Assembly: GCF_001544075.1 (NCBI RefSeq)
Contig: NZ_BCNT01000006.1
Coordinates: 186,001-250,000, forward strand
Length of the DNA: 64,000 bases
Reading direction: 5' to 3'
Origin: Comamonas terrae
GTDB taxonomy: Bacteria; Pseudomonadota; Gammaproteobacteria; Burkholderiales; Burkholderiaceae_C
This document shows, one piece after another, positions 1 through 64,000 of this stretch. The notes beneath the pieces were generated by a model. That model did no database searches. It had not been told where the DNA came from and was given only the letters and a program-made list of their open reading frames with translations. The position numbers and the translations under genes were made by a program. Position 1 is the stretch's first letter. The number at the start of each line of letters is the position of its first letter.

Positions 1-16
1 CTTATCGAAACTTATA

Positions 17-36
17 CCAATAAAGCGCCAGCAGCT
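17..36 (+). repeat. Dispersed short repeat, copy 1 (AAGCGC..GCAGCT core)
   Basis: The 20 bases just upstream of the first gene contain AAGCGCCAGCAGCT followed by a T-rich run. The same core recurs upstream of kynU (44465-44489), after the MFS gene (50444-50468) and at the 3' end of ada (46976-46998). All lie at gene boundaries. The function is unknown. Confidence 0.5.
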
Positions 37-65
37 GCCTTTTTCATAGTATCCAGATCCTCCCC

Positions 66-1328
66 ATGAACGCACCCGCATCCACGCCCACCGGCGCACT
101 CGCAGGCATCAAGGTGCTGGACCTGTCGCGCGTGCTGGCCGGCCCCTGGTGCACCCAGATGCTGGCCGACCTGGGCGCCGATGTGGTCAAGGTCGAGCGT
201 CCCGTGGCCGGCGACGACACGCGCCACTGGGGCCCGCCGTTCCTCAAGGACGGGGCCGGCAACGACACGCGCGAGGCCAGCTATTTCACGGCCTGCAACC
301 GCAACAAGCGCTCCATCACCGTGGACATGGCCCAGCCCGAGGGACAGGCCCTGCTGCGCCGCATGGCGGCGCAGGCCGATGTGGTGGTGGAGAACTTCAA
401 GGTCGGGGGCCTGGCCCAGTACGGGCTGGACTATGAAAGCCTCAAGGCGCTGAATCCGCGCCTGATCTACTGCTCCATCACCGGCTTCGGCCAGGACGGG
501 CCCTACGCCGAGCGCGCAGGCTACGACCTGATGGTGCAGGCCATGTGCGGGCTGATGAGCATTACCGGCCATGCCGACGAGGCGCCGGGCGGCGGCCCGC
601 TCAAGGTGGGCGTGGCCGTGGTCGACGTGTTCACCGGCCTGTATGCGAGCAACGCCATCCTGGCCGCGCTCAACGCCCGCGACAACGCGCACGGCGGCAG
701 CGGCCAGGGCCAGTACATCGACATGGCCCTGCTGGACGTGGGCATGGCGGTGCTGGCCAACCAGGCCTCGGGCTTTCTGGCCACCGGCCAGGCGCCGGGC
801 CGCGCGGGCAACATCCACCCCAGCCTCGCGCCCTACCAAGACTTCGCCACGGCCGACGGCAATGTGCTGCTGGCCATAGGCAACGACGGGCAGTTCGCAC
901 GCTTTTGCGCCGCCATCGGCCAGGAAGGCTGGGCGCAGGATGCGCGCTTTGCCACCAACACGGCCCGCGTGCACAACCGCGCGGCGCTGCTGGCGCTGAT
1001 GCAGCCCGTGATGCGCCTGCGCACCACGGCGCAATGGATTTCCTTGCTCGAGGACAAGGCCGTGCCCTGTGGCCCGATCAACGATGTCGCCCAGGCCTTT
1101 GACGACCCGCAGGTCCGGCATCGCGGCATCCGCAAGGAGCTGCCGCGCGAGGCCGGGGACGGCATCGCCCAGGTGGCCACCGTGGCCAACCCCATGCGGC
1201 TGTCGGCCACTCCCGTCAGCTACCGCAGCGCCCCGCCCGCGCTCGGCCAGCACACCGAGGCCGTGCTGGCCGAGCTGGGCCTGGATGCCGCAGCCGTTGC
1301 CGACCTGCGCCGCAAGGGCGTTATCTAG
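66..1328 (+). CDS. CaiB/BaiF (class III) CoA-transferase
   Basis: A 420-residue member of the family III CoA-transferases, which move CoA between carboxylic acids through an enzyme-bound glutamyl/aspartyl-CoA intermediate. The N-terminal half carries the family pattern LDLSRVLAGPWCTQMLADLGADVVKVE (split here: LDLSRVLAGP at 18-27, then DLGADVVKVE at 35-44). The GYD motif near residue 154 matches the catalytic aspartate of formyl-CoA transferase. Length is normal. It is followed 89 bases later by a Bug-type receptor, a pairing common in Burkholderiales and consistent with uptake and CoA activation of one organic acid. The substrate cannot be read from the sequence. Confidence 0.93.
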   Translation: MNAPASTPTGALAGIKVLDLSRVLAGPWCTQMLADLGADVVKVERPVAGDDTRHWGPPFLKDGAGNDTREASYFTACNRNKRSITVDMAQPEGQALLRRMAAQADVVVENFKVGGLAQYGLDYESLKALNPRLIYCSITGFGQDGPYAERAGYDLMVQAMCGLMSITGHADEAPGGGPLKVGVAVVDVFTGLYASNAILAALNARDNAHGGSGQGQYIDMALLDVGMAVLANQASGFLATGQAPGRAGNIHPSLAPYQDFATADGNVLLAIGNDGQFARFCAAIGQEGWAQDARFATNTARVHNRAALLALMQPVMRLRTTAQWISLLEDKAVPCGPINDVAQAFDDPQVRHRGIRKELPREAGDGIAQVATVANPMRLSATPVSYRSAPPALGQHTEAVLAELGLDAAAVADLRRKGVI

Positions 1329-1417
1329 AGAGCAGAACCGACAAAAAGCGCACTTTTCCCGGCACGCAAGGCCTCTGCACAAAAAGGCCAGTGCCCTCTT
1401 CAAACCAAGGAGACACC

Positions 1418-2386
1418 ATGTTCAAGTTCACCGCCACCGTCGTGGCCGCGCTCGCACTGTGCGGCGCAGCCCAGGCCCAGAGCCAGTATCCCAACAAGCC
1501 CATCCGCCTGCTCGTGCCCTTTGCGGCCGGCGGCACCACCGACCTGATCGCGCGTGTGATCGCCGAGCCATTGAGCCGCGAGCTGGGCCAGCCCGTGGTG
1601 GTCGAGAACAAGGGCGGCGGCGGCGGCAGCATCGGCGCGGCCGAAACCGCGCGCGCTGCGCCCGACGGCTACAACCTGGGCATTGCCACCGTGTCCACCA
1701 CGGCCACCAACCCGGCCATCAACCCCAAGATTCCGTACAACGTGGCCACCGACTTCACGCCCATCGTGAACATCGCGGCCACGCCCAACATCATCGCGGC
1801 CAACCCCAAGTTCCCGGGCAAGAACTACCAGGAGTTCCTGGCCGAGGTGAAGAAGAATCCCGGCAAGTATTCCTACGCCTCGCCCGGCCAGGGGTCCATC
1901 ACGCACCTGATGATGGAAATGTTCAAGCTGCAGACCGGCACCGACATGACGCACGTGCCCTACCGCGGCTCGGGCCCGGCCCTCAACGATGCCGTGGCCG
2001 GCCAGGTGCCGCTGATCTTCGACAACTTCCCCTCCACCCTGCCGTTCGCCAAGGAAAAGCGCCTGGTGCCCATCGTGGTGGCCGCACCCCAGCGCCTGGC
2101 CGTGCTGCCCGACGTGCCCACGTTCAAGGAAGTGGGCCTGCCCCAGGTCAACCGCATGGCGTACTACGGCATCGTCGGCCCCAAGAACCTGCCCAAGGAC
2201 ATCGTGGACAAGATCAACGCCGCCACGCGCAAGGCCGTGCAGGACCCCGCCGTGAAGAAGCGCATCGAGGAAACCGGCTCCATCATCATGGCGAGCACGC
2301 CCGAGGCCTTTGCCAAGGAAATGAAGGAAGAGCTGGCCGTCTACAAGAACGTGGTGGAAAAGCAGCACCTCACGATGGAGCAGTAA
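1418..2386 (+). CDS. Bug-family tripartite tricarboxylate transporter substrate-binding protein
   Basis: A 322-residue periplasmic solute receptor of the TctC/Bug family. It has a signal peptide of about 20 residues ending AAQAQ, then the family start KPIRLLVPFAAGG and the later YRGSGPALNDAVAGQVPL segment. The start at 1418 is chosen because AAGGAGA lies 5-11 bases upstream and the signal peptide begins there; an upstream in-frame GTG at 1391 has no such site. No TctA/TctB membrane genes are nearby, so this is an orphan receptor. The adjacent CoA-transferase suggests a carboxylate ligand (inference). Confidence 0.92.
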   Translation: MFKFTATVVAALALCGAAQAQSQYPNKPIRLLVPFAAGGTTDLIARVIAEPLSRELGQPVVVENKGGGGGSIGAAETARAAPDGYNLGIATVSTTATNPAINPKIPYNVATDFTPIVNIAATPNIIAANPKFPGKNYQEFLAEVKKNPGKYSYASPGQGSITHLMMEMFKLQTGTDMTHVPYRGSGPALNDAVAGQVPLIFDNFPSTLPFAKEKRLVPIVVAAPQRLAVLPDVPTFKEVGLPQVNRMAYYGIVGPKNLPKDIVDKINAATRKAVQDPAVKKRIEETGSIIMASTPEAFAKEMKEELAVYKNVVEKQHLTMEQ

Positions 2387-2429
2387 GCGCTGCGCGCCGG
2401 GGGTCGTTCGTCCGGCCCCCATGGACGAC

Positions 2430-2457
2430 ACGGCAGCGGGCAAGCGCTGCCGTTTTT
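2430..2457 (+). terminator. Rho-independent terminator of the Bug receptor gene
   Basis: A perfect 9-bp stem, ACGGCAGCG / CGCTGCCGT, with a 6-base loop is followed by TTTTT. It lies 44 bases after the stop codon and just before the 3' end of the convergent LysR gene. Confidence 0.88.
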
Positions 2458-2467
2458 GCAGGGCCCG

Positions 2468-3382
2468 CTAGAACGTGGTTGGATGCCCGGCGCTGTCGCG
2501 CTCGCTGATCTTGCTGCGGGCGAGTTCGTCGCGCAGCCAGCGCGCCGCCGGCCCCAGCGGCGCCGACTTGTTCCACAGCAGGTCCACGCCCACCAGCCAG
2601 TCGGTGTGCGGGTAGGCTTCCAGCCGCAGCTCCACCAGTTCGCCGCGCTCGATCTCCCCTCGCACCAGGCGGCGCGGCAGCGTGGCCCAGCCCAGGCCGG
2701 CGCGCGTCATCTCCAGCAGGGCCAGGTAGCTCTCGGCGCGCCAGCGGCGCGGGCTGCGCAGGTATTCGGTGCTGGGCAGCCCCTCGCTATGGGCGCTGAA
2801 GGCCAGGCGCCGGTGGCGGTGCAGCTCGGCAAAGCTGACGCGGTCCAGGCACGCCAGCGGATGCCCGCCGGCCGCCACGTGCGACATGACCAGCTTGCCC
2901 AGTTGCACGAAGCCCAGCTCGCGCGGGTAGTTGGGCTGCGAGAAGGCCACGCCGAGCTGGGCCTGGCCCTGGCGCACCAGGGCGCTCACATCGCCGTCCA
3001 GCGGGTGGCGGATTTCCACGTCGACGAAGGGAAAGGCCTGGGCGAATGCGGCCAGCGGCTGCGTGATCGCGTCGTAGGGGATCTCGATGGCCAGCGTCAG
3101 CGCGGGCTCCACGCCCTGGTTCAGGCTATGGGCGTGGTGCTCCAGGTCCAGGCAGCGGTCCAGCACCTCCGACACCTCGCGCAGCAGGCGCCGGCCCGCA
3201 TCCGTCAGCGTGGGGATCTTGGTGCCGCGGTCGAACAGCTCCATGCCCAGGTCGGTCTCGAGGTTGGCGATGGCGGTGCTCACCGTCGATTGCGGCCGCC
3301 GCAGCTGGCGCGCCGCCGCCGAGAACGAGCCCGCGGACACCACGGTCGAGAAGATTTCCAGCTGGTCCAGTGAATAGCGCAT
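2468..3382 (-). CDS. LysR-family transcriptional regulator, divergent from NCS2 permease
   Basis: A 304-residue LysR-type regulator. An N-terminal winged HTH is visible at about residues 1-60 (LDQLEIFSTVVSAGSFSAAA, then RPQSTVSTAIANLE), followed by a substrate-binding-like effector domain. The start at 3382 is chosen because the HTH begins immediately after it; the reading frame extends upstream without a conserved sequence. It is divergent from the nucleobase permease with 116 bases between the starts, the classic LysR arrangement, and an inverted repeat at 3392-3412 lies in the gap. It probably controls the permease and deaminase genes. The ligand is unknown. Confidence 0.92.
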   Translation of the reverse strand: MRYSLDQLEIFSTVVSAGSFSAAARQLRRPQSTVSTAIANLETDLGMELFDRGTKIPTLTDAGRRLLREVSEVLDRCLDLEHHAHSLNQGVEPALTLAIEIPYDAITQPLAAFAQAFPFVDVEIRHPLDGDVSALVRQGQAQLGVAFSQPNYPRELGFVQLGKLVMSHVAAGGHPLACLDRVSFAELHRHRRLAFSAHSEGLPSTEYLRSPRRWRAESYLALLEMTRAGLGWATLPRRLVRGEIERGELVELRLEAYPHTDWLVGVDLLWNKSAPLGPAARWLRDELARSKISERDSAGHPTTF

Positions 3383-3391
3383 GGCTGATTT

Positions 3392-3412
3392 TCCATCGGA
3401 TTTTGCGATGGA
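3392..3412. promoter_or_regulatory. Inverted repeat, candidate LysR operator
   Basis: TCCATCG-gattttg-CGATGGA is a perfect 7-bp inverted repeat. It lies 10 bases upstream of the LysR start, in the divergent region shared with the permease gene. The size and the internal T-N11-A spacing fit a LysR recognition site. Confidence 0.55.
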
Positions 3413-3498
3413 TACAAACTTTTTCTTGATGTATTTCCGATCAATCATGCCCGCAGCTTCCCCGTTCAGAGGGATTGCCCAGCAAGGAGACGAGATCC

Positions 3499-4851
3499 AT
3501 GAAGCCATCGCCCACCGTCCACCCGGTCGACCAGGTCCTGCCACTGCAGCAGATGGCCAGCTACGGCCTGCAGCATGTGCTGGTGCTCTACGCGGGCGCC
3601 GTCGCCGTGCCGCTGATCCTGGGCGGCGCCCTGGGGCTGACGCCTGAGCAGGTGGTGATCCTCATCAATGCCAACCTGCTGACCTCGGGCGTGGCCACGC
3701 TGATCCAGACCCTGGGTTTCTGGAAGTTCGGCGCGCGCCTGCCGCTGGTGCAGGCCTGCTCCTTCATCGCGCTGGCGCCCATGATCATGATCGGCAAGGA
3801 ATACGGCCTGGCCCATGTGTTCGGCGCCGTGATCGCGGGCGGCGCCATCACCGTGCTGCTGGCCCCGGTGACCAGCCGGCTGCTGCGCTTCTTTCCGCCC
3901 GTGGTCATCGGCAGCCTGATCACCATCATCGGCATCTCGCTGATGCCGGCCGCCGCCATCTGGCTGGGCGGCGGCAACCCCGACGCCGCCGACTTCGGCA
4001 GCGCACCCAACCTGCTGCTGGGCCTGGCCACCATCGCCATCACGCTGTTCATCTATGCGCGCTTTCGCGGCTTTCTGGGCAACCTGGCCGTGTTGCTGGG
4101 CCTGGTGGCGGGCACGGCCATCGCCGCGGCCTGCGGGCTCACCGACTTCGCCCAGGTGGGCCAGGCGGCCTGGTTCGAGCTCAGCCCGCCGTTCGCCTTC
4201 GGCATGCCGCAGTTCGGACTGGCACCCGCGCTGATCATGGCGCTGGCCATGCTGGTCATCATGGCCGAGACCACAGGCAACTGCCTGGCCATAGGCCAGA
4301 TCGTGGGCCGCCCCACCAGCCAGCAGACCCTGGGCAACGCATTCCGCACCGACGGCCTGTCCACCATGATCGGCGGCGTGTTCAACAGCTTTCCGTACAA
4401 CGCCTTCACGCAGAATACCGGGCTGATCTCGCTGTCCGGCGTCAAGAGCCGCTATGTGGTGGCCAGCGCGGGCGCCATCATGATCCTGATGGGACTGTTT
4501 CCCAAGCTCGGCGCGCTGATCGCCTCGGTGCCGCGCCCCGTGCTGGGCGGCTGCGCCATCGTGATGTTCGGCATGACCACGGTGGCCGGCATCCAGGAGC
4601 TGTCGCGCGTGCGCTTCGAGGGCACGCGCAATGCGCTGGTCGTGGCCGTCTCCGTCAGCGTGGGCGTGCTGCCCATGTCCTTTCCCGCGCTGTTCGCGCA
4701 CGCCAGCGGGCCGCTGAAGCTGGTGCTGGAAAGCGGCATCTTCCTCGGCGCCATCACGGCCGTGCTGCTCAATCTCATCCTCAACCGCGGCGCCCAGGCG
4801 CCAGAGCCCGAGACGGAGGCTTCTGCCTCCACCGCCGCCGCGGCGCAGTGA
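3499..4851 (+). CDS. NCS2-family nucleobase (xanthine/uracil/urate) permease
   Basis: A 450-residue polytopic inner-membrane transporter of the NCS2/NAT family, which imports purines or pyrimidines with protons. About 12-14 hydrophobic segments are visible. The family features include the early QH pair (GLQHVLVLYAGAVAVP), the AETTGN segment, and the NAT signature region NAFTQNTGLISLSGV near residue 310. The start at 3499 has AAGGAG 9 bases upstream; an upstream in-frame TTG at 3475 does not. A nucleoside/guanine deaminase follows 44 bases downstream, suggesting purine salvage or catabolism. Xanthine, urate and uracil cannot be told apart here. Confidence 0.93.
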   Translation: MKPSPTVHPVDQVLPLQQMASYGLQHVLVLYAGAVAVPLILGGALGLTPEQVVILINANLLTSGVATLIQTLGFWKFGARLPLVQACSFIALAPMIMIGKEYGLAHVFGAVIAGGAITVLLAPVTSRLLRFFPPVVIGSLITIIGISLMPAAAIWLGGGNPDAADFGSAPNLLLGLATIAITLFIYARFRGFLGNLAVLLGLVAGTAIAAACGLTDFAQVGQAAWFELSPPFAFGMPQFGLAPALIMALAMLVIMAETTGNCLAIGQIVGRPTSQQTLGNAFRTDGLSTMIGGVFNSFPYNAFTQNTGLISLSGVKSRYVVASAGAIMILMGLFPKLGALIASVPRPVLGGCAIVMFGMTTVAGIQELSRVRFEGTRNALVVAVSVSVGVLPMSFPALFAHASGPLKLVLESGIFLGAITAVLLNLILNRGAQAPEPETEASASTAAAAQ

Positions 4852-4895
4852 TCCTCAAGAACCGACACCCCCCCTCATCCACAGGAGCCATTCAG

Positions 4896-5402
4896 ATGCA
4901 AGCCACCGATACCGTTTTGTCCCATCCACGCGACCTGGAGCTGCTGCGCGCCGCCATTGCGCTGTCCGAGGAGTCCAAGCAGCGCGGGCGCCACCCGTTC
5001 GCGGCCCTGGTGGCCAACGAGCGCGGCGAGATCGTGGCCCAGGCCGGCAACAATTCCATGCCCCCCGAAGGCGATCCCACGCAGCACGCGGAACTGGCGG
5101 CCGCCGCACTGGCCGCGCGCAGGCTCACGCCCGAGGAGCTGGCCAAGTGCACGCTGTACACCAGCGCCGAGCCCTGCTGCATGTGCGCGGGCGCCGTGTA
5201 CTGGACGGGCATAGGCCGCGTGGTCTACGCGCTGTCGGAACATGCGCTGCTGGGCCTGACCGGCGACCATCCCGAAAACCCCACCTTCTCCCTGCCCTGC
5301 CGCGAGGTGTTTGCCCGCGGCCAGCGCCAAGTCGAAGTCGTGGGCCCGTTGCTGGAAGAAGAAGCCGCGGCGCCGCACCGCGGCTTCTGGACCCAGGACT
5401 GA
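4896..5402 (+). CDS. CDA-type nucleoside/guanine deaminase
   Basis: A 168-residue zinc-dependent deaminase of the cytidine/deoxycytidylate deaminase fold. The zinc and proton-shuttle motif HAE is at residues 64-66, and PCCMC, with the two zinc cysteines C94 and C97, is at 93-97. The spacing and the C-terminal region resemble bacterial guanine deaminases and TadA-like enzymes. The start at 4896 has ACAGGAG upstream. It follows the NCS2 permease and probably shares its transcript, so it likely hydrolyses an imported purine base. The window also holds an unrelated amidohydrolase-type guanine deaminase at 61275-62567, so the exact substrate is uncertain. Confidence 0.88.
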   Translation: MQATDTVLSHPRDLELLRAAIALSEESKQRGRHPFAALVANERGEIVAQAGNNSMPPEGDPTQHAELAAAALAARRLTPEELAKCTLYTSAEPCCMCAGAVYWTGIGRVVYALSEHALLGLTGDHPENPTFSLPCREVFARGQRQVEVVGPLLEEEAAAPHRGFWTQD

Positions 5403-5408
5403 AGCCGC

Positions 5409-6635
5409 TCAGCGGCGGGCCGGCGCCTGGCGGAAACTGTCGGCCAGCTTGACCATCATGAGCGCGCAGCCCAGGCCGCCCAGCGCCACCAGCGTGCCGC
5501 CCACCACGCCGATATGGCCCATGCCCCAGTGCATGCTGACCTGGCTGCCCAGCAGCGCGCCGCCGCCGATGCCGATGTTGAAAATGCCCGAGAACATGGA
5601 CATGGCCACGTCGGTGGCGTCGGGCGCCAGTTTGAGCACCTTGGACTGCATGGACAGCGCAAAGCAGATCATGGCCACGCCCCAGACCGCGCTTTGCAGG
5701 TACAGGCTCCAGGCGTAATGGCTACTGGCCACCAGCGCCAGCAGGCAGGCCGCCAGCACCGCAATCGCCGCCATCAGGAAGCCGCGCGGATAGCGCATGC
5801 CCAGCCAGCCGAACAGCACGCTGCCCACGATGCCCATGCCGCCGTACAGCAGCAGCACGGTCGTGGTCACCTCGGGCGCCAGCCCGGCCACGTCCTGCAC
5901 AAAGGGTTCGATATAGCTGTAGGCCGTGAACTGGCCGGTGATCACCACCACCAGCAGCACATAGATGGATACCAGGGCCGGGCGCCTGAACAGCATGGGC
6001 ACGCTCTCCAGCGATCCCGCGTTCTCGCTGGGCAGCAGCGGCAGCAGCTTGCCCAGCACCAGCATCACCACGGCCGCCACGGCGCCGATGGCCAGGAAGG
6101 TCATGCGCCAGCCCAGGGCCTCGCCCACCACGCGGCCCAGCGGAATGCCCAGCACCATGGCCACCGACGTGCCCGTGGCCAGCAGACTCAGCGCCATGGC
6201 CTTCCTGCCCGGCGGCGCCACGCGCACGGCCAGCGAGGCCGTGATGGACCAGAAGATCGCATGCGACAGCGCAATGCCGATGCGGCTGACCACCAGCGAG
6301 GCAAAGCTCCAGGCCACGCCCGACAGCACATGGCTGGCCACGAACACGGCAAACACGGCCATCAGCAGCCTGCGCCGCTCCACCTGCTTGGTCATCAGCA
6401 TGCAGGGCAGCGAGGCCAGCGCCACTACCCAGGCATAGATGGTCAGCATCAGGCCCACCTGCTCCGCAGGCATGCCGAAGCTCGCGCCTATGCCGCCCAG
6501 CAGCCCCACGGGCACGAATTCGGTGGTGTTGAAGACAAAGGCGCCCAGCGCCAGCGCAATCACGCTCAGCCAGGCCTGGGCGGCCGTGCGTTGCGGCGCG
6601 GCCGGGGCAGACAGGGAAACAGTGGGATCAGTCAT
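5409..6635 (-). CDS. sotB: SotB-like sugar efflux MFS transporter
   Basis: A 408-residue major facilitator with 12 predicted membrane segments. It closely resembles E. coli SotB (YdeA), the arabinose/IPTG exporter. Shared blocks include [12 protein letters not shown] near the start of the first helix, [37 protein letters not shown], and [21 protein letters not shown] near the C-terminus. The start at 6635 gives the usual short cytoplasmic tail. It is convergent with the deaminase gene, with only 6 bases between their stop codons. Assignment to SotB is by recognition; the real substrate in this organism may differ. Confidence 0.87.
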
Positions 6636-6770
6636 GCATCGAAAAGCGGTGGGCAGCGGCTGCCGGCGGGCAACCCAGGTAGAAACCCTGATTGTGTATG
6701 CCCTACATGGCAAAGACCGCCGCGGCCCCGGTTTTCCTTGCGCGGCGCGGGGTCGAAGCCGTGACGGCCT

Positions 6771-7253
6771 TCAGGGCAAGGCACGCTCCCGCGCCTGGGC
6801 GCGGCGCTGCATCAGCCGGGCCAGCAGCACCAGCACCAGCGCCACGTTGAACGCCAGCACCAGCATGGCCTGCCAGCTCGTGTGCCGCAGGATATGCTGC
6901 ACTTCCAGCGGTATGTAGACGCCGCTGGCCGCCACGCCGAACCACTCGCCCCAGGCCCTGTCCCGCCACAGCCCCCAGGCTTCGACAAAGCGCACGGCCG
7001 CGTACAGCCCGCCCAGCAGCACCAGCGTGTGCACGGGCGTGACGTTGAGCCTGTCCACCATGTCCAGCAGCAGCGCCGGATAGCGCTGCGCCGGCGACAG
7101 GCCCACATGGCCGATCAGCTCCAGCGCCAGCTTGTGCAGGTCGTGGTGCAAAAGCCCGAGCAGGCCCAGCAGCCCCAGCAAGGCCGCCACGCCCTTGGCG
7201 ACCTCGAACAGGGCCATGCTTCTGACCGCGGTGCGCAGTGAAGAGGGGGTCAT
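6771..7253 (-). CDS. DUF2127 membrane protein
   Basis: A 160-residue integral membrane protein with about four hydrophobic segments (residues 14-34, 72-92, 100-125 and 130-150) and a basic C-terminal tail. The pattern FEVAKGVAALLGLLG at the start, with LVLLGGLYAAVRFVEAWGLW in the middle, is that of DUF2127, a family of unknown function. It stands alone on the minus strand between the MFS gene and an NAD(P)-binding oxidoreductase. No function can be inferred from the neighbours. Confidence 0.8.
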   Translation of the reverse strand: MTPSSLRTAVRSMALFEVAKGVAALLGLLGLLGLLHHDLHKLALELIGHVGLSPAQRYPALLLDMVDRLNVTPVHTLVLLGGLYAAVRFVEAWGLWRDRAWGEWFGVAASGVYIPLEVQHILRHTSWQAMLVLAFNVALVLVLLARLMQRRAQARERALP

Positions 7254-7341
7254 GTCCAGCAGCGGATTGGGAAGCCCTCACTATAGGCCAGGCCGCCGCA
7301 TGCCGGCGGCCATCGGCGCGGGCGCACGGCTTGGGTGCGGC

Positions 7342-7992
7342 TCAATAGGCCACGGTGAAGCGCTCGCGCACGTGGGCGCCCTGCTCCAGCGCATCGACCA
7401 CGGCCACGGCCAGATCGGCATCGGAGATCGTGCCCGGCGCGCCGTCGGGCTGCATCAGCGGCTCATCCTTGCCCGTGCGGTAGCGGCCGGTGCGGCCGGT
7501 CGCGCCGCCCGGATGGAAGGCGATCGGCGGGCTCAGCAGCGTCCAGTCCAGAGCGCTTTCCTTCTGCAGCTCGGCGTACATGTCGCGCGCGGCCAGGGCG
7601 CCCTGCTTGAAGGCGGCCGGAAAGTCGGGGCTGTCCACCAGCTGCCTGCCGCTCACGTACAGGCTGCCCGCGCCGCCCACCACCAGATAGCGCCTGATGC
7701 CGGCGGCCTTGATGCCCTGCACGATGGCGCGCGAACCTCGCATGAAATCGGCATAGATGTTGGGATTGCCCCAGCCCGCGTTGTAGGCGCTGACCACGGC
7801 ATCCACACCGGCCACGGCCTGCTGCACCTGCGCGGCGTCCATCACGTCGGCCTGCACCACCTGCAGGCGGGGCCGGGCCTGGAGCTTGCCCGGATCGCGC
7901 GCCAGCGCCACCACCTCGTGGCCGCGCTGCAGCAGTTCCTGGAGCAGGGCCGCGCCCACAAAACCGGTGGCGCCAATCAATGCGACTTTCAT
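7342..7992 (-). CDS. NAD(P)-binding SDR-like oxidoreductase
   Basis: A 216-residue protein of the atypical SDR/NAD(P)H-binding family (YwnB/NmrA-like). The N-terminus carries the dinucleotide motif GATGFVGAAL at residues 7-16, followed by a Rossmann fold. The C-terminal half has ISDADLAVAVVDALE, usual in this family. It lacks a clear YxxxK catalytic pair, so it may be a sensor or chaperone-like reductase. It is divergent from a LysR gene, with candidate operators in the 107-base gap, and is probably that regulator's target. The substrate is unknown. Confidence 0.85.
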   Translation of the reverse strand: MKVALIGATGFVGAALLQELLQRGHEVVALARDPGKLQARPRLQVVQADVMDAAQVQQAVAGVDAVVSAYNAGWGNPNIYADFMRGSRAIVQGIKAAGIRRYLVVGGAGSLYVSGRQLVDSPDFPAAFKQGALAARDMYAELQKESALDWTLLSPPIAFHPGGATGRTGRYRTGKDEPLMQPDGAPGTISDADLAVAVVDALEQGAHVRERFTVAY

Positions 7993-8001
7993 GCGAGAAC
8001 T

Positions 8002-8019
8002 CCTTGTGTTTCAACAAGG
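8002..8019. promoter_or_regulatory. Inverted repeat in LysR/oxidoreductase divergent region
   Basis: CCTTGT-gtttca-ACAAGG is a perfect 6-bp inverted repeat 10 bases upstream of the oxidoreductase start. It is a candidate binding site for the divergent LysR protein. Confidence 0.45.
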
Positions 8020-8073
8020 CTAAAGATTAAGCCGTCGCATTCTTCACAAAAACCCCTTTTGCCCACTATGACC

Positions 8074-8090
8074 TTGAAGCCGTACTTCAA
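8074..8090. promoter_or_regulatory. LysR-type T-N11-A palindrome
   Basis: TTGAAG-ccgta-CTTCAA, a perfect 17-base palindrome with T-N11-A symmetry, lies 9 bases before the LysR ATG at 8100. It is a likely autoregulatory site and may also control the oxidoreductase gene. Confidence 0.55.
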
Positions 8091-8099
8091 AATACCAGC

Positions 8100-9035
8100 A
8101 TGGAAGACCTCAAACGCATGGCCGTTTTCGTGGCCGTCGTCGAACAGGCCGGCATGAGCGCTGCGGCGCGGCGGCTGGACATGACGCCCTCGGCCGTGAG
8201 CCAGCACATCCGCCAGCTCGAGCGCGAGGCCGGCGTGACGCTGCTGCACCGCTCCACGCGCCAGCTCGCGCTGACCGACGCGGGCCAGCGCTTTTACGTG
8301 CAGTGCGCCCAGATGTGCGAGGCTGCGGCGCGCGCCCGAACCGAGCTGGATGCCGAGCGGCAGGAGCCCGGCGGCGAGCTGCGCATGTCCGCCCCCGCGG
8401 GCTTTGCGCCGCATGCGGCGCCGGCCCTGGGCAGCTGGCTGGCGCGCAATCCGGCGCTGCGCCTGCGCCTTTTGATGGACGATGCAACCATCGACCTGAT
8501 ACAGGCGCGCGTGGACCTGGCGCTGCGCTTCGGCACGCTGGCCGACTCCAGCTGGGTGGCGCGCCACCTGGGCCGCAGCGCCACGCTGCTGTGCGCTTCG
8601 CCTAAGTGGCTGGCCGCCTGGCAAGCGGAGCGCGGCAAGCCGCCGCTGCATCCTTCGGAGCTGGCCCAGGCGCCTTGGCTGGACCTGGCGCGCAAGGACC
8701 ATGCGCGGGTGGACCTGAACTGGCGCCACGGCCCCAGCGGCGAAAGCTTCAGCCTGCAGGCGCTGCCGCAGATGGTGAGCAACCACCGCGCCACCGTGCA
8801 GCAGTTCTGCGAAGCCGGCCTGGGCGTGGCCGTGCTCTCGGCCCACGATGTGGCCGCCAGCCTGCGAGAAGGCCGGCTGGTGCGCCTGCTGCCGCAGTGG
8901 GACATGGGCCAGCTCGACATCTGGGCCGTCACGCCCCAGCGCGATGCCCAGCCAGCCAAGGTGCGCCAGGCCATCGAGGTGCTGCGCGCCTACTTTGCCC
9001 GGCTCGAAGGCGTGCAGGCCGATGGGATGCCATGA
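8100..9035 (+). CDS. LysR-family transcriptional regulator
   Basis: A 311-residue LysR regulator. The N-terminal HTH is plain (MSAAARRLDMTPSAVSQHIRQL at about 19-40), and is followed by LLHRSTRQLALTDAGQRFY, the pattern of the subgroup typified by DsdC/AaeR-like regulators of oxidoreductases. An effector-binding domain fills residues 90-300. It is divergent from the SDR-like gene at 7342-7992, and the two palindromes between them support local regulation. The inducer is unknown. Confidence 0.92.
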   Translation: MEDLKRMAVFVAVVEQAGMSAAARRLDMTPSAVSQHIRQLEREAGVTLLHRSTRQLALTDAGQRFYVQCAQMCEAAARARTELDAERQEPGGELRMSAPAGFAPHAAPALGSWLARNPALRLRLLMDDATIDLIQARVDLALRFGTLADSSWVARHLGRSATLLCASPKWLAAWQAERGKPPLHPSELAQAPWLDLARKDHARVDLNWRHGPSGESFSLQALPQMVSNHRATVQQFCEAGLGVAVLSAHDVAASLREGRLVRLLPQWDMGQLDIWAVTPQRDAQPAKVRQAIEVLRAYFARLEGVQADGMP

Positions 9036-9159
9036 CGCCGCGCTCTCTTTTCCAGAGCTGGCTGCGCCATCCCCACTGCCGCTTCATAGTGAAAAGGCAT
9101 TGAAATCTTTTGCAGAAATGCGGCAGCAGCTCCTGTTTCGATAGCAGATCTCCGGCATG

Positions 9160-9180
9160 AAAAAAGCCCGCATGGCGGGC
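9160..9180 (-). terminator. Rho-independent terminator of the LivK-like gene
   Basis: Read on the minus strand, the stem GCCCGC / GCGGGC with a CAT loop is followed by a run of six T. It lies 50 bases beyond the stop codon of the receptor gene at 9230. Confidence 0.85.
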
Positions 9181-9229
9181 TTCGGGTCGGGCCGGTGCAC
9201 AGGCGCGGAGCCTGCACGCCAGGCTGCGC

Positions 9230-10366
9230 TCAGTTCAGGTCGATGGGCGTCTTGACGCCGTTGACGTAGCGGCTCAGCGTGTAGCTGGGGTTCTTCATCT
9301 CGCCGTTCTTCTCGAAAGCGATCCTGGAGGTCACGCCCGCGTAGTCCGACTTCTGCAGGAAGGGGATGTAGACCTTGGGGTCCCAGGAGTTGGCGCGCTT
9401 CATGGCATCGGCCAGCAGCATGGTGCCGTCATAGAAATACGGGCTGTAGACCTGGAACTGGCCGGGGTACTTGGCGTCGTAGCGCTTCTTCCACTCCGTG
9501 CCGCCGGGCATCTTGGCCAGCGAGGCGCCGCCGTCCGCACAGACCACGTTCTCCAGCGGCTTGGCGCCGGCAGCCACCTTGGCCAGCTCGGTCACGCAGA
9601 TGCCGTCGCCGCCGAACAGCTTGACGTCGTTCATGCCCAGCTGGCCCATCTGGCGCAGCATGGGTCCCGCCTGGCCGTACATGCCGCCGTAGAAGATGGC
9701 ATCGGGCTTCTTGGCCTTGATGGAGGTCAGGATGGCCATGAAGTCCGTGGCCTTGTCATTGGTGAACTCGCTGGCGACGATCTTCACGCCCTGCTTTTCG
9801 GCATCCTTCTTGAACACATTGGCCAGACCCTGACCGTAGGCCGTGCGGTCATCGATGACGGCCACGTTCTTGAGCTTGAGCGTCTTGGCCGCATAGGTGG
9901 CCAGCGCCGCGCCCAGCGCATTGTCGTTGGCGATCACGCGGTAGGTCGTGTCCCAGCCGGGCTTGGTCAGGTCGGGGTTGGTGGCCGCGCCCGTGATCAT
10001 GGGAATACCGCAGTCGTGGAACACCTTGGACGAAGGAATGGCCACGCCAGAGTTCACGAAGGCCACGGCGCCGGCCACTTTTTCATCGCACAGCTTTTGC
10101 GAAGCGGCCGTGCCCTGCTTGGGGTCGGCCACGTCGTCCTCGGCCACCAGCACGAACTTGACCTTCTTGCCGCCGATTTCCATGCCCTTGGCGTTGAGGT
10201 CCTCGATGGCCATGCGCACGCCATTCTCGTCGTCCTTGCCAAAGTGGGCCTGGGGGCCCGAAACCGGGCCGATGTGACCGATCTTGATGACCTGCTCCTG
10301 GGCCATTGCGGCGGTGCCCATGCCCGCCACCGCAGCTGCGATGCACAGCTTGCCAAACATCTTCAT
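9230..10366 (-). CDS. Branched-chain amino acid ABC transporter substrate-binding protein (LivK-like)
   Basis: A 378-residue periplasmic binding protein of type I fold. A cleavable signal peptide of about 22 residues ends GTAAMAQ, and the mature protein begins with VIKIGHIGPVSGPQAHFGKDDENG, the LivJ/LivK pattern (quoted in parts: VIKIGHIGPVSGP; HFGKDDENG). Later blocks AFVNSGVAIPSS and GGDGICVTELAK are typical of the family. The start at 10366 is where the signal peptide begins. No permease or ATPase genes accompany it, so it either serves a transporter encoded elsewhere or binds another amino acid. Its own terminator follows it. Confidence 0.92.
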   Translation of the reverse strand: MKMFGKLCIAAAVAGMGTAAMAQEQVIKIGHIGPVSGPQAHFGKDDENGVRMAIEDLNAKGMEIGGKKVKFVLVAEDDVADPKQGTAASQKLCDEKVAGAVAFVNSGVAIPSSKVFHDCGIPMITGAATNPDLTKPGWDTTYRVIANDNALGAALATYAAKTLKLKNVAVIDDRTAYGQGLANVFKKDAEKQGVKIVASEFTNDKATDFMAILTSIKAKKPDAIFYGGMYGQAGPMLRQMGQLGMNDVKLFGGDGICVTELAKVAAGAKPLENVVCADGGASLAKMPGGTEWKKRYDAKYPGQFQVYSPYFYDGTMLLADAMKRANSWDPKVYIPFLQKSDYAGVTSRIAFEKNGEMKNPSYTLSRYVNGVKTPIDLN

Positions 10367-10533
10367 TGCGCACTCCTCTCGGTTGAGACAAACCGCAACG
10401 GTATGCGCGCCCCCGGCGCTTGGCAATGGAACAAATGCCAGGGGCCACCCGATGAGACGCCGACACAACAATCAGCGTTTTCCGGGATCGGCAGCCGGGC
10501 TCAACTGTGGTGAGGCCCGGCCTGCCCCGTGCC

Positions 10534-11076
10534 TCAGGCCGCCTTGGCCTGGCCCAGCGCCACCACCTGGGCCAGCTGGTCCAGCGCGCTCAGGCAGGCA
10601 TGGGCCACTTCCACGCCCTTCTTGACGAAATGCTGGCGGAAGAACTCCAGATGGTCGCCATGCTCGTGGAAGTCGCGCGGTGTCAGCACGGCGGAGAACA
10701 CCGGAATCTCGGCATCGAGCTGCACGCGCATCAGGCCGTCGATCACGGCCGAGGTCACGAACTCATGGCGGTAGATGCCGCCATTGACGATCAGCGCGCA
10801 GGCGATCACGGCATCGAAACGGCCGCTGTCCACGAGCTTCTTGGCCAGCAGGGGAATCTCGAACGCGCCCGGCACGCTGAAATGCTGGATGTTGGCGGCC
10901 GGCACGCCCTGCGCCTGCAGCTCGGCCTGGGCCGAGTCCCGCGCCTGGTACACCACTTCGGTATGCCAGCTGGCGCTGATGACGGCGATGCGGCTGCGGC
11001 TGGCCACGGCCTTCCAGGGCGTGCCCTGGGCCGCGCCGGGGGTGGCGAAGTTCATGGAGATGGGGGTCTGATTCAT
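10534..11076 (-). CDS. ribH: 6,7-dimethyl-8-ribityllumazine synthase, RibH2-like
   Basis: A 180-residue lumazine synthase. It condenses 5-amino-6-ribitylaminouracil with dihydroxybutanone phosphate in the penultimate step of riboflavin synthesis. Visible blocks are the SVPGAFEIP substrate loop at 67-75 and GGIYRHEF with the presumed catalytic His104. The segment FSAVLTPRDFHEHGDHLEFF is closer to the Brucella RibH2 isoform than to the canonical enzyme. It stands alone, without ribB/ribE neighbours, and lies behind an FMN riboswitch, so it should be shut off by FMN. A canonical RibH probably exists elsewhere in the genome (inference). Confidence 0.93.
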   Translation of the reverse strand: MNQTPISMNFATPGAAQGTPWKAVASRSRIAVISASWHTEVVYQARDSAQAELQAQGVPAANIQHFSVPGAFEIPLLAKKLVDSGRFDAVIACALIVNGGIYRHEFVTSAVIDGLMRVQLDAEIPVFSAVLTPRDFHEHGDHLEFFRQHFVKKGVEVAHACLSALDQLAQVVALGQAKAA

Positions 11077-11175
11077 GGTTTGCTTTCAAACAATGGTGCC
11101 AATGAATCAGGGCGCGCGCGAACGGCATCGGCCATGCGGCAGCTCCACAGGCTGCAGACGCATAGGCAAATGCTG

Positions 11176-11331
11176 CGCGGTCTCTTTCATCCGGACTATG
11201 ACCGTCGGCTCTGGCATCTCACCAGATCTGCTGACCCCGGCAACCTGGACCAGGCCGCCGGGCGCTCGCGGGCTGCTGCAAGACAGGTCTTGCAGATACC
11301 GCCGGTGGGGAATTTCGCCCCGCCCTGAGAA
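11176..11331 (-). promoter_or_regulatory. FMN riboswitch (RFN element) upstream of ribH
   Basis: On the minus strand all conserved RFN blocks appear in order. First comes TCAGGGCGGGG with CCCCACCGGCGGT (11298-11328), then AGCCCGCGAGCG (about 11262-11273), then GGTCAGCAGATCTGGTGAGA. Last is GCCAGAGCCGACGGTCATAG, followed by GTCCGGATGAAAGAGACC (11179-11220). The aptamer ends about 100 bases before the ribH ATG. No strong T-run follows, so translational control is the more likely mode. It should repress ribH when FMN binds. Confidence 0.96.
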
Positions 11332-11673
11332 CGCTGCCCTTCACAGACCCGGCCGGACCGGCCGCGCCTGCAAAGGGACTGGCAGCCATTCTAGCCACCG
11401 CCAGGCACTTCTTTTGGCAACAGGGTCACCAAGGCATCAGGCCTTTGGAAGCAACTGAAAAACTCATGGAATACGCCCCAGAGCGAATGCCGCAGGGCGC
11501 CTGAAGCTATGCTTTTTGAATTTTCCGGACTAATCCAGGTCAACCCGGGCCGCCGCTCATGCGTTGAACAAAGCACAGAACGCACCGTCCCTTGCCCCCA
11601 CTTGCAGGCGCACGGTGGCCCTCACGACGAAACCCCGCAGGCCCGGCCAGCCCGTCATCCATCCGGAAACACC
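11332..11673. other. Intergenic stretch between FMN riboswitch and Gln-rich lipoprotein gene
   Basis: About 340 bases without a credible gene. It must hold the promoter for the minus-strand riboswitch/ribH transcript and for the plus-strand gene at 11674, but I see no convincing -35/-10 pair. A T-rich patch at 11508-11522 is the only marked compositional change. Confidence 0.5.
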
Positions 11674-12237
11674 ATGAAATCAGCCTTGCTCTCCCCGCTC
11701 CCCGCCACGGCAGCACGCGCCGTGGCCGTGCTGGGCATTGCCGCACTGTGCACGGCCTGCGCCGTGCCGGCCGGATATGACGACGGCTACGGCTATCCCG
11801 CCTATCCGCAAGGTTCGGTGAACACCACCATCATCGGCGGCCAGCCGGCCTACCCGGCCTATCCCACCTATATCTACGAGCGCGACGACTGGGCCGCCCG
11901 CGAGCGCGAGCGCGCCTACTGGCAACGCCAGCGGGAGCGCGAAGCCTGGCAGCACCAGCAGCAGCGCGAGCAGGACCGCCAGATCCGCGAGCAGCAGCGC
12001 ATGCAGGAACAGCAGCGCCGGGAATGGGAACGCCAGCAGCAACAGAACCGCCGCGATCAGGAGCAGATGCGGCGCGACCAGGAACGCATGCAGCAGGACC
12101 GCGAACGCGACCGCGGGCAACAGCAGCGGGACCAGGAGCGCCAGCGCTGGCAACAGCAGCGCCAGCAGGATCAGGACCGTCAGCAACAGCAGAACGAGCG
12201 CCTGCAGCAGTGGCGCCAGCAGCGCGACTGGCGATAG
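11674..12237 (+). CDS. Gln/Arg-rich putative lipoprotein
   Basis: A 187-residue protein of no recognised family. The N-terminus is a signal sequence (LGIAALCTACA), with Cys29 as a possible lipobox cysteine, although C at -3 is unusual. A short Tyr/Pro/Gly-rich segment follows (residues 32-68). From about residue 70 to the end the protein is almost entirely Gln, Arg, Glu and Asp in QQREQDRQIREQQR-like repeats, which predicts a long charged helix or coiled coil. The start at 11674 begins the signal peptide. A DUF4124 protein with a similar Q/R/E-rich helix follows 134 bases downstream. It is likely a surface or periplasmic structural protein; the role is unknown. Confidence 0.7.
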   Translation: MKSALLSPLPATAARAVAVLGIAALCTACAVPAGYDDGYGYPAYPQGSVNTTIIGGQPAYPAYPTYIYERDDWAARERERAYWQRQREREAWQHQQQREQDRQIREQQRMQEQQRREWERQQQQNRRDQEQMRRDQERMQQDRERDRGQQQRDQERQRWQQQRQQDQDRQQQQNERLQQWRQQRDWR

Positions 12238-12371
12238 GAAAGCCTTTGCGCCCCAGGGCGACAGCCGCTCGGGTGCCTCGCCGATACTTTTTGTCAGGTA
12301 CGGGCCATAATCTGGCCCGATCCGAGGGGCGCAGCATGCGTGCCCGGAAAGCCATCTGAAAGGAGCGGGCC

Positions 12372-13043
12372 ATGTCCTATTCCTCATATTCCCCGGCCTT
12401 CGCTGTCGGCATGGGCCTGCGGGCCGCCCTGCTCGCCGCAGGCTGGCTGTTCCTGGCCACTGCCGCCCCGGCCCAGGTGCTGCGCTGCACCGATGCCAAG
12501 ACCGGAGAAGTCACCTATACCAACGGCCGCTGCATTTCCGGCGAAGCATCCGTGCAGGTGCAGCCGGCCTCCAGCCCCGAACAGATTGCCCGCGAACGCG
12601 CCCAGGCGGCGGCCGCCCTAGAGCGCAGCAAGGCCGAAATGGCCCGCGATGAGGCCCAGCGCCAGGAGCGCGAAAAGCGCGAGGAGCAGGAACGCCGGCA
12701 GCAGCTGGCTGCCGCCAGGGCCGGGAGCGGCGGCAATTCCCCCGCCTGCCGCCAGGCCCGCCAGCGCTTCGATGCCATCCTGGCCGAGACCTCCCCGGAT
12801 CCGGCGACCTGGGGCGAGCGCAGCCAGGCCGCGCAGCAGCAGATGGAAATGGCTTGCCTGGGCCCCGAAGCCTACAGCCAGCTGCAGCAGACACGCGCGC
12901 TGCAGCCCAATGCCATCCACCGGCCGCAGCAGTGGGGCTGGACGCGGCCCGTGCCGCCCCAGCCTGCGCCGCCGGCCCAGATCGTCAACTGCAATGTATT
13001 CCGCTGCTACGACAACCGGGGCGGCGTGCATCCCGTCCCTTGA
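12372..13043 (+). CDS. DUF4124-containing periplasmic protein with coiled coil
   Basis: A 223-residue exported protein. The signal peptide (about 1-35, ending AAPAQ) is followed by the DUF4124 block VLRCTDAKTGEVTYTNGRC at 36-54. That family often carries this motif just after the signal peptide and has no known function. Residues 65-120 are rich in Ala, Arg, Glu and Gln and probably form a coiled coil. The C-terminal part has four cysteines. AAAGGAG lies 10-16 bases before the ATG. It is preceded by another Gln/Arg-rich exported protein. Confidence 0.8.
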   Translation: MSYSSYSPAFAVGMGLRAALLAAGWLFLATAAPAQVLRCTDAKTGEVTYTNGRCISGEASVQVQPASSPEQIARERAQAAAALERSKAEMARDEAQRQEREKREEQERRQQLAAARAGSGGNSPACRQARQRFDAILAETSPDPATWGERSQAAQQQMEMACLGPEAYSQLQQTRALQPNAIHRPQQWGWTRPVPPQPAPPAQIVNCNVFRCYDNRGGVHPVP

Positions 13044-13163
13044 GCCCTCCCGGCGGCTGCGCCGCTTTTCCCCGAGGGGCGACGTGCGGCGGGGCAACAG
13101 CTTCGGCTAGGCGCCCCCGCCGCGAGGCGGCTCTTGCCCGCTGTCTCCGGGCCGGGCCTCGCC
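13044..13163 (+). repeat. GC-rich dispersed intergenic repeat, copy A
   Basis: This segment contains a GCGGCTGCGCCGC-type palindrome near the start, then GCTAGGCGCCCCCGCCGCGAGG, ending with CGGCTCTTGCCC (quoted in parts: GCTAGGCGCC, GCGAGGCGGCTCTTGC). The same order of blocks occurs at 45812-45916, 44305-44400 and, inverted, at 29284-29394 and 36833-36957. It fills the gap to the next gene. Confidence 0.6.
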
Positions 13164-13183
13164 AGTTGCGACCCGCCTGCTTT

Positions 13184-14152
13184 TCAGCCGCGCAGGCCCC
13201 GGTCCACGGTGGGGTAGCGCAGCACCAGCCTGAGCTCGCGCTTGAGCCGGTGGTTGAGCAGGCGGCGCGACTCGCCCATGAAGCTCAGCAGGCTGGCGGG
13301 CAGCTGCCGCTGCGCCTCTTCCCGGGTGATGCGTGGCGGGCGCGGCAGGCCATAGAGATCGGCCGCCATGTCGAAGTAATCGCCCATGCGCAGCTCGGTG
13401 TCGTCGCAGGCGTGGTAGATGCGCTGGCTCTTGCCGCGCCACAGCGCCAGCACGCAGGCGCGGGCCAGATCATCGGCATGGATGTGGCTGGTGAACACAT
13501 CTTCCTCGGCCCGCAGCGCCGGCGTGCCGCGCAGCAGGCGCGCGCGCGGGGTGCCGCCTTCGCGGTCCGGCGCATAGATGCCGGGAATGCGCACAATGCT
13601 GGCACGCATGCCCAGGCGGCCGGCAAAGCGCACTGCACGTTCGGCATTGGCACGGCGCTGCGAACGGGCAGTGGCCGGCGCCAGGGGCCGGCTCTCGGGC
13701 ACCCACGCGCCCCGGCAGTCGCCGTAGACCCCCGTGGTGGAGCCATAGACCAGGCCCAGCGGCCTGCTGCGCAGGCGCAGCGCACCCAGCAGAGCCTCGG
13801 TGCGCCGGTCCCGCCACCATGGTTCCTTGACATCGGTGGAAGCCGGCGGCGCCAGGTGCAGCACGCGTGTGGCAATGCCGGCCAGTCGGCGCAGCGTGGC
13901 CGGCCGGTCCAGATCGCCGACCAGGGGCTCGATGCCCTGCACGCGCAAATGCGGCGCACGCTGTGCATCGCGCGTCAGCGCCAGCACGCGCACGCCATGC
14001 GCGCCGCTGCGTGGCAGGACGCGCGCCACGCGCTGGCCCACGTCGCCACAGCCGACGATCAACACACGCTCACGACGAAAGCGCGCCGGCAGCGCGCCCA
14101 ATGGGTTTTGGTTTGAGGGCAAAATCGGAACCTGCTGCGTAGAGGAGACCAT
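13184..14152 (-). CDS. NAD-dependent epimerase/SDR-like protein (YeeZ-type)
   Basis: A 322-residue extended-SDR-like protein. The nucleotide-binding motif VLIVGCGDVGQRVARVL is near residues 26-42. YGSTTGVYGDCRG in the middle matches the extended-SDR active-site region, and HIHADDLARACVLAL in the C-terminal third is the usual sugar-epimerase block. Such YeeZ-like proteins are common but functionally uncharacterised. The start at 14152 follows from the onset of similarity; the reading frame is open further upstream. It is divergent from a ferredoxin-type reductase gene. Confidence 0.82.
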   Translation of the reverse strand: MVSSTQQVPILPSNQNPLGALPARFRRERVLIVGCGDVGQRVARVLPRSGAHGVRVLALTRDAQRAPHLRVQGIEPLVGDLDRPATLRRLAGIATRVLHLAPPASTDVKEPWWRDRRTEALLGALRLRSRPLGLVYGSTTGVYGDCRGAWVPESRPLAPATARSQRRANAERAVRFAGRLGMRASIVRIPGIYAPDREGGTPRARLLRGTPALRAEEDVFTSHIHADDLARACVLALWRGKSQRIYHACDDTELRMGDYFDMAADLYGLPRPPRITREEAQRQLPASLLSFMGESRRLLNHRLKRELRLVLRYPTVDRGLRG

Positions 14153-14321
14153 GGCACCCGTCCACGCTGCTGCGGGTGCAGCGGCATGATGGCCATGGCC
14201 GCCCGGGACGCATTCAAGGATAACCAAAAACGACCCATGCCAGACAGCCCGGGGGCGGCCCGCCTGCCCCTGGAGCGCACCTCCGGTGCATTCCGTCTGC
14301 GCAAGTCCCAGCCAGAACGTC

Positions 14322-15368
14322 ATGACCGAGATTGCCAACGCCTCCCATCAGATTTCCGTCCAGCCCAGCGGCCGCACCTTTTCCACACAGGGCAGCGAAA
14401 CCATCCTGGCCGCCGCCATCCGCACGGGCGTGGGCCTGCCCTATGGCTGCAAGGACGGCGCCTGCGGCTCCTGCAAGTGCAAGAAGCTCAGCGGCGACGT
14501 CACCCACGGCGCGCACTCGGACAAGGCCCTGACGCCCGAGGAGGAAGCAGCCGGCTATGTGCTGACCTGCTGCGCCACGCCCCATACCGACGTGGTGCTC
14601 GAATCGCGCCAGGTCACCAATGCCAGCGCCTTTCCCATCAAGAAGATGCCGGTGCGCGTGGCCAGCCTGGAAAAGAAGTCGCACGACGTGATGCAGGTGC
14701 GCCTGCAGCTGCCCGCAGCCGAGAAGTTCCGCTACCACGCGGGCCAGTATGTGGAATTCATCCTGCGCGACGGCGCGCGCCGCGCCTATTCCATGGCCAC
14801 GGCCCCGCATGTGCAGGAGACGGCTCCGGGCCTGGAACTGCATATCCGCCACATGCCCGGCGGCAAGTTCACCGACCATGTGTTCGGCGCCATGAAGGAA
14901 AAGGAAATCCTGCGTGTGGAAGGCCCGTTCGGCAGCTTCTTCCTGCGCGAGGATTCGGACAAGCCCATCATCCTGCTGGCTTCTGGCACGGGCTTTGCGC
15001 CCATCAAGGCATTGATCGAGCACATGGGCCACAAAGGCATCACGCGCCCGACCACGCTGTACTGGGGCGGACGCCGTCCAGCCGACCTCTATGATGCCGC
15101 CTGGATTGCGGAACATACGGCTGCCATGCCGCATTTCAAGTACGTGCCCGTGGTGTCCGACGCCCTGCCCGAGGACGGCTGGAGCGGCCGCACCGGCTTT
15201 GTGCACCAGGCCGTACTCGATGATTTCGCCGATCTGTCGGGGCACCAGGTCTACGCCTGCGGCGCTCCCGTCGTGGTCGATTCGGCCCGCACCAGCTACA
15301 CCGGGCAGCGCGGCCTGCCCGAAGAGGAATTCTTCGCAGACGCCTTCACTTCCGAGGCCGACAAGTAA
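14322..15368 (+). CDS. 2Fe-2S ferredoxin-FAD-NAD reductase (CDP-6-deoxy-glucoseen reductase-like)
   Basis: A 348-residue electron-transfer flavoprotein. An N-terminal plant-type ferredoxin domain (1-95) carries cysteines C43, C48, C51 and C83. The FAD domain follows with RAYSMATAP, and then an NAD domain with LLASGTGFAPIKALIEH. This is the AscD/phenol hydroxylase reductase architecture, usually annotated in Burkholderiales as CDP-6-deoxy-delta-3,4-glucoseen reductase. No dideoxysugar genes lie nearby, so its partner oxygenase or dehydratase is unknown. It probably passes electrons from NAD(P)H to an iron enzyme encoded elsewhere. Confidence 0.9.
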   Translation: MTEIANASHQISVQPSGRTFSTQGSETILAAAIRTGVGLPYGCKDGACGSCKCKKLSGDVTHGAHSDKALTPEEEAAGYVLTCCATPHTDVVLESRQVTNASAFPIKKMPVRVASLEKKSHDVMQVRLQLPAAEKFRYHAGQYVEFILRDGARRAYSMATAPHVQETAPGLELHIRHMPGGKFTDHVFGAMKEKEILRVEGPFGSFFLREDSDKPIILLASGTGFAPIKALIEHMGHKGITRPTTLYWGGRRPADLYDAAWIAEHTAAMPHFKYVPVVSDALPEDGWSGRTGFVHQAVLDDFADLSGHQVYACGAPVVVDSARTSYTGQRGLPEEEFFADAFTSEADK

Positions 15369-15526
15369 GCAGCGACCGCAGCCTTGCCCAAGGCGGGCAA
15401 CAGGACAGCGCCAAATGCCAGCAAATCGGAAACAACACGCATCAACTGGTGCTCTGGCGCAAAAATCCTGCATTGAAACATTCCACCTGTTAGTGGTTTT
15501 GCAATTTTTTGCACAATAGCGGCCCT

Positions 15527-16495
15527 ATGAACCGTAGAAACAGCCTTCTCTCGGTCATGGCGGCCGTTGCTGCCCTGGCCTCCCCGCTTGCCCTGGCGCA
15601 AGAGCCCATTCGCCTGATCGTGCCCTATGCGCCCGGTGGTCCGCTGGACATCACCTCGCGCGCCCTGGCCGAGCGTGTGCGTGACTCTCTTGGCGTGGTC
15701 ATCATCGAAAACAAGGCCGGCGCCGGCGGCAACATCGGTGCGGACGCCATTGCCAAGGCTGCGCCGGACGGTCTGACCATCGGCCTGGCGGCCACGGCCA
15801 CCCATGCCGTCAACCCCTGGCTCTACGCCAAGATGCCTTATGACGCAGGCAAGGACTTTGCCGGCATCACGCAGATGGTGCGCGTGCCCAATGTGCTGGT
15901 GATGAACGCGGCCCGTGCCGAGCAGCTCAAGATCCACAGCGTGGGCGACCTGATCGCCTACGCCAAGTCGCATCCCGGCAAGCTTAACTACGGCAGCGGC
16001 GGCAACGGCAGCGCGGGCCATCTGGCCGGCGAGATGCTCAAGCAGAAGGCCGGCATCTATGCCCTGCACGTACCCTACCGCGGCGCCAATCCGGCCCAGC
16101 TGGCCCTGCTGTCGGGCGAGGTGGACTTCAATATCGACAACCTGGCGGCCGCGGCGCCCAACATCAAGTCGGGCAAGCTCAAGGCCCTGGCCGTGACCTC
16201 GCTCGATGCCACGCCGCTGCTGCCCGGCGTGCCGGCCCTGTCCAAGACCTTCCCCGGGTTTGCGATCGATACCTGGTGGGGCCTGGTGGCTCCCGCTGGC
16301 ACGCCCAAGCCCGTGCTCGACAAGCTGAGCAAAGCCTTCAACGACGCCCTGCGCACACCCGAGACCAAGACCCGCTTCGAAGCCCTGATGGCCGAGCCCG
16401 TGGGTTCGAGCCCGGCGGAATTCGACAAGTTCATGGCCGCCGAGCGCAGCAAATACCAGGCCATCGTCAAGGCCTCCGGCGCCAAGGTCGACTGA
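15527..16495 (+). CDS. Bug-family tripartite tricarboxylate transporter substrate-binding protein
   Basis: A 322-residue periplasmic receptor of the TctC/Bug family, paralogous to the one at 1418-2386. The signal peptide is about 1-24 (ending PLALAQ), then comes PIRLIVPYAPGGPLDITSRA and, later, VPYRGANPAQLALLSGEVDF. The start at 15527 is the first Met of the signal peptide; I see no good ribosome-binding site. The upstream 80 bases are T-rich, including GCAATTTTTTGCACAAT, and may hold the promoter. No TctAB genes are present. The ligand is unknown. Confidence 0.92.
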   Translation: MNRRNSLLSVMAAVAALASPLALAQEPIRLIVPYAPGGPLDITSRALAERVRDSLGVVIIENKAGAGGNIGADAIAKAAPDGLTIGLAATATHAVNPWLYAKMPYDAGKDFAGITQMVRVPNVLVMNAARAEQLKIHSVGDLIAYAKSHPGKLNYGSGGNGSAGHLAGEMLKQKAGIYALHVPYRGANPAQLALLSGEVDFNIDNLAAAAPNIKSGKLKALAVTSLDATPLLPGVPALSKTFPGFAIDTWWGLVAPAGTPKPVLDKLSKAFNDALRTPETKTRFEALMAEPVGSSPAEFDKFMAAERSKYQAIVKASGAKVD

Positions 16496-16522
16496 GCCGT
16501 ATCCGGCGCCTGCCTGGAGCCC

Positions 16523-17398
16523 TTACCGGGACTCCAGGATCTGGTGCATGGGCCGCAGGCGGATGTTCTTGAACGCGACCCGCTCCGCGAACTCCAGAGA
16601 GCCCAGCACCGAAAACTCGATGAAGCGTGCGCGTGCCAGCGGGTCGGCCTGCCCGGTGGACAGGCCGGCATGGCACATCAGCAGGTCGCCGTTTTCCGCT
16701 GCCCCCAGCCAGCGCCAAAGCCTGCGGCCATAGGCCTGCGCATCGCCGCTGAAGTCGTAAACCCCCAGAAGCCTGCGGTTCTGCGCGACGGCGTGGCGCT
16801 GCGCCAGCAAGGCCAGTGCGCGCGACCCCAGCGCGGCAATCACCTCGGCTTTCGCCCAGGTTCCCCAATCGGCATGGGCCTTGCGCGACGGGCCGCGTGT
16901 GTTGCGCAGCCAGGGCATCCGTCCGGTGTTTCGCTCCGGATAGCGAAGCAGCAGCTCTTGCACCAGCAGCGAGCGCACCACGGGCAGCTGGTGCACATGC
17001 TGGTGCCCGTCCACATAGGCTGGAGCGCGCCCCAACGCATCCTCGAACGCGTCGAACTGGGCACGGATCTCGCTGCGCAGCTGCGCCACATTCAGCCGGC
17101 CCGCATAGGCGCGCCCAATCGCCTCCTTGAGCGGCATGCGGATGCCCGCCTGCAACGGGCATTCGGTCAGATCCAGGTGCAGCCCCACATCCACGCCCTG
17201 CGGGTCAAGCAGGCTCAGCTCTCTGGCGCCGGCACTCCAGGCCGGGCCGCCCACCTGGGCCGAAACCGCCTGCACGCGGCCCATGCCCACCAGCGCCAGC
17301 ACGGCTTCGTTGATTCCCCGGTGCAAGCCGAAATCGTCCACGCACACACAGATTTCACGCGCGCTGCTATGCTGCCACCGCTCATGTCTCGCTCGCAT
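16523..17398 (-). CDS. ChbG/YdjC/HpnK-family deacetylase, LgmC/NaxD-like
   Basis: A 291-residue metal-dependent carbohydrate deacetylase of the YdjC/ChbG fold. Metal and catalytic motifs are VDDFGLHRG (D21, D22), LHLDLTE with H74, and YVDGHQHVHQLP with H132, H134 and H136. In Francisella NaxD and Bordetella LgmC, members of this family deacetylate undecaprenyl-phosphate-N-acetylhexosamine before its transfer to lipid A. The neighbouring GtrA, ArnT-like and GT2 genes make the same role likely here (inference). HpnK or chitooligosaccharide deacetylase are alternatives. The 5' end overlaps the divergent gtrA gene by about 15 bases. Confidence 0.85.
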   Translation of the reverse strand: MRARHERWQHSSAREICVCVDDFGLHRGINEAVLALVGMGRVQAVSAQVGGPAWSAGARELSLLDPQGVDVGLHLDLTECPLQAGIRMPLKEAIGRAYAGRLNVAQLRSEIRAQFDAFEDALGRAPAYVDGHQHVHQLPVVRSLLVQELLLRYPERNTGRMPWLRNTRGPSRKAHADWGTWAKAEVIAALGSRALALLAQRHAVAQNRRLLGVYDFSGDAQAYGRRLWRWLGAAENGDLLMCHAGLSTGQADPLARARFIEFSVLGSLEFAERVAFKNIRLRPMHQILESR

Positions 17399-17800
17399 TT
17401 CCCGCCTCTCTCCCGCTCATCTCAGCTTGGCCATATCGGCTGGTTCATCATGGTCGGCTGTGCCGCAGCCGCCGTGCACTGGTGCGTCGCCATTGCTGCC
17501 GTGACCTGGGCGAAGTGGCCCCCGCTGCTGGCCAACGCCGCAGGCTGGATGGTGGCCGTTGGCGTTTCTTTCACCGGCCACCACCTGCTCAGCTTCCGCG
17601 GCCATGGCACGGCCATGCTGCCCGCGGCCCTGCGCTTTCTCTGCATCTCCGGCGGCGGCTTTCTCGTCAACGAGGCTGCCTATGCAGCCCTGCTGCACTG
17701 GACCGGCGCCCGCTACGACGTGCTGCTGGCCGCCGTGCTGGTGCTGGTCGCAGGCGCTACCTACCTGCTGAGCCGCCATTGGGCATTTCTGCGCAGCTAG
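17384..17800 (+). CDS. GtrA-family lipid-linked sugar flippase, LgmD-like
   Basis: A 138-residue membrane protein with four predicted helices. GtrA features are visible: an N-terminal GWFIMVGC-type helix, the central FTGHHLLSFRGH, and the C-terminal LSRHWAFLRS. GtrA proteins are thought to flip undecaprenyl-phosphate sugars. The gene is on the opposite strand to its probable partners. Its start overlaps the deacetylase start (an ATG at 17369 is an alternative) and its last 44 bases overlap the 3' end of the ArnT-like gene. Both overlapping proteins are convincing, so the sandwich is real rather than an annotation artefact. Confidence 0.85.
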   Translation: MSRSHFPPLSRSSQLGHIGWFIMVGCAAAAVHWCVAIAAVTWAKWPPLLANAAGWMVAVGVSFTGHHLLSFRGHGTAMLPAALRFLCISGGGFLVNEAAYAALLHWTGARYDVLLAAVLVLVAGATYLLSRHWAFLRS

Positions 17801-19322
17801 GCAGCACCTGCCGGGGGTCCACGCGCCACAGCGTCTGGCCATGCTCGGAAAAGACCGGCGCGACCTGGGCCAGCAGCGGCAGCATCTGCGTCGCCTGTGC
17901 ATCGCCGACCACCCAGGCCGCTTCATTGCCGCACAGCGCCGCAGGCAGCTGCTGCGGCGTGACCAGCACCTGGCCGGCCAGCGCCGGATCGAAGGCGCCT
18001 GCATCGACCATTTCCCGGCGCCAGTTGTCGCGCCGCGCAATCTCGGGGCTCTGCCAGTCGTCCACGATGCGCACCGGCCGGTCGAGCCCTGCGTAGAACG
18101 GCAGGTCGTACACATACTCCCCGAGCATGTAGACCGGTTCGCCAGGCTGGTGGCGGGCTTTCAGTACCTGCCCCATGTGACGCGCCGAGTAGCGCGGATT
18201 CGCGGTCAGCGCCAGCACCACGCCCAGGCCGATGAGCGCGCTGATGGCCAGGCTGACCCTCCACCACGAACGGCTTTTTCGCGATGCCTGCGCCCGCTGG
18301 CCGGCATCGGCCATCAGCCAGGCCAGCGCCGGCACGGCAGGCAGGATGTAGCCGATCAGCTTGGACTGGGGCAGCGAGAAGAAGAGCGTCACGCAACCCG
18401 CCATCAATGCCATCAGCAGGCGTACATCGCCGGGCGTTCCTTCGGCCCGCCAATAGCCGCGCGTGAACGCGGGGCGCGACCACAGAATGCAGGGCAGGCT
18501 GCAGCCGGCCAGCACGGCCGGATAGAACCAGAAGGGCTGGACGTTGTTGAAGCCGCCTGCGGCAAAGCGCTGGAAATGCTGTACCACGAAGAAGTAATGC
18601 AGAAAGCTGTCGAAACGCTGCTGCATGAGCACGAACCAGGGCGCCGCCACCAACATGAAGAGAAGGGCCCCGGGCAGCGACAGCAGCGCCAGCAGGCTGC
18701 GCCAGCGCCGGCGCAAGATCAGCCACAGGCCCACGATCATTGCCGGCAGGACAAAGCCGATCAGGCCTTTGGCCAGCACGCCCAGTGCCGAAAGCCCGTA
18801 GGCCAGCCACAGCGCGCGGCGATCCGGCTGGCCCGCTTCGAAGCTCAGCGCCGCATGGGCCAGGGCCAGCACCGTGGCCGTGATGCAGCCGGCCACCAGC
18901 ATGTCCAGGTTGGCAAACTGCGCTCCCAGAAAGAACAGCGGCTGCACCGCCAGCACGATGACGGCGCGGCGGGCGGATGCCATCCCGCACCAGCGCCGCA
19001 CAAACAGGTAGAGCGCGATCGCGCCCAGCGTGGCGCCCGCCAGCGATGCGGAGCGCGCCGCCAGCTCGCTTGAGCCCGTCATACCCATGGCCGCGCCGGA
19101 AATCCAGTAGAACAGCGGCGGCTTGTGAAAGAAAGGCAGGCCGTTGAGCGTCGGCGTGAGCCAGTCGCCCGAGCGCAGCATCTCCAGAGCCACGGACGCA
19201 TAGCGCCCTTCGTCGGGCAGCATCAGGGGCCGCAGCCATGCGGTGGCGCCCAGCCACAGAACCACCAGGGCCAGCACCTTCCAGCCGTCCTGCCGCGACA
19301 AGCTTGCTTCGGCCGTGCTCAT
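17757..19322 (-). CDS. ArnT-like (GT83) lipid A glycosyltransferase, LgmB/FlmK-like
   Basis: A 521-residue inner-membrane glycosyltransferase of the GT-C fold with about 11-13 helices. The ArnT signature is at the N-terminus: LPDEGRYASVALEML with the catalytic-type D37/E38 pair in the first periplasmic loop, then FFHKPPLFYW. The family transfers an amino sugar from undecaprenyl phosphate to lipid A phosphate. The start codon overlaps the stop of the upstream GT2 gene (ATGA), so the two are translationally coupled. Together with the deacetylase and GtrA gene this points to lipid A hexosamine addition. The sugar itself cannot be read. Confidence 0.9.
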   Translation of the reverse strand: MSTAEASLSRQDGWKVLALVVLWLGATAWLRPLMLPDEGRYASVALEMLRSGDWLTPTLNGLPFFHKPPLFYWISGAAMGMTGSSELAARSASLAGATLGAIALYLFVRRWCGMASARRAVIVLAVQPLFFLGAQFANLDMLVAGCITATVLALAHAALSFEAGQPDRRALWLAYGLSALGVLAKGLIGFVLPAMIVGLWLILRRRWRSLLALLSLPGALLFMLVAAPWFVLMQQRFDSFLHYFFVVQHFQRFAAGGFNNVQPFWFYPAVLAGCSLPCILWSRPAFTRGYWRAEGTPGDVRLLMALMAGCVTLFFSLPQSKLIGYILPAVPALAWLMADAGQRAQASRKSRSWWRVSLAISALIGLGVVLALTANPRYSARHMGQVLKARHQPGEPVYMLGEYVYDLPFYAGLDRPVRIVDDWQSPEIARRDNWRREMVDAGAFDPALAGQVLVTPQQLPAALCGNEAAWVVGDAQATQMLPLLAQVAPVFSEHGQTLWRVDPRQVLPSCAEMPNGGSAGR

Positions 19323-20359
19323 GCGTCCTCCCTGATACCCTGGCCGAGTTCGCGCTTGACCAGGAACAGAGGCCGCCGCTTGACCTCTTCATAAATGCGC
19401 CCGACATACTCGCCCACCACGCCCAGCGAAACCAGCTGCACGCCGGCAAACAGCATGAGACTGACCACGATCGTGGTCCAGCCGCTCACATTGTGGCCAT
19501 ACAGCAGATAGACCAGCGTGAGGTAGGCGCCGTAGGCAAATGCGCCCAGCGCCAGCAGGAAGCCCAGGCCGATCACCGCGCGCAGCGGCCACACCGTGAA
19601 GGCCATGATGCCGTCAAGCGCCAGCCGGATCAGGCGCAGCTTGTTGAAATGGCTCACGCCATGCGCGCGCGCGTCGGGCACGTAGGGCACGGCCACCGCA
19701 TCGAACCCCACCCAGGCATACAGGCCCTTCATGAAACGGTTGCGCTCGGGCAGGTCCAGCAGCGCCTGCACCACCTTGCGATCCATCAGGCGGAAGTCGC
19801 CAGCATCTTCCGGCACCTTGAAGCGACCGCCGTGGTTGAGCAGGCTATAGAACCAGTGCGTTCCTACGCGCTTGAAGCGGCTTTCGGCATCGCGGTGCGC
19901 ACGCACCGCATAGACCACGTCGGCGCCGGCACTCCAGTGCCGCACAAAGGTGTCCAGCAGCGCCAGGGGATGCTGCAGGTCGGCATCCATCATGATGGTG
20001 ATTTCGCCCCGTGCGGCCTGCAGTCCGGCCGTCAGCGCCGCCTCCTTGCCGAAGTTGCGCGACAGCCGCAACGCACGCACGCCGGGGCGCTGGGTCCAGT
20101 GCCGCAGCCGCGCTTCGGTGTCGTCCGTGCTGCCATCATCGACCACCAGAATTTCCCACAAAGGAGCAAGGTGAGCGAGCTTGGCGCACAGCAGGGGCAG
20201 AAGGCGGTCCAGGTTCTCCGCCTCGTTGTAGCAGGGCAGCACGCAGGAAATGGAGTGTGCGCTGCGCATGGCCGAGGCGACTGGGCCGGAGCTGCCCAGC
20301 GCAATTTCGCGAGGCGGCAGCCATGCCTCCCGCATCAGCAAATGGTCACTCACAGGCAA
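19319..20359 (-). CDS. GT2 undecaprenyl-phosphate sugar transferase, ArnC/LgmA-like
   Basis: A 346-residue family 2 glycosyltransferase with a C-terminal pair of membrane helices (about 260-325). This is the GtrB/ArnC/DPM1 architecture that loads a sugar onto undecaprenyl phosphate. Motifs: VLPCYNEAENL at 40-50, VVDDGSTDDT near 72-81, DADLQHP at 125-131 (metal-binding DxD), RNRFMKGLYAW, and VGEYVGRIYEEVK near the end. The first 30 residues are not conserved, so M31 (20269) is an alternative start. It precedes the ArnT-like gene with a 4-base overlap. A terminator hairpin lies only 13 bases upstream of the 20359 start. Confidence 0.88.
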   Translation of the reverse strand: MPVSDHLLMREAWLPPREIALGSSGPVASAMRSAHSISCVLPCYNEAENLDRLLPLLCAKLAHLAPLWEILVVDDGSTDDTEARLRHWTQRPGVRALRLSRNFGKEAALTAGLQAARGEITIMMDADLQHPLALLDTFVRHWSAGADVVYAVRAHRDAESRFKRVGTHWFYSLLNHGGRFKVPEDAGDFRLMDRKVVQALLDLPERNRFMKGLYAWVGFDAVAVPYVPDARAHGVSHFNKLRLIRLALDGIMAFTVWPLRAVIGLGFLLALGAFAYGAYLTLVYLLYGHNVSGWTTIVVSLMLFAGVQLVSLGVVGEYVGRIYEEVKRRPLFLVKRELGQGIREDA

Positions 20360-20371
20360 ACCTCAGTATGA

Positions 20372-20398
20372 AAAAGCAACATGTTTCGCCATGTTGCT
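20372..20398 (-). terminator. Rho-independent terminator after folK
   Basis: On the minus strand a perfect 8-bp stem, GCAACATG / CATGTTGC, with loop GCGAAA is followed by TTTTT. It ends the pcnB-folK transcript 56 bases beyond the folK stop. It sits immediately before the GT2 gene. Confidence 0.85.
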
Positions 20399-20453
20399 GC
20401 TTCCACCTGAAAGTTAACTTAATGGATGGCCGCTGCATGCAGCCCGGCAGGCC

Positions 20454-20960
20454 TCAGAGCCGGTACCAGTCTCCGGGCGCCGCGACCGCCTCGATGCGCT
20501 GGTCCGCCACCGAGGCCAGCTGCGCAGCCGTCACACCGGCGCCCGGCAGCTCGGCCATGGGATGCAGCACAAAGGCGCGCTCCAGCATCCGCGGGTGCGG
20601 CAGCGTCAGGCGCTCGCTCTGCATCTGCAGATCGCCAAAGCGCAGCAGATCCAGATCCAGCGTGCGCGGCGCGTTGCGGTAAGGGCGCTCCCTGCCGGCC
20701 GCCAGCTCGATGGCCTGCAGCGCATCGAGCAGCTCCAGCGCCGCCAGCCGGGTGGCGGCAACGGCCACGGCATTGAAATAGTCGGGGCCGCCCGCATCCA
20801 CCGGCGCACTGCGGTACAGCGAGGAAAGCTGCAGCACACGCGTTTGCGGCAAGGCCGCGATGCTGCGCACCGCGGTGCACAGCGCATTCCTCGCGTCCCC
20901 GAGATTGGCACCCAGCCCGATCCAGGCCAGCTGCGCTTCTTCCTGCAAATCGGCAGCCAT
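20454..20960 (-). CDS. folK: 2-amino-4-hydroxy-6-hydroxymethyldihydropteridine pyrophosphokinase
   Basis: A 168-residue HPPK, which pyrophosphorylates the pterin in folate synthesis. Conserved parts are LGANLGD near the start, YFNAVA, and the signature RTLDLDLLRFG followed by LPHPRMLERAFVL. The start at 20960 lies 4 bases after the pcnB stop, so the two are cotranscribed. The pcnB-folK order is typical of proteobacteria. Confidence 0.95.
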   Translation of the reverse strand: MAADLQEEAQLAWIGLGANLGDARNALCTAVRSIAALPQTRVLQLSSLYRSAPVDAGGPDYFNAVAVAATRLAALELLDALQAIELAAGRERPYRNAPRTLDLDLLRFGDLQMQSERLTLPHPRMLERAFVLHPMAELPGAGVTAAQLASVADQRIEAVAAPGDWYRL

Positions 20961-20964
20961 GGCG

Positions 20965-22590
20965 TCAGGAGACGGACGAGGAGGAATCAGCCTGCGCACC
21001 GCCTCCGCCCGGCTTGCGACGACGGCGGCGCCGCTTCTTCGGAGTGCCGCCATCGGACATCGTTCCGTCATGGGTGGCCGCGGCAGCCTGATCCAGCAGG
21101 CTGCCGTCCTCGGCCTCCTGCGGGCTTTGCAGCGGCGTCACGCCTTCCCGGCCGGCACGGCTCCTGGCCACGCGGTGCACCTTGGGCTCGGACTGCTGCT
21201 GGGCACGCTGGCGCGCGCGCTGCTCGTCGCGCGCCTGGGCAATCAGGTCTTCGCGGCGTCCGTCGTCGGCCTGCTGGAACTCCTGCCACCAGCTGGCCAG
21301 GCTTTCATCGACCTCGCCGATGTCGGCGCGCAGGCGCATGAAGTCGAAGCCCGCACGAAAGCGCGGCTGGGCCACCATGGAAAACGGCGTGGCTCCCGTG
21401 CGCTTGTCGAAGCGCGGCTGCATGACCCAGATCTCGCGCATGTCGGCCGCGAGCTTGCCGCGGCCCGACACGTCGCCGATGCGCGCATCGAAGACCTCGT
21501 CAATGGCTTCCTGCAGGGCCGGGAAGGGATGCATGCGCTGGGCCAGCTTTTTCTCCCAACCGGTCTTCACATCCTGCCACAGCACGCAGGCCAGCAGGAA
21601 GCTGGGCGCCACGGGCTTGCCTTCGCCCACGCGGCGATCCGTGTCGGTCAGCGCGGCCTGTACGAACGGGTGGCCGGCGCGCTCCATCACCACGTCCAGC
21701 AACGGATAGATGCCGCGCGACAGGCCCAGCGCCTTCAGCTGCGCCACCGATGCCAGCGCGTGGCCGGTCTGCAGCAGCTTGAGCATTTCGTCGAACAGGC
21801 GGCTTTGCGGAACGTCGGCCAGCAGCGGCTCGCATTCCACCAGCGGCTTGGCCGACTTGGGCTCGAGCTTGAAGCCCTTGCCCGAAAGCTTGGCGGCAAA
21901 GCGCACGGCACGGATGATGCGCACCGGGTCCTCGCGGTAGCGCGTGGCCGGATCCCCGATCATGCGCAGCACGCGCTTTTGCGCGTCGGCAATGCCGTTG
22001 TGGTAGTCGACCACGATCTGCGTCTCGGGGTCGTAGTACATGGCGTTGATGGTGAAGTCGCGGCGCGTGGCGTCCTGGTCCTGCGGCCCCCAGACGTTGT
22101 CGCGCAGCACGCGGCCGCTGGCATCCACCGCATGCTTCATGCTGGCCAGCTGCGCCTTGCTGGTGCGCTCGTTGCCGCTGACGGCCTCGGCCTGGCTGTT
22201 GTCCAGAAAGGCGCGGAAGGTGGAAACCTCGATGACTTCGTTCTCGCGGCCGCGGCCATAGACCACGTGCACGATGCGGAAGCGCTTGCCGATGATGAAG
22301 GCGCGCCGGAACAGGCTCTTGACCTGCTCGGGCGTGGCGTTCGTCGCCACATCGAAGTCCTTGGGACGCAGGCCCAGCAGCAGGTCGCGCACGGCGCCAC
22401 CCACGATGTAGGCCTCGTAGCCGGCGCTCTTGAGCGTCTGCACCACGTCCACGGCGCGGCGGTCCACGAGCTGGGGATCGATGCCGTGCACCTGCACCGG
22501 CACCTCCTCGCGCTTGCCAAAGCGCGGCTTGCGCGAACGGGGTGCAGCCGGGGCCTTGCCCAGCAGCTTGTCGATAATGGTCTTGATCAT
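20965..22590 (-). CDS. pcnB: Poly(A) polymerase I
   Basis: A 541-residue class II nucleotidyltransferase that adds 3' poly(A) tails and promotes RNA decay. The GG motif (GGAVRD, 64-69) and the catalytic DFD (78-80) are present, followed by RRDFTINAMYYDP and REDPVRIIRAVRFAAKL. The C-terminus is basic and rich in Arg and Lys (KKRRRRRRKPGGG), as in PcnB proteins. Its start overlaps the stop of the HAD phosphatase gene (ATGA), and folK follows 4 bases later. PcnB rather than CCA-adding enzyme is favoured by length, the basic tail and the folK neighbour. Confidence 0.95.
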   Translation of the reverse strand: MIKTIIDKLLGKAPAAPRSRKPRFGKREEVPVQVHGIDPQLVDRRAVDVVQTLKSAGYEAYIVGGAVRDLLLGLRPKDFDVATNATPEQVKSLFRRAFIIGKRFRIVHVVYGRGRENEVIEVSTFRAFLDNSQAEAVSGNERTSKAQLASMKHAVDASGRVLRDNVWGPQDQDATRRDFTINAMYYDPETQIVVDYHNGIADAQKRVLRMIGDPATRYREDPVRIIRAVRFAAKLSGKGFKLEPKSAKPLVECEPLLADVPQSRLFDEMLKLLQTGHALASVAQLKALGLSRGIYPLLDVVMERAGHPFVQAALTDTDRRVGEGKPVAPSFLLACVLWQDVKTGWEKKLAQRMHPFPALQEAIDEVFDARIGDVSGRGKLAADMREIWVMQPRFDKRTGATPFSMVAQPRFRAGFDFMRLRADIGEVDESLASWWQEFQQADDGRREDLIAQARDEQRARQRAQQQSEPKVHRVARSRAGREGVTPLQSPQEAEDGSLLDQAAAATHDGTMSDGGTPKKRRRRRRKPGGGGAQADSSSSVS

Positions 22591-23291
22591 GGTGCTTCGG
22601 TAAATAGATCCACGATGCGCCAGCCGCGCTCCTGGGCCAGGGCGCGCAGGCGCGCATCGGGGTTGGTGGCCACGGGATGATCGACCCGCTCCAGCAGCGG
22701 TACATCGTTCCACGAGTCACTGTAGAAAGTGGCTTCGACATCGGCCCAGTCCAGGCCCCTGTGCTCCAGCCATTGCAGCACGCGCACCACCTTGCCTTCG
22801 CGCATGCTGGGCTGGCCCTTGATCTCGCCGGTATACCAGCCCTGGGCATTGCGCACCAGTTCCACGGCAATCAGCTCCTCGACGCCCAGCGCCCGGGCAA
22901 TCGGGCGTGTCACGAATTCATTGGTGGCCGTGACGATGACGATGGTATCGCCGGCATCCTGGTGGGCCTTGAGCAGCGCGCGGGCCTGGGGCGTGATGGC
23001 CGGCAGGATCACCTCGCGCATGAAGCGCTCGTGGGCGGCATCGGCCTCGCTCGCGCCGCGCTGGCAGAAGGCTTCGGTGGCAAAGCGCACATAGTCGTGC
23101 ACATCCAGCGTGCCGGCCTGGTAGTGGGCGAAGAATTCGTCGTTGCGGCGCCCGAACTCCACGGGGTCCGTCCAGCCGATGCGCGAGGTGAACTGCCCCC
23201 ACTCGTAATCGGAGTCCAGGGGCAGCAAGGTATGGTCCAGGTCAAACAGTGCCAGCCTGAGCTTGGACTGCGGTACGGATTGGGTCGACAT
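22587..23291 (-). CDS. HAD-IB family phosphatase (SerB-like)
   Basis: A 234-residue haloacid dehalogenase-type hydrolase, subfamily IB. Motif I is FDLDHTLLP (about 15-23), motif II is IVTATNEF, and the YSDSWNDVPLLE stretch holds motifs III/IV. Insertions resemble phosphoserine phosphatase-like proteins that are linked to pcnB in betaproteobacteria. The physiological substrate is uncertain. It overlaps pcnB by 4 bases and lies downstream of hda on the same strand. Confidence 0.9.
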   Translation of the reverse strand: MSTQSVPQSKLRLALFDLDHTLLPLDSDYEWGQFTSRIGWTDPVEFGRRNDEFFAHYQAGTLDVHDYVRFATEAFCQRGASEADAAHERFMREVILPAITPQARALLKAHQDAGDTIVIVTATNEFVTRPIARALGVEELIAVELVRNAQGWYTGEIKGQPSMREGKVVRVLQWLEHRGLDWADVEATFYSDSWNDVPLLERVDHPVATNPDARLRALAQERGWRIVDLFTEAP

Positions 23292-23435
23292 GTGGCTCCA
23301 AAACACGACTTGCGCACAACAGGCTGAAGCAGGGCAATGGCCTGCGGATCCCAGCCTCCGGTTCACTCCTATGCGTAAGTCCTACAAACAAAAGCCGGCT
23401 CCGGTGCCGCCCGCGCAGGCCAGGCCTGCACGGCT

Positions 23436-24143
23436 TCACTCGGTCTCCAGCATGGTCTTGAGCAGCGGGATGGTGATGGCACGCTTGTTACGCAAGGCAA
23501 AACCGTCCAGCATGTCCAGCAGCTGCATCAAAGAGCCCAGGTCGCGCGAAAAGCGCCTGAGCATGTAATCCATCACTTCATCGCTCAGGAAGACGCCGCG
23601 GGCATCGGCCTCCTGCCTGAGCACGGCACGGCGCGCCGACTCGTCCAGCAGCTGCAGCTGATACACATGGCCCCAGCCCAGGCGGGTCCGCAGGTCTTCG
23701 CGCAGCTTCAGGTCCGCCACCGGCAACTGGCCCGCGCCCAGCACCCAGCGCGGCGAACCGGTCGCAGGGCTGGTGGCGTTGACGAACCAGTTGAAGGCGC
23801 GCGCCTGCTGCAAGGGCGTGTAGATGTCCACATCGTCCATGAGCACGGCGGCCCAGCGCTCGTCGAACGGCGGCGGGAACAGCGTGTTCGCATCCATCCA
23901 TCCGACCATCGCTCCCTGCTCGCGCAGCGCCTCGCGCACGGCCTTGAGCAGATGGGTCTTTCCCGACCCCGACTCCCCCCACAGGTAAGTGGGCACTGGC
24001 GTGCGGGCCTGCTGCAGCCTGCCGTCGCCCACCCAGTGGCGCAGGTGGTCTATCACCGCGGCATTGGGACCGACGAAGAAACGCGACAGCGTCGGACTCG
24101 ACGCCATGCTGATATCCAGGGCCAGCTGCTTCATCTGCGACAT
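23436..24143 (-). CDS. hda: DnaA regulatory inactivator Hda
   Basis: A 235-residue DnaA-related AAA+ protein that acts with the DNA-loaded sliding clamp to trigger DnaA-ATP hydrolysis after initiation. The N-terminal QLALDI (6-11) fits the beta-clamp-binding motif. Walker A is GESGSGKTH at 56-64, Walker B is VLMDDVD, and the DnaA-like [18 protein letters not shown] closes the protein. The start at 24143 has a G-rich Shine-Dalgarno-like stretch 10 bases upstream; 24134 is possible. It belongs to the conserved purM-permease-hda-HAD-pcnB-folK region. Confidence 0.93.
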
Positions 24144-24531
24144 ACGCGCAGCGCCCCCTTTCCCGGCCCCAAGAGCGCGCCCGCGTCGTGAGCACGCTCC
24201 AAGGCCCATGCAGCAGAGTCTGGCAAAAGAGTCGTCAGCAGCATCAATGGTGAGAGAAACGGGTGAAGGCAGGCTGGTGCTGAAATCTCAGCCGCGGCGG
24301 CGGCACGATAGCAAACGCCTGATTTTAGTCTGCGCCGCACGGTGCTGGAGGGAAGCCGCCGTTTTGCCTGCAACGACAGCCTTTGACGGAAAAAAACGGG
24401 CCTGCAGCCACGGGACAGCAACGCCGCAAAAAACCTTCAAGCCAGATGGCCGCCCGCGCAGGCCGCGGGCGCTCGCCGTAGAATCCCGGGGTTCTCGCCC
24501 ACCCTCGGGCACACCCGCACCGGATTCATCG
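24144..24531. other. Divergent intergenic region hda/purM
   Basis: 388 bases without a gene, between divergent hda and purM. I see a weak -10-like TAGAAT at 24479-24484 in the purM direction, 48 bases before its ATG, with no good -35. I could not pick out a PurR-type operator. Confidence 0.4.
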
Positions 24532-25584
24532 ATGAGCTCTTCCGCTTCCTCCTCTACCCCCATTTCCTACAAAGACGCAGGTGTTGACATCGACGCCGGC
24601 GACGCCCTGGTCGAACGCATCAAGCCTCTGGCCAAGAAAACCCTGCGCGAAGGCGTGATGGCAGGCATCGGCGGTTTCGGCGCCCTGTTCGAAGTACCCA
24701 AGCGCTACCAGGAGCCCGTGCTGGTTTCCGGTACCGACGGCGTGGGCACCAAGCTCAAGCTGGCCTTCGAGTGGAACATGCACGACACCGTGGGCATCGA
24801 CCTGGTGGCCATGAGCGTAAACGACGTGCTGGTGCAAGGCGCCGAACCCCTGTTCTTCCTGGACTACTTCGCCTGCGGCAAGCTGCATGTGGATACGGCC
24901 GCTGCCGTGGTGGGCGGCATTGCCAGGGGCTGCGAACTGTCCGGCTGCGCGCTGATCGGCGGCGAAACCGCCGAAATGCCCGGCATGTATCCCGACGGCG
25001 AATATGACCTGGCAGGCTTTGCCGTGGGCGCGGTCGAGAAGTCCAAGATCCTGACGGGCCAGAACGTCAAGCCCGGCGACGTGGTGCTGGGCCTGGCCTC
25101 GCACGGCGTGCATTCCAACGGCTTCTCGCTGGTGCGCAAGTGCATCGAGCGCGCCGAGGCCCAGGGCACCGTGCCCCAGACGCTGGACGGCAAGCCCTTC
25201 AAGGCCGCCATCATGGAGCCCACGCGGCTGTATGTGAAGAACGTGCTGGCCGCCCTGGCCAAGCATCCGATCAAGGCGCTGGCCCACATCACCGGCGGCG
25301 GCCTGCTGGAGAACATTCCCCGCGTGCTGCCCGAAGGCACGGCGGCCCACCTGAAGGCCGGCAGCTGGCCCCAGACCGAGCTGTTCGCCTGGCTGCAGAA
25401 GACCGCCGGCATCGACGACATCGAGATGAACCGCACCTTCAACAACGGCATCGGCATGGTGGTGGTGGTTGCCACCGAAGAAGCCGAAGCCACGGCCGCC
25501 ACGCTGCGCGAGCTGGGCGAGACGGTCTACACCATCGGCCAGATCGCCGAGCGCGGCGCCGGCCAGAGCGTCGAAGTCCGTTAA
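24532..25584 (+). CDS. purM: Phosphoribosylformylglycinamidine cyclo-ligase
   Basis: A 350-residue AIR synthetase. It closes the imidazole ring using ATP in purine synthesis. Family blocks are [13 protein letters not shown] at the N-terminus, [36 protein letters not shown] (quoted in parts: [17 protein letters not shown]), [11 protein letters not shown] and [13 protein letters not shown]. Length is normal. The start at 24532 gives a short Ser-rich N-terminus before the conserved region. The PerM-type permease gene begins 17 bases after its stop. Confidence 0.97.
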
Positions 25585-25601
25585 ACCCGGCCCGTCCGCG
25601 C

Positions 25602-26681
25602 ATGCCGCAGCACCTTCCCGCGCCCCTGCCCCATCCTGCCCCGGCGGCGAGTCCGCTGCCGGAGCCGTCCTCCAAGGTCGTTCTGGCCAGCTATCTGCTG
25701 ATGGGGGCGGCGCTGCTGCTGGTGATGCTGCAGGGCCTGCTGCCCGGGCTGCTGTGCGTGTGCGTGGGCTTTCTGCTCACACGAGCCCTGGCGCGGCTGC
25801 TGGCCCGCATCAGCCCCCAGGCACGCAGCAGGGGCACGCTGCCGCGCTGGGCGCAGGTGGTGGCCACCACCATCGTCATCCTCGCGCCGCTGGCCCTGCT
25901 CAGCGGCGCCCTGACCCATACGCGCTCCTACATCACCGAGGCGCCGCAGCAATACAAGGAGCTGCTGGACTACCTGGCCCGCACGGTTCTGGAGCTGCGC
26001 GACAAGCTGCCCGCCGACATTGCCGACCAGCTGCCCGACGGCGCCCAGGAGATCCAGCACATGCTGGCCAACTACCTGGCCACCAAGGCCGGCATGCTGG
26101 CCCACGCAGGCCGCGCCTGGCTGACCGGCCTGCTGTACGCCTATGTGGGCCTGATCGTGGGCGCACTGGCAGCCGTCCGCCCCATCGCCCGGCGCCGGCC
26201 GCCGCTGATTGCGGCGCTGAACCAGCGCATCGCGCATTTCGGCGAGGCCTTCCGGCAGATCGTCGCGGCGCAGTTCTGGATTGCCCTCTTCAACACGCTG
26301 CTCACGGCCGTCTTCCTGCTGCTGGTGCTGCCCATCTGGAATCTGGAGCTGCCCTACACGCCGGCGCTCATCACGCTGACCTTCTTCGCGGGCCTGATTC
26401 CCATCGTCGGCAACCTGCTGTGCAATTCCGTGCTCACGCTGGTGGGGCTGTCGGTCTCGCCCGTGGCGTCGGCGGCCTGCCTGGGCTTTCTGATCCTGAT
26501 CCACAAGGCCGAGTACGTGATCAACGCCAAGGTCGTGGGCCAGCGCACCCATATGGGCGTCTGGGAGCTGCTGACCGTCATGTTCGTGGCCGAATCGGTG
26601 TTCGGCCCGGCCGGCCTGGTTGCCGCGCCGCTGTTCTACGCCTATCTCAAGAAAGAGCTGGAAGCCGTTCAGCTGGTCTGA
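25602..26681 (+). CDS. AI-2E (PerM) family permease
   Basis: A 359-residue membrane protein of the AI-2E transporter/PerM family. Seven to eight helices are visible; the conserved C-terminal region contains PALITLTFFAGLIPIVGNLL and a KAEYVINAKVVGQRTHM segment (quoted in parts). Members include TqsA, exporters and Na+/H+ antiporters, so a specific cargo cannot be assigned. It follows purM by 17 bases, a linkage conserved in betaproteobacteria, and is probably cotranscribed. Confidence 0.88.
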   Translation: MPQHLPAPLPHPAPAASPLPEPSSKVVLASYLLMGAALLLVMLQGLLPGLLCVCVGFLLTRALARLLARISPQARSRGTLPRWAQVVATTIVILAPLALLSGALTHTRSYITEAPQQYKELLDYLARTVLELRDKLPADIADQLPDGAQEIQHMLANYLATKAGMLAHAGRAWLTGLLYAYVGLIVGALAAVRPIARRRPPLIAALNQRIAHFGEAFRQIVAAQFWIALFNTLLTAVFLLLVLPIWNLELPYTPALITLTFFAGLIPIVGNLLCNSVLTLVGLSVSPVASAACLGFLILIHKAEYVINAKVVGQRTHMGVWELLTVMFVAESVFGPAGLVAAPLFYAYLKKELEAVQLV

Positions 26682-26693
26682 GGGCAGCCGTTT

Positions 26694-27542
26694 TCATAGC
26701 ACCTTGCGCAGGCGAGCTATGGTCTTTTCGATATATGCAGCTTCAGATCCTTGCAAATCCTGCAGATAGTGCTCAAGATCTGCTAGCGCTCGCTCCGTGA
26801 CACCCCATTCCGCATAGGCCAGGCCCCGGTCGCGGTAATTCTCGCGGACCTCGGGCCTGAGGATCAGCAGGCGGTTGAGCACGGCCACCAGCATGGGCCA
26901 GTCGCGCTGGGCCAGATGGATTTCCTGCAGGTTGCGTAGCATGCGTTCCATGATGTCGCGCGGCTTCGCGGCCTGCAGGTACAGCCCCAGTGGCGCAGCC
27001 TCCTCGGGCGTGACGCCGGCCTGGTCCAGAAAAGGCTGGAGCCGCTCGGCCAGGCCGTTGGCAGAAAGCGATTCGCCGGTGAGCGGGTCCATCACCACCT
27101 GCCCCTGGGGCAGCAGCACCTTGACCATGAAATGGCCCGGAAAGCTGATGCCGTCGGCCGGCAGCTCCAGGCCGCGCGCCAGCTCCAGCCACAACAGGGC
27201 CACGCTGATGGGAATGCCGCGGCGCGTGCGCAGCACCTGGTGGATGTAGCTGTTGCCCGGATCGTAGTAGTTGTTGAGGTTGCCGGCGAAGCCCAGTTCG
27301 CCATAGAAGAACTTGGTGAGTGCGCCCAGGCACTGCAGCGGGTCGGTCTCACCGGCCAGCCGTTGGGCCAGGCGCACCTGCAGGCGGTCGATGTCCGCCA
27401 TCACGGCCTGCAGGTCCAGATCGGGTTCGGCATCCTGGCCGATGCTGATGGCCGCCTCCATCAGCGCGAAATCGCTGTCGCTTTGAACCAGGGAGGCAAA
27501 ATACTGCAGCGCGGTGGGGTGCTCGTCAAGGGTCCAACTCAT
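26694..27542 (-). CDS. SirB1-family (transglutaminase-like/TPR) protein
   Basis: A 282-residue cytoplasmic protein of the SirB1 family. The transglutaminase-like half includes NNYYDPGNSYIHQVLRTRRG and GISFPGHFMVKV (quoted in parts), and a C-terminal TPR-like part runs from about residue 215. The biochemical role of SirB1 is not established. The start at 27542 fits the family; the frame extends upstream. It lies beside murJ, a common neighbour in Burkholderiales, but separated by 94 bases. Confidence 0.85.
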   Translation of the reverse strand: MSWTLDEHPTALQYFASLVQSDSDFALMEAAISIGQDAEPDLDLQAVMADIDRLQVRLAQRLAGETDPLQCLGALTKFFYGELGFAGNLNNYYDPGNSYIHQVLRTRRGIPISVALLWLELARGLELPADGISFPGHFMVKVLLPQGQVVMDPLTGESLSANGLAERLQPFLDQAGVTPEEAAPLGLYLQAAKPRDIMERMLRNLQEIHLAQRDWPMLVAVLNRLLILRPEVRENYRDRGLAYAEWGVTERALADLEHYLQDLQGSEAAYIEKTIARLRKVL

Positions 27543-27636
27543 AGGCCGCTTTGTAAGCCCATGCGCACTGAACTGCAAGCGAAATACCCCCAATATGCAC
27601 TGTTTATCAGTGCAACATGCTCACTTTTTCATAATC

Positions 27637-29202
27637 TCAGCGCCGCAGCAGCTGGCGCAGATTCAGGCCGCCGATGCGCAGCGCGCCAAAGTACACCACG
27701 GCCGCGGCGGCCATCAGCGCCAGCAGCAGGCCCGCCCGCTCCAGGCTGTGGGCACGCAGCCCGATCCAGTCGAAGTGCTGGCTGCCCCACAGCAGCAGCA
27801 CGGCCAGCAAGGCGCTGGCCGCCACCACCTGCAGCGCGAGCTTGCCCCAGCCCGGCTGCGGCTGGTACACGCCGCGGCGCAGCAGGCCCAGCAGTAGCCA
27901 GCCCGCATTGACCAGGGCGCCCAGCCCGATGGACAAGGCCAGCCCGGTATGGGCCAGCCAGGGCACGAACACCAGGTTGAGCAGCTGGGTGATGGCCAGC
28001 ACGGCAATGGCGATCTTGACCGGCGTGCGGATATCCTGGCTCGCGTAGTAGCCGGGTGCCAGCACCTTGATGGCCACGAGACCGACCAGGCCGACACCGT
28101 AGCCGATCAGGGCCAGGGCGATCTGGCCCACGTCGCTGTCATGCAGCGCGCCGCGGTGGAACAGCGTGGCCACCAGCGGCGTGGCAAAGGTCAGCAGCCC
28201 CACGGCGCAGGGCACGGCCATCAGGAACACCAGGCGCAATCCCCAGTCCAGCATGTTGGAGTAGCGCTCGGCATCGCCGGCCGCCCGGGCCGATGCCAGC
28301 TGCGGCGTGAGCACCACGCCCAGGGCCACACCCAGCAGCGAGGTGGGGAACTCCATCAGCCGGTCGGCATAGAACAGCCAGGTCACGCTGCCGGTCGCCA
28401 GATAGGAGGCGATCTGCGTGTTGATCATCAGCGACACCTGGGCCACGCCCACGCCCAGCAGGGCCGGAGCCATGAGCGACAGGATGCGGCGCACCCCGGC
28501 TTCGTTCCAGGCCTCGCGGATGGCCGCAGCCGAAAAGCCGATATGCGGCATCAGCCCCATGCGCAGCAATGCCGGCACCTGCACGGCCAGCTGCAGCACG
28601 CCGCCCAGCATCACGCCGCCGGCCATGGCATAGATGGGCTCGATGCCCTGGCGCCCGAACCAGGGCGCCACCAGGACGGCCGCCGCAATCATGCTCAGGT
28701 TCAGCAGCACCGGCGTGGCGGCTGGCACCACGAATCTCCTCCAGGTATTGAGAATGCCGGCCGACAGCGCCACCAGCGACATGAAGCCGATATAGGGGAA
28801 CATCCAGCGGGTCATGACCACGGCGGCCTGGTAGCCCTCGGGCGCCTGGCGCAGGCCGCTGGCCAGCAGCCACACCAGCAGCGGCGCACCGATCACGCCC
28901 AGCACGCAAACCACGATCAGCGCCCAGAACAGGATGGTGGCCACATGGCTGATGAGGTGGCGCGTGGCCTCCTCGCCATCCTGGGTCTTGCTGGCCGCCA
29001 GCACCGGCACGAAAGCCTGGCTGAATGCGCCTTCGGCAAACAGGCGCCGGAACAGGTTGGGAATCCGGAACGCGACATTGAAGGCGTCGGTCAGGGCGCT
29101 GGCCCCGAAGATGGAGGCCATGAGCAGATCGCGCAGCAGGCCCGAAATGCGGGAGGCCAGCGTCAGCAGGGATACGGTGGAGGCGGCTTTGAACAGTGAC
29201 AC
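27637..29202 (-). CDS. murJ: Lipid II flippase MurJ
   Basis: A 521-residue MOP-superfamily flippase with about 14 helices that moves lipid II across the inner membrane. The N-terminus [20 protein letters not shown] is diagnostic, as is [19 protein letters not shown], with its essential arginines. The conserved start is at a GTG (29202) rather than any ATG: the ATG at 29259 would add 19 unrelated residues. It is divergent from rpsT across 245 bases that hold a GC-rich dispersed repeat. Confidence 0.95.
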
Positions 29203-29283
29203 GCAGCGAAGTGTATGCGCTTGCCGGGCTGGCCGCTTGCCGATCCGCCGGCTTTGCACTCTGTAGCAACCACAGCCTCCCTA

Positions 29284-29394
29284 CCTGGGCGCGACCCAGG
29301 CCAGGGACGCCGAGCAAGAGCCGCCTCGCAGCAAAGGCGTCGTCCCCCTCCCGCGCAGCGAGAGAGGGGGAGGCCGCGCAGCGGCTCAGGGGGT
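29284..29394 (-). repeat. GC-rich dispersed intergenic repeat, copy B
   Basis: Read on the minus strand: CCCCCTGAGCCGCTGCGCGG, then a CCCTC..GAGGGG-type palindrome, GACGACGCCTTTG, then GCGAGGCGGCTCTTGCTCGG and CGTCCCTGGCCTGGGTCGCG. It matches copies A, C and D block for block. Its left edge abuts the rpsT -10 box. Confidence 0.65.
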
Positions 29395-29402
29395 GCTATA
29401 AT
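29394..29402 (+). promoter_or_regulatory. Extended -10 promoter of rpsT
   Basis: TGCTATAAT, a perfect -10 box (29397-29402) with the extended TG, lies 46 bases before the rpsT ATG. No good -35 is present: that position falls inside the dispersed repeat. Confidence 0.75.
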
Positions 29403-29447
29403 CTCCAGTTTGCTGGCATCATCCTCAGACACAAAGGAAAACATACC

Positions 29448-29741
29448 ATGGCAACCAAAGCCAAGAAGAACCCCCGCCTGGCATCGGGCCGCAAGCGCGC
29501 CCGCCAGAACATCAAGCTGAACGCTGCGAACACCTCGCTGCGTTCCAAGTACCGCACCGCTGTCAAGAACGTCGAGAAGGCCGTCGTGGCCGGCGACAAG
29601 GCAAAGGCTACCGAGCTGTTTGCCAAGGCTCAGTCCGTGATCGACGCGATCGCCGACAAGGGCATCTTCCACAAGAACAAGGCTGCTCGCGACAAGAGCC
29701 GCCTGTCCGCCAAGGTCAAGGCCCTGGCTCTCGCCGCTTAA
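29448..29741 (+). CDS. rpsT: 30S ribosomal protein S20
   Basis: A 97-residue S20, slightly longer than the 87 of E. coli. It is basic and Ala/Lys-rich, with [20 protein letters not shown] near the N-terminus (an exact family hallmark) and [12 protein letters not shown] near the end. It binds 16S rRNA early in 30S assembly. AAAGGA lies 10-15 bases before the ATG. It is monocistronic, with its own extended -10 promoter and a UUCG-loop terminator. The start region of murJ is divergent. Confidence 0.97.
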
Positions 29742-30066
29742 TACCGGCAACCATCAAGCACGGATGGCCGGGATTTCCATCACAGCCATCTGCCGTTTGT
29801 AACGGGTGCGCTGCCAGCAAACATCAAAGCCGCCTTCGGGCGGTTTTTTTGTGGACGGAAATCCCTGAAGAGCTGCACACCGCACCAAAGGGAATGATGT
29901 ACAACGGGGGACGATACCCTCGCCCAAGGCGGCTCTTGCCTGGCCCCTCCCGGCCTGGAGGGCGAACCGGTTCAGGGTCCACGGGCGGCACCCCGACCCA
30001 TCGGGGCACAAAAAAACGCACCCTTGTGCGCTCTTGTTCTCTTCAAAAAAGCAAAAAGCCTGGGGG
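29742..30066. other. Intergenic region rpsT/DUF3579
   Basis: About 325 bases holding the rpsT terminator (29826-29850) and, from about 29900 to 30000, GC-rich sequence with GACGATACCCTCGCCCAAGG and GGCGGCTCTTGCCTGG that looks like a degenerate relic of the dispersed GC-rich repeat. The terminator shared with the DUF3579 gene starts at 30053. No gene is supported. Confidence 0.45.
29826..29850 (+). terminator. Rho-independent terminator of rpsT
   Basis: CCGCC-TTCG-GGCGG, a stem closed by a stable UUCG tetraloop, is followed by seven T. It lies about 85 bases after the rpsT stop. Confidence 0.9.
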
Positions 30067-30077
30067 TCAGGCTTTTT
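30053..30077. terminator. Bidirectional terminator overlapping the DUF3579 stop codon
   Basis: AAAAAGCCTG-ggggt-CAGGCTTTTT is a perfect 10-bp inverted repeat giving a T-run on both strands. The stop codon of the minus-strand DUF3579 gene (30067-30069) lies within the loop/stem boundary. Confidence 0.85.
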
Positions 30078-30381
30078 CGTCGGGCAGCAGGCAGGCTTCG
30101 GCGACCTGCAGGTCATTGTCCTTGGCGAAGTTCAGGCAGAAGTCCCAGGCCATGGGCTCGTAGTCGCGCAGATCCCGGTTGACCACCACGCACTTGACGC
30201 CGTTCATCACCGTAGGCACGCACCAGGGCGAATAACTCAGGTGGCTGCCCTGGCAAGCCCCTCCGGGTCGGAACTGGCTCATGACGCCGGCCAGTCGCTC
30301 GGCCCAGTCGCTGGGTCTGAAGGTCTTGCCGGAATGGGTCATGCCCAGAATGAACAATTCTTTGCTGGAGGGGGTAACCAT
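30067..30381 (-). CDS. DUF3579 protein
   Basis: A 104-residue protein of DUF3579, a betaproteobacterial family of unknown function that is usually found upstream of argD/argF. Recognisable parts are GKTFRPSDWAERLAGVMSQF and SPWCVPTVMNGVKCVVV (quoted in part). It is probably cytoplasmic. It is divergent from argD with 268 bases between the starts. The ATG at 30381 is preferred over an adjacent TTG. Confidence 0.88.
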   Translation of the reverse strand: MVTPSSKELFILGMTHSGKTFRPSDWAERLAGVMSQFRPGGACQGSHLSYSPWCVPTVMNGVKCVVVNRDLRDYEPMAWDFCLNFAKDNDLQVAEACLLPDEKA

Positions 30382-30649
30382 CAAATATGCGCCAAAAAGA
30401 TCCGGGGCTCCACCAGAAAACGAGGGTGAATTGGGGTGGGGTCTCCACCGATATGCCCATGGAGCATTCTAGCTCTTGTATAAGAGCCAGCGCCCGGGTC
30501 CGGCCGGCATCCCAGTCGGGCGTAGGCTCATTGCATGGCTGCGATGCGCAAAGCGCAATGTTGGGGTTATCCGCGGCATCTAGAATCAGGCCTCGCATTT
30601 TTACGGTGCCACCCGCACCACTGACCGCCCTGCTGAGGAGATTTTTGCA

Positions 30650-31846
30650 ATGACCGCTCATATCGAGGTTGCCGAACCCCATGTGATGACCACCTACGGC
30701 CGCGTTCCCATCGCTCTGGAGCGAGGCCAGGGTTGCCGCCTGTGGGACATCAACGGCAAGGAGTACCTCGACGCGCTGGGCGGCATTGCGGTCAACACGC
30801 TGGGCCACAACCATCCCAAGTTCGTGCCCGCCATCCAGGAACAGGTGGCCAAGCTCATCCACTGCTCCAACTACTACCATGTGCCCGGCCAGGAAATACT
30901 GGCCCGGCTGCTGACCGAGCGCGCCCGGATGGACAAGGCCTTCTTCTGCAGCACCGGCCTGGAGGCCAACGAGGCCGCCATCAAGCTGGCGCGCAAGTAC
31001 GGCGTGGACAAGGGCATCGCCAACCCCGTGATCGTGGTCTATGACCACGCCTTCCACGGCCGCTCGCTGGGCACCATGAGCGCCACGGCCAACCCCAAGG
31101 TGCGCGAAGGCTTCGGCCCGTTGCTCGAGGGCTTTGTGCGCATCCCGGCCAACGACATCGAGGCGCTGAAGCAGGCCACCGAAGGCAATCCCAACATCGT
31201 GGGCGTGATGATGGAGCCCATCCAGGGCGAAGGCGGCCTGCACCCCATGCGCGCCGAATACATGCAGCAGGTGCGCGCGCTGTGCGACGCCAAGGGCTGG
31301 CTGATGATCCTCGACGAGGTGCAGTCCGGCATGGGCCGCACCGGCAAGTGGTTCGCCCACCAGTGGGCCGGCATCGTGCCTGACATCATGTCCCTGGCCA
31401 AGGGCCTGGGCTCGGGCGTGCCCGTGGGCGCGCTGCTGGCCAAGGGCAAGGCGGCCGAGGTGTTCAAGCCCGGCAACCACGGCACGACCTTCGGCGGCAA
31501 CCCGCTGTCCATGCGCGCCGGCATCGAAACCATCCGCATCATGGAGGAAGACGGCCTGCTGGCGCACACCACCAAGGTCGGCTCCCACCTGAAGGCCAGG
31601 CTGCAGCAGGAACTGGGCACCCTCCCCGGCGTCGTGGAAGTGCGCGGCGAGGGCCTGATCATCGGCATCGAGCTGGCCAAGCCCTGCGGCGTGCTGCTCA
31701 CCCGCGGCGCCGAAGCCGGCCTGCTGTTCTCCGTGACGGCCGACACCGTGGTGCGCCTGGTGCCGCCGCTCGTCATGACCGAGGCCGAGGCCGACGAAGT
31801 CGTTGCCAAACTCAAGCCACTGGTCCAGCAATTCCTGTCCGAATGA
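30650..31846 (+). CDS. argD: Acetylornithine aminotransferase
   Basis: A 398-residue class III PLP aminotransferase that converts N-acetylglutamate semialdehyde to N-acetylornithine in arginine synthesis. Motifs: GIAVNTLGHNHP near the N-terminus, FFCSTGLEANEAAIKLARK, EPIQGEGG, ILDEVQSGMGRTG, and SLAKGLGSG with the PLP lysine. GAGGAG lies 12 bases before the ATG. A possible -10, TAGAAT, is at 30581-30586. argF begins 11 bases after its stop, or overlaps it by ATGA if the upstream ATG of argF is used. Succinyl-DAP aminotransferase activity is also likely for the family. Confidence 0.95.
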   Translation: MTAHIEVAEPHVMTTYGRVPIALERGQGCRLWDINGKEYLDALGGIAVNTLGHNHPKFVPAIQEQVAKLIHCSNYYHVPGQEILARLLTERARMDKAFFCSTGLEANEAAIKLARKYGVDKGIANPVIVVYDHAFHGRSLGTMSATANPKVREGFGPLLEGFVRIPANDIEALKQATEGNPNIVGVMMEPIQGEGGLHPMRAEYMQQVRALCDAKGWLMILDEVQSGMGRTGKWFAHQWAGIVPDIMSLAKGLGSGVPVGALLAKGKAAEVFKPGNHGTTFGGNPLSMRAGIETIRIMEEDGLLAHTTKVGSHLKARLQQELGTLPGVVEVRGEGLIIGIELAKPCGVLLTRGAEAGLLFSVTADTVVRLVPPLVMTEAEADEVVAKLKPLVQQFLSE

Positions 31847-31857
31847 AAGGCGGGCCC

Positions 31858-32790
31858 ATGTCCTCCATCAAGCATTACCTGCAGTTTTCCGATTTCACCG
31901 CCGACGAGTACGCCTATCTGCTGGAGCGCGCAGCCCTGATCAAGAAGAAGTTCAAGGGCTACGAAAAGCACCACACTCTGGTTGACCGCACGCTGGCCAT
32001 GATCTTCGAGAAGGCCAGCACCCGCACGCGCGTGAGCTTCGAGGCCGGCATGTACCAGCTCGGCGGCTCGGTGGTGCACCTGACCACGGGCGACAGCCAG
32101 CTGGGCCGCGCCGAGCCCATCGAGGACAGCGCGCGCGTCATCAGCCGCATGACCGACCTGGTGATGATCCGCACCTTCGGCCAGGAAAAGATCGAGCGCT
32201 TCGCGGCCCATTCGCGCGTGCCCGTCATCAACGGCCTGACCAACGAATTCCACCCCTGCCAGATCCTGGCCGACATCTTCACCTTCATCGAGCACCGCGG
32301 CTCGATCGCGGGCAAGGTCGTCGCCTGGGTGGGCGACGGCAACAACATGGCCAATACCTGGCTGCAGGCTGCCGACCTGCTGGGCTTCACCGTGCACCTG
32401 TCCACGCCCAGCGGCTATGAAGTGGACGAGAAGCTGGCCTTCGGCGGCAAGACGCCGCGCGCCGGCTGCTACAAGGTCTTCGCCGATCCGCTCGAAGCCT
32501 GCAAGGGCGCCGACCTGGTCACCACCGACGTGTGGACCAGCATGGGCTACGAGGCCGAGAACGAGGAGCGCCGCAAGGCCTTTGCCGACTGGTGCGTGGA
32601 TGCCGAGATGATGGCCGCCGCCCAGGGCGACGCGCTGTTCATGCACTGCCTGCCCGCCCACCGCGGCGAGGAAGTGGAAGCCGAAGTCATCGACGGCCCA
32701 CAATCCGTGGTATGGGATGAGGCGGAAAACAGGATGCATGTGCAAAAGGCACTCATGGAGTACCTGCTGCTGGGCCGCCAGCCCGGCTGA
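31858..32790 (+). CDS. argF: Ornithine carbamoyltransferase
   Basis: A 310-residue OTCase, which makes citrulline from ornithine and carbamoyl phosphate. Carbamoyl-phosphate motif STRTRVSFE is near residue 50, HPCQ near 130, and the ornithine-binding HCLPAHRGEE near 262. Length is that of the anabolic enzyme. The start at 31858 has AAAGGCGGG upstream; an ATG at 31843 overlaps the argD stop. It forms an operon with argD. argG does not follow; a small unknown reading frame does. Confidence 0.96.
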   Translation: MSSIKHYLQFSDFTADEYAYLLERAALIKKKFKGYEKHHTLVDRTLAMIFEKASTRTRVSFEAGMYQLGGSVVHLTTGDSQLGRAEPIEDSARVISRMTDLVMIRTFGQEKIERFAAHSRVPVINGLTNEFHPCQILADIFTFIEHRGSIAGKVVAWVGDGNNMANTWLQAADLLGFTVHLSTPSGYEVDEKLAFGGKTPRAGCYKVFADPLEACKGADLVTTDVWTSMGYEAENEERRKAFADWCVDAEMMAAAQGDALFMHCLPAHRGEEVEAEVIDGPQSVVWDEAENRMHVQKALMEYLLLGRQPG

Positions 32791-32829
32791 TCGGCCACGC
32801 ACAGGCTCGGAAGCATCCATACCCGCACC

Positions 32830-33048
32830 ATGCACCCGAGCCACACCACGACCACACACCGCCTGCAGGCCGCGCGCCCGCAGGCGGTGTTTGCGTTCGG
32901 GGCCCATGCCTTGCGCCAGCCCCATATCGCACGCCACTGGCGCGTGCCGTCCGCCTTCGGGCCACGCAAGCGCTTCGCGGCCCGGGTCCGCGCGCTTTAT
33001 GTGCGCATCCACACCTTCTATCTGAAGTTTCTCCAGGGCCATACCTAG
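32830..33048 (+). CDS. Small Arg/His-rich hypothetical protein
   Basis: A 72-residue reading frame 39 bases after argF. Third codon positions are very GC-rich, as in the real genes around it, and the product is strongly basic (many Arg and His). It has the aromatic C-terminus RIHTFYLKFLQ. There is no obvious Shine-Dalgarno sequence and I recognise no family. It could be a small RNA- or DNA-binding protein, or a chance frame. It is reported because it otherwise leaves a 381-base gap. Confidence 0.45.
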   Translation: MHPSHTTTTHRLQAARPQAVFAFGAHALRQPHIARHWRVPSAFGPRKRFAARVRALYVRIHTFYLKFLQGHT

Positions 33049-33171
33049 CGCCCGGTTCAGCGACCGCTTTGCCGCCCGCCGCAAAGCCGTCTTCATCACC
33101 TCCTGCCAGCAGGCCGCCTTCTCCCGAGGAAGGCGGCCCGTCGTCGATGACCCCGAATCCGAGAAACTTCC

Positions 33172-33531
33172 ATGTCCGAATCCGTACACCCCTGCCTGCG
33201 CTGCGGCGTCTGCTGCCAGAACTACCGCGTCGAGTTTTCCATCTACGAGCTGCAATCCATGGGCGGCACCGTGCCCGACTCCATGGCCCATGAGGTCAAT
33301 GGCAACCGCGCACGCATGAACGGCACGCAGCAGCATCCCGTGCGCTGCGTGGCGTTGACCGACCTGCCGCATCTGGGCGAAGGCTGCGTGGGATGCGGCA
33401 TCTACGAGCAGCGCTCGCGCCCCTGCCGCGACTTCCCCTTCGCCTCCTACGGCTGCCATGACACGCGCGCCAAGTTCGGGCTGCCCCAGCTGTCGGAGGA
33501 GGAAGTGGCGCAGTGGCAGGAAGCGGCCTGA
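33172..33531 (+). CDS. YkgJ-family Cys-cluster protein
   Basis: A 119-residue protein with the CxxCxxCC cluster (C8, C11, C14, C15) near the N-terminus and further cysteines in GCVGCGIYEQRSRPCRDFPF, the UPF0153/YkgJ pattern of a putative zinc- or iron-chelating domain. It is cytoplasmic. Its close paralogue at 36474-36794 lies on the other side of the feo operon. The paired position around ferrous iron uptake genes suggests a role in iron handling (inference). Confidence 0.88.
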   Translation: MSESVHPCLRCGVCCQNYRVEFSIYELQSMGGTVPDSMAHEVNGNRARMNGTQQHPVRCVALTDLPHLGEGCVGCGIYEQRSRPCRDFPFASYGCHDTRAKFGLPQLSEEEVAQWQEAA

Positions 33532-33573
33532 GTCCGGCAGCCCGCTTCTTCCTCGAGTCGCTACAAAAACAAA

Positions 33574-33649
33574 AGCTTCCTGCACCGTCCGGCTCTACAT
33601 TTCAACACATTGATGGTTTGAAATGCAGAATCGTCCAGCGCAGGAAGCT
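33574..33649. repeat. 76-bp nested imperfect palindrome
   Basis: Outer arms AGCTTCCTGC / GCAGGAAGCT (33574-33583, 33640-33649) and inner arms CATTTCAA / TTGAAATG (33598-33605, 33618-33625) are both perfect. They are separated by exactly 14 bases on each side, of which about half can also pair. The RNA or cruciform would be one long hairpin. It lies between ykgJ and the 3' end of the feo operon and may terminate either. Confidence 0.6.
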
Positions 33650-33676
33650 ATGGATTTGGAAGCGCCTCGATTCTCT

Positions 33677-33871
33677 TCAGCGCTTGCGCGTATCCGAGCA
33701 GCTGTCGCCGCCGCAGGCGCTGCAGCCGCCGCAGGAGCCGCCGCCCTCGCCTGGCGCCAGCGAGGGATGCAATCGGCCGGCCTTGCGGCGCCAGCCGGCC
33801 GGCAGGTAGCGCCAGACCAGCGAAGCCGCAGCCACGGCCACGATCAGGGCGACGATGATGTTTTGCCACAT
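33677..33871 (-). CDS. FeoB-associated Cys-rich small membrane protein
   Basis: A 64-residue protein: one N-terminal membrane helix (about 3-22, NIIVALIVAVAAASLVW), a basic segment, then a Gly-rich tail with cysteines at 47, 50, 53 and 58 (CGGCSACGGDSC). It begins 11 bases after the feoB stop, with a GAGGAG ribosome-binding site. The position and form are those of FeoB-associated Cys-rich membrane proteins, which take the place of FeoC in many bacteria. It may bind iron or an Fe-S cluster at the FeoB exit. It is too short to carry other domains. Confidence 0.85.
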   Translation of the reverse strand: MWQNIIVALIVAVAAASLVWRYLPAGWRRKAGRLHPSLAPGEGGGSCGGCSACGGDSCSDTRKR

Positions 33872-33882
33872 GGTGATTCTCC

Positions 33883-35853
33883 TCAGCCCCAGCCCAGCGC
33901 CAGGGCCACGCGATAGGTGACGAAGGCCGCCAGGTAGGCCAGCGCGAACAGGTAGCCGGCCATGATCAGCGGATAGCGCCAGCCATTGGTCTCGCGCTTG
34001 ACCATGGCCAGCGTGGAAATGCACTGGGGTGCGAACACGAACCACACCAGCAGCGACAGCGCCGTGGCCAGCGACCAGCTGTGCGCGATCAGCGGGCCCA
34101 GCTGCTGGGCCATGGCGTCGTCGCCCGAGGCGGACAGCGCATACACCGTGCCCAGGGCGCCCACGGCCACCTCGCGCGCGGCCATGCCGGGCACCAGGGC
34201 GATGGCGATCTGCCAGTTGAAGCCGATGGGCGCCAGCACCACCTCGAGCCAGCGGCCGATCTGGCCCGCGAAGCTGTAGCGGATGGCCGCCTCGGTCACG
34301 CCTTCGGGCGCGGCCGGGTAGCTGGCCAGGAACCACAGCACGATGCTCACCGTCAGGATGATGCCGCCCACGCGGCGCAGGAAGATCATGGCGCGCTCAT
34401 ACAGCCCCAGCGCCAGGCTGCGCGGGCTGGGCCAGCGGTAGGCGGGCAGCTCCATCATCAGCGGCGTGCGGGCCTTGTTCGTGCGTGCCAGCTTGGCCAC
34501 CCAGGCCACGGCCATGGCGCTGAGAATGCCGCCGATGTACAGGCCGAACAGCACCAGGCCCTGCAGGTTGAAAAGGCCGGCCACGGTCTTTTCCGGGATG
34601 AAGGCACCGATCAGCAGCGCATACACCGGCAGGCGGGCCGAGCAGGTCATCAGCGGCGCGATCATGATGGTCAGGAGGCGGTCGCGCCAGCTGCTGATGG
34701 AGCGCGTGGCCATGATGCCGGGCACGGCGCAGGCAAAGCTCGACAGCAGCGGGATGAAGGAGCGGCCCGACAGGCCCACCGTGCCCATGATGCGGTCCAG
34801 CAGGAAGGCTGCGCGCGGCAGGTAGCCCGAATCCTCCAGCACCAGGATGAAGAAGAACAGGACCAGGATCTGCGGCAGAAAGACCAGCACGGCGCCCGTG
34901 CCGGCGATCACGCCGTCGGCCAGCAGGCTGCGCAGCATGCCCTCGGGCATGGCGTCCTTCACCCAGCCCCCGAAGCTGCCCACCGCGCCCTCGATGCCGT
35001 CCATCACGGGCTGGGCCCAGCTGAACACGGCCTGGAACATCAGGAACAGGGTGACGATCAGCAGCAGCGTGCCCCACACAGGGTGCAGCACCACGGCATC
35101 GATGCGGTCGTCGCGCTGGGTGTCCGTCTGCGGCTCCTGCACGGCGATGCGCATGATATCGGCCACCTGCTGGTGCAGCGCCAGCAGCTGCTCCTTGGCG
35201 CTCTGGCCGGCCTTGGGCTTCCAGCGCTCGTCCACGGGCGGTGCCTGCAGGTTGCGCGCCTCGTCGCTGTCCAGCCAGGCCAGCAGCTCCTTGCCGCCGT
35301 CCTGGCGCACGCCTACGCTTTCCACCACGGGCACGCCCAGCGCCTGGCTGAGCTTTTCGCGGTCCACGACGATACCCTGGCGGCGCGCCATGTCGCTCAT
35401 GTTGAGCACCAGCACCATGGGCAGGCCTAGCGCACGCGCTTCCAGCACGAGGCGCAGGTTCAGGCGCAGGTGGGTGGCATCGGTGACGCTGATCAGCAGC
35501 TCGGGCGGCGCCTCGCGCGCATGCAGGCCGCTGACGATGTCCCGCGTGATGCGCTCGTCCTCGCTGTGTGCATGCAGGCTGTAGGTGCCCGGCAGGTCCA
35601 GCAGGCGCACGCGGCGCTTGCCCGGCGTGGTCAGCCAGCCTTCCTTGCGCTCCACCGTCACGCCGGCGTAGTTGGCCACCTTCTGGCGCGCGCCGGTCAA
35701 AAGGTTGAACAGCGCCGTCTTGCCGCAGTTGGGGTTGCCCAGCAGGGCCGCACGCAGCGCCGCCTGGCTGCCTCCCGAAGCGGCCTGGGCCACGGGCTGG
35801 ATGGCAATGGGCTGCGCCACCGCGCCGGCCACGGGATTCTCGCGCGCGTTCAT
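33883..35853 (-). CDS. feoB: Ferrous iron transporter FeoB
   Basis: A 656-residue Fe(II) permease. The N-terminal G domain has G1 GNPNCGKT at 39-46, G3 DLPG at 86-89 and G4 NMSD. It is followed by a helical spacer and a membrane domain of about 8-10 helices, including GRSFIPLLSSFACAVPGI with its core cysteine (quoted in part: LLSSFACAVPGI). It has a roughly 35-residue N-terminal extension before the G domain and is shorter at the C-terminus than the 773-residue E. coli protein, as usual in betaproteobacteria. Start and feoA stop overlap by 4 bases. The operon is feoA-feoB-small Cys-rich protein. Confidence 0.96.
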   Translation of the reverse strand: MNARENPVAGAVAQPIAIQPVAQAASGGSQAALRAALLGNPNCGKTALFNLLTGARQKVANYAGVTVERKEGWLTTPGKRRVRLLDLPGTYSLHAHSEDERITRDIVSGLHAREAPPELLISVTDATHLRLNLRLVLEARALGLPMVLVLNMSDMARRQGIVVDREKLSQALGVPVVESVGVRQDGGKELLAWLDSDEARNLQAPPVDERWKPKAGQSAKEQLLALHQQVADIMRIAVQEPQTDTQRDDRIDAVVLHPVWGTLLLIVTLFLMFQAVFSWAQPVMDGIEGAVGSFGGWVKDAMPEGMLRSLLADGVIAGTGAVLVFLPQILVLFFFILVLEDSGYLPRAAFLLDRIMGTVGLSGRSFIPLLSSFACAVPGIMATRSISSWRDRLLTIMIAPLMTCSARLPVYALLIGAFIPEKTVAGLFNLQGLVLFGLYIGGILSAMAVAWVAKLARTNKARTPLMMELPAYRWPSPRSLALGLYERAMIFLRRVGGIILTVSIVLWFLASYPAAPEGVTEAAIRYSFAGQIGRWLEVVLAPIGFNWQIAIALVPGMAAREVAVGALGTVYALSASGDDAMAQQLGPLIAHSWSLATALSLLVWFVFAPQCISTLAMVKRETNGWRYPLIMAGYLFALAYLAAFVTYRVALALGWG

Positions 35854-36218
35854 GCCCGGCCCTCCACGGCCACCAGCACCTTGGATGCTTCATGGCGGCG
35901 CAGCGCGAACGTGGCTTCGCCCACGCGCACGGCCAGCGGATCCGGCCCCGGAAAGCCCGTGGCCACGATGCGCACGCGCTCGCCGGGCAAAAAGCCGATC
36001 TCCATGAGCCGCAGCATCAGCTCCTGCTCCTCGACATTGCTGGCGGGAGCCAGATCGACCACGCGGGCCGGCACATGGCGCGCCAGCGTGTCGAGGCTGA
36101 CCGTGGCCGCGGCTGCGGCCGGTGCGGCTTGCGCCTGAAGCGGGGACGATTCAGCGGCGCACTCCGAGAGATTGACGGGTGCCGCGCTGCCAGGGGCCGT
36201 GGACTGCAGAATACTCAT
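35850..36218 (-). CDS. feoA: Ferrous iron transport protein A
   Basis: A 122-residue SH3-like FeoA. The domain occupies about residues 45-120 (MEIGFLPGERVRIVATGFPGPDP, quoted in part: GFLPGERVRIVATG; then LAVRVGEATFALRRHEA). A 40-residue Ala/Ser-rich N-terminal extension is unusual for FeoA. An internal start cannot be excluded, but no internal Met precedes the domain closely. It overlaps feoB by 4 bases. A Fur-like box lies 17 bases upstream, so iron repression is expected. Confidence 0.93.
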   Translation of the reverse strand: MSILQSTAPGSAAPVNLSECAAESSPLQAQAAPAAAAATVSLDTLARHVPARVVDLAPASNVEEQELMLRLMEIGFLPGERVRIVATGFPGPDPLAVRVGEATFALRRHEASKVLVAVEGRA

Positions 36219-36234
36219 GGCTGTGCATTTTATT

Positions 36235-36253
36235 GATTTTTATTCTCATTATG
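36235..36253 (-). promoter_or_regulatory. Fur box upstream of feoA
   Basis: On the minus strand CATAATGAGAATAAAAATC matches 14 of 19 positions of the Fur consensus GATAATGATAATCATTATC. It lies in an AT-rich patch between feoA and the divergent ykgJ paralogue, the position expected for Fe-Fur repression. Confidence 0.75.
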
Positions 36254-36473
36254 ATCCGGATGCCCGAGTGCCCCACTCCGCATCGTTGTCGCCGGCGGCT
36301 GCGAGCCGGGCAAATCGGCGCCACGTGCCAGCCTCCGCTTGCCTCCACGGCCATGCACTTGCGGGGGCGGGGGCGGTTTCCGGGCGGCGCACTCGGGCTT
36401 GCCGCAGCCGCCGCGCCAGCTTGCGCAGCCACGCGCAAAATCGCTCGCCCACTCTGCCCCGCCGCCCTCCTCC

Positions 36474-36794
36474 ATGACCCATCCCTGCCTGACCTGCGGC
36501 GCCTGCTGCGCCTCGTTCCGCGTGGACTTTTCCGTGCACGAATCCCAGGAGCATGGCGGGCGCGTGCCTGCCGGGCTGATCGAGGAAGTCACGGACCACA
36601 CCTGCCGCATGCGCGGCACCGACTGGGCCCGCCCGCGCTGCGCGGCCCTGGTGGGCAAGGTGGGCGAGAAGGCGCACTGCGGCATCTATGAATGGCGCCC
36701 CTCGCCCTGCCGCGAGTTCGCTGCGGGCTCGGATGCCTGCAACCGCGTGCGCCAGCGCCATGGCATGCCGCCGCTGGAAAGCGGCCTGCTGTAG
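36474..36794 (+). CDS. YkgJ-family Cys-cluster protein (second copy)
   Basis: A 106-residue paralogue of the protein at 33172-33531. It has THPCLTCGACCASFRVDFSV at the N-terminus (CxxCxxCC), then HCGIYEWRPSPCREF. It is divergent from feoA, with 255 bases and the Fur box between them, so it could share iron control. No ribosome-binding site is obvious. Function is not established for the family; metal chelation is the usual suggestion. Confidence 0.87.
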   Translation: MTHPCLTCGACCASFRVDFSVHESQEHGGRVPAGLIEEVTDHTCRMRGTDWARPRCAALVGKVGEKAHCGIYEWRPSPCREFAAGSDACNRVRQRHGMPPLESGLL

Positions 36795-36832
36795 CACGCA
36801 GCGCGCCCTGCCCGCACCTGAAACCAGCATGC

Positions 36833-36957
36833 ACCAAGGCCAGGGACCCCAAGGAAGGAACTAGGCGGCCCCGCCGCCCCGCACCGAGGTGTCGCCGGCT
36901 GCCCGGATGCCCCCTTGCGCGAAGCGGGAGGGCGAGCGGTGCAGCCGCTCAGGGCGC
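36833..36957 (-). repeat. GC-rich dispersed intergenic repeat, copy E
   Basis: On the minus strand: CCCTGAGCGGCTGCACCGCT, CGCCCTCCCGCTTCGCG, GGGGCCGCCTAGTTCC and GGTCCCTGGCCTTGG follow in the same order as in copies A-D, with an inserted or diverged middle. It fills the gap between ykgJ and the Lrp gene. Confidence 0.5.
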
Positions 36958-36961
36958 GCAT

Positions 36962-37429
36962 TCAAACAGGCAGCCCCGCCAGTTGCCCCTTGAATTCCTG
37001 CAGCGAGAAATGCGTGTGCACCTGGCGCACGCCCGGCAGGCGGTGCAGCTTGCGCTGCAGCAGGTCGGAGTAGTCGTCGAGATCGCGCGCCACGACGACC
37101 AGCAGAAAGTCCTCGGGGCCCGAGATGCCGTGGAACATGACCACCTCGGGAATCGCACAGACGGCCTCCTCGAAGATGCGCGACGATTCCTCGTTCTGGT
37201 GATCGATGGCCACCATCACGAAAGCCAGCACGCCGAAGCCCAGGGCGCGCCGGTTCAGCGCCGCGTGGTAGCCGGTGATCACGCCCTCGTCCTCCAGGTG
37301 CTTGATGCGCCGCCAGGAGGGCGACTGCGACAGGTTGACCCGCTGCGCCAGCTCGCCCGAGGTCAGCCGTGCGTTCTCCTGCAGCGCCCGAACCAGCATG
37401 CGGTCGGTCTTGTCGAGCTTCTCTTGCAT
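36962..37429 (-). CDS. Lrp/AsnC-family regulator (possible KynR-type)
   Basis: A 155-residue feast/famine regulator. The N-terminal HTH is at 5-60 (LDKTDRMLVRALQENARLTSGELAQRVNLSQSPSWRRIKHLE, quoted in part: LAQRVNLSQSPSWRRIKHLE) and the C-terminal RAM effector domain follows. It is divergent from an amino acid permease that begins an aromatic amino acid cluster, with an Lrp-like palindrome between them. In Pseudomonas an Lrp-type activator (KynR) controls kynurenine genes. That role is plausible here but unproven. The ATG at 37429 is preferred to an upstream TTG. Confidence 0.9.
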   Translation of the reverse strand: MQEKLDKTDRMLVRALQENARLTSGELAQRVNLSQSPSWRRIKHLEDEGVITGYHAALNRRALGFGVLAFVMVAIDHQNEESSRIFEEAVCAIPEVVMFHGISGPEDFLLVVVARDLDDYSDLLQRKLHRLPGVRQVHTHFSLQEFKGQLAGLPV

Positions 37430-37453
37430 ATAAATATGTTTCTTTGAATTTTT

Positions 37454-37472
37454 ATTGGATTGATTATCCAAT
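37454..37472. promoter_or_regulatory. Lrp-type palindromic operator
   Basis: ATTGGAT-tgatt-ATCCAAT is a perfect 7-bp inverted repeat in an AT-rich divergent region. A further ATGG-ataa-CCAT pair lies at 37486-37497. The repeated GGAT/ATCC half-sites suit phased Lrp/AsnC binding, 25 bases upstream of the regulator. Confidence 0.6.
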
Positions 37473-37562
37473 TTTGACCCGATTTATGGATAACCATTAA
37501 ATCACTCCTCCACGCGGCCCCTAGCATGCGCTCTCCAAGCCAAAACCATGACGGAGACATCC

Positions 37563-38963
37563 ATGCCGGCCTTTGAGGAAATCGTCCAGAGAGAGTCTGG
37601 ACTCAAGCAACAGCTGTCCGCGGGACAGATGACCATGATCGCCATCGGCGGCGCCGTCGGCACCGGCCTGTTCCTGGGCAGCGGCTTCGCCATCGGCTTT
37701 GCCGGCCCCAGCGTGCTCATCAGCTATGCCGTGGGCGCGCTGATCTCGCTGCTGCTGATGGGATGCCTGGCCGAGATGACCGTGGCCCATCCCACCTCGG
37801 GCTCCTTCGGCGCCTATGCCGAGCACTACATTGCGCCGGTTGCCGGCTTTCTCGTGCGCTACGCCTACTGGGCCGCCGTGGTGCTGGCCGTGGGCACGGA
37901 GGTGACGGCCATCGGCCTGTACATGGGCTACTGGTTCCCCGAGGTTCCGCGCTGGACCTGGGTGGTGCTGTTCTCGGCCCTGCTGATCGGCGTGAACATG
38001 ATGAGCGTCAAGGCCTTCGGCGCCGTGGAGTACAGCTTCTCCCTGGTCAAGATCATCGCCATCGTGGCCTTCATCCTGATCGGCGCATGGGTGGTCTTCG
38101 GCACCCGGCCCGCGGGCGTGGGCTTCGCCAACTACGTCAACAACGGCGGCTTCTTTCCCAACGGCCCCTGGGGCACCTGGGTGGGCGTGATCATCGCCAT
38201 CTTCAGCTACCTGAGCATAGAGATGATCGCCGTGGCCGCCGGCGAGGCCAGGGATCCCCAGCGCGCCATCACCAGCGCCTTCCGCTCGACCATGGTGCGC
38301 CTGGTGGTGTTCTACCTGGCCACCATTGCGCTGATGCTGGCCATCGTGCCCTGGGCCACGGCCGGCAAGCAAGGCAGCCCCTTCGTGAAGGTGATGGAGA
38401 TCATCGGCATTCCGGGCGCCGCCAGCGTGATCAACTTCGTGGTGCTGGTGGCCGCGCTGTCGGCCATGAACAGCCAGCTCTACATCACCACGCGCATGAT
38501 GTTCAGCCTCTCGCGCGCCGGCCACGCGCCCGCCGTGCTGGGCCGGGTCAATGCGCGCGGCGTGCCCCTGCCGGCGCTGCTGCTGTCGTGCCTTGGCATT
38601 GCCGTGGCCACGCTGTTCAACATCGTCAACCCCGAGCAGTCCTTCATGCTGATGATGGCCGTGTCCATGTTCGGCGCCATGTTCACCTGGTTCATGATTT
38701 TCGTGACCCATCTGTTCTTCCGCACCCGCCGTGCGCGCCAGGGCGCCGCGCCGCTGACCTTCCGCATGTGGGGCTTTCCATGGCTGACGCTGCTGGGCGC
38801 CGGCCTCATGCTGGCGGCCCTGGTGTCCACGCTGTTCACCGACGTGTTCCGCCTCACGCTGCTGACCGGCGTGCCCTTCCTGCTGCTGCTCGCCGCCGCC
38901 TATGCGCTGTGGTACCGCAAGCCAGCGGCAACCGCACCCGCGGCCGCCTCGGCCAAGGCCTGA
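37563..38963 (+). CDS. APC-family amino acid permease (copy 1)
   Basis: A 466-residue amino acid/proton symporter of the AAT/GabP-AnsP branch, with 12 helices. Family blocks: MTMIAIGGAVGTGLFLGSG (helix 1), [36 protein letters not shown], and [23 protein letters not shown] lies 7 bases before the ATG at 37563, which is preferred to the ATG at 37548. It is followed by an aromatic aminotransferase and RidA, so an aromatic amino acid is the likely cargo (inference). A close paralogue lies at 42293-43660. Confidence 0.92.
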   Translation: MPAFEEIVQRESGLKQQLSAGQMTMIAIGGAVGTGLFLGSGFAIGFAGPSVLISYAVGALISLLLMGCLAEMTVAHPTSGSFGAYAEHYIAPVAGFLVRYAYWAAVVLAVGTEVTAIGLYMGYWFPEVPRWTWVVLFSALLIGVNMMSVKAFGAVEYSFSLVKIIAIVAFILIGAWVVFGTRPAGVGFANYVNNGGFFPNGPWGTWVGVIIAIFSYLSIEMIAVAAGEARDPQRAITSAFRSTMVRLVVFYLATIALMLAIVPWATAGKQGSPFVKVMEIIGIPGAASVINFVVLVAALSAMNSQLYITTRMMFSLSRAGHAPAVLGRVNARGVPLPALLLSCLGIAVATLFNIVNPEQSFMLMMAVSMFGAMFTWFMIFVTHLFFRTRRARQGAAPLTFRMWGFPWLTLLGAGLMLAALVSTLFTDVFRLTLLTGVPFLLLLAAAYALWYRKPAATAPAAASAKA

Positions 38964-38998
38964 GAGGCAGTCCGCAACCCGATTTCCATTTGTAACCC

Positions 38999-40225
38999 AT
39001 GACCACCATGACCCCTTCCTCTTCTTCCGTCTTTGCCCATGTTCCGCCCTACCCGGGCGACCCCATCCTTTCGCTGATGGAGGCCTTCCAGCAGGATGCG
39101 CGCGCCGACAAGGTCAGCCTGAGCATCGGCCTGTACTTCGACGAGCAGGGCCGCCTGCCGGTGCTGGACTGCGTGCGCCAGGCCGCCCAGGCGCTGAGCC
39201 AGAACGCCGTCCCCTGCGGCTATCTGCCCATCGAGGGCATCGCCCCCTACCGCCAGCTGGTGCAGGACCTGGTGTTCGGCGCCGACCACGAGGCCGTGCG
39301 CGCGCAGCGCATCGCCACCATCCAGTCGCTGGGCGGCTCGGGTGCGCTCAAGGTGGGCGCGGACTTCATCAAGCGCTACTTCCCCGACGCCGAGATCTGG
39401 CTCAGCGACCCGACCTGGGAGAACCACCTCGCCATCTTCGAGGGCGCGGGCCTGCGCACGCACAGCTACCCCTACTACGACGCGGCCACGGGCGGCCTGC
39501 GCTTCGACGCGATGATGGACACGCTGCGCGGCATTCCCTCGGGCAGCGTGGTGCTGCTGCATGCCAGCTGCCACAACCCCACGGGCGTGGACCTGTCCCG
39601 CGAGCAGTGGCAGCAGCTGATCCCCGTGATCGTGGAGCGGGGCCTGATCCCGTTCGTGGACATGGCCTACCAGGGCTTCGGCGACGGCCTGGACGAAGAC
39701 GCCTGGTCCGTGCGCGCCCTGGCCGAAGCCGGTGCCCAGGCCTTCGTGGCCAACTCCTTTTCCAAGAATTTCTCGCTGTACGGCGAGCGCGTGGGCGGCC
39801 TGAGCGTGGTCTGCAACGACGCCACCACGGCCGCCAACGTGCTGGGCCAGCTCAAGGCCACGGTGCGCCGCAACTACTCGTCGCCGCCCACCCAGGGCGC
39901 GCGCCTGGTGCAGCAGGTGCTGCAGTCGCCTGAACTCAGCGCGCAGTGGGCCGGCGAGCTGGCCGAGATGCGCGGCCGCATCAAGGACATGCGCGCCCGG
40001 CTGCACCACGCGCTGCACGAGCGCTTCGGCGAGCGGCGCGACTTCGGTTTCCTGCTGACCCAGCGCGGCATGTTCAGCTACACCGGCATCACCGAGCCCC
40101 AGGTCCACCGCCTGCGCGTGGAGCACGGCGTCTACCTGATCCGCTCGGGCCGCATGTGCATGTCGGGCCTGTCCCGGGCCAATGTGCAGCATGTGGCCGA
40201 CGCCATCGCCCACGTGCTGGGTTGA
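38999..40225 (+). CDS. tyrB: Aromatic amino acid aminotransferase (class I)
   Basis: A 408-residue PLP aminotransferase of the AspC/TyrB subgroup: PGDPILSLMEAFQQD at the N-terminus, LHASCHNPTGVDLS, PFVDMAYQGFGDGL, and NSFSKNFSLYGERVG with the PLP lysine. Transaminates aromatic amino acids, possibly aspartate, with 2-oxoglutarate. It begins 36 bases after the permease and 9 bases before ridA, forming an import and transamination operon. TyrB over AspC rests on context and general resemblance. Confidence 0.9.
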   Translation: MTTMTPSSSSVFAHVPPYPGDPILSLMEAFQQDARADKVSLSIGLYFDEQGRLPVLDCVRQAAQALSQNAVPCGYLPIEGIAPYRQLVQDLVFGADHEAVRAQRIATIQSLGGSGALKVGADFIKRYFPDAEIWLSDPTWENHLAIFEGAGLRTHSYPYYDAATGGLRFDAMMDTLRGIPSGSVVLLHASCHNPTGVDLSREQWQQLIPVIVERGLIPFVDMAYQGFGDGLDEDAWSVRALAEAGAQAFVANSFSKNFSLYGERVGGLSVVCNDATTAANVLGQLKATVRRNYSSPPTQGARLVQQVLQSPELSAQWAGELAEMRGRIKDMRARLHHALHERFGERRDFGFLLTQRGMFSYTGITEPQVHRLRVEHGVYLIRSGRMCMSGLSRANVQHVADAIAHVLG

Positions 40226-40233
40226 GGCCCGCC

Positions 40234-40611
40234 ATGAAGCAAGTCATAGACATAGGCCTGCCGCCCCTGCGGCAGCCGTTCTCCTGGGCCGTCAAGGCCA
40301 GCGGCAGCATGCTGTTCACGGCCCACGGCCCGGTGCGCGAGGACGGCAGCATCCACACCGGCCCCGTCGAGGAGCAGGCGCGCCTGACCTTTGCCAACCT
40401 GCGCCGGGCCGTCGAGGCCGCGGGCGGCACGCTGGCCGACGTGACCCAGGTGCTGATCTACATGACCGAGGTGGCCGACATGCCGGCCATTGACGCCGTC
40501 TACCGGGAGTTCTTCGAGGCCCCCTACCCCAACCGCTCCAGCATGGGCGTGGCCGGCCTCGTGGTGCCCGGCATGAAAATCGAGATCGTGGCCTACGCCA
40601 TGCTGCCCTGA
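40234..40611 (+). CDS. RidA family enamine/imine deaminase
   Basis: A 125-residue member of the RidA (YjgF/YER057c/UK114) family, which hydrolyses reactive 2-aminoacrylate-type imines formed by PLP enzymes. Recognisable: EEQARLTFANLRRAVEAAGG, VLIYMTEVADMPAIDAVYREFF (quoted in part), and the C-terminal PGMKIEIVAYAML. It starts 9 bases after the aminotransferase gene and is probably a detoxifying accessory of that pathway. Confidence 0.9.
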   Translation: MKQVIDIGLPPLRQPFSWAVKASGSMLFTAHGPVREDGSIHTGPVEEQARLTFANLRRAVEAAGGTLADVTQVLIYMTEVADMPAIDAVYREFFEAPYPNRSSMGVAGLVVPGMKIEIVAYAMLP

Positions 40612-40711
40612 TCCTGCGCGACCCGGCCCGCCGCGCAATTGCGTTCAATACAGGACAGGCGCGCGGCGCGAGACTGCAGCCCTTTGCAGTTCCGCGTCCG
40701 CGCGACCTCTC

Positions 40712-41356
40712 ATGTCCTCTTCCCTGCTTGCCATGGGCATCTTCACCCTGGTCGGCGCCATCACGCCCGGCCCCGTCAACGTGCTGGCCCTGCGCCATGG
40801 CGCGGCCCGCTCCCGTCGGGCCTGCGCCTTCTATGTACTGGGCGCCAGCGCCAGCTATGCCGCCGTGGTCTGGGCCATGGGCCAGAGCGCCCAATGGCTG
40901 ATGCAGGCGCTTCCCCGGCTGTCCACCGCCGCCGAATGGCTGTGCGCGGCCTATCTGCTGTGGCTGGCCTGGCGGCTGGCGCGGGCGCCTGCCGAAGCGG
41001 CAGAAACGGCATCCGGCGATGTATCCCCCGGGGAAAGCCGGCAACATCGGGAAAGCCCGGCATCCCGCACGCTGCGGCTGCTGCTGCAGGGCGCGGCCGT
41101 GCAGACGCTCAATCCCAAGGCCTGGCTGGTGGCGCTGGCCGGCGTCGGCCTGTTCGTGCTGCCGCAGGCCGATGCGGCCCTGGCGCTGCTGCAGTTCTGC
41201 GCCATGTCGCTGCTGGCCTGCCTGGTGGGGGTCGGCAGCTGGGCGCTGCTGGGCCAGGCCCTGTCGAGCCAGCTGACCACGCCGCGCCGCCAGCGGCTGT
41301 TCCACCGCCTGCTGGCCCTGCTGCTGGTGGCCAGCGTGGCCGCCATGCTGGCATGA
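40712..41356 (+). CDS. LysE-family amino acid exporter
   Basis: A 214-residue membrane protein of the LysE/RhtB family with about six helices. The hallmark GAITPGPVNVLALRHGA is at 15-31, and NPKAWLVALAGVG lies in the middle. It exports an amino acid, to avoid toxic build-up. The stop overlaps the start of the following AraC gene (ATGA), so the two are cotranscribed and the AraC protein probably controls it. Substrate unknown; the aromatic cluster is suggestive. Confidence 0.9.
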   Translation: MSSSLLAMGIFTLVGAITPGPVNVLALRHGAARSRRACAFYVLGASASYAAVVWAMGQSAQWLMQALPRLSTAAEWLCAAYLLWLAWRLARAPAEAAETASGDVSPGESRQHRESPASRTLRLLLQGAAVQTLNPKAWLVALAGVGLFVLPQADAALALLQFCAMSLLACLVGVGSWALLGQALSSQLTTPRRQRLFHRLLALLLVASVAAMLA

Positions 41357-42177
41357 TGACCGCTTCTTGCCGCCCTCGTCCCATGACAGTCTCAGCCTCG
41401 CCACACCGCTTTCACCGCCACCCGGCCGCGCCCTGGGCCGAGCTGCGCGACAGCGCAGCTTCGCCGCATTGCTTTCGGCTGCACATGCATGCCGAGTATT
41501 CGATCGGCATCGTGGACGCGGGGCGTACCGTGTTCCACCATGCCCAGGGTCCCCAGCCCGTGACGGCTGGCGGCGTGGTGCTGATCGAGCCGGGCGCCTG
41601 GCATGCCTGCAACCCCGAACCCGGCGCACCCTGGGCCTACCGCATGCTGTTCGTCGACGCCGACTGGCTGCATGCCCGGCTGGGCGTGGCCGCGCTGCGC
41701 TTTGCACGGCGCACGCCGGACGATGCGCAGACCGCCCGGCTGGTGGACGGCCTGTGCCGCCCCGTCGACGGCCCCGCCGCCGCGCAGCGGCTGGCCCAGG
41801 GCCTGGATCAGCTGATGGCCCGCTGCGCCCAGCCTTCCGCCACACCTTTGCACTGCACCGGCCCGGAGCTGCAGTCCGCCTTGCACCGGCTGCATGCGGA
41901 GCCCGGCGCAGGCCTGACCGTGCAGTCCCTGGCCCAGGAGTGCGGCATGAGCGCCACGCGCTTCATCCGCCGCTTCAAGGCCGCCACGGGCATGACGCCC
42001 GGCAGCTATCGCCTGAACCTGCGCATCAACGGCGCACGTCGCCTGCTGGCCGCGGGCGCAGCGCTGGCCGAGGCCGCCCACGCCATGGGCTTTGCCGACC
42101 AGGCCCATCTGCAGCGCGCCTTCAAGGCCCACCATGCGCTCACGCCGGGCTGCTATGCAAGAGGCGACCGCCCTTAG
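41353..42177 (+). CDS. AraC-family transcriptional regulator
   Basis: A 274-residue AraC regulator. An N-terminal cupin-like sensor (HMHAEYSIGIVDAG, GGVVLIEPGAWHACNP) is followed by a double HTH at about 190-270 (LAQECGMSATRFIRRFKAATGMTPGSY, quoted in part; AAHAMGFADQAHLQRAFKAHHALTPG). It overlaps the LysE stop codon. The ATG at 41383 is an alternative start 30 bases downstream. AraC-LysE pairs usually regulate the exporter locally. Confidence 0.9.
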   Translation: MMTASCRPRPMTVSASPHRFHRHPAAPWAELRDSAASPHCFRLHMHAEYSIGIVDAGRTVFHHAQGPQPVTAGGVVLIEPGAWHACNPEPGAPWAYRMLFVDADWLHARLGVAALRFARRTPDDAQTARLVDGLCRPVDGPAAAQRLAQGLDQLMARCAQPSATPLHCTGPELQSALHRLHAEPGAGLTVQSLAQECGMSATRFIRRFKAATGMTPGSYRLNLRINGARRLLAAGAALAEAAHAMGFADQAHLQRAFKAHHALTPGCYARGDRP

Positions 42178-42292
42178 GCCGTCCTTAGGCCGCCTTATCT
42201 TGGCGGCGGCAACTGAACGGCCGAGCCGGTTGCATGGAGCCGAAAGCGCCGATACTTACGCCTTTCGCTTTCACACCGATCTGCAGCGCACC

Positions 42293-43660
42293 ATGGCCGC
42301 CTTTCAAGACATACAGCAACGAGAAACCGGCCTGCGCCAGCAGCTCAACTCCGCCCAGATGGCGATGATCGCCATCGGCGGCGCCATCGGCACGGGGCTG
42401 TTCATGGGCAGCGCCTTCGCCATCGGCGTGGCCGGCCCCAGCGTGCTCATCAGCTACGCCATCGGCGCGCTGATCGGCCTGCTGCTGATGGGCTGCCTGG
42501 CCGAGATGACCGTGGCCCATCCCACCTCGGGCTCGTTCGGCGCGTATGCCGAGCACTACCTCGGCCCGCTGGCCGGCTTCCTGGTGCGCTACGCCTACTG
42601 GGCCGCCGTGGTGCTGGCCGTGGGCATGGAGGTCACGGCCGTGGGCCTCTATATGCGCTACTGGTTCCCCGATGTGCCGCAGTGGGTCTGGGTGCTGCTG
42701 TTCTCGCTGGCCCTGGCGGCCGTCAATGCCACCAGCGTCAAGGCCTTCGGCCAGGTCGAGTATGTGTTCTCCATGGTCAAGGTGGTGGCCATCGTGGCCT
42801 TCATCCTGATCGGCGCCTATGTGCTGTCCGGCGCACGCACCGAGGGTATTGGCTTTGCCAACTACACGGTGGGCGGCGGCTTCTTTCCCAACGGCTGGTG
42901 GGGCACCTGGGTGGGCGTGATCGTGGCCATCTTCAGCTACCTGAGCCTGGAGGCCATCGCCATCGCTGCCGGCGAGGCCGAGCACCCGCAGCGAGCCGTG
43001 ACCTCGGCCTTTCGCTCCACCGTGCTGCGCCTGGTGCTGTTCTACCTGCTGTCGCTGGCCATCATGCTGGCCATCGTGCCCTGGAACCAGGCGGGCACCG
43101 ACAAGAGCCCGTTCGTCAAGGTGATGGAGATCCTGCGCATTCCCGGGGCGGCCGGCGTGCTCAACTTCGTGGTGCTGGTGGCTTCGCTGTCGGCCATGAA
43201 CAGCCAGCTCTACGTCACCTCGCGCATGATGTTCAGCCTCTCGCGCGGCGGCTATGCGCCGTCCGGCCTGGGCCGCCTGAGCAAGAGCGGCGTGCCGCTG
43301 GGCGCGATCGCCGTGTCCTGCCTGGGCATGGCCGTGGCCATGGTCTTCAATGTGCTCAAACCCGAGCAGTCGCTGGAGCTGATGATGTCGATCGCCATGT
43401 TCGGCGCCATGTTCGCCTGGTTCATGGTCTTCGTCACCCATTTGTTTTTCCGCCCGCGCTGGCAGCGCGAACATCCGGGCGAGCGGCTGCAGTTCCGCAT
43501 GTGGGGCTTTCCGGTCTTCACGCTGCTGGGCGCCGTGCTGATGCTGGGCGTCATCGTGACCACCTACTTCACCCGGGAATTCCACACCACCGTGCTGGTC
43601 GGCGTGCCGTTCCTGGTGCTGCTGATGCTGATCTATGCTTTCTGGTACCGGAGGAAATAA
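42293..43660 (+). CDS. APC-family amino acid permease (copy 2, kyn-linked)
   Basis: A 455-residue paralogue of the permease at 37563-38963, nearly identical in the first helices and the [20 protein letters not shown] block, more diverged towards the C-terminus. Twelve helices. It ends 4 bases before kynB, so the two are translationally linked; tryptophan or kynurenine is the most likely cargo (inference). The start at 42293 begins the family N-terminus [18 protein letters not shown]. Confidence 0.92.
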
Positions 43661-43664
43661 GGCC

Positions 43665-44297
43665 ATGCCACGCCAGATCTGGGACATCTCCCCCGCCATC
43701 CATCCCCAGGCCCCGGTGTTCCCGGGCGACACGCCGTACTCGCAGCAGTGGTGCGCCACCATAGGCCCGGGCTGCCCGGTGAACGTGAGCGCGATCACGC
43801 TATCGCCCCATGTGGGCGCGCATGCCGACGCGCCGCTGCACTATGACGCGGGCGGCGCCAGCATAGGCCATGTCGATCTCGACGCCTTCCTCGGCCCCTG
43901 CCGCGTCATCCATGCCATGGGCTGCGGCCCGCTGATCGAGTGGCGCCATATAGAACACGCCATCACCGCCGACCTGCCCGCGCGCGTGCTGGTGCGCACC
44001 TACGAGAAAGCCCCCACCAGCTGGGACCCGGATCTTGCCGCCTACGCGCCCGAGACGGTGGCCCGGCTCGCCGACCGGGGCGTGCAGCTGATCGGCATCG
44101 ACACGGCCAGCATCGACCCGGCCACGAGCAAGACCTTGGACAGCCACATGGTGATCCGCGCGCGCGGCCTGCGCGTGCTGGAGAACCTGGTGCTCGACGA
44201 AGTGGCCGAGGGGGAATACGAGCTGATCGCGCTGCCGCTCAAGCTCACCGAGGCCGATGCGTCCCCGGTCCGGGCCGTCTTGAGAAGCATCCCCTGA
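43665..44297 (+). CDS. kynB: Kynurenine formamidase
   Basis: A 210-residue metal-dependent formamidase that hydrolyses N-formylkynurenine to kynurenine and formate. The metal-binding [13 protein letters not shown] is at 49-61 (H49, H53, D55). [20 protein letters not shown] at the N-terminus is characteristic of KynB. GGAGGAAATAA lies upstream and includes the permease stop. It is the second enzyme of the kynurenine pathway, with kynU following after 209 bases that hold two repeats. Confidence 0.96.
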
Positions 44298-44304
44298 GGT
44301 GCCA

Positions 44305-44400
44305 CGCACCTTCCCCCTCGCTTCGCGGGAGGGGACGATGCCTTCGCCTGGGCGGCCCCGCTGCGAGACGGCTCTTGCTCGGCATCCCTGGCTTGCACCA
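44305..44400 (+). repeat. GC-rich dispersed intergenic repeat, copy C
   Basis: TTCCCCCTCGCTTCGCGGGA, then GGGGACGATGCCTTCGCCTG, GGCGGCCCCGCTGCGAGACG and GCTCTTGCTCGGCATCCCTG follow in the family order. It lies between kynB and kynU. Confidence 0.6.
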
Positions 44401-44464
44401 TGCTTTGTCCAAGCACAATTGCCTCGGCAAACATTGTAGAAATCAAGAGTAAACCGGCTGTAGT

Positions 44465-44489
44465 GCTTGTCCATCAAGCGCTGGCAGCT
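44465..44489 (+). repeat. Dispersed short repeat upstream of kynU
   Basis: GCTTG-tccat-CAAGC hairpin followed by GCTGGCAGCT. 23 of 25 bases equal the copy at 50444-50468. It ends 17 bases before the kynU ATG and is followed by ATCAAAAAGGA, which includes the kynU ribosome-binding site. Confidence 0.65.
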
Positions 44490-44506
44490 ATCAAAAAGGA
44501 ATTTCG

Positions 44507-45811
44507 ATGACCACTTTGCAAGATTGCCAGGCCCTGGATGCACAGGATGCGCTGCGCCCGCTGCGCGAACGCTTTGCGCTTCCCCAGGGCGTGATCTACC
44601 TGGACGGCAATTCGCTGGGCGCCCAGCCCAGGGCCGCGGCGGCCCGCGTGGCCGAGGTCGTGCAGCAGGAATGGGGCCAGGGCCTGATCACCTCCTGGAA
44701 CAAGGCCGGCTGGATCACCCTGCCCGAGCGCCTGGGCGACCAGTTCGCGCCCTGGATAGGCGCGGGCGCGGGCGAAGTGGTGTTCACCGACACCACCTCC
44801 ATCAACCTCTACAAGGTGCTCACGGCCGCGGCGCGCATCGCCCGCGAAGACGCCCCGGCGCGCACAAAACTCATCAGCGAGCGCAGCAACTTCCCCACCG
44901 ACCTCTACATCGCCCAGTCCGTCTGCCAGGAATACGGCCTGGAGCTGGTGCTGCTGGAGCCCGAAGAGATCGCCGGCGCACTGCAGGACGACGTGGCCAT
45001 CTCCATGCTCACCCATGTGAACTACCGCACGGGCGCCATGCACGATATGGCCGCCGTCACGGCCGCCGCCCACGCCAGGGGCATTCTGTGCGTCTGGGAC
45101 CTGTGCCACAGCGCGGGCGCCGTGCCCGTGGACCTCAAGGGCGCCGACGCCGACTTCGCCGTGGGCTGCAGCTACAAGTACCTCAACGGCGGCCCCGGCG
45201 CGCCGGCCTTCGTCTGGGCGCATCCGCGGCTGATCAACCGTTTCTGGCAGCCGCTGTCGGGCTGGTTCGGCCACGCCGAGCCCTTCAAGTTCGTGCCCGA
45301 CTACCACCCGGCCCAGGGCATACAGCGCTATCTGTGCGGCACCCAGCCCATGGTCAGCATGAGCGTGCTGCAGTGCGGCCTGGACATCTATACCGAAGCC
45401 GAGCGGTTCGGCGGCATGGCGGCGCTGCGCGCCAAGTCGCTGGCCCTGACCGACCTGTTCATCCGCCTCGTGGAAGAGCGCTGCCAGGGCCACGGACTGG
45501 GCCTGGCCACGCCGCGCGAGCATGCGGCGCGCGGCTCCCAGGTCTGCCTCACCCGCGAGGAAGGCCTGGGCGTGGAAGGCAAGGACAGCGGTGCCTACGC
45601 CATCGTGCAGGCGCTGATCGCCCGCGGCGTGATCGGCGACTTCCGCAAGGGCGACGGCACGGGACGCCACAAGGACATCCTGCGCTTCGGCTTCACGCCG
45701 CTGTACGTGGGCTTCGAGGACGTGTGGCACGCCGTCGAGCACCTGCGCCAGGTATTGGAGTCGGGCGAATGGCAGCAGCCCGGGTTCAACACCCTCAACG
45801 CGGTGACTTAA
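44507..45811 (+). CDS. kynU: Kynureninase
   Basis: A 434-residue PLP enzyme that cleaves kynurenine to anthranilate and alanine. [14 protein letters not shown] at the N-terminus, [15 protein letters not shown], and [11 protein letters not shown] with the PLP lysine K224 are diagnostic. AAAAAGGA precedes the ATG. It follows kynB on the same strand; kynA lies further downstream beyond an opposite-strand alkA/ada pair. Confidence 0.96.
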
Positions 45812-45916
45812 CCCCCTGAGCCGCTCATGCGGCTTCCCCCAGGGGACGACGCCCTCAGCTAGGCGCCCCCCGCCGCGAGGCGGCTCTTGCTCGGCGTCTC
45901 TGACCTGTGCGCGCCA
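45812..45916 (+). repeat. GC-rich dispersed intergenic repeat, copy D
   Basis: Starts right after the kynU stop: CCCCCTGAGCCGCTCATGCG, GCTTCCCCCAGGGGACGACG, CCCTCAGCTAGGCGCC, then GCGAGGCGGCTCTTGCTCGG. It is the clearest copy. It may act as a terminator-like structure for kynU. Confidence 0.65.
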
Positions 45917-45951
45917 GTTCCACCGGTCGGAGCGCATGAGCACCCACTACG

Positions 45952-46893
45952 TCAATACGCCGTATCGGCCAGCGAGGCCCACAGGTGCGCCGCGACCAGT
46001 GCGCGCCAGGGCTTGAACTGCTCCAGCCAGCCGCTGGCCGTGCGCGCATCGGGCTGGGCTCTGCCCGTGAGCAAGCCCATGGCGCGGCGCACGGCCACGT
46101 CGCCGTGCAGGCTGCCGTCGGGCCAGCCGTAGCCGCGCAGCAAGGTGTAGTTCACCGTCCACGGCCCTATGCCCTTGAGGGCCAGCAGCTGCGCGGTGGC
46201 CGCATCCACCTCCTCCTGGCGCCAGGCGCCTGCGGCGCTGCGGGCCGCCCAGTCGTCGAGCGGCAATTGCCCTTCGGCAACGGCCCGGGCCACGGCCAGC
46301 AGGGTCTGGGCCTTGGCCTGCGAAAAGCCCGCGCCGCGCAGCGTCTCCATGTCCAGCGCCGCCACGCGCTGCGCATCGGGGTATGCGCGCAGCGCCGGAA
46401 GGTCTCCCCTCCACCGCAGCGGCTCGCCTGCGAGGGCGATCAGCTTGCGCCGCAGCGAGACCGCCACGGCCACCGTGATCTGCTGGCCGGTGATGGCCCA
46501 GGTCAGCGCCTCGAACGGCGTGGGCGCTCCGGGCACATGCAGGCCGGCCTGGCGCTGCAGCAAGGGCCCCAGCTCCGGGTGGCCGCCATGGGCGCGCTCC
46601 AGCTCGCCGGGCGGATAGGCCAGACCCAGCATGCGCTGCACCATGGCCTGCAGTGCGGCCCTGTCGGCCTTGGCCTGCCCGGCGCCTGGCGCATGCAGAC
46701 CCGCCCGCACCCGTCCTGGCTGCCACTGCAGCTGCAGCAAGGCAGGCCGGTGCTTCCAGATGATGGCTTTGTGCAGGCTGCAGGCCAGGGCATCGACGCG
46801 CTCTGCCACCTGCTGCTCGTCGCGGTTGTGGAAATGCACGAACTCGTCGAAACGGTAGGGTTCGGGCAGGGCAAGAGAGACTTCAAGCAGCAT
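45952..46893 (-). CDS. alkA: DNA-3-methyladenine glycosylase II
   Basis: A 313-residue HhH-GPD glycosylase excising alkylated bases. N-terminal AlkA domain (LEVSLALPEPYRFDEFVHFH), then the helix-hairpin-helix LKGIGPWTVNY at 239-249 and the catalytic aspartate D265 in SLHGDVAVRRA. The ATG at 46893 starts the family N-terminus; the frame opens further upstream only through a TTG. It lies downstream of ada on the minus strand, probably in one alkylation-repair transcript. Confidence 0.93.
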   Translation of the reverse strand: MLLEVSLALPEPYRFDEFVHFHNRDEQQVAERVDALACSLHKAIIWKHRPALLQLQWQPGRVRAGLHAPGAGQAKADRAALQAMVQRMLGLAYPPGELERAHGGHPELGPLLQRQAGLHVPGAPTPFEALTWAITGQQITVAVAVSLRRKLIALAGEPLRWRGDLPALRAYPDAQRVAALDMETLRGAGFSQAKAQTLLAVARAVAEGQLPLDDWAARSAAGAWRQEEVDAATAQLLALKGIGPWTVNYTLLRGYGWPDGSLHGDVAVRRAMGLLTGRAQPDARTASGWLEQFKPWRALVAAHLWASLADTAY

Positions 46894-46975
46894 GCGGTTT
46901 TCTATCAAACTGGAAGCGCCTTGCGCAATCCATTCCTGGGTTTTCAATACATATCACTGCAAAACATGGGAGCAG

Positions 46976-46998
46976 AAAGCGCCAGCTGCTCCCTTTTC
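46976..46998 (+). repeat. Dispersed short repeat at the ada 3' end
   Basis: AAAGCGCCAGCTGCTCCC is a variant of the AAGCGCCAGCAGCTGCC core at the left edge of the window. It lies between ada and alkA and touches the ada stop codon. Confidence 0.45.
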
Positions 46999-47929
46999 AG
47001 GAGTTCCTGGCCTTGGCCTGCTGGGCTTCGCGCAGCAGCAGCGCACGCTTGCGCTCCACGCCCCAGCGATAGCCCGAGAGGCTGCCGTCGTTGCGCACCA
47101 CGCGGTGGCAGGGCACGGCCACGGCAATCGGGTTGGCCGCCACCGCATTGGCGACGGCGCGCGCGGCCTGCGGCATGCCCAGGCGCTGCGCGAGTTCGGA
47201 ATAGCTGATGGTCTGCCCTGCGGGAATGGCCTGCAGCGCCTGCCAGACCCGCTGCTGGAAGGCCGTGCCCTGGATGTCCAGCGGCAGCTCCAGGCCCACG
47301 CGGGGCTGCTCGACGAGGGCCACCACCTGGGCCACGGTCTGCTCGTAGCGCGCATCTCCGCCGACCAGCTCGGCGGCCGCGAAGCGCCGCTGCAGGTCGT
47401 GCACCAGCGCCTGGGCATCGTCGCCCAGCAGCACGCTGCACACCCCCCGCGCGGTGCTGGCCACCAGCAGGCTGCCCAGCGAGCATTCGGCCACGGCAAA
47501 GCGTATGGTCTGGTTGGCGCCCTTGCGCCGGAAGGCCCCGGGCGCCATGCCCAGCATGGCGGGCGCATCCTTGTAGAAGCTGCTGCTGGCCTCGTAGCCG
47601 CTCAGATAGGCCGCATCGGTGACCGAGCTGCTGCGGGCCGGCGCCAGCGCCGCGCGCAGGTTCTGGCCGCGCCGGGCCTTGGCGTAGGCCTTGGGCGTGA
47701 GCCCCGTGCTGCGCTTGAAGGCGCGGTGCAGCTGCCACGGGCTCAGGCCCGTGCGCCGGGCAAGCTCCTGCAGCGCGGGCGGCGGATCTTCGGCCTCCAG
47801 CCAGCGGCAGCAGCACGTGATCTGCTGCTGCAGGCCGTCTGCGTCGACGGTGCTGAGCGGGTCGGCAAGGCGTTGGGCGGTAGCGGGCATGGCGTCGGCT
47901 TTCTTCGGATGCAGGGCTGGTTCATTCAT
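46997..47929 (-). CDS. ada: Ada-type methyltransferase/AraC regulator lacking the N-terminal domain
   Basis: A 310-residue protein with an AraC-type HTH (about 40-130) joined to a methylated-DNA-[protein]-cysteine methyltransferase domain (about 145-305). The active-site motif AVPCHRVV has the acceptor cysteine C274. The Ada Zn-binding domain, which repairs methylphosphotriesters and switches E. coli Ada into an activator, is absent. It removes O6-alkylguanine damage and may regulate the downstream alkA. Start is 47929 or 47890. Confidence 0.9.
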   Translation of the reverse strand: MNEPALHPKKADAMPATAQRLADPLSTVDADGLQQQITCCCRWLEAEDPPPALQELARRTGLSPWQLHRAFKRSTGLTPKAYAKARRGQNLRAALAPARSSSVTDAAYLSGYEASSSFYKDAPAMLGMAPGAFRRKGANQTIRFAVAECSLGSLLVASTARGVCSVLLGDDAQALVHDLQRRFAAAELVGGDARYEQTVAQVVALVEQPRVGLELPLDIQGTAFQQRVWQALQAIPAGQTISYSELAQRLGMPQAARAVANAVAANPIAVAVPCHRVVRNDGSLSGYRWGVERKRALLLREAQQAKARNS

Positions 47930-48066
47930 GAAACATCGGACTTCACTGTACGCAGGATGCACGGGGCCCGCATCCACGTTCTTGCAGCGCCCGGCCCCGG
48001 ATTTGCAGGAATGCTGCCGTGCTTTCGGTTACGCTGCGCACCAGCCACAAAACAACGCACGAGACC

Positions 48067-48942
48067 ATGACCCCAGAATCCACCGGCTGCCCCATGCATG
48101 GCGGCGAAGCCATTGTCCGCTCCGAAAACGCCCAGCTCGATTTCAGCAAGGACATGAGCTATGGCGACTACCTGCACCTGGACCAGATCCTCAGCGCCCA
48201 GCACCCGCTGTCGCCCGCGCATGACGAGATGCTGTTCATCATCCAGCACCAGACCAGCGAGCTGTGGATGAAGCTCATGCTGCACGAGGTGCGCGCGGCC
48301 ACGGCCGCCATCGCCAATGCCTCGGGCGAGACCAAGCCCGATGCCTTCAAGATGCTGGCGCGCGTCTCGCGCATCATGGAGCAGCTGGTCAGCGCCTGGA
48401 CCGTGCTGTCGACCATGACGCCGCCCGAATACTCGGCCATGCGCCCCTACCTGGCCAACTCCAGCGGCTTCCAGAGCTACCAGTACCGCTGCATCGAATT
48501 CGCGCTGGGCAACAAGAACGCTGCCATGCTCAAGCCCCACGCGCACCGCAGCGACCTGCTGGCCCAGGTGCAGGCCGCCTACGAGTCGCCCTCGCTGTAC
48601 GACGTGGCGCTGCAGCTGCTGGCACGCGAAGGCATTGCAGTGCCGGCCGACCGCCTGCAGCGCGACTGGACCCAGCCCTATGAAGCCAGCGAAGGCGTGA
48701 AGCAGGCCTGGATCACCGTCTACCGCGACCCGCACAAGCACTGGGACCTGTACCAGCTCGGCGAGAAGCTGGCCGACATCGAGGACGCCTTCCGCCTCTG
48801 GCGCTTCCGCCACCTGACCACCGTGGAGCGTGTGATCGGCTTCAAGCGCGGCACCGGCGGCACGGGCGGCGTGAGCTATCTCAAGAAGATGCTGGACGTG
48901 GTGCTGTTCCCGGAGATCTGGAGCCTGCGCACGGAGCTTTGA
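48067..48942 (+). CDS. kynA: Tryptophan 2,3-dioxygenase
   Basis: A 291-residue tetrameric haem enzyme that opens the indole ring of L-tryptophan to N-formylkynurenine, the first kynurenine-pathway step. [11 protein letters not shown] with H61, R126 in SAMRPYL, the haem ligand H249 in [14 protein letters not shown], and RGTGGTGG (261-268) match the bacterial family. The N-terminal CPMHGG is common. It is separated from kynB/kynU by alkA-ada on the other strand, so it needs its own promoter, which I could not locate with confidence. Confidence 0.97.
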
Positions 48943-49056
48943 AGCCTTCCGAGCCGCTGCGCGGCTTCCCGAAGGGAGAAGAGCACACCTACGGCTGGGC
49001 GCCTGCGCCGCCGGTTTCGAAGGCTGCCTGCTTCAGAAAGCAGCCCCCGCCGGGCC
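48943..49056 (+). repeat. GC-rich dispersed repeat, diverged copy F
   Basis: CCGAGCCGCTGCGCGGCTTCCC directly after the kynA stop (quoted in part: GAGCCGCTGCGCGGCTTCCC), then GGCTGGGCGCCTGCGCCGCC. Only the first palindrome and the GGGCGCC block resemble the family; the right half is diverged. Confidence 0.4.
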
Positions 49057-49165
49057 GGACCGCGCTCCTGCGTGACAGACGGGAAAGGCACAATCCGCTA
49101 GAACGATTTCCTGCCTTTCCCTGCTTTCCCCATGCTGCAGGCACCCACTTGCCGGCACCCTCTCC

Positions 49166-50434
49166 ATGTCCAGCCCCGAAGCCATCTCCCCGCAAGCCGC
49201 CCCGCCTTCTTCCCGCGTTCTTTGGGCCATGCTGCTGTGCCTGCTCTCTGCCTTTGCGCTGAGCCAGGCCTTTCGCACCGTCACCTCCATCATGGCCGAC
49301 GGGCTGCGCAACGACTTCGGGCTTTCGTCGCAGTCCCTGGGCTCGTTTGCCGGACTGTTCGGCCTGTCGTTCGGCGTCACCCAGCTGCTCATGGGCGTGG
49401 GCATGGACATCTACGGCCTGCGCCGGACGGTGCTCACGGCGTTTCCCATGGCGATCGCGGGCGCCACGCTGTCCGCGCTGGCCACGAGCTATCCCTGGCT
49501 GATGCTGGGCCAGCTGCTGATCGGCGTGGGCTGCTCGCCGGCCTTTCTGGCCTGCACCATCTTCATCTCGCGCCATTTCCCGCTCAACCGCTTTGCCTTC
49601 ATGTCCGGCGTGGGCATGGGCTTTGGCGGCCTGGGCCTGCTGTTCACCGGCACGCCGCTGGCCTGGCTGGTGCAGCACCAGGGCTGGCGCTTCGGCTTCG
49701 GCGTGCTGGCCGTGCTGTGCGCACTGTCGTGGCTGCTGATCTTTTTCCGCGTGCACGAGCCGCCGCTGGCCAGCGACGCCCAGCCCAAGCCCGGATTTGT
49801 CGAGGCCCTCAAGGGCTTCGGCAGCCTGCTGCTGCTGCCCCATACCTGGGGCATCGTGCTGATCGGCATGGTCGGCTACGCCTCCTTCCTCACGGTGCGC
49901 GGCCTCTGGCTCAGTCCCATGCTCATGGACCGCTACCAGTTCTCGCTGGTCACCACGGGCAACGTGGCGCTGGCCCTGTCGGTCATCTCGCTGTTTGCGC
50001 CCTCGGCCTTCGGCCGCCTCGACCCCGGGCCCGGCCTGCGCCGCCGGCGCATCATCGTGTTTGCCCTGAGCATGGCGGCCATCTTCGTGCTCATGGCCTT
50101 TGTCCACCACCCCGTGGTCAATGTGGCGCTGATCTTTGCCATGGGCGTTTTCTCGGGCTACTCGTCGCTGCTGTATGCCGACGTGCGCTCCTCCTACCCG
50201 CGCGAGACCACAGGCCGCGCCCTGTCGGTCTACACCATGGCCATGTTCCTGGGCGCGGCACTGATGCAATGGCTGTCCGGCGTGGTGGCCGGCATGGCCG
50301 AACGCCAGGGCTGGGAAATCTACCGCTTGGTCATGCTCATGGTGACCGGCATGCTGGTCGTGGGCTGCCTGGCCTACCGCTGGCTGCCCATGTCACCGCT
50401 GCTGCGCGGCACGGCCGGGCAGTGCAGGAAATAG
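49166..50434 (+). CDS. MFS transporter
   Basis: A 422-residue major facilitator with 12 helices, no signal peptide. The loop 2-3 motif is GLSFGVTQLLMGVGMDIYGLRR and the fifth-helix region has MSGVGMGFGGLG (quoted in part). No substrate-specific motif is recognised. It resembles drug/organic anion exporters of the CynX/NarK-like branch in general form only. It follows kynA by 223 bases but is probably a separate unit. Confidence 0.88.
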   Translation: MSSPEAISPQAAPPSSRVLWAMLLCLLSAFALSQAFRTVTSIMADGLRNDFGLSSQSLGSFAGLFGLSFGVTQLLMGVGMDIYGLRRTVLTAFPMAIAGATLSALATSYPWLMLGQLLIGVGCSPAFLACTIFISRHFPLNRFAFMSGVGMGFGGLGLLFTGTPLAWLVQHQGWRFGFGVLAVLCALSWLLIFFRVHEPPLASDAQPKPGFVEALKGFGSLLLLPHTWGIVLIGMVGYASFLTVRGLWLSPMLMDRYQFSLVTTGNVALALSVISLFAPSAFGRLDPGPGLRRRRIIVFALSMAAIFVLMAFVHHPVVNVALIFAMGVFSGYSSLLYADVRSSYPRETTGRALSVYTMAMFLGAALMQWLSGVVAGMAERQGWEIYRLVMLMVTGMLVVGCLAYRWLPMSPLLRGTAGQCRK

Positions 50435-50443
50435 GCCTCCAAC

Positions 50444-50468
50444 GCTTGCCCATCAAGCGCAGGCAGCT
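50444..50468 (+). repeat. Dispersed short repeat after the MFS gene
   Basis: GCTTG-cccat-CAAGC hairpin then GCAGGCAGCT and a run of seven T at 50471-50477. 23 of 25 bases equal the copy upstream of kynU. It lies between two convergent genes and could also serve as their terminator. Confidence 0.65.
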
Positions 50469-50489
50469 CATTTTTTTATCCAGGAAAGG

Positions 50490-50915
50490 CTAGGCGCCCC
50501 CTTCCTTGGCATCCGCCACGCGCCATAGCTGCAGCAGGCCGAACAGCAGCTCGAACGCCGTAAAGCCCAGCACGATGGCGCTTGCACCATGGAGCACCGC
50601 ATACACCTGCCAGAGGGCAAACAGCCAGCGCGCGAGCGCATCGAGCCGGCCCAGCAGCAGCGTGGGCTGGATGATGCGGGCCAGCGCCCACGCCACCACG
50701 ACCGAACCCACCAGATTGGCCAGCAGCACATGCAGGGTGTCGGCGGCAGGCACGCTGCCGGGCAGATCCAGCATGGCGTGCACCCCGGCCAGCAGGCCCA
50801 GCAGCCAGGCAAAAGTCCATGGCAGTGCGAAAGGCCAGGTCACAAGCAGGTCGTACCAGGCGCTGGCGCGCACGAGGCGCCGATATTGGTTCGTGGAAAA
50901 GGCGGGAACAGACAT
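50490..50915 (-). CDS. Hypothetical four-helix membrane protein
   Basis: A 141-residue integral membrane protein with helices at about 22-44, 60-80, 92-112 and 115-132 and a soluble N-terminus. I do not recognise the family. The ATG at 50915 is used; the frame reaches a TTG at 50969. It is convergent with the MFS gene. No function can be proposed. Confidence 0.7.
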   Translation of the reverse strand: MSVPAFSTNQYRRLVRASAWYDLLVTWPFALPWTFAWLLGLLAGVHAMLDLPGSVPAADTLHVLLANLVGSVVVAWALARIIQPTLLLGRLDALARWLFALWQVYAVLHGASAIVLGFTAFELLFGLLQLWRVADAKEGGA

Positions 50916-51248
50916 GGATTCATGCAGGGAGTGAAAGAAGCCAGGAGCTTCACCTTCAAGCAGGCTCAAAGGTCAAGCATTTTTTGCTCCGCCAATGGGA
51001 CGCCACCCCGATCCGCAAACTGGCCCATGAACCGAGTAGCCCTGCATTTGTGTGGACCGCAGCGCTTGCCGCGTGCGGGGCACCTGTCCGGCGGCAGCCG
51101 CGACCATCCGGCAAAGCATGTGCGCTGTTCCGCGCCCTGCCCTTCGCCCGACAGGCGGGCGCATCCTGGCCAAAACGGCGACCCCATGCCCGCCCACCAT
51201 GGCCCCCGGGGCCGGCAACCAGGCCGCAGGAGGGGACGAGGACAGCGA
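50916..51248. other. Intergenic gap before the FAD monooxygenase 3' end
   Basis: About 330 bases with no credible gene on either strand and no clear hairpin. The plus and minus frames across it lack family resemblance. It should contain the promoter for the membrane protein at 50490-50915. Confidence 0.4.
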
Positions 51249-52439
51249 CTAGTTATTGCCGCGATACAGCCAGGGTACATCCATGAGCCGGCTGCCCAGC
51301 ATGCGCAGCGACAGGTCCCGCCCCCAGCGCACCAGGCCGGTCGCATGGAAGATGCGGCCGTTGCGCAGCGAGCGCTCCTGCACGCGCGCATTGCGCTGCC
51401 AGCGGTTGAGCGCATAGCGGCGCAGGCGCAGGCTCACATCCAGATCGTGCATGGACAGCGCGCCTTGCAGCTCGGCCGCGTCCTCGATAGCCATGCCCGC
51501 GCCCTGGGCCAGATACGGGCGCATGGGATGGGCCGCATCGCCCAGCAGGGCCACCAGGCCCTGCGCCATCTGGCGCGGCGACGCCAACGGCACGCGGTCG
51601 GCCACCGGCCACAGCCGCCATTCGCCGCCGGCATCGGGCACATGCTGAACCAGATCCTGCAGATAGGAGCAGGTGCCTTTCAGGTGCACGAGCAGATCGG
51701 GCAGATTGGCCGAATGGTCCCACTGGTCCAGATCCTCGGGTGCCGGCCCCTGGACAATCACCACCAGGTTCTGCAGCTCTCCCCGCCGCACCGGGTACTG
51801 GATGGCATGCAGATGCGGCCCCAACCAGGCCGTGACGTCGCCGGTGCGCAGGCGCTTGGGCAACTGGGCCTGGTGCACCATGGCGCGGTAGGCCAGATGC
51901 CCGGTGATGCGCGGCGGCCCGTCGTCCAGCATCTGGGCGCGGACCTTGCTGCGCACGCCGTCGGCGCCGATGAGCGCATCGCCCTCGATGAGCTTGTTGC
52001 CGCTGGTGCGTATCGTGACCACGCCATCGCTTTCCGCATAGCTGCTCACGAACTGGTTCAGGTTGAGATGGACGGAAGGCTGCTCCTGCAATGCCTCCAG
52101 CAGCAATGCATGCAGATCGGCCCGGTGGATGGTGGCATAGGCCGCGCCATAGCGGTGCACGCTGTCCATTCCCAGGGGCAGGTGGCCCAGCTCCCGGCCC
52201 GTGATGGCGCTGCAGGCACGCAGCGCCCCCGGCGAGGCGATCACCCGCTGCAGCGGCCGCTGCAGACCCCAGGCCTGCAGGCAGCGCACCACATTCGGCC
52301 CCAGCTGAATGCCCGCGCCGACTTCGGAAAACTGCCCTGCGCGCTCGAACAGGCGCACATCCCAGTCCGCACGCGCTGCCGCAATCGCCGCAGCCAGCCC
52401 GCCAATGCCGCCTCCTGCTATCAACACCTGCTTGTTCAT
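51249..52439 (-). CDS. FAD-dependent aromatic monooxygenase (salicylate/3-hydroxybenzoate hydroxylase-like)
   Basis: A 396-residue class A flavoprotein hydroxylase. The N-terminal dinucleotide motif is IAGGGIGGLAAAIAAARADW (6-25). LIGADGVRSKVR gives the DG motif, and LLGDAAHPMRPYLAQGAGMAIEDA the GD motif with the flavin ribityl contacts (quoted in part). Likely NAD(P)H-dependent ring hydroxylation; 3-hydroxybenzoate 6-hydroxylase and salicylate hydroxylase are the nearest types by memory. It stands alone between a membrane protein and hns-like gene. The substrate is not certain. Confidence 0.87.
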   Translation of the reverse strand: MNKQVLIAGGGIGGLAAAIAAARADWDVRLFERAGQFSEVGAGIQLGPNVVRCLQAWGLQRPLQRVIASPGALRACSAITGRELGHLPLGMDSVHRYGAAYATIHRADLHALLLEALQEQPSVHLNLNQFVSSYAESDGVVTIRTSGNKLIEGDALIGADGVRSKVRAQMLDDGPPRITGHLAYRAMVHQAQLPKRLRTGDVTAWLGPHLHAIQYPVRRGELQNLVVIVQGPAPEDLDQWDHSANLPDLLVHLKGTCSYLQDLVQHVPDAGGEWRLWPVADRVPLASPRQMAQGLVALLGDAAHPMRPYLAQGAGMAIEDAAELQGALSMHDLDVSLRLRRYALNRWQRNARVQERSLRNGRIFHATGLVRWGRDLSLRMLGSRLMDVPWLYRGNN

Positions 52440-52542
52440 GGCTTCATATTGTGCCGTCTCGGCAACGGGCCAAGCCCGTGCCAAGCGGGCCAAACCCGAT
52501 GCAGATCATCTGTTTGCGCCGTCTTTGCGCTGCTTCAGGAAA

Positions 52543-52570
52543 GAAAAAAACCCGCCGGGGCGGGTTCTTT
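52543..52570 (-). terminator. Rho-independent terminator of the H-NS-like gene
   Basis: Minus strand stem AACCCGCC / GGCGGGTT with a two-base centre, followed by an uninterrupted T-run. It lies 22 bases after the stop codon. Confidence 0.85.
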
Positions 52571-52591
52571 CAACATGCGCGGGGCAGCCAG

Positions 52592-52879
52592 TCAGATGGC
52601 GAACTTCTCGCGGTCCTGATCTGCAATCCACTTCGGGGGCTTGCCGCGGCCGGTCCAGGTCTGGCCGGTCGCAGGATCACGATACTTCGGTGCCACCTTG
52701 GAGCCTGCATTGGAGGAACGCGAACGCGCGGGAGGAAACACATCCTCCGCGGTCAGGCCGTATTCGGCGACCAGGCTACGAACCTTGGCCACAGCATCCG
52801 CAAGTTCGCGCGCACGCGCTTCCTTGATTTGCTGCTCCAGATCTTCACGTTGCTTCAGTAGTTCCTTGTAGGTGCTCAT
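52592..52879 (-). CDS. H-NS family nucleoid protein
   Basis: A 95-residue histone-like protein: an N-terminal coiled coil (YKELLKQREDLEQQIKEARARE, quoted in part) for oligomerisation and the C-terminal AT-hook-like DNA-binding motif TWTGRGKPPKW, as in betaproteobacterial H-NS/BpH3 proteins. It silences AT-rich DNA. Its upstream region is AT-rich with a perfect TATAAT. It is shorter than E. coli H-NS but normal for this subfamily. Confidence 0.93.
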   Translation of the reverse strand: MSTYKELLKQREDLEQQIKEARARELADAVAKVRSLVAEYGLTAEDVFPPARSRSSNAGSKVAPKYRDPATGQTWTGRGKPPKWIADQDREKFAI

Positions 52880-53778
52880 GGTTGCGCTTTGCTGTTGATT
52901 TAAGACCCGTTAATTATAAGTACAGTTATTAGTCTGGCCATTATCCCAGCATACGCAGTAACCACATTTTCAACGCATTAGCACAGCCGCCAGTCATATT
53001 CCAGCCCATATACCGGACAGGTGCGGCATGGGATTTTGCCAAGCTCCCGACTTTCACCGCATCGCCTCTCCAGCCATTTTGCGAAGCGGGCCGCTCTAAT
53101 GCGCCGGCGGCCGCAGCGCCCCTTCTTGAAGCGCAGGAGAACCCCAGGCCAGAACAAGGCCAGCCAGGTTCGGCCAGGGGCGGCCGGCCCTGTCAACATC
53201 TCCTGTCCAAGCGGAAAAACCGGCAGCAAGCGCGCACTTTTGGCCCCCATGCCTTGCCCCGAAGGACAACACCACGGCGTCTGCGCCAAGCGGCCCGATG
53301 CTTTGTGGCGCCCAACGCCCTCATTTCCCGGCATTCATGCCCGCGCAAAATCCAAAGCGTGAAAAATCGTCAAACCGGCACCCTATACCTGCAGATTGAC
53401 AGCCATTTGCATCAAACAAGCAGGAACTCTGTCGCTGAAACGAGAATTCCATGGAAGTCGGCATTCTCCATACTGAATGCCATGCTGTTGAAAATCGGCG
53501 GGCCTGTTTCAACATCCACCGACTCTCCATTAATCATTAACATGAACAATATCCAGAGGTTGAACCCGTAATGGAGAAAGGTTTCCGTATCCCGGCCCGC
53601 CCGAAGGAGACGCAGGCTCTCCAGGGTCGTATCGCCGCAAGGCTGGCCGACCTCAAGATCCCGGGAGGGCAGGCGGGATGGCAGGAAGATGACCTCCGGC
53701 GCGTCGCGATGCCGCGCGTCGCTGCGGCATCACCCGGAAACGGCGGAAAATCCCCCTTCATCCATCCGAAGGAAAAGC
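52880..53778. other. Long non-coding gap between hns-like gene and apaH
   Basis: 899 bases. The hns-like promoter is near its left end. Two AT-rich patches (52890-52975 and about 53340-53570) flank GC-rich sequence. Short reading frames exist on both strands, the best beginning at 53571, but none has a family resemblance, a ribosome-binding site and consistent codon bias together. An uncharacterised small RNA or a decayed gene is possible. Confidence 0.45.
52913..52918 (-). promoter_or_regulatory. -10 box of the H-NS-like gene
   Basis: TATAAT on the minus strand, 34 bases before the ATG at 52879, within an AT-rich patch. No good -35 is seen at 16-18 bases. Confidence 0.55.
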
Positions 53779-54633
53779 ATGGCAATTTACTGTATCGGGG
53801 ACATTCAAGGCTGCTACGACGCTTTCGAGCAGTTGCTGCACACCGTGGATTTCTCCGCAAGCAGGGACACGCTGTATGTGCTTGGCGATCTGGTCAACCG
53901 CGGCCCCAAGTCGGCACAGGTGCTGCGCGCCTGCATGGCTGCAGGCGACTCCATGCGCGTATTGCTGGGCAACCACGACCTGCATCTGCTGGCCGCCGCC
54001 CACGGCCTGCGGCGCCAAAGCAAGCGCGACACCCTGTCTCAGGTACTCGATGCACCCGACAAGGACGGGCTGCTCGACTGGCTGCGCCAGCAGCCGCTGG
54101 CACGCCTGCATGTCAGCGCCAGGGGCGAGCCGCTGCTCATGGTCCATGCGGGCGTGCTGCCGCAATGGACGCTGCAGGACAGCCTGGACCTTTCCGCCGA
54201 AGTGCAAGCCGTCTTGCAAGGCTCGGAGCTGGCAGCTTTCCTGCACTCCATGTACGGCAATCAACCCGATCGCTGGGACCCGGCACTGACGGGCAACGAC
54301 CGGCTGCGCTGCATTGTCAATGCCTTTACGCGCCTGCGCTTTTGCAGCAGCGAAGGAACCATGGACTTCGACAGTGCCGAATCGGCCGAGCATGCCCCCG
54401 AAGGCCTGATGCCCTGGTTCGAAGTGCCCGGCCGCGCAACGGCCCAGGTCACCATGGCCTTTGGCCACTGGTCCACGCTGGGCCACATCAGCCGCCCGCA
54501 CCTGATGGCGCTGGATACGGGCTGCGTCTGGGGTGGCTGCCTGAGCATGGTGCGCCTCGGCGATGCGCTGGCCGAGCGCGAACTCATACAAGTCCATTGC
54601 CCCCAGGCCCAGGCTCCGGGCAAATCCGGCTGA
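53779..54633 (+). CDS. apaH: Symmetrical bis(5'-nucleosyl)-tetraphosphatase
   Basis: A 284-residue calcineurin-type phosphoesterase that splits Ap4A into two ADP and can decap Np4-RNA. Metal-binding motifs GDIQG (7-11), GDLVNRGP (36-43) and GNHD (64-67) are present, and the late GHWSTLG and ALDTGCVWGG blocks fit ApaH. The GAAGGAAAA ribosome-binding site decides the start at 53779. Not linked to ksgA here, unlike in E. coli. Confidence 0.95.
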   Translation: MAIYCIGDIQGCYDAFEQLLHTVDFSASRDTLYVLGDLVNRGPKSAQVLRACMAAGDSMRVLLGNHDLHLLAAAHGLRRQSKRDTLSQVLDAPDKDGLLDWLRQQPLARLHVSARGEPLLMVHAGVLPQWTLQDSLDLSAEVQAVLQGSELAAFLHSMYGNQPDRWDPALTGNDRLRCIVNAFTRLRFCSSEGTMDFDSAESAEHAPEGLMPWFEVPGRATAQVTMAFGHWSTLGHISRPHLMALDTGCVWGGCLSMVRLGDALAERELIQVHCPQAQAPGKSG

Positions 54634-54690
54634 CCAACCAGCAAAAACGCCTGCGCAAGGTAGGCGTTTCCAGCTTCTTTCCGCGACGCC

Positions 54691-56115
54691 TCAGGAGGAG
54701 GCCACGGGCGCCTTGAACAAGGCGGCGATCTTGCGCTTGGGGCGGATGCTGGGGCTCACGCTCTTGACCGCTGCTGCACGCTGGCTTTCCCAGGATGCAG
54801 GCTCTGCCGCCGACGAGGGCTCGTACGGCTTGTCGAAGAACGGGTCGGCATTGTTCGCACGCTGCGCCATGCGCGATGGGCGATGGCCATAGGCTGCGGC
54901 ACTGTAGCCATCGCGTTCGCGGCGGCGCTCGCCCTCGCCATGGCCGGGGCGGCTCGTGCGCGGCGGACGGAAATCCTCCATCGGGCAGCGCTCCACCTCG
55001 ATCTTCTTCTTGGTGAGCTTCTCGATGTCGGCCACGTTGCGGCTGTCATGGCTGGTGACCAGCGTGACGGCCAAGCCCGAGGCGCCGGCACGGCCGGTGC
55101 GGCCGATGCGGTGCACATAGTCTTCGGCGTTGAAGGGCACATCGTAGTTGAACACCGCAGGCACGTCCTTGATGTCCAGGCCACGCGCCGCCACGTCGGT
55201 GCACACCAGCAGGTCGACTTCGCCGGCCTTGAACGCTTCGAGCGCCTTCAGGCGCTCGTCCTGGCTCTTGTCGCCATGCAGGGCCGCCGCGCGCAGGCCG
55301 TCGCGCTCCAGCGCCCGCGTGAGCCGCGAGCAGCCCAGCTTGCTGTTGGAGAAGATGAAGGCCTGTCGGATGTCGCGCTGCTTGAGGATGGAGCGGATCG
55401 CATAGCGCTTGTCGTCGTCGCTGACGCTGTAGAAACGCTGCTCCACCGTGGACGCCGTTTCGTTGGGACGCGCCACCTCGATGGTGACGGGGTCCTGCAG
55501 ATAGCTGTTGGCCAGGCGCTTGATCTCGGGCGAAAACGTGGCGCTGAACAGCAAGGTGGTGCGCTGCTTGGGGAGATAGGAAAGAATGCGCTGCAGGTCG
55601 GGCAGGAAACCGATGTCCAGCATGCGGTCGGCTTCGTCCAGCACCACATATTCGACCTGGTTGAGCACCGCGTTCTTGGCCTCGATGTGGTCGAGCAGGC
55701 GCCCCGGCGTGGCCACCAGCACTTCCACGCCTTTCTTCAGTTCGGCCGTCTGGGGCTTCATGTCCATGCCGCCGAACACCACCGTGCTGCGCAGCTTGGT
55801 GTGCTTGGCGTACAGCGCGATCTGCTGGGCCACCTGATCGGCCAGCTCGCGCGTGGGCAGCAGCACCAGGGCGCGCACGGGATGGCGCGCCGGGGAGGCC
55901 GAAGCGTTTTCATGGCGCATCAGGCGCTGCAGCAATGGCAGGGAAAAGGCCGCGGTCTTGCCTGTACCTGTCTGGGCCGCGCCCATGACATCCTTGCCCG
56001 TCAACACGACCGGGATGGCTTGCGCCTGGATGGGAGTCATGGACTCATAGCCCATGTCGGCTACAGCGCGTGCCAGGGGCTCAGCCAGGTGAAGATTGGA
56101 AAAAGAGCTTGTCAT
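54691..56115 (-). CDS. rhlE: DEAD-box RNA helicase RhlE-like
   Basis: A 474-residue ATP-dependent RNA helicase. Motifs in order: Q (TPIQAQAIP, 27-35), I AQTGTGKT (47-54), Ia PTRELADQ, Ib TPGRL, II DEAD in VLDEADRMLDIGF, III SATFS, V DVAARGLDI, VI HRIGRTGR. The C-terminal 100 residues are basic and low complexity, including RPGHGEGERRRERDGY, as in RhlE. It acts in RNA remodelling and ribosome assembly. Convergent with apaH, 57 bases apart. Confidence 0.93.
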   Translation of the reverse strand: MTSSFSNLHLAEPLARAVADMGYESMTPIQAQAIPVVLTGKDVMGAAQTGTGKTAAFSLPLLQRLMRHENASASPARHPVRALVLLPTRELADQVAQQIALYAKHTKLRSTVVFGGMDMKPQTAELKKGVEVLVATPGRLLDHIEAKNAVLNQVEYVVLDEADRMLDIGFLPDLQRILSYLPKQRTTLLFSATFSPEIKRLANSYLQDPVTIEVARPNETASTVEQRFYSVSDDDKRYAIRSILKQRDIRQAFIFSNSKLGCSRLTRALERDGLRAAALHGDKSQDERLKALEAFKAGEVDLLVCTDVAARGLDIKDVPAVFNYDVPFNAEDYVHRIGRTGRAGASGLAVTLVTSHDSRNVADIEKLTKKKIEVERCPMEDFRPPRTSRPGHGEGERRRERDGYSAAAYGHRPSRMAQRANNADPFFDKPYEPSSAAEPASWESQRAAAVKSVSPSIRPKRKIAALFKAPVASS

Positions 56116-56313
56116 TGAGGGCGTAATTGTCGCACTGTGTGCGTTTTTGCGCCAAACCGGCGCAATGGCTGCCTGAAACCAAGGGCTACAGGATGAAAGC
56201 AAGAGGGAAATTCCCCGGCGCGGGCCGATGGAATTTCGCCGCTGCCACCACGCTGCCTGTCAGGCAAGACAGGCGTGTGACAACCTCACACGCCCGCGCT
56301 TCACGGCACGGCC

Positions 56314-57183
56314 TTACAGCGATGGCGCGGAGAAGGTGTCGCAGGCCTTCACGCTGCCGGTCTTGTAGCCCTGGGTGAACCAGCGCACGCGCTGGGCGCT
56401 GCTGCCGTGCGTGAAGCTGTCGGGCCGCACCACGCCCGTGGACTCGCGCTGCAGCTTGTCGTCACCGATCTGCTGGGCTGCGTTGACCGCGGATTCGATA
56501 TCGCCCTGATCCAGCCAGTTCTTGGCCTGCTGCGATTTGTTCGCCCAGATGCCGGCAAAGCAGTCGGCCTGCAGTTCCAGCCGCACGGACAGGGCATTCT
56601 GTTCGCGTTCGCTGATACGCCCGCGCATACCGTCGACCTTGCCCGAGATGCCCAGCAGATTCTGCACATGGTGTCCGACTTCGTGGGCCACCACATAGGC
56701 GCGGGCGAACACGCCCGGCGCGCCCAGCTGGCGGCTCATGGTGTTGAAGAAGTCCATGTCCAGATAGACCTTCTGGTCCCCGGGGCAGTAGAACGGACCC
56801 ATGGCCGCCTGGCCCGTGCCGCAGGCAGTCGGCGTGACGCCCGTATAGAGCACCAGCTTGGGATTGCGGTATTGCGAGCCGCCCTGGCTGAAGATCTGGC
56901 TCCACACATCCTCGGTGGACGCCAGTACGGTGGAGACGAACTTGGCGCCCTGGTCGTCGCCCGGCGGCCGGTGCGCAGGCGCCTGCTGCACCTGGGGCGC
57001 GCCGCCGCCCGAGAGCACGCCGATCGTGGTCAGCGGGTTGATGCCGAACACGCCCCAGCCGATCAGCGCCAGCACCACCGTGCCGATGCCGATGCCGCGG
57101 CCGCCGATAGGAAAGCCGCCGCCTCCGCCCTCTCCCCGGCGGTCCTCCACATTGTCCGACTCCCGGTTTCCTTCCCATCTCAT
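56314..57183 (-). CDS. YpfJ-type neutral zinc metallopeptidase
   Basis: A 289-residue membrane-anchored protein. The N-terminus MRWEGNRESDNVEDRRG and one helix (about 30-50) are typical of YpfJ; the zinc motif HEVGHH is at 167-172 in the following soluble part, with LELQADCFAGIWAN and RVRWFTQGYKTG towards the C-terminus. Active site probably periplasmic. Natural substrates are unknown. The Gly-rich linker at 19-30 is usual. The frame extends upstream beyond the ATG at 57183 without similarity. Confidence 0.9.
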   Translation of the reverse strand: MRWEGNRESDNVEDRRGEGGGGGFPIGGRGIGIGTVVLALIGWGVFGINPLTTIGVLSGGGAPQVQQAPAHRPPGDDQGAKFVSTVLASTEDVWSQIFSQGGSQYRNPKLVLYTGVTPTACGTGQAAMGPFYCPGDQKVYLDMDFFNTMSRQLGAPGVFARAYVVAHEVGHHVQNLLGISGKVDGMRGRISEREQNALSVRLELQADCFAGIWANKSQQAKNWLDQGDIESAVNAAQQIGDDKLQRESTGVVRPDSFTHGSSAQRVRWFTQGYKTGSVKACDTFSAPSL

Positions 57184-57288
57184 GGCGAGCACTCCTTTGC
57201 TGTCCCGACCAGCCCGGCAGTTGCCAGGTCCGTGTTGTTCCATTGCCGAGCACGGCCGACACCGTGCTCTCCATCCTGCGATAACGCT

Positions 57289-57636
57289 TTACTTCACCGG
57301 CCCGCTGACGGACTGGCCCGCACCATGGGCCGGCATCAGACCGATGGTGGCCGGCCCGGCCCCCGGATGGTTGCGCGCCACCTGCTCCTGCACCACGTCG
57401 AACATGCGCATGAGCAGATAGGCCACCACCAGCAGCCCCAGCACCGCCAGCGCCAGCGTGAGCCAGCCCCGGCCCGGCGGCTGGCGCTGCGCCTGGCCCT
57501 GCACGCGGCTGGGCTGCCTGACGGCGCGGGTGCTCTCGCTGTCATGCCATGCGGGCTCGGAAGACGAGGCGCTGGCCGGCGCCTGGGTCCAGGTGGGTTC
57601 GCTGCGTTGCCCGGTACGGGAAGAAGAACCAAACAT
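57289..57636 (-). CDS. Hypothetical single-pass membrane protein
   Basis: A 115-residue protein with a Ser/Gln/Arg-rich N-terminal region and one membrane helix at about 57-76 (WLTLALAVLGLLVVAYLLM), followed by a short Gly/Pro-rich tail. GC-biased codon use and an A-rich, G-containing stretch before the ATG (AAGAAGAACC region read in reverse) are compatible with a gene. It lies just upstream of the YpfJ gene. No family recognised. Confidence 0.65.
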   Translation of the reverse strand: MFGSSSRTGQRSEPTWTQAPASASSSEPAWHDSESTRAVRQPSRVQGQAQRQPPGRGWLTLALAVLGLLVVAYLLMRMFDVVQEQVARNHPGAGPATIGLMPAHGAGQSVSGPVK

Positions 57637-57795
57637 GAAAAGCAAAATCTGTTGGATGCGACAGGCGCTATTGTCGCTCGCCGGACAGGCTCGCCCAACG
57701 GCCCTGTTGCCGCCACGCCATGTCAGCCGGTTGCGCCAGTCGCCTCCCGGGCCGCGCCATTGGTTGCCGGCGGCCTGCTGTGTACAGTTGCGGGC

Positions 57796-58761
57796 ATGAC
57801 CCATGTTCCAAGCCCCATGCCCGACGCGCTGGACGCCCGGGCCACCGCCGCCGTGCTGCCCTGGAATGCCCTGGCCGACGAGATTGCCGCCTTGCTGCTG
57901 TCGCTGCGCGACTCGGACGCCATCCACGTGCCGGCACGCATCGTCATGCCGCTGGCCCGGGACGGCGCCCTGTTCTGCATGCCGGCCACCGACGGGCAGC
58001 TGGCCATGACCAAGCTCATCAGCTTCACGCCGGCCAATGCGCAGACCGCACGCCCCACGATTCAGGGCGACATCGTGGTGTTCGATGTCGCCACGGGCGA
58101 ACGCCGGCTCATCCTGGACGGCCCCACGGTCACGGCGCGGCGCACGGCCGCCGTCTCTCTGCTGGCGGCCAGGCGGCTGGCGCCCAATCCCCACGGGCCG
58201 CTGCTCATCGTGGGTGCCGGCGTGCAGGGCAGCGCCCACCTGCAGGCCTTTGCCAGCGGCTTGGGCACCCGCGAAGTCTGGATCGCCTCGCGCAGCGAGA
58301 AAAGCGCGCAGCAGCTGGTGGAGCAGGCCCGGCAACTGGGCCTGCAGGCCCATGTGGCCACCGACCTGGCTGCGGCCACACGCCACTGCCCGCTCATCGT
58401 GACCTGCACGCCTGCGCAGGCCGTGGTGCTGCACGACGCACCGCGCGACGATGCCTTTGTCTGCGCGGTCGGCGCCTTCACCCCGGCCATGGTGGAGCTG
58501 GCACCCGCGCTGTGCCGTGACATGCAGGACCGGGGCCGCATCGTCGTGGATACCCAGGATGCCCAGCATGAAGCAGGCGACCTGCTGCAGGCCGGCATCG
58601 CCGTCCAGGGGCTGCCCACGCTGGAAACGGTCCTGGCCCAGGACTGGCCGCGCCCCCGGACGCCGGTACTGTTCAAGTCCTGCGGCTGGGGCGGCTGGGA
58701 TCTGGCCGCCACGCGGCTGGCGCTGCGCATGGCGCGCCGGCAAGCCGCAGCCAGCCCATAG
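57796..58761 (+). CDS. Ornithine cyclodeaminase/delta1-pyrroline-2-carboxylate reductase family protein
   Basis: A 321-residue member of the OCD/mu-crystallin family. The Rossmann motif VGAGVQGSAHLQAF (139-152) and the MTKLISFTP segment with K73 are present. The HVPARIVMPL and ARRTAAVSLLAARRL blocks suit the delta1-pyrroline/piperideine-2-carboxylate reductase branch (LhpI-like) used in hydroxyproline, proline or lysine catabolism. No such pathway genes are adjacent. A true ornithine cyclodeaminase is the main alternative. The TTG-initiated cyclase gene begins 70 bases downstream. Confidence 0.85.
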   Translation: MTHVPSPMPDALDARATAAVLPWNALADEIAALLLSLRDSDAIHVPARIVMPLARDGALFCMPATDGQLAMTKLISFTPANAQTARPTIQGDIVVFDVATGERRLILDGPTVTARRTAAVSLLAARRLAPNPHGPLLIVGAGVQGSAHLQAFASGLGTREVWIASRSEKSAQQLVEQARQLGLQAHVATDLAAATRHCPLIVTCTPAQAVVLHDAPRDDAFVCAVGAFTPAMVELAPALCRDMQDRGRIVVDTQDAQHEAGDLLQAGIAVQGLPTLETVLAQDWPRPRTPVLFKSCGWGGWDLAATRLALRMARRQAAASP

Positions 58762-58831
58762 CCAGCATCCGGCATGCTATCTTCCAGGGAGCAATTACCC
58801 CGCATCCTTCCATGACGAGAGCGAGGTTCCA

Positions 58832-60583
58832 TTGAATTCCCCCACCGAAACCTCTCAGACAGAGCCTTTCGCAGCGCAGCCCGCCTCGCGCTGGCAGCGC
58901 CTGGGCCTGCGCGCCCAGCTGTCTCTCGTGTTCGGCTCGTTGATGGTTGTGCTGGCCGTTTGCATGTCGGTGGGCTTCGCGGAGCTGCTGCGCTGGCGCA
59001 TGCAGCGCGACGCCGCGGCCTCGCTGCATACCGTCGCGTCCAACGCCTCCCGGCTGCTGGCCGACGGCCTGTTCGACCGCACACGCACCGTCCAGGTGCT
59101 TGCCGGCTCCAGGGAACTGTGGGAACAAGGCCTTTCCGCGCCCGGCGTCAGCGCCCTGCTGACCCGCCTGCAATCGACCCTGCCTTTCAGCACCTGGATC
59201 GGCGTCAGCGACATCCAGGGCGTGGTGCGCAGTGCCACCAAAGGCCAGCTTGCAGGAGAGCAGGTACAGAGCCGATCGTGGTTCCGGCACGGGCTTGCGG
59301 GCCTGCACGTCAGCGACGTGCACGAGGCGCCGCATCTGGCCCGGCTGCTGCCGCCTGCCGCCAACGGCGAGCCTCACCGCTTCATCGATTTCTCGGCCCC
59401 CATCAATCCGCAGGGCCGCATCATCGGCGTGCTGGGCGTCTACAGCAGCTGGGGGTGGGTACGCGAGACCATTGAAAGCCTGCTGCCCGGCAATGCACAG
59501 GAACGCCGGATCTCGCTGTTCATCTTCGACCGCAACGGCCGGCTCATCTACGGCCCCAACGGACAGATGCAGCCCTTTGCCCGCCTGGGGCAGGAGCTGC
59601 CGCTCAAGCTGCATGCGGCCGAAGCCGACATTGCGGCCCTGCAGGCCCAGGCCGAGATTGCACGCTGGAAGGACAGCGACGAGCGCTTCCTGACGGCCGC
59701 CGTGACACTGCAGCCGCGCAATGCGGCATCCGACCTGGGCTGGCGCATCGTGGCCCGCCAGCCGCTGGCCACAGCCTATGCGCCCGCGCGCCAGGCCATG
59801 GTCAAAATCGTGGCCGCAGGCCTGGCCGCCGCTTTCCTGGCCGCAGGCATTGCCTGGCTGGCGGCCCGGCGGCTGAGCCAGGACCTGAAGCAACTCGCGC
59901 GCGCCGCCTATGCGCGGGACAGGAACGGCCAGCCGGCCGAAATTCCGGTGCTGCACAGCAGCCGCGAAGTGCGCCATCTGTCGCTGACGCTGCGCGGCAC
60001 CATCGCCAAGCTGCGCGCGGCCAACGAGGCCATGGAGGCCCAGGTGGCCGAGCGCACGCTGCAGCTGCAGCAGGCCAATGCCGAGCTGCAGCGGCTGGCC
60101 CATAGCGATCCGCTCACCGGCCTGCTCAACCGGCGCGGCTTCGAATCGCAGCTGCAGTTCGCCCTGGCGCTGGCGCGGCGCAGCCAGCGGCCGATGTGCC
60201 TGCTGAGCGTGGACATCGACCATTTCAAGTCCATCAACGACCGTTACGGGCATGACATGGGCGATGCGGTGCTGCGCCATGTCGCCCGGCTGCTGGGCGC
60301 GCGCCTGCGCCAATCCGATGTACTGGCCCGCATGGGCGGAGAGGAGTTCATGGCGCTGCTGCCCGACACCTCGGCCGAAGCGGCCATGGAGCTGGCCCGG
60401 CAGCTGTGCGCCATGGTGGCCGAAAAACCCATGCAGCATGGCGCCACCGTCACCATCAGCATCGGCGCCAGCGCCCTGCACAGCACGGACAGCGACGACG
60501 GCAGCGCCATGCGGCGGCGCAGCGACGAGGCCTTGTATGCAGCCAAGGCCGCCGGCCGCAACACCGTGCGCTGGCAGGACTGA
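58832..60583 (+). CDS. Membrane-bound diguanylate cyclase with periplasmic sensor
   Basis: A 583-residue GGDEF protein. Helix 1 is at about 30-52, a periplasmic sensor resembling dCache/CHASE-type folds spans 53-320, helix 2 is at 324-346, a HAMP/coiled-coil linker follows, and the GGDEF domain starts near 425 (LAHSDPLTGLLNRRGF). The active site reads GGEEF at 502-506. The RQSD at 493-496 fits the RxxD inhibitory site, so product feedback is likely. The start is a TTG with GAGG upstream; the nearby ATG at 58812 is out of frame. It makes c-di-GMP in response to an unknown periplasmic signal. Confidence 0.92.
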   Translation: MNSPTETSQTEPFAAQPASRWQRLGLRAQLSLVFGSLMVVLAVCMSVGFAELLRWRMQRDAAASLHTVASNASRLLADGLFDRTRTVQVLAGSRELWEQGLSAPGVSALLTRLQSTLPFSTWIGVSDIQGVVRSATKGQLAGEQVQSRSWFRHGLAGLHVSDVHEAPHLARLLPPAANGEPHRFIDFSAPINPQGRIIGVLGVYSSWGWVRETIESLLPGNAQERRISLFIFDRNGRLIYGPNGQMQPFARLGQELPLKLHAAEADIAALQAQAEIARWKDSDERFLTAAVTLQPRNAASDLGWRIVARQPLATAYAPARQAMVKIVAAGLAAAFLAAGIAWLAARRLSQDLKQLARAAYARDRNGQPAEIPVLHSSREVRHLSLTLRGTIAKLRAANEAMEAQVAERTLQLQQANAELQRLAHSDPLTGLLNRRGFESQLQFALALARRSQRPMCLLSVDIDHFKSINDRYGHDMGDAVLRHVARLLGARLRQSDVLARMGGEEFMALLPDTSAEAAMELARQLCAMVAEKPMQHGATVTISIGASALHSTDSDDGSAMRRRSDEALYAAKAAGRNTVRWQD

Positions 60584-60592
60584 GCGGCCATG

Positions 60593-60623
60593 AAAAAAGC
60601 CCGCAACCAAAGGCCGCGGGCTT
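60593..60623 (-). terminator. Rho-independent terminator of dcd
   Basis: Minus strand stem AAGCCCGC / GCGGGCTT with an 11-base loop followed by T-run. It lies 22 bases after the dcd stop and also after the convergent cyclase stop. Confidence 0.8.
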
Positions 60624-60644
60624 CAGCGGGCGGGCAAGCCGCGG

Positions 60645-61211
60645 TCAGGTCTTGGGCAAGGTCACGCCATGCTGGCCCTGGTACTTGCCGTTGCGGTCCT
60701 TGTAGCTGGTCTCGCATTGTTCGTCGCCCTGGAAGAACAGCACCTGGGCGCAGCCCTCGCCCGCGTAGATCTTGGCAGGCAGCGGCGTGGTGTTGGAGAA
60801 CTCCAGCGTCACATAGCCTTCCCACTCGGGCTCGAACGGCGTGACGTTGACGATGATGCCGCAGCGCGCGTAGGTGCTCTTGCCCAGGCAGACGGTCAGA
60901 ACGTCGCGCGGAATGCGGAAATACTCGACCGTGCGGGCCAGCGCGAAGCTGTTGGGCGGGATGATGCAGTAGTCGCCCTCGAAGTCCACAAAGCTCTTCT
61001 CGTCGAAGTTCTTGGGGTCCACCACCGTGCTGTGGATGTTGGTGAACACCTTGAACTCGCGTGCGCAGCGGATATCGTAGCCGTAGCTCGAGGTGCCGTA
61101 GCTGATGATCTTCTTGCCGTCGAGCTGGCGCACCTGGCCAGGCTCGAAGGGATCGATCATGCCGTGCTGCTCCGCCATCCGGCGGATCCATTTGTCGCTC
61201 TTGATGCTCAT
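60645..61211 (-). CDS. dcd: dCTP deaminase
   Basis: A 188-residue trimeric enzyme of the dUTPase fold that deaminates dCTP to d[17 protein letters not shown] near the N-terminus, [32 protein letters not shown], and [23 protein letters not shown] are diagnostic (the last quoted in part: [17 protein letters not shown]). The start at 61211 gives the usual MSIKSDKWI. Followed by its own terminator; guaD lies upstream on the same strand with 63 bases between. Confidence 0.96.
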
Positions 61212-61274
61212 TGGGAATCCTGTATCGCTTGATTTTTCATAGCGTCGTGCGCTCATGAATCAAGCGCAAGACTC

Positions 61275-62567
61275 CTATTTTGCTTGAGAAACAATGGTTT
61301 GCTCAATCAGGCGGTCATCTCCGAGGATGATCATGGCGAACAGCAGTTCGTCCAGATTGCGGGCTTCTCCGGTCTTGCGCGCCAGCAGCGGCGTGCAGCC
61401 CGGATTGATGACGACAAAGTCGGCCTCGCAGCCCGGCTGCAGATTGCCTATCACGCCTTGCAGGCCCAGGGCGCGCGCGGCGCCTGCCGTGTGCTGCCAC
61501 CAGAGGTGGCCGGGCGCCAGGCTCAGGCCCTGCTTGGCCAGGCTTTCGCGGCCCACCACGTAGGCGGCCTGCATGGTACGGAACGGCGAGAAGCTCATGC
61601 CGCCGCCCACGTCGCTGGCCAGGCCGTAGAGCATGCCGGCCTCGTCGGCCTTGATGTAGTCGAAGTAGCCGCTGGCCAGGAACTGGTTGCTGGTCGGGCT
61701 GATGGCCGCCGCCGAGCGCGTGTCATGCATGAGCTTGCGGTCGGTTTCATCGAGCCAGATGCTGTGGGCGTAAACAGCGCGCTCGCGCATCAGGCCAAAG
61801 TCGTCGTAGACGGCCAGATAGCTGCGTGACTCGGGAAACAGCTGCTTGACCCAGGCGACTTCGTCCAGGTTCTCGGCCACATGGGACTGGATCCATACGT
61901 CGCCATACCTGGCGGCCAGCTCGCCGGCGCCGCGCAGCTGGGCGTCGGTGCTGGTGGGCGCAAAGCGCGGCGTGATGGCATAGCCCAGCCGGTCCACGCC
62001 ATGCCAGCGCTGGATCAGGGTCTCGGTGTCGATCAGGCCCTGCTCGGTATCGTCGCGCACGCCGTCGGGGCTGTTGCGGTCCTGCAGCACCTTGCCGGCA
62101 ATCATGCGCATGCCGCGCTGGCGGGCGGCCGTCATGATGGCGTCCACCGAGGTCGGGTGCGAGGTGGCAAAGGCCAGCGCCGTGGTCACGCCGTTGCGCA
62201 GCAGCTCGTCCATGAAGAAGTCCGCCACGCCGTCCGCATAGGCGCGGTCCGCAAAGCGCGATTCATGCGGGAAGGTGTAGTTCTCCAGCCAGGGCAGCAG
62301 GCCGGACGCGGGCGCGCCGATCACATCGGTCTGCGGATAGTGGATATGCAGGTCCACGAAGCCGGGGGCCAGCAGGCGGCCCGGCAGGTCGATGCGCTGC
62401 ACGCCCTCGCGGTCGATGTACTGGGGCGCCAGCGCCTGCCAGCTGCCCGCGGCCACCACGCGCTGCACGCCTTGCGCATCGGGCGCCACGGCCAGCAGGC
62501 CATCGGAGTCATACACGGCTTGGCCGTCATCGGCAAAGCGCAACAGGGCACTACGGTAGATTTTCAT
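61275..62567 (-). CDS. guaD: Guanine deaminase (amidohydrolase type)
   Basis: A 430-residue zinc amidohydrolase converting guanine to xanthine. Metal-binding H74 and H76 lie in FVDLHIHYPQTD; ENYTFPHESRF, HVAENLDEVAWV, and SDVGGGMSFSPFRTMQAAYV complete the guanine deaminase pattern (quoted in parts). The start at 62567 fits the family N-terminus. It lies 56 kb from the NCS2 permease/CDA deaminase pair. Upstream is a near-perfect palindrome that may be a promoter element. Confidence 0.93.
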   Translation of the reverse strand: MKIYRSALLRFADDGQAVYDSDGLLAVAPDAQGVQRVVAAGSWQALAPQYIDREGVQRIDLPGRLLAPGFVDLHIHYPQTDVIGAPASGLLPWLENYTFPHESRFADRAYADGVADFFMDELLRNGVTTALAFATSHPTSVDAIMTAARQRGMRMIAGKVLQDRNSPDGVRDDTEQGLIDTETLIQRWHGVDRLGYAITPRFAPTSTDAQLRGAGELAARYGDVWIQSHVAENLDEVAWVKQLFPESRSYLAVYDDFGLMRERAVYAHSIWLDETDRKLMHDTRSAAAISPTSNQFLASGYFDYIKADEAGMLYGLASDVGGGMSFSPFRTMQAAYVVGRESLAKQGLSLAPGHLWWQHTAGAARALGLQGVIGNLQPGCEADFVVINPGCTPLLARKTGEARNLDELLFAMIILGDDRLIEQTIVSQAK

Positions 62568-62611
62568 GGGGACAAGCTTACGCGCGGGTGCCGTCGCACG
62601 GCGCACGGCGA

Positions 62612-62623
62612 CCCTTATAAGGG
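62612..62623. promoter_or_regulatory. 12-base palindrome upstream of guaD
   Basis: CCCTTATAAGGG is a perfect palindrome 45 bases before the guaD ATG. On the minus strand its TATAAG is 16 bases from TTGCGC, giving a passable sigma70 promoter. Confidence 0.4.
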
Positions 62624-62886
62624 CTATATGGTTTGGCGCAATTGTGGCGTGGCGCCTGTCCGCCTGCGGCGCCGACAGACGCATTTTCAATCAAAAAGCA
62701 TAGCTTGTTGCGCTTGGCGTCTCTTGATTGCAGAACCATTGCATATCAGAAACAGCAGCTATCAGGCGCTGCACGCTATTGTTTACGAAGCATTGCGCAG
62801 CCACCCGAGCGGCCCTGCCCCGCACCGACGACATGGATGGCCGGCGCTGCACCCGAGGTTGCACCTTGCCGCCGCATTGCCCGGAT

Positions 62887-62920
62887 ATATTTTTTCGTTA
62901 TTTGATTCCAGAAAAAATAT
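62887..62920. promoter_or_regulatory. AT-rich inverted repeat upstream of porin
   Basis: ATATTTTTTC and GAAAAAATAT form perfect 10-bp arms with a 14-base spacer, in the most AT-rich stretch of the window. Candidate operator or silencer-binding site for the porin gene. Confidence 0.4.
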
Positions 62921-63000
62921 TTGCTCGCAAGTTCCATGCGAATATCCGTTTATTTCTTCGATGGTTTGCATATCCGGCCAAACCTCAATATCAGAAATAA

Positions 63001-63016
63001 TTATGCCCGCGCATAA
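63001..63016. promoter_or_regulatory. Palindrome TTATGC-CCGC-GCATAA upstream of porin
   Basis: A perfect 6-bp inverted repeat with a 4-base centre, 68 bases before the porin ATG. Possibly an operator; no regulator is assigned. Confidence 0.35.
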
Positions 63017-63083
63017 ATAAAAAGTATTTCTATAAATGGAGAAGCAACTCCATACTCCGCATTCCCCTCCAGACGGAAACAGC

Positions 63084-64000
63084 ATGCGGACCAGTCCCCA
63101 TATTCGAACCAGCTCGACATACAGAAAATATCGCCTGTTTCTGGCAATGCTTCTGTTTTCATTTTCGGCCATGGCCCAGAACAGCCAGACCCGGATATAT
63201 GGAATCATGGATATGTATGTCGGCTATGGAAAATCCGGCTCGAAATCCATCACAAAACTCAATGAAGGTGGCAATGCCGGTTCACGCATCGGCTTTCAGG
63301 GTGTGGAGGATCTGGGCGGCGGGCTCAAGGCTCGCTTCGATCTGGAAGCAGGGATAGGCGCTGATGCCGGGTCCGGCGAGGCGCCCGACGGCTCCCTGGC
63401 TTTCCTTCGACAGTCCAGCATAGGTCTTACCGGCCGCTGGGGCCTGGTGGACTTCGGGCGCATGTACACGCCGATGTTCATCGGCATCGTCCAGGCCGAT
63501 CCCTATGTGCTCAATGCAACTTTTTCGCCGCTGAACCTGCGCTCCATCGTAGACAGCCAGCAGGGCGTGCGCGCCTTTGCCTCGCGCGGCAGCAACATGA
63601 TCCGCTACATGACACCGCCGGAGCAGAACTTCTTCGCCATCCTCGCCTATTCCTTCGGCGAACAGGGCAGCAGCAGCCGGCGGCTCAATGACCTCTATGG
63701 CGGCAGCCTGGGCTGGAAAGACAGGAGTTTCTATCTGGCCTACTCCTTCCAGAATGTGCGGACCGCGAGCACGGACCAGACCCTTGCAACGCCCATCACT
63801 TCGCGATACCAGGCGCTGAGCGCATATTACCGGATCAGGCCGGAGCTCATGCTTTCGGCCAACATCGCCCAGTCCGGATCCAGCCACAGCGCCACCCGTG
63901 AATCCACGCTGAGAAGCGGTGGCATCTCCTGGCAGGCGACCGTCCAGTCCCGGCTGATGGCCGTAGTGGCGCACCGCAGGGTCGAGGCCAGTGCCCGCGG
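63084..64000 (+). CDS. Gram-negative porin, truncated by the window edge
   Basis: The first 305 codons of a Burkholderiales general porin (OmpC/Omp32 type). A signal peptide of about 32 residues ends SFSAMAQ, and the mature start RIYGIMDMYVGYGKSGS (quoted as such) is the porin hallmark. GSRIGFQGVEDLGGGLKARFDLE is the conserved second strand pair (quoted in part: GSRIGFQGVEDLGGGLKA). Later FLRQSSIGLTGRWGLVDFGRMY fits the loop-3 approach. The reading frame is open at 64000. The 5' part has lower GC than its neighbours. An outer-membrane trimer channel; ion preference unknown. Confidence 0.93.
   Translation, partial: MRTSPHIRTSSTYRKYRLFLAMLLFSFSAMAQNSQTRIYGIMDMYVGYGKSGSKSITKLNEGGNAGSRIGFQGVEDLGGGLKARFDLEAGIGADAGSGEAPDGSLAFLRQSSIGLTGRWGLVDFGRMYTPMFIGIVQADPYVLNATFSPLNLRSIVDSQQGVRAFASRGSNMIRYMTPPEQNFFAILAYSFGEQGSSSRRLNDLYGGSLGWKDRSFYLAYSFQNVRTASTDQTLATPITSRYQALSAYYRIRPELMLSANIAQSGSSHSATRESTLRSGGISWQATVQSRLMAVVAHRRVEASAR

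Follow-up and report, generated by a model that had tools for sequence, protein, structure and literature searches.

A predicted lipid A hexosamine modification locus with an antisense-embedded gtrA gene in Comamonas terrae

The stretch of DNA analysed here, termed the window, covers 64,000 nucleotides of Comamonas terrae (contig NZ_BCNT01000006.1, positions 186,001 to 250,000). Four genes adjoin one another within it, with open reading frames (ORFs) at 16523..20359. Three lie on the minus strand: a GT2 polyprenyl-phosphate hexosaminyl transferase gene of the GtrB/ArnC type (19319..20359), an ArnT-like GT-C transferase gene that overlaps it by 4 nt (17757..19322), and ydjC, the gene for a YdjC-fold deacetylase of the NaxD/ChbG/HpnK superfamily (16523..17398), whose ATG has GAGAGG 6 nt upstream. 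The fourth, gtrA, encodes the proposed flippase and lies on the plus strand at 17384..17800, within a frame that ends at 17800 and starts at ATG 17384 or ATG 17369. Its 3′ end overlaps that of the arnT-like gene tail to tail by 44 nt (17757..17800), and its 5′ end overlaps ydjC head to head by 15 nt (17384..17398), or by 30 nt with the start at 17369. An earlier, sequence-only reading had described this grouping and both overlaps, and the ORFs and Pfam matches bear it out; the GT2 gene that it delimited also stands, except that GTG 20353, with GAGG 7 nt upstream, is more likely to be the true start than TTG 20359. The genome has a single match each to PF02366, to PF04138 and to the YdjC protein of the window, all in this locus.

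All four proteins exceed the Pfam gathering cut-offs for their families (Glycos_transf_2, PMT and PMT_2, GtrA_DPMS_TM, and YdjC). The GT2 protein matches PF00535 at 2e-32; its closest relative in the PDB is the GtrB-type protein sll0501 (1.6e-77), and ArnC is matched at 4.6e-42. The ArnT-like protein matches the ArnT model PRK13279 at 3.8e-53, below its cut-off, and PDB entry 5ezm at 3e-43, and its relatives reach 69–71% identity. Equivalents of eight positions, which we take to be D55, R58, Y59, K85, D158, K203, R270 and Y345 of ArnT, are kept in all 88 rows of the alignment (duplicates dropped). Three of these, Y59, K85 and R270, are among the residues described as needed in PMC5377068, which also gives RYA and YFEKP as motifs of ArnT enzymes that transfer L-Ara4N. 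The window protein keeps RY; FHKP replaces FEKP, with the histidine present in 88/88 rows. At the positions that are presumably the zinc ligands of ArnT, E84 and H265, it has H66 and V247, and because these are replaced its mechanism may differ from that of ArnT. The gtrA product matches GtrA_DPMS_TM at 3.7e-19; at E 0.1, no protein of known structure matches it. The deacetylase matches YdjC at 9.6e-43, and eight D/H positions are invariant in 61/61 rows of an alignment that includes the window twice.

The gene order was compared across 110 loci. ArnT and GtrA genes stand tail to tail in 41 of them, window included (layout I), or in 35 once six duplicates are removed (20 duplicate identifiers are listed overall). 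The two genes overlap in 40 of these 41, again counting the window, and every overlap is in one reading phase. A further 36 loci are counted as ArnT alone, some of which may be incomplete owing to the 1.5 kb flank or a nearby contig end. In a sample of 399 genomes from the family, 53 of the 54 GtrA genes near listed ArnT places are convergent with ArnT; the figure covers the listed places down to roughly E 5e-47, and of the 51 GtrA matches scored as far, some could adjoin a weaker or unlisted ArnT gene. The sequence-only reading had remarked on the antisense layout at this one locus and had named synteny as a check: the layout is as described, is widespread and is conserved in relatives, so that a peculiarity of one genome can be rejected. 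Recurring in 41/110 loci, the ArnT/GtrA arrangement is more than chance. Neither is the locus the ordinary version found in its genus. Of 36 genus mates, 28 have a match to the YdjC protein (37–45% identity), and among 18 YdjC-bearing genus mates examined at length, 17 keep GT2, GtrA and YdjC on one strand; GtrA was not found in the remaining one (L159).

Antisense gtrA genes of the window's type form one clade in the GtrA tree, in which no operon-strand member of that clade was found. In a separate, second clade (layout II), the ArnT and GtrA genes again converge tail to tail, with a different overlap phase. A junction common to layouts I and II is unsupported (2 mod 3 versus 0 mod 3), and with two clades and two phases the tail-to-tail order may have arisen twice; two origins would suggest that the layout is under selection. 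The difference in phase could also stem from a changed frame in the ArnT tail. Within the window's lineage, the tree, together with the uniform phase of the overlaps, favours a single origin of the layout, after which gtrA would have been kept or lost; its presence switches many times along the ArnT tree. Convergent overlaps could endure merely from the difficulty of undoing them. One locus, L079, has GtrA on the ArnT strand, but this GtrA is long-branched and the accompanying GT2 falls among distant collinear sets.

Loci that lack gtrA at this place show how its neighbours would otherwise meet. At the 16 of 17 such loci that were measured (L118 is missing from the group table), ydjC starts between −43 and +42 nt from the arnT-like stop, and in 8 of the 16 it starts at −1 or −4, a 1- or 4-nt overlap. 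Because ydjC abuts or nearly abuts the arnT-like end in these loci, gtrA would be embedded in an otherwise tight operon. The gene is also missing from many ArnT-like/YdjC loci of this kind, and GtrA is absent genome-wide at E 1e-8 in 9 of 13 genomes searched; judged from these gene contents, it cannot therefore be essential to the module.

Upstream of the GT2 gene lies a candidate PmrA-type box, the direct repeat ATTAAG-N5-TTTCAG (20407..20423, minus strand). It agrees with YTTAAG-N5-YTTAAG at 10 of 12 positions (p 0.025, from shuffles of that stretch alone). Of the 34 layout I loci, 14 score at least 10 of 12, versus 23 of 2252 background windows; the box was first spotted by eye in the window, L034, L064 and L073, and with these excluded the count is 11/30. 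No box was found upstream of ydjC or upstream of gtrA (0/34 each), and no shared gtrA promoter motif was seen by eye inside ydjC in the alignment. The box is rare elsewhere: it is seen in 2 of the 14 loci that lack gtrA and in 0 of the 9 ordered GT2-YdjC-ArnT, and in layout II it precedes YdjC in 1 of 19 cases and GT2 in 0 of 18. Read on their reverse strand, the upstream stretches of the layout I loci score nearly as frequently (12/34), as expected for the palindromic CTTAAG. The exact pattern used for the genome search was fitted to the window, which biases its low chance expectation; the second match in the genome (C18, L229), among genes given no name, looks like chance. The PmrA motif is given in PMC9431647 as HTTAAD-N5-HTTAAD, from which the window site departs at one position in the second half, and such a box is described there upstream of naxD in Acinetobacter. 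Box and naxD together are no guarantee of the modification, since galactosamine (GalN)-lipid A was not seen in the strains described in PMC9431647 and PMC10215926. Between folK and the GT2 gene, a terminator-like hairpin (20375..20398, minus strand; three such sites found versus 2.8 expected in shuffles) probably terminates the folK transcript. In none of the 34 layout I loci does the operon strand carry a terminator-like hairpin along the length of gtrA.

Related gene sets are known from several bacteria. In the Bordetella lgmA-D cluster, an ArnT ortholog puts glucosamine on lipid A phosphates (PMC11401268, PMC4993483, PMC5454989), and lgmA, lgmB and lgmC are reported as required and lgmD as not essential (PMC4993483). 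That cluster is regulated by BvgAS, in contrast to the candidate PmrA-type box of the window, and the comparison draws on its published description. If lgmD is, as we assume, the gtrA gene of the Bordetella cluster, the flippase may be optional, and the loci without an embedded gtrA agree. Francisella FlmF2/NaxD/FlmK comprises a GT2 protein, a YdjC-type deacetylase and an ArnT-like transferase, types that the window also encodes. The sugar in the Francisella and Acinetobacter systems is GalN, and we know of no embedded antisense gtrA in Francisella FlmF2/NaxD/FlmK or the Acinetobacter naxD systems. For the layout, the precedent is the menE-menC-MW1733-ytkD-MW1731 region of Staphylococcus aureus, described as a noncontiguous operon with an opposite-strand gene inside it (PMC7154746). 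There the transcripts were shown, whereas the window is known by gene layout alone; the window differs further in that its embedded gene is proposed for the same pathway and the layout spans several orders.

It is very probable that the four genes serve to attach an amino sugar to an outer-membrane lipid. On balance we favour a lipid A hexosamine module of the Lgm/Flm kind, with a three-gene operon behind a PmrA-type promoter and gtrA embedded antisense as in a noncontiguous operon. The GT2, ArnT-type GT-C and YdjC-type deacetylase genes of such modules, with the optional GtrA, are present in one cluster, and an opposite-strand gene lies between genes of what relatives without gtrA suggest is an operon. 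From families and residues, GT2 would act on the cytoplasmic side and charge undecaprenyl phosphate with N-acetylhexosamine, YdjC would deacetylate the lipid-linked sugar, GtrA would assist its flipping and the ArnT-like protein would transfer hexosamine to lipid A phosphate in the periplasm. The spacing in relatives and the box suggest that GT2, arnT-like and ydjC form one operon with a PmrA-type promoter. Its transcript would include the complement of gtrA, and the gtrA transcript would run antisense to the arnT-like end and possibly further. The hexosamine assignment made in the sequence-only reading gains good though indirect support, from the retained catalytic residues, the candidate box, an ArnB score below cut-off and the lack of a squalene-hopene cyclase match; its suggestion that the layout could couple expression gains comparative support from the layout of relatives, the GtrA clade and the lack of hairpins. 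A stronger form, which we regard as doubtful, has a long-conserved noncontiguous operon in which the flippase mRNA is an antisense regulator of its operon: strong gtrA transcription would lower arnT-like and ydjC, PmrA-driven operon transcription would lower gtrA, and this mutual repression would balance or switch hexosamine supply and transfer.

Lipid A hexosamine modification is relevant to the charge of the cell surface, to how well cationic peptides are resisted and to immune sensing. With FHKP as marker motif, the modification is predicted in environmental beta-proteobacteria (Acidovorax, Simplicispira, Ramlibacter, Piscinibacter and Thiobacillus), part of which have the candidate PmrA-type promoter; no box was found in the Simplicispira or Thiobacillus loci. 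The antisense-embedded gene occurs in 35 distinct loci of several orders, and relatives without gtrA offer a natural series for antisense coupling.

The enzymes could act as proposed while the overlaps are mere compaction, a neutral relic in which the ydjC promoter lies inside gtrA. Each gene of a head-to-head pair can house a promoter within the coding part of its partner, ydjC has its own GAGAGG, and inherited overlaps in one phase are consistent with one event followed by inertia. Set against this are the start of ydjC at or near the arnT-like end in relatives without gtrA, the lack of a box before ydjC or a terminator-like hairpin across gtrA in 34 layout I loci, a clade never found on the operon strand despite frequent changes in gtrA presence, and a second clade with the same tail-to-tail order in a different phase. 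We consider this account somewhat unlikely, if a serious contender.

A different target, such as O-antigen, a core sugar or a protein, appears improbable. Gtr three-component systems combine a GtrB-like GT2, GtrA, proposed as the flippase, and a periplasmic GT-C, according to PMC11127046, as in the window, and a GtrB-type protein is the closest PDB match of its GT2. The window differs from them in its ArnT-type GT-C, added deacetylase and antisense gtrA, and the box type belongs to lipid A-modifying regulons as described in PMC9431647.

Attachment of L-Ara4N, suggested by homology to ArnT, can be set aside as very improbable, given a best ArnB match of 196.6 bits versus a cut-off of 631, an ArnT score of 180.9 bits versus 567, FHKP in place of FEKP and an adjoining YdjC deacetylase. 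The sequence-only reading had raised the prospect that the deacetylase might belong with hopanoids; such a bystander role, in hopanoid (HpnK) or chitin-disaccharide (ChbG) metabolism, is equally remote, for the matches are weak (TIGR03473, 58.1 bits versus a cut-off of 232.6; NF002559, 53.7 versus 227), the genome has no PF13243 squalene-hopene cyclase match, and the deacetylase is repeatedly linked to GT2 and ArnT-like genes across loci.

The locus lies on contig C6 of a 4.7 Mb genome and comprises four genes, each delimited as an open reading frame (ORF) and assigned by Pfam to the family that the sequence-only reading had named. Three occupy the minus strand: a GT2 gene (20359 or 20353 to 19319), an arnT-like gene (19322 to 17757) that overlaps it by 4 nt, and ydjC (17398 to 16523). 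Between the latter two, on the plus strand, gtrA (17384 or 17369 to 17800) overlaps the 3′ end of the arnT-like gene by 44 nt and the 5′ end of ydjC by 15 or 30 nt, depending on the start used. These ORF coordinates agree with the antisense gtrA and overlaps of 44 and about 15 nt read earlier, the latter becoming 30 nt for a start at 17369. Upstream neighbours on the minus strand are folK and a gene that we take to be pcnB-like; those downstream, on the plus strand, encode a TctC-type binding protein and a protein resembling ferredoxin reductase. The whole genome holds one match each to PF02366, PF04138 and the YdjC protein, all three at the locus.

The enzymes are of a known kind. The closest Protein Data Bank entry to GT2 is the GtrB-type protein sll0501, followed by ArnC. 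The ArnT-like protein aligns with ArnT of 5EZM (E 3e-43), and equivalents of the residues that we take to be D55, R58, Y59, K85, D158, K203, R270 and Y345 of ArnT are kept in 88/88 ArnT-like rows (duplicates dropped) and in all 20 rows of a distant group. In the same 88 and 20 rows the glutamate of FEKP is replaced by histidine, which likely marks a different sugar or metal site. A Burkholderia ArnT enzyme is reported to require Y43, K69 and R254, and all ArnT proteins to share the motifs RYA and YFEKP (PMC5377068). Eight inspected Asp and His positions of the deacetylase are invariant in 61/61 YdjC rows (the window counted twice). Addition of L-Ara4N is disfavoured because no ArnB match in the genome exceeds the model cut-off, and a place for YdjC in a hopanoid pathway, an alternative that the sequence-only reading had set against its own, because squalene-hopene cyclase is not found in the genome. 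Hexosamine on lipid A phosphates is known from Bordetella, with its lgm genes (PMC11401268, PMC4993483, PMC11895810, PMC5454989), and is also reported for Pandoraea (PMC8052242).

What appears new is a variant of layout, the enzyme set being already known. The embedded antisense gtrA fits the idea of a noncontiguous operon as put forward in PMC7154746, here from layout alone, and the titles and abstract openings of the matches listed, in a search with most subscription journals outside it, hold no description of the arrangement. Synteny in relatives, proposed earlier as a check, was examined in 110 loci (L032–L141, the window being L032): 30 kept from a family sample in which 168/399 genomes match ArnT at E 1e-20, and the best 80 of 349 from named genomes. 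ArnT and GtrA stand tail to tail (layout I) in 41/110 loci, window included; 37 have the order GT2+ ArnT+ GtrA− YdjC+, three lack GT2 or YdjC (two being copies of one contig, at its end) and one has a split GtrA. The frames overlap in 40 of the 41, by 23 to 134 nt and by 2 mod 3 every time; L052 alone has a gap, of 5 nt. With duplicates removed, 35 distinct layout I loci are left, their hosts including Comamonadaceae, Sphaerotilaceae, Thiobacillaceae, Accumulibacter and Thermomonas. One of the layout I loci, L136, comes from a bin labelled Rhizobium, a label that is probably wrong because its ArnT is almost identical to that of Thiobacillus. The remaining loci comprise 36 with ArnT alone, 15 GT2 ArnT YdjC, 10 GT2 YdjC ArnT, five GT2 ArnT and three single cases; in one of the three, L079, GtrA and ArnT share a strand.

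With a GtrA profile as query, a family sample of equal size yields GtrA in 105/399 genomes at E 1e-20. Considering only ArnT places entered into the comparison, 53 of 54 GtrA matches within 2.5 kb are convergent with ArnT (the exception is in genome G153), spread over 30 genera tallied manually. GtrA is rarer in a class-wide sample (20/369 genomes, the window's included): at the 19 other loci it is on the GT2 or YdjC strand in 16, in one of which (L168) it faces an ArnT-like gene across 148 nt, and alone in three. At L192 the ArnT-like frame is open right across antisense gtrA, an ORF overlap of 450 nt.

Twenty distant loci fetched from the 53 convergent matches, with ArnT 38 to 44% identical, define a second layout (layout II). 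In 19/20 YdjC and ArnT come first, followed by GtrA and GT2 on the opposite strand, and in L200 no YdjC is found within the fetched stretch. The tail-to-tail overlap of the ArnT and GtrA frames recurs in 20/20, here by 0 mod 3. Three loci carry GT2, antisense GtrA and YdjC with no intervening ArnT; in L204, L205, L206 and L215 GtrA is antisense to YdjC with no ArnT between, and in L204–L206 to GT2 too, while the genomes of L206 (G118) and L215 (G121) have an ArnT-like gene elsewhere. Genus mates (L142–L157, L159, L160) carry GT2, GtrA and YdjC on a single strand in 17/18 fetched loci, GtrA not being found in the fetched L159. ORFs read in four of them place another GT-C gene upstream of GT2, on the same strand and with a KHPP motif in L142, L151 and L159 and divergent in L153; PMT_2 is the sole Pfam match in the three scanned. 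The set in L142 and L151 is flanked by genes presumably encoding a membrane transporter and an asparaginase. Nine loci from Aquabacterium and other Burkholderiales (L112, L115, L116, L119, L122, L127, L130, L131, L135) have GT2, YdjC and ArnT in order on one strand with no GtrA nearby. At the folK–tctC site that the locus occupies in the window, close relatives including a Comamonas MAG have the ArnT-like gene alone (L062, L033, L065, L068). This is a split system: elsewhere in their genomes, L062 has a gene for GtrA and L033 (genome G201) a collinear GT2-GtrA-YdjC set (L213).

On a quick GtrA tree resting on few columns, one set (support 96) unites all 36 layout I rows with three rows lacking ArnT and with L133. 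On a quick GT2 tree they share one clade (support 99) with loci without gtrA and GT2-YdjC-ArnT loci, layout II being separate (support 100). These groupings support a single origin of layout I. Layouts are scattered on the ArnT tree, as would be expected from repeated gtrA loss, though change counts cannot separate gain from loss. Seventeen loci are grouped as lacking gtrA between arnT-like and ydjC (16 measured, 15 distinct); one, L133, has it upstream of GT2 on the other strand. Their GT2, arnT-like and ydjC genes look like a tight operon because ydjC starts near the arnT-like stop, between 43 nt upstream and 42 nt downstream of it in the 16 measured, eight of which have the start at −1 or −4 nt. 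No GtrA is detected at E 1e-8 in 9/13 searched genomes with such loci, and the other four have weak matches (9e-9 to 2e-11). Its lack there suggests that gtrA is dispensable to the module, in line with the report on lgmD, provided that lgmD is gtrA, as we take it to be. Bordetella lgmD is described as not essential (PMC4993483).

In 34 layout I loci scanned across gtrA, the operon strand shows no terminator-like hairpin, so read-through from arnT-like into ydjC would be unhindered as far as the scan tells. On the gtrA strand a hairpin occurs within 250 nt past gtrA in only 4/34, and its transcript would therefore usually continue antisense into arnT-like. Upstream of GT2, a direct repeat at 20423–20407 on the minus strand (ATTAAG-N5-TTTCAG) is a putative PmrA-type box by the motif given in PMC9431647 and PMC3973317; related loci have stronger forms, such as CTTAAG-N5-TTTAAG in L104. 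Scored as at least 10 of 12 positions of YTTAAG-N5-YTTAAG, the box precedes GT2 in 14/34 distinct layout I loci, or 11/30 excluding the four where it was first noticed, against a background of 23/2252 windows from the same loci. It occurs in 8/24 loci with ArnT alone and is rarer elsewhere (2/14 without gtrA, 0/9 GT2-YdjC-ArnT). Distinct layout I loci have none upstream of ydjC or gtrA (0/34 each) and one upstream of arnT-like (1/35); layout II has it upstream of YdjC in 1/19 and of GT2 in 0/18. In Acinetobacter a PmrA motif is reported to precede naxD, and PmrA is reported to control that gene, although neither of the two Acinetobacter studies (PMC9431647, PMC10215926) saw GalN-lipid A in its strains. 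A scan of 16300–20700 finds no sigma-70-like promoter. Because a terminator-like hairpin (20375–20398, between folK and GT2) lies directly downstream of the box, the folK terminator and the GT2 promoter may overlap.
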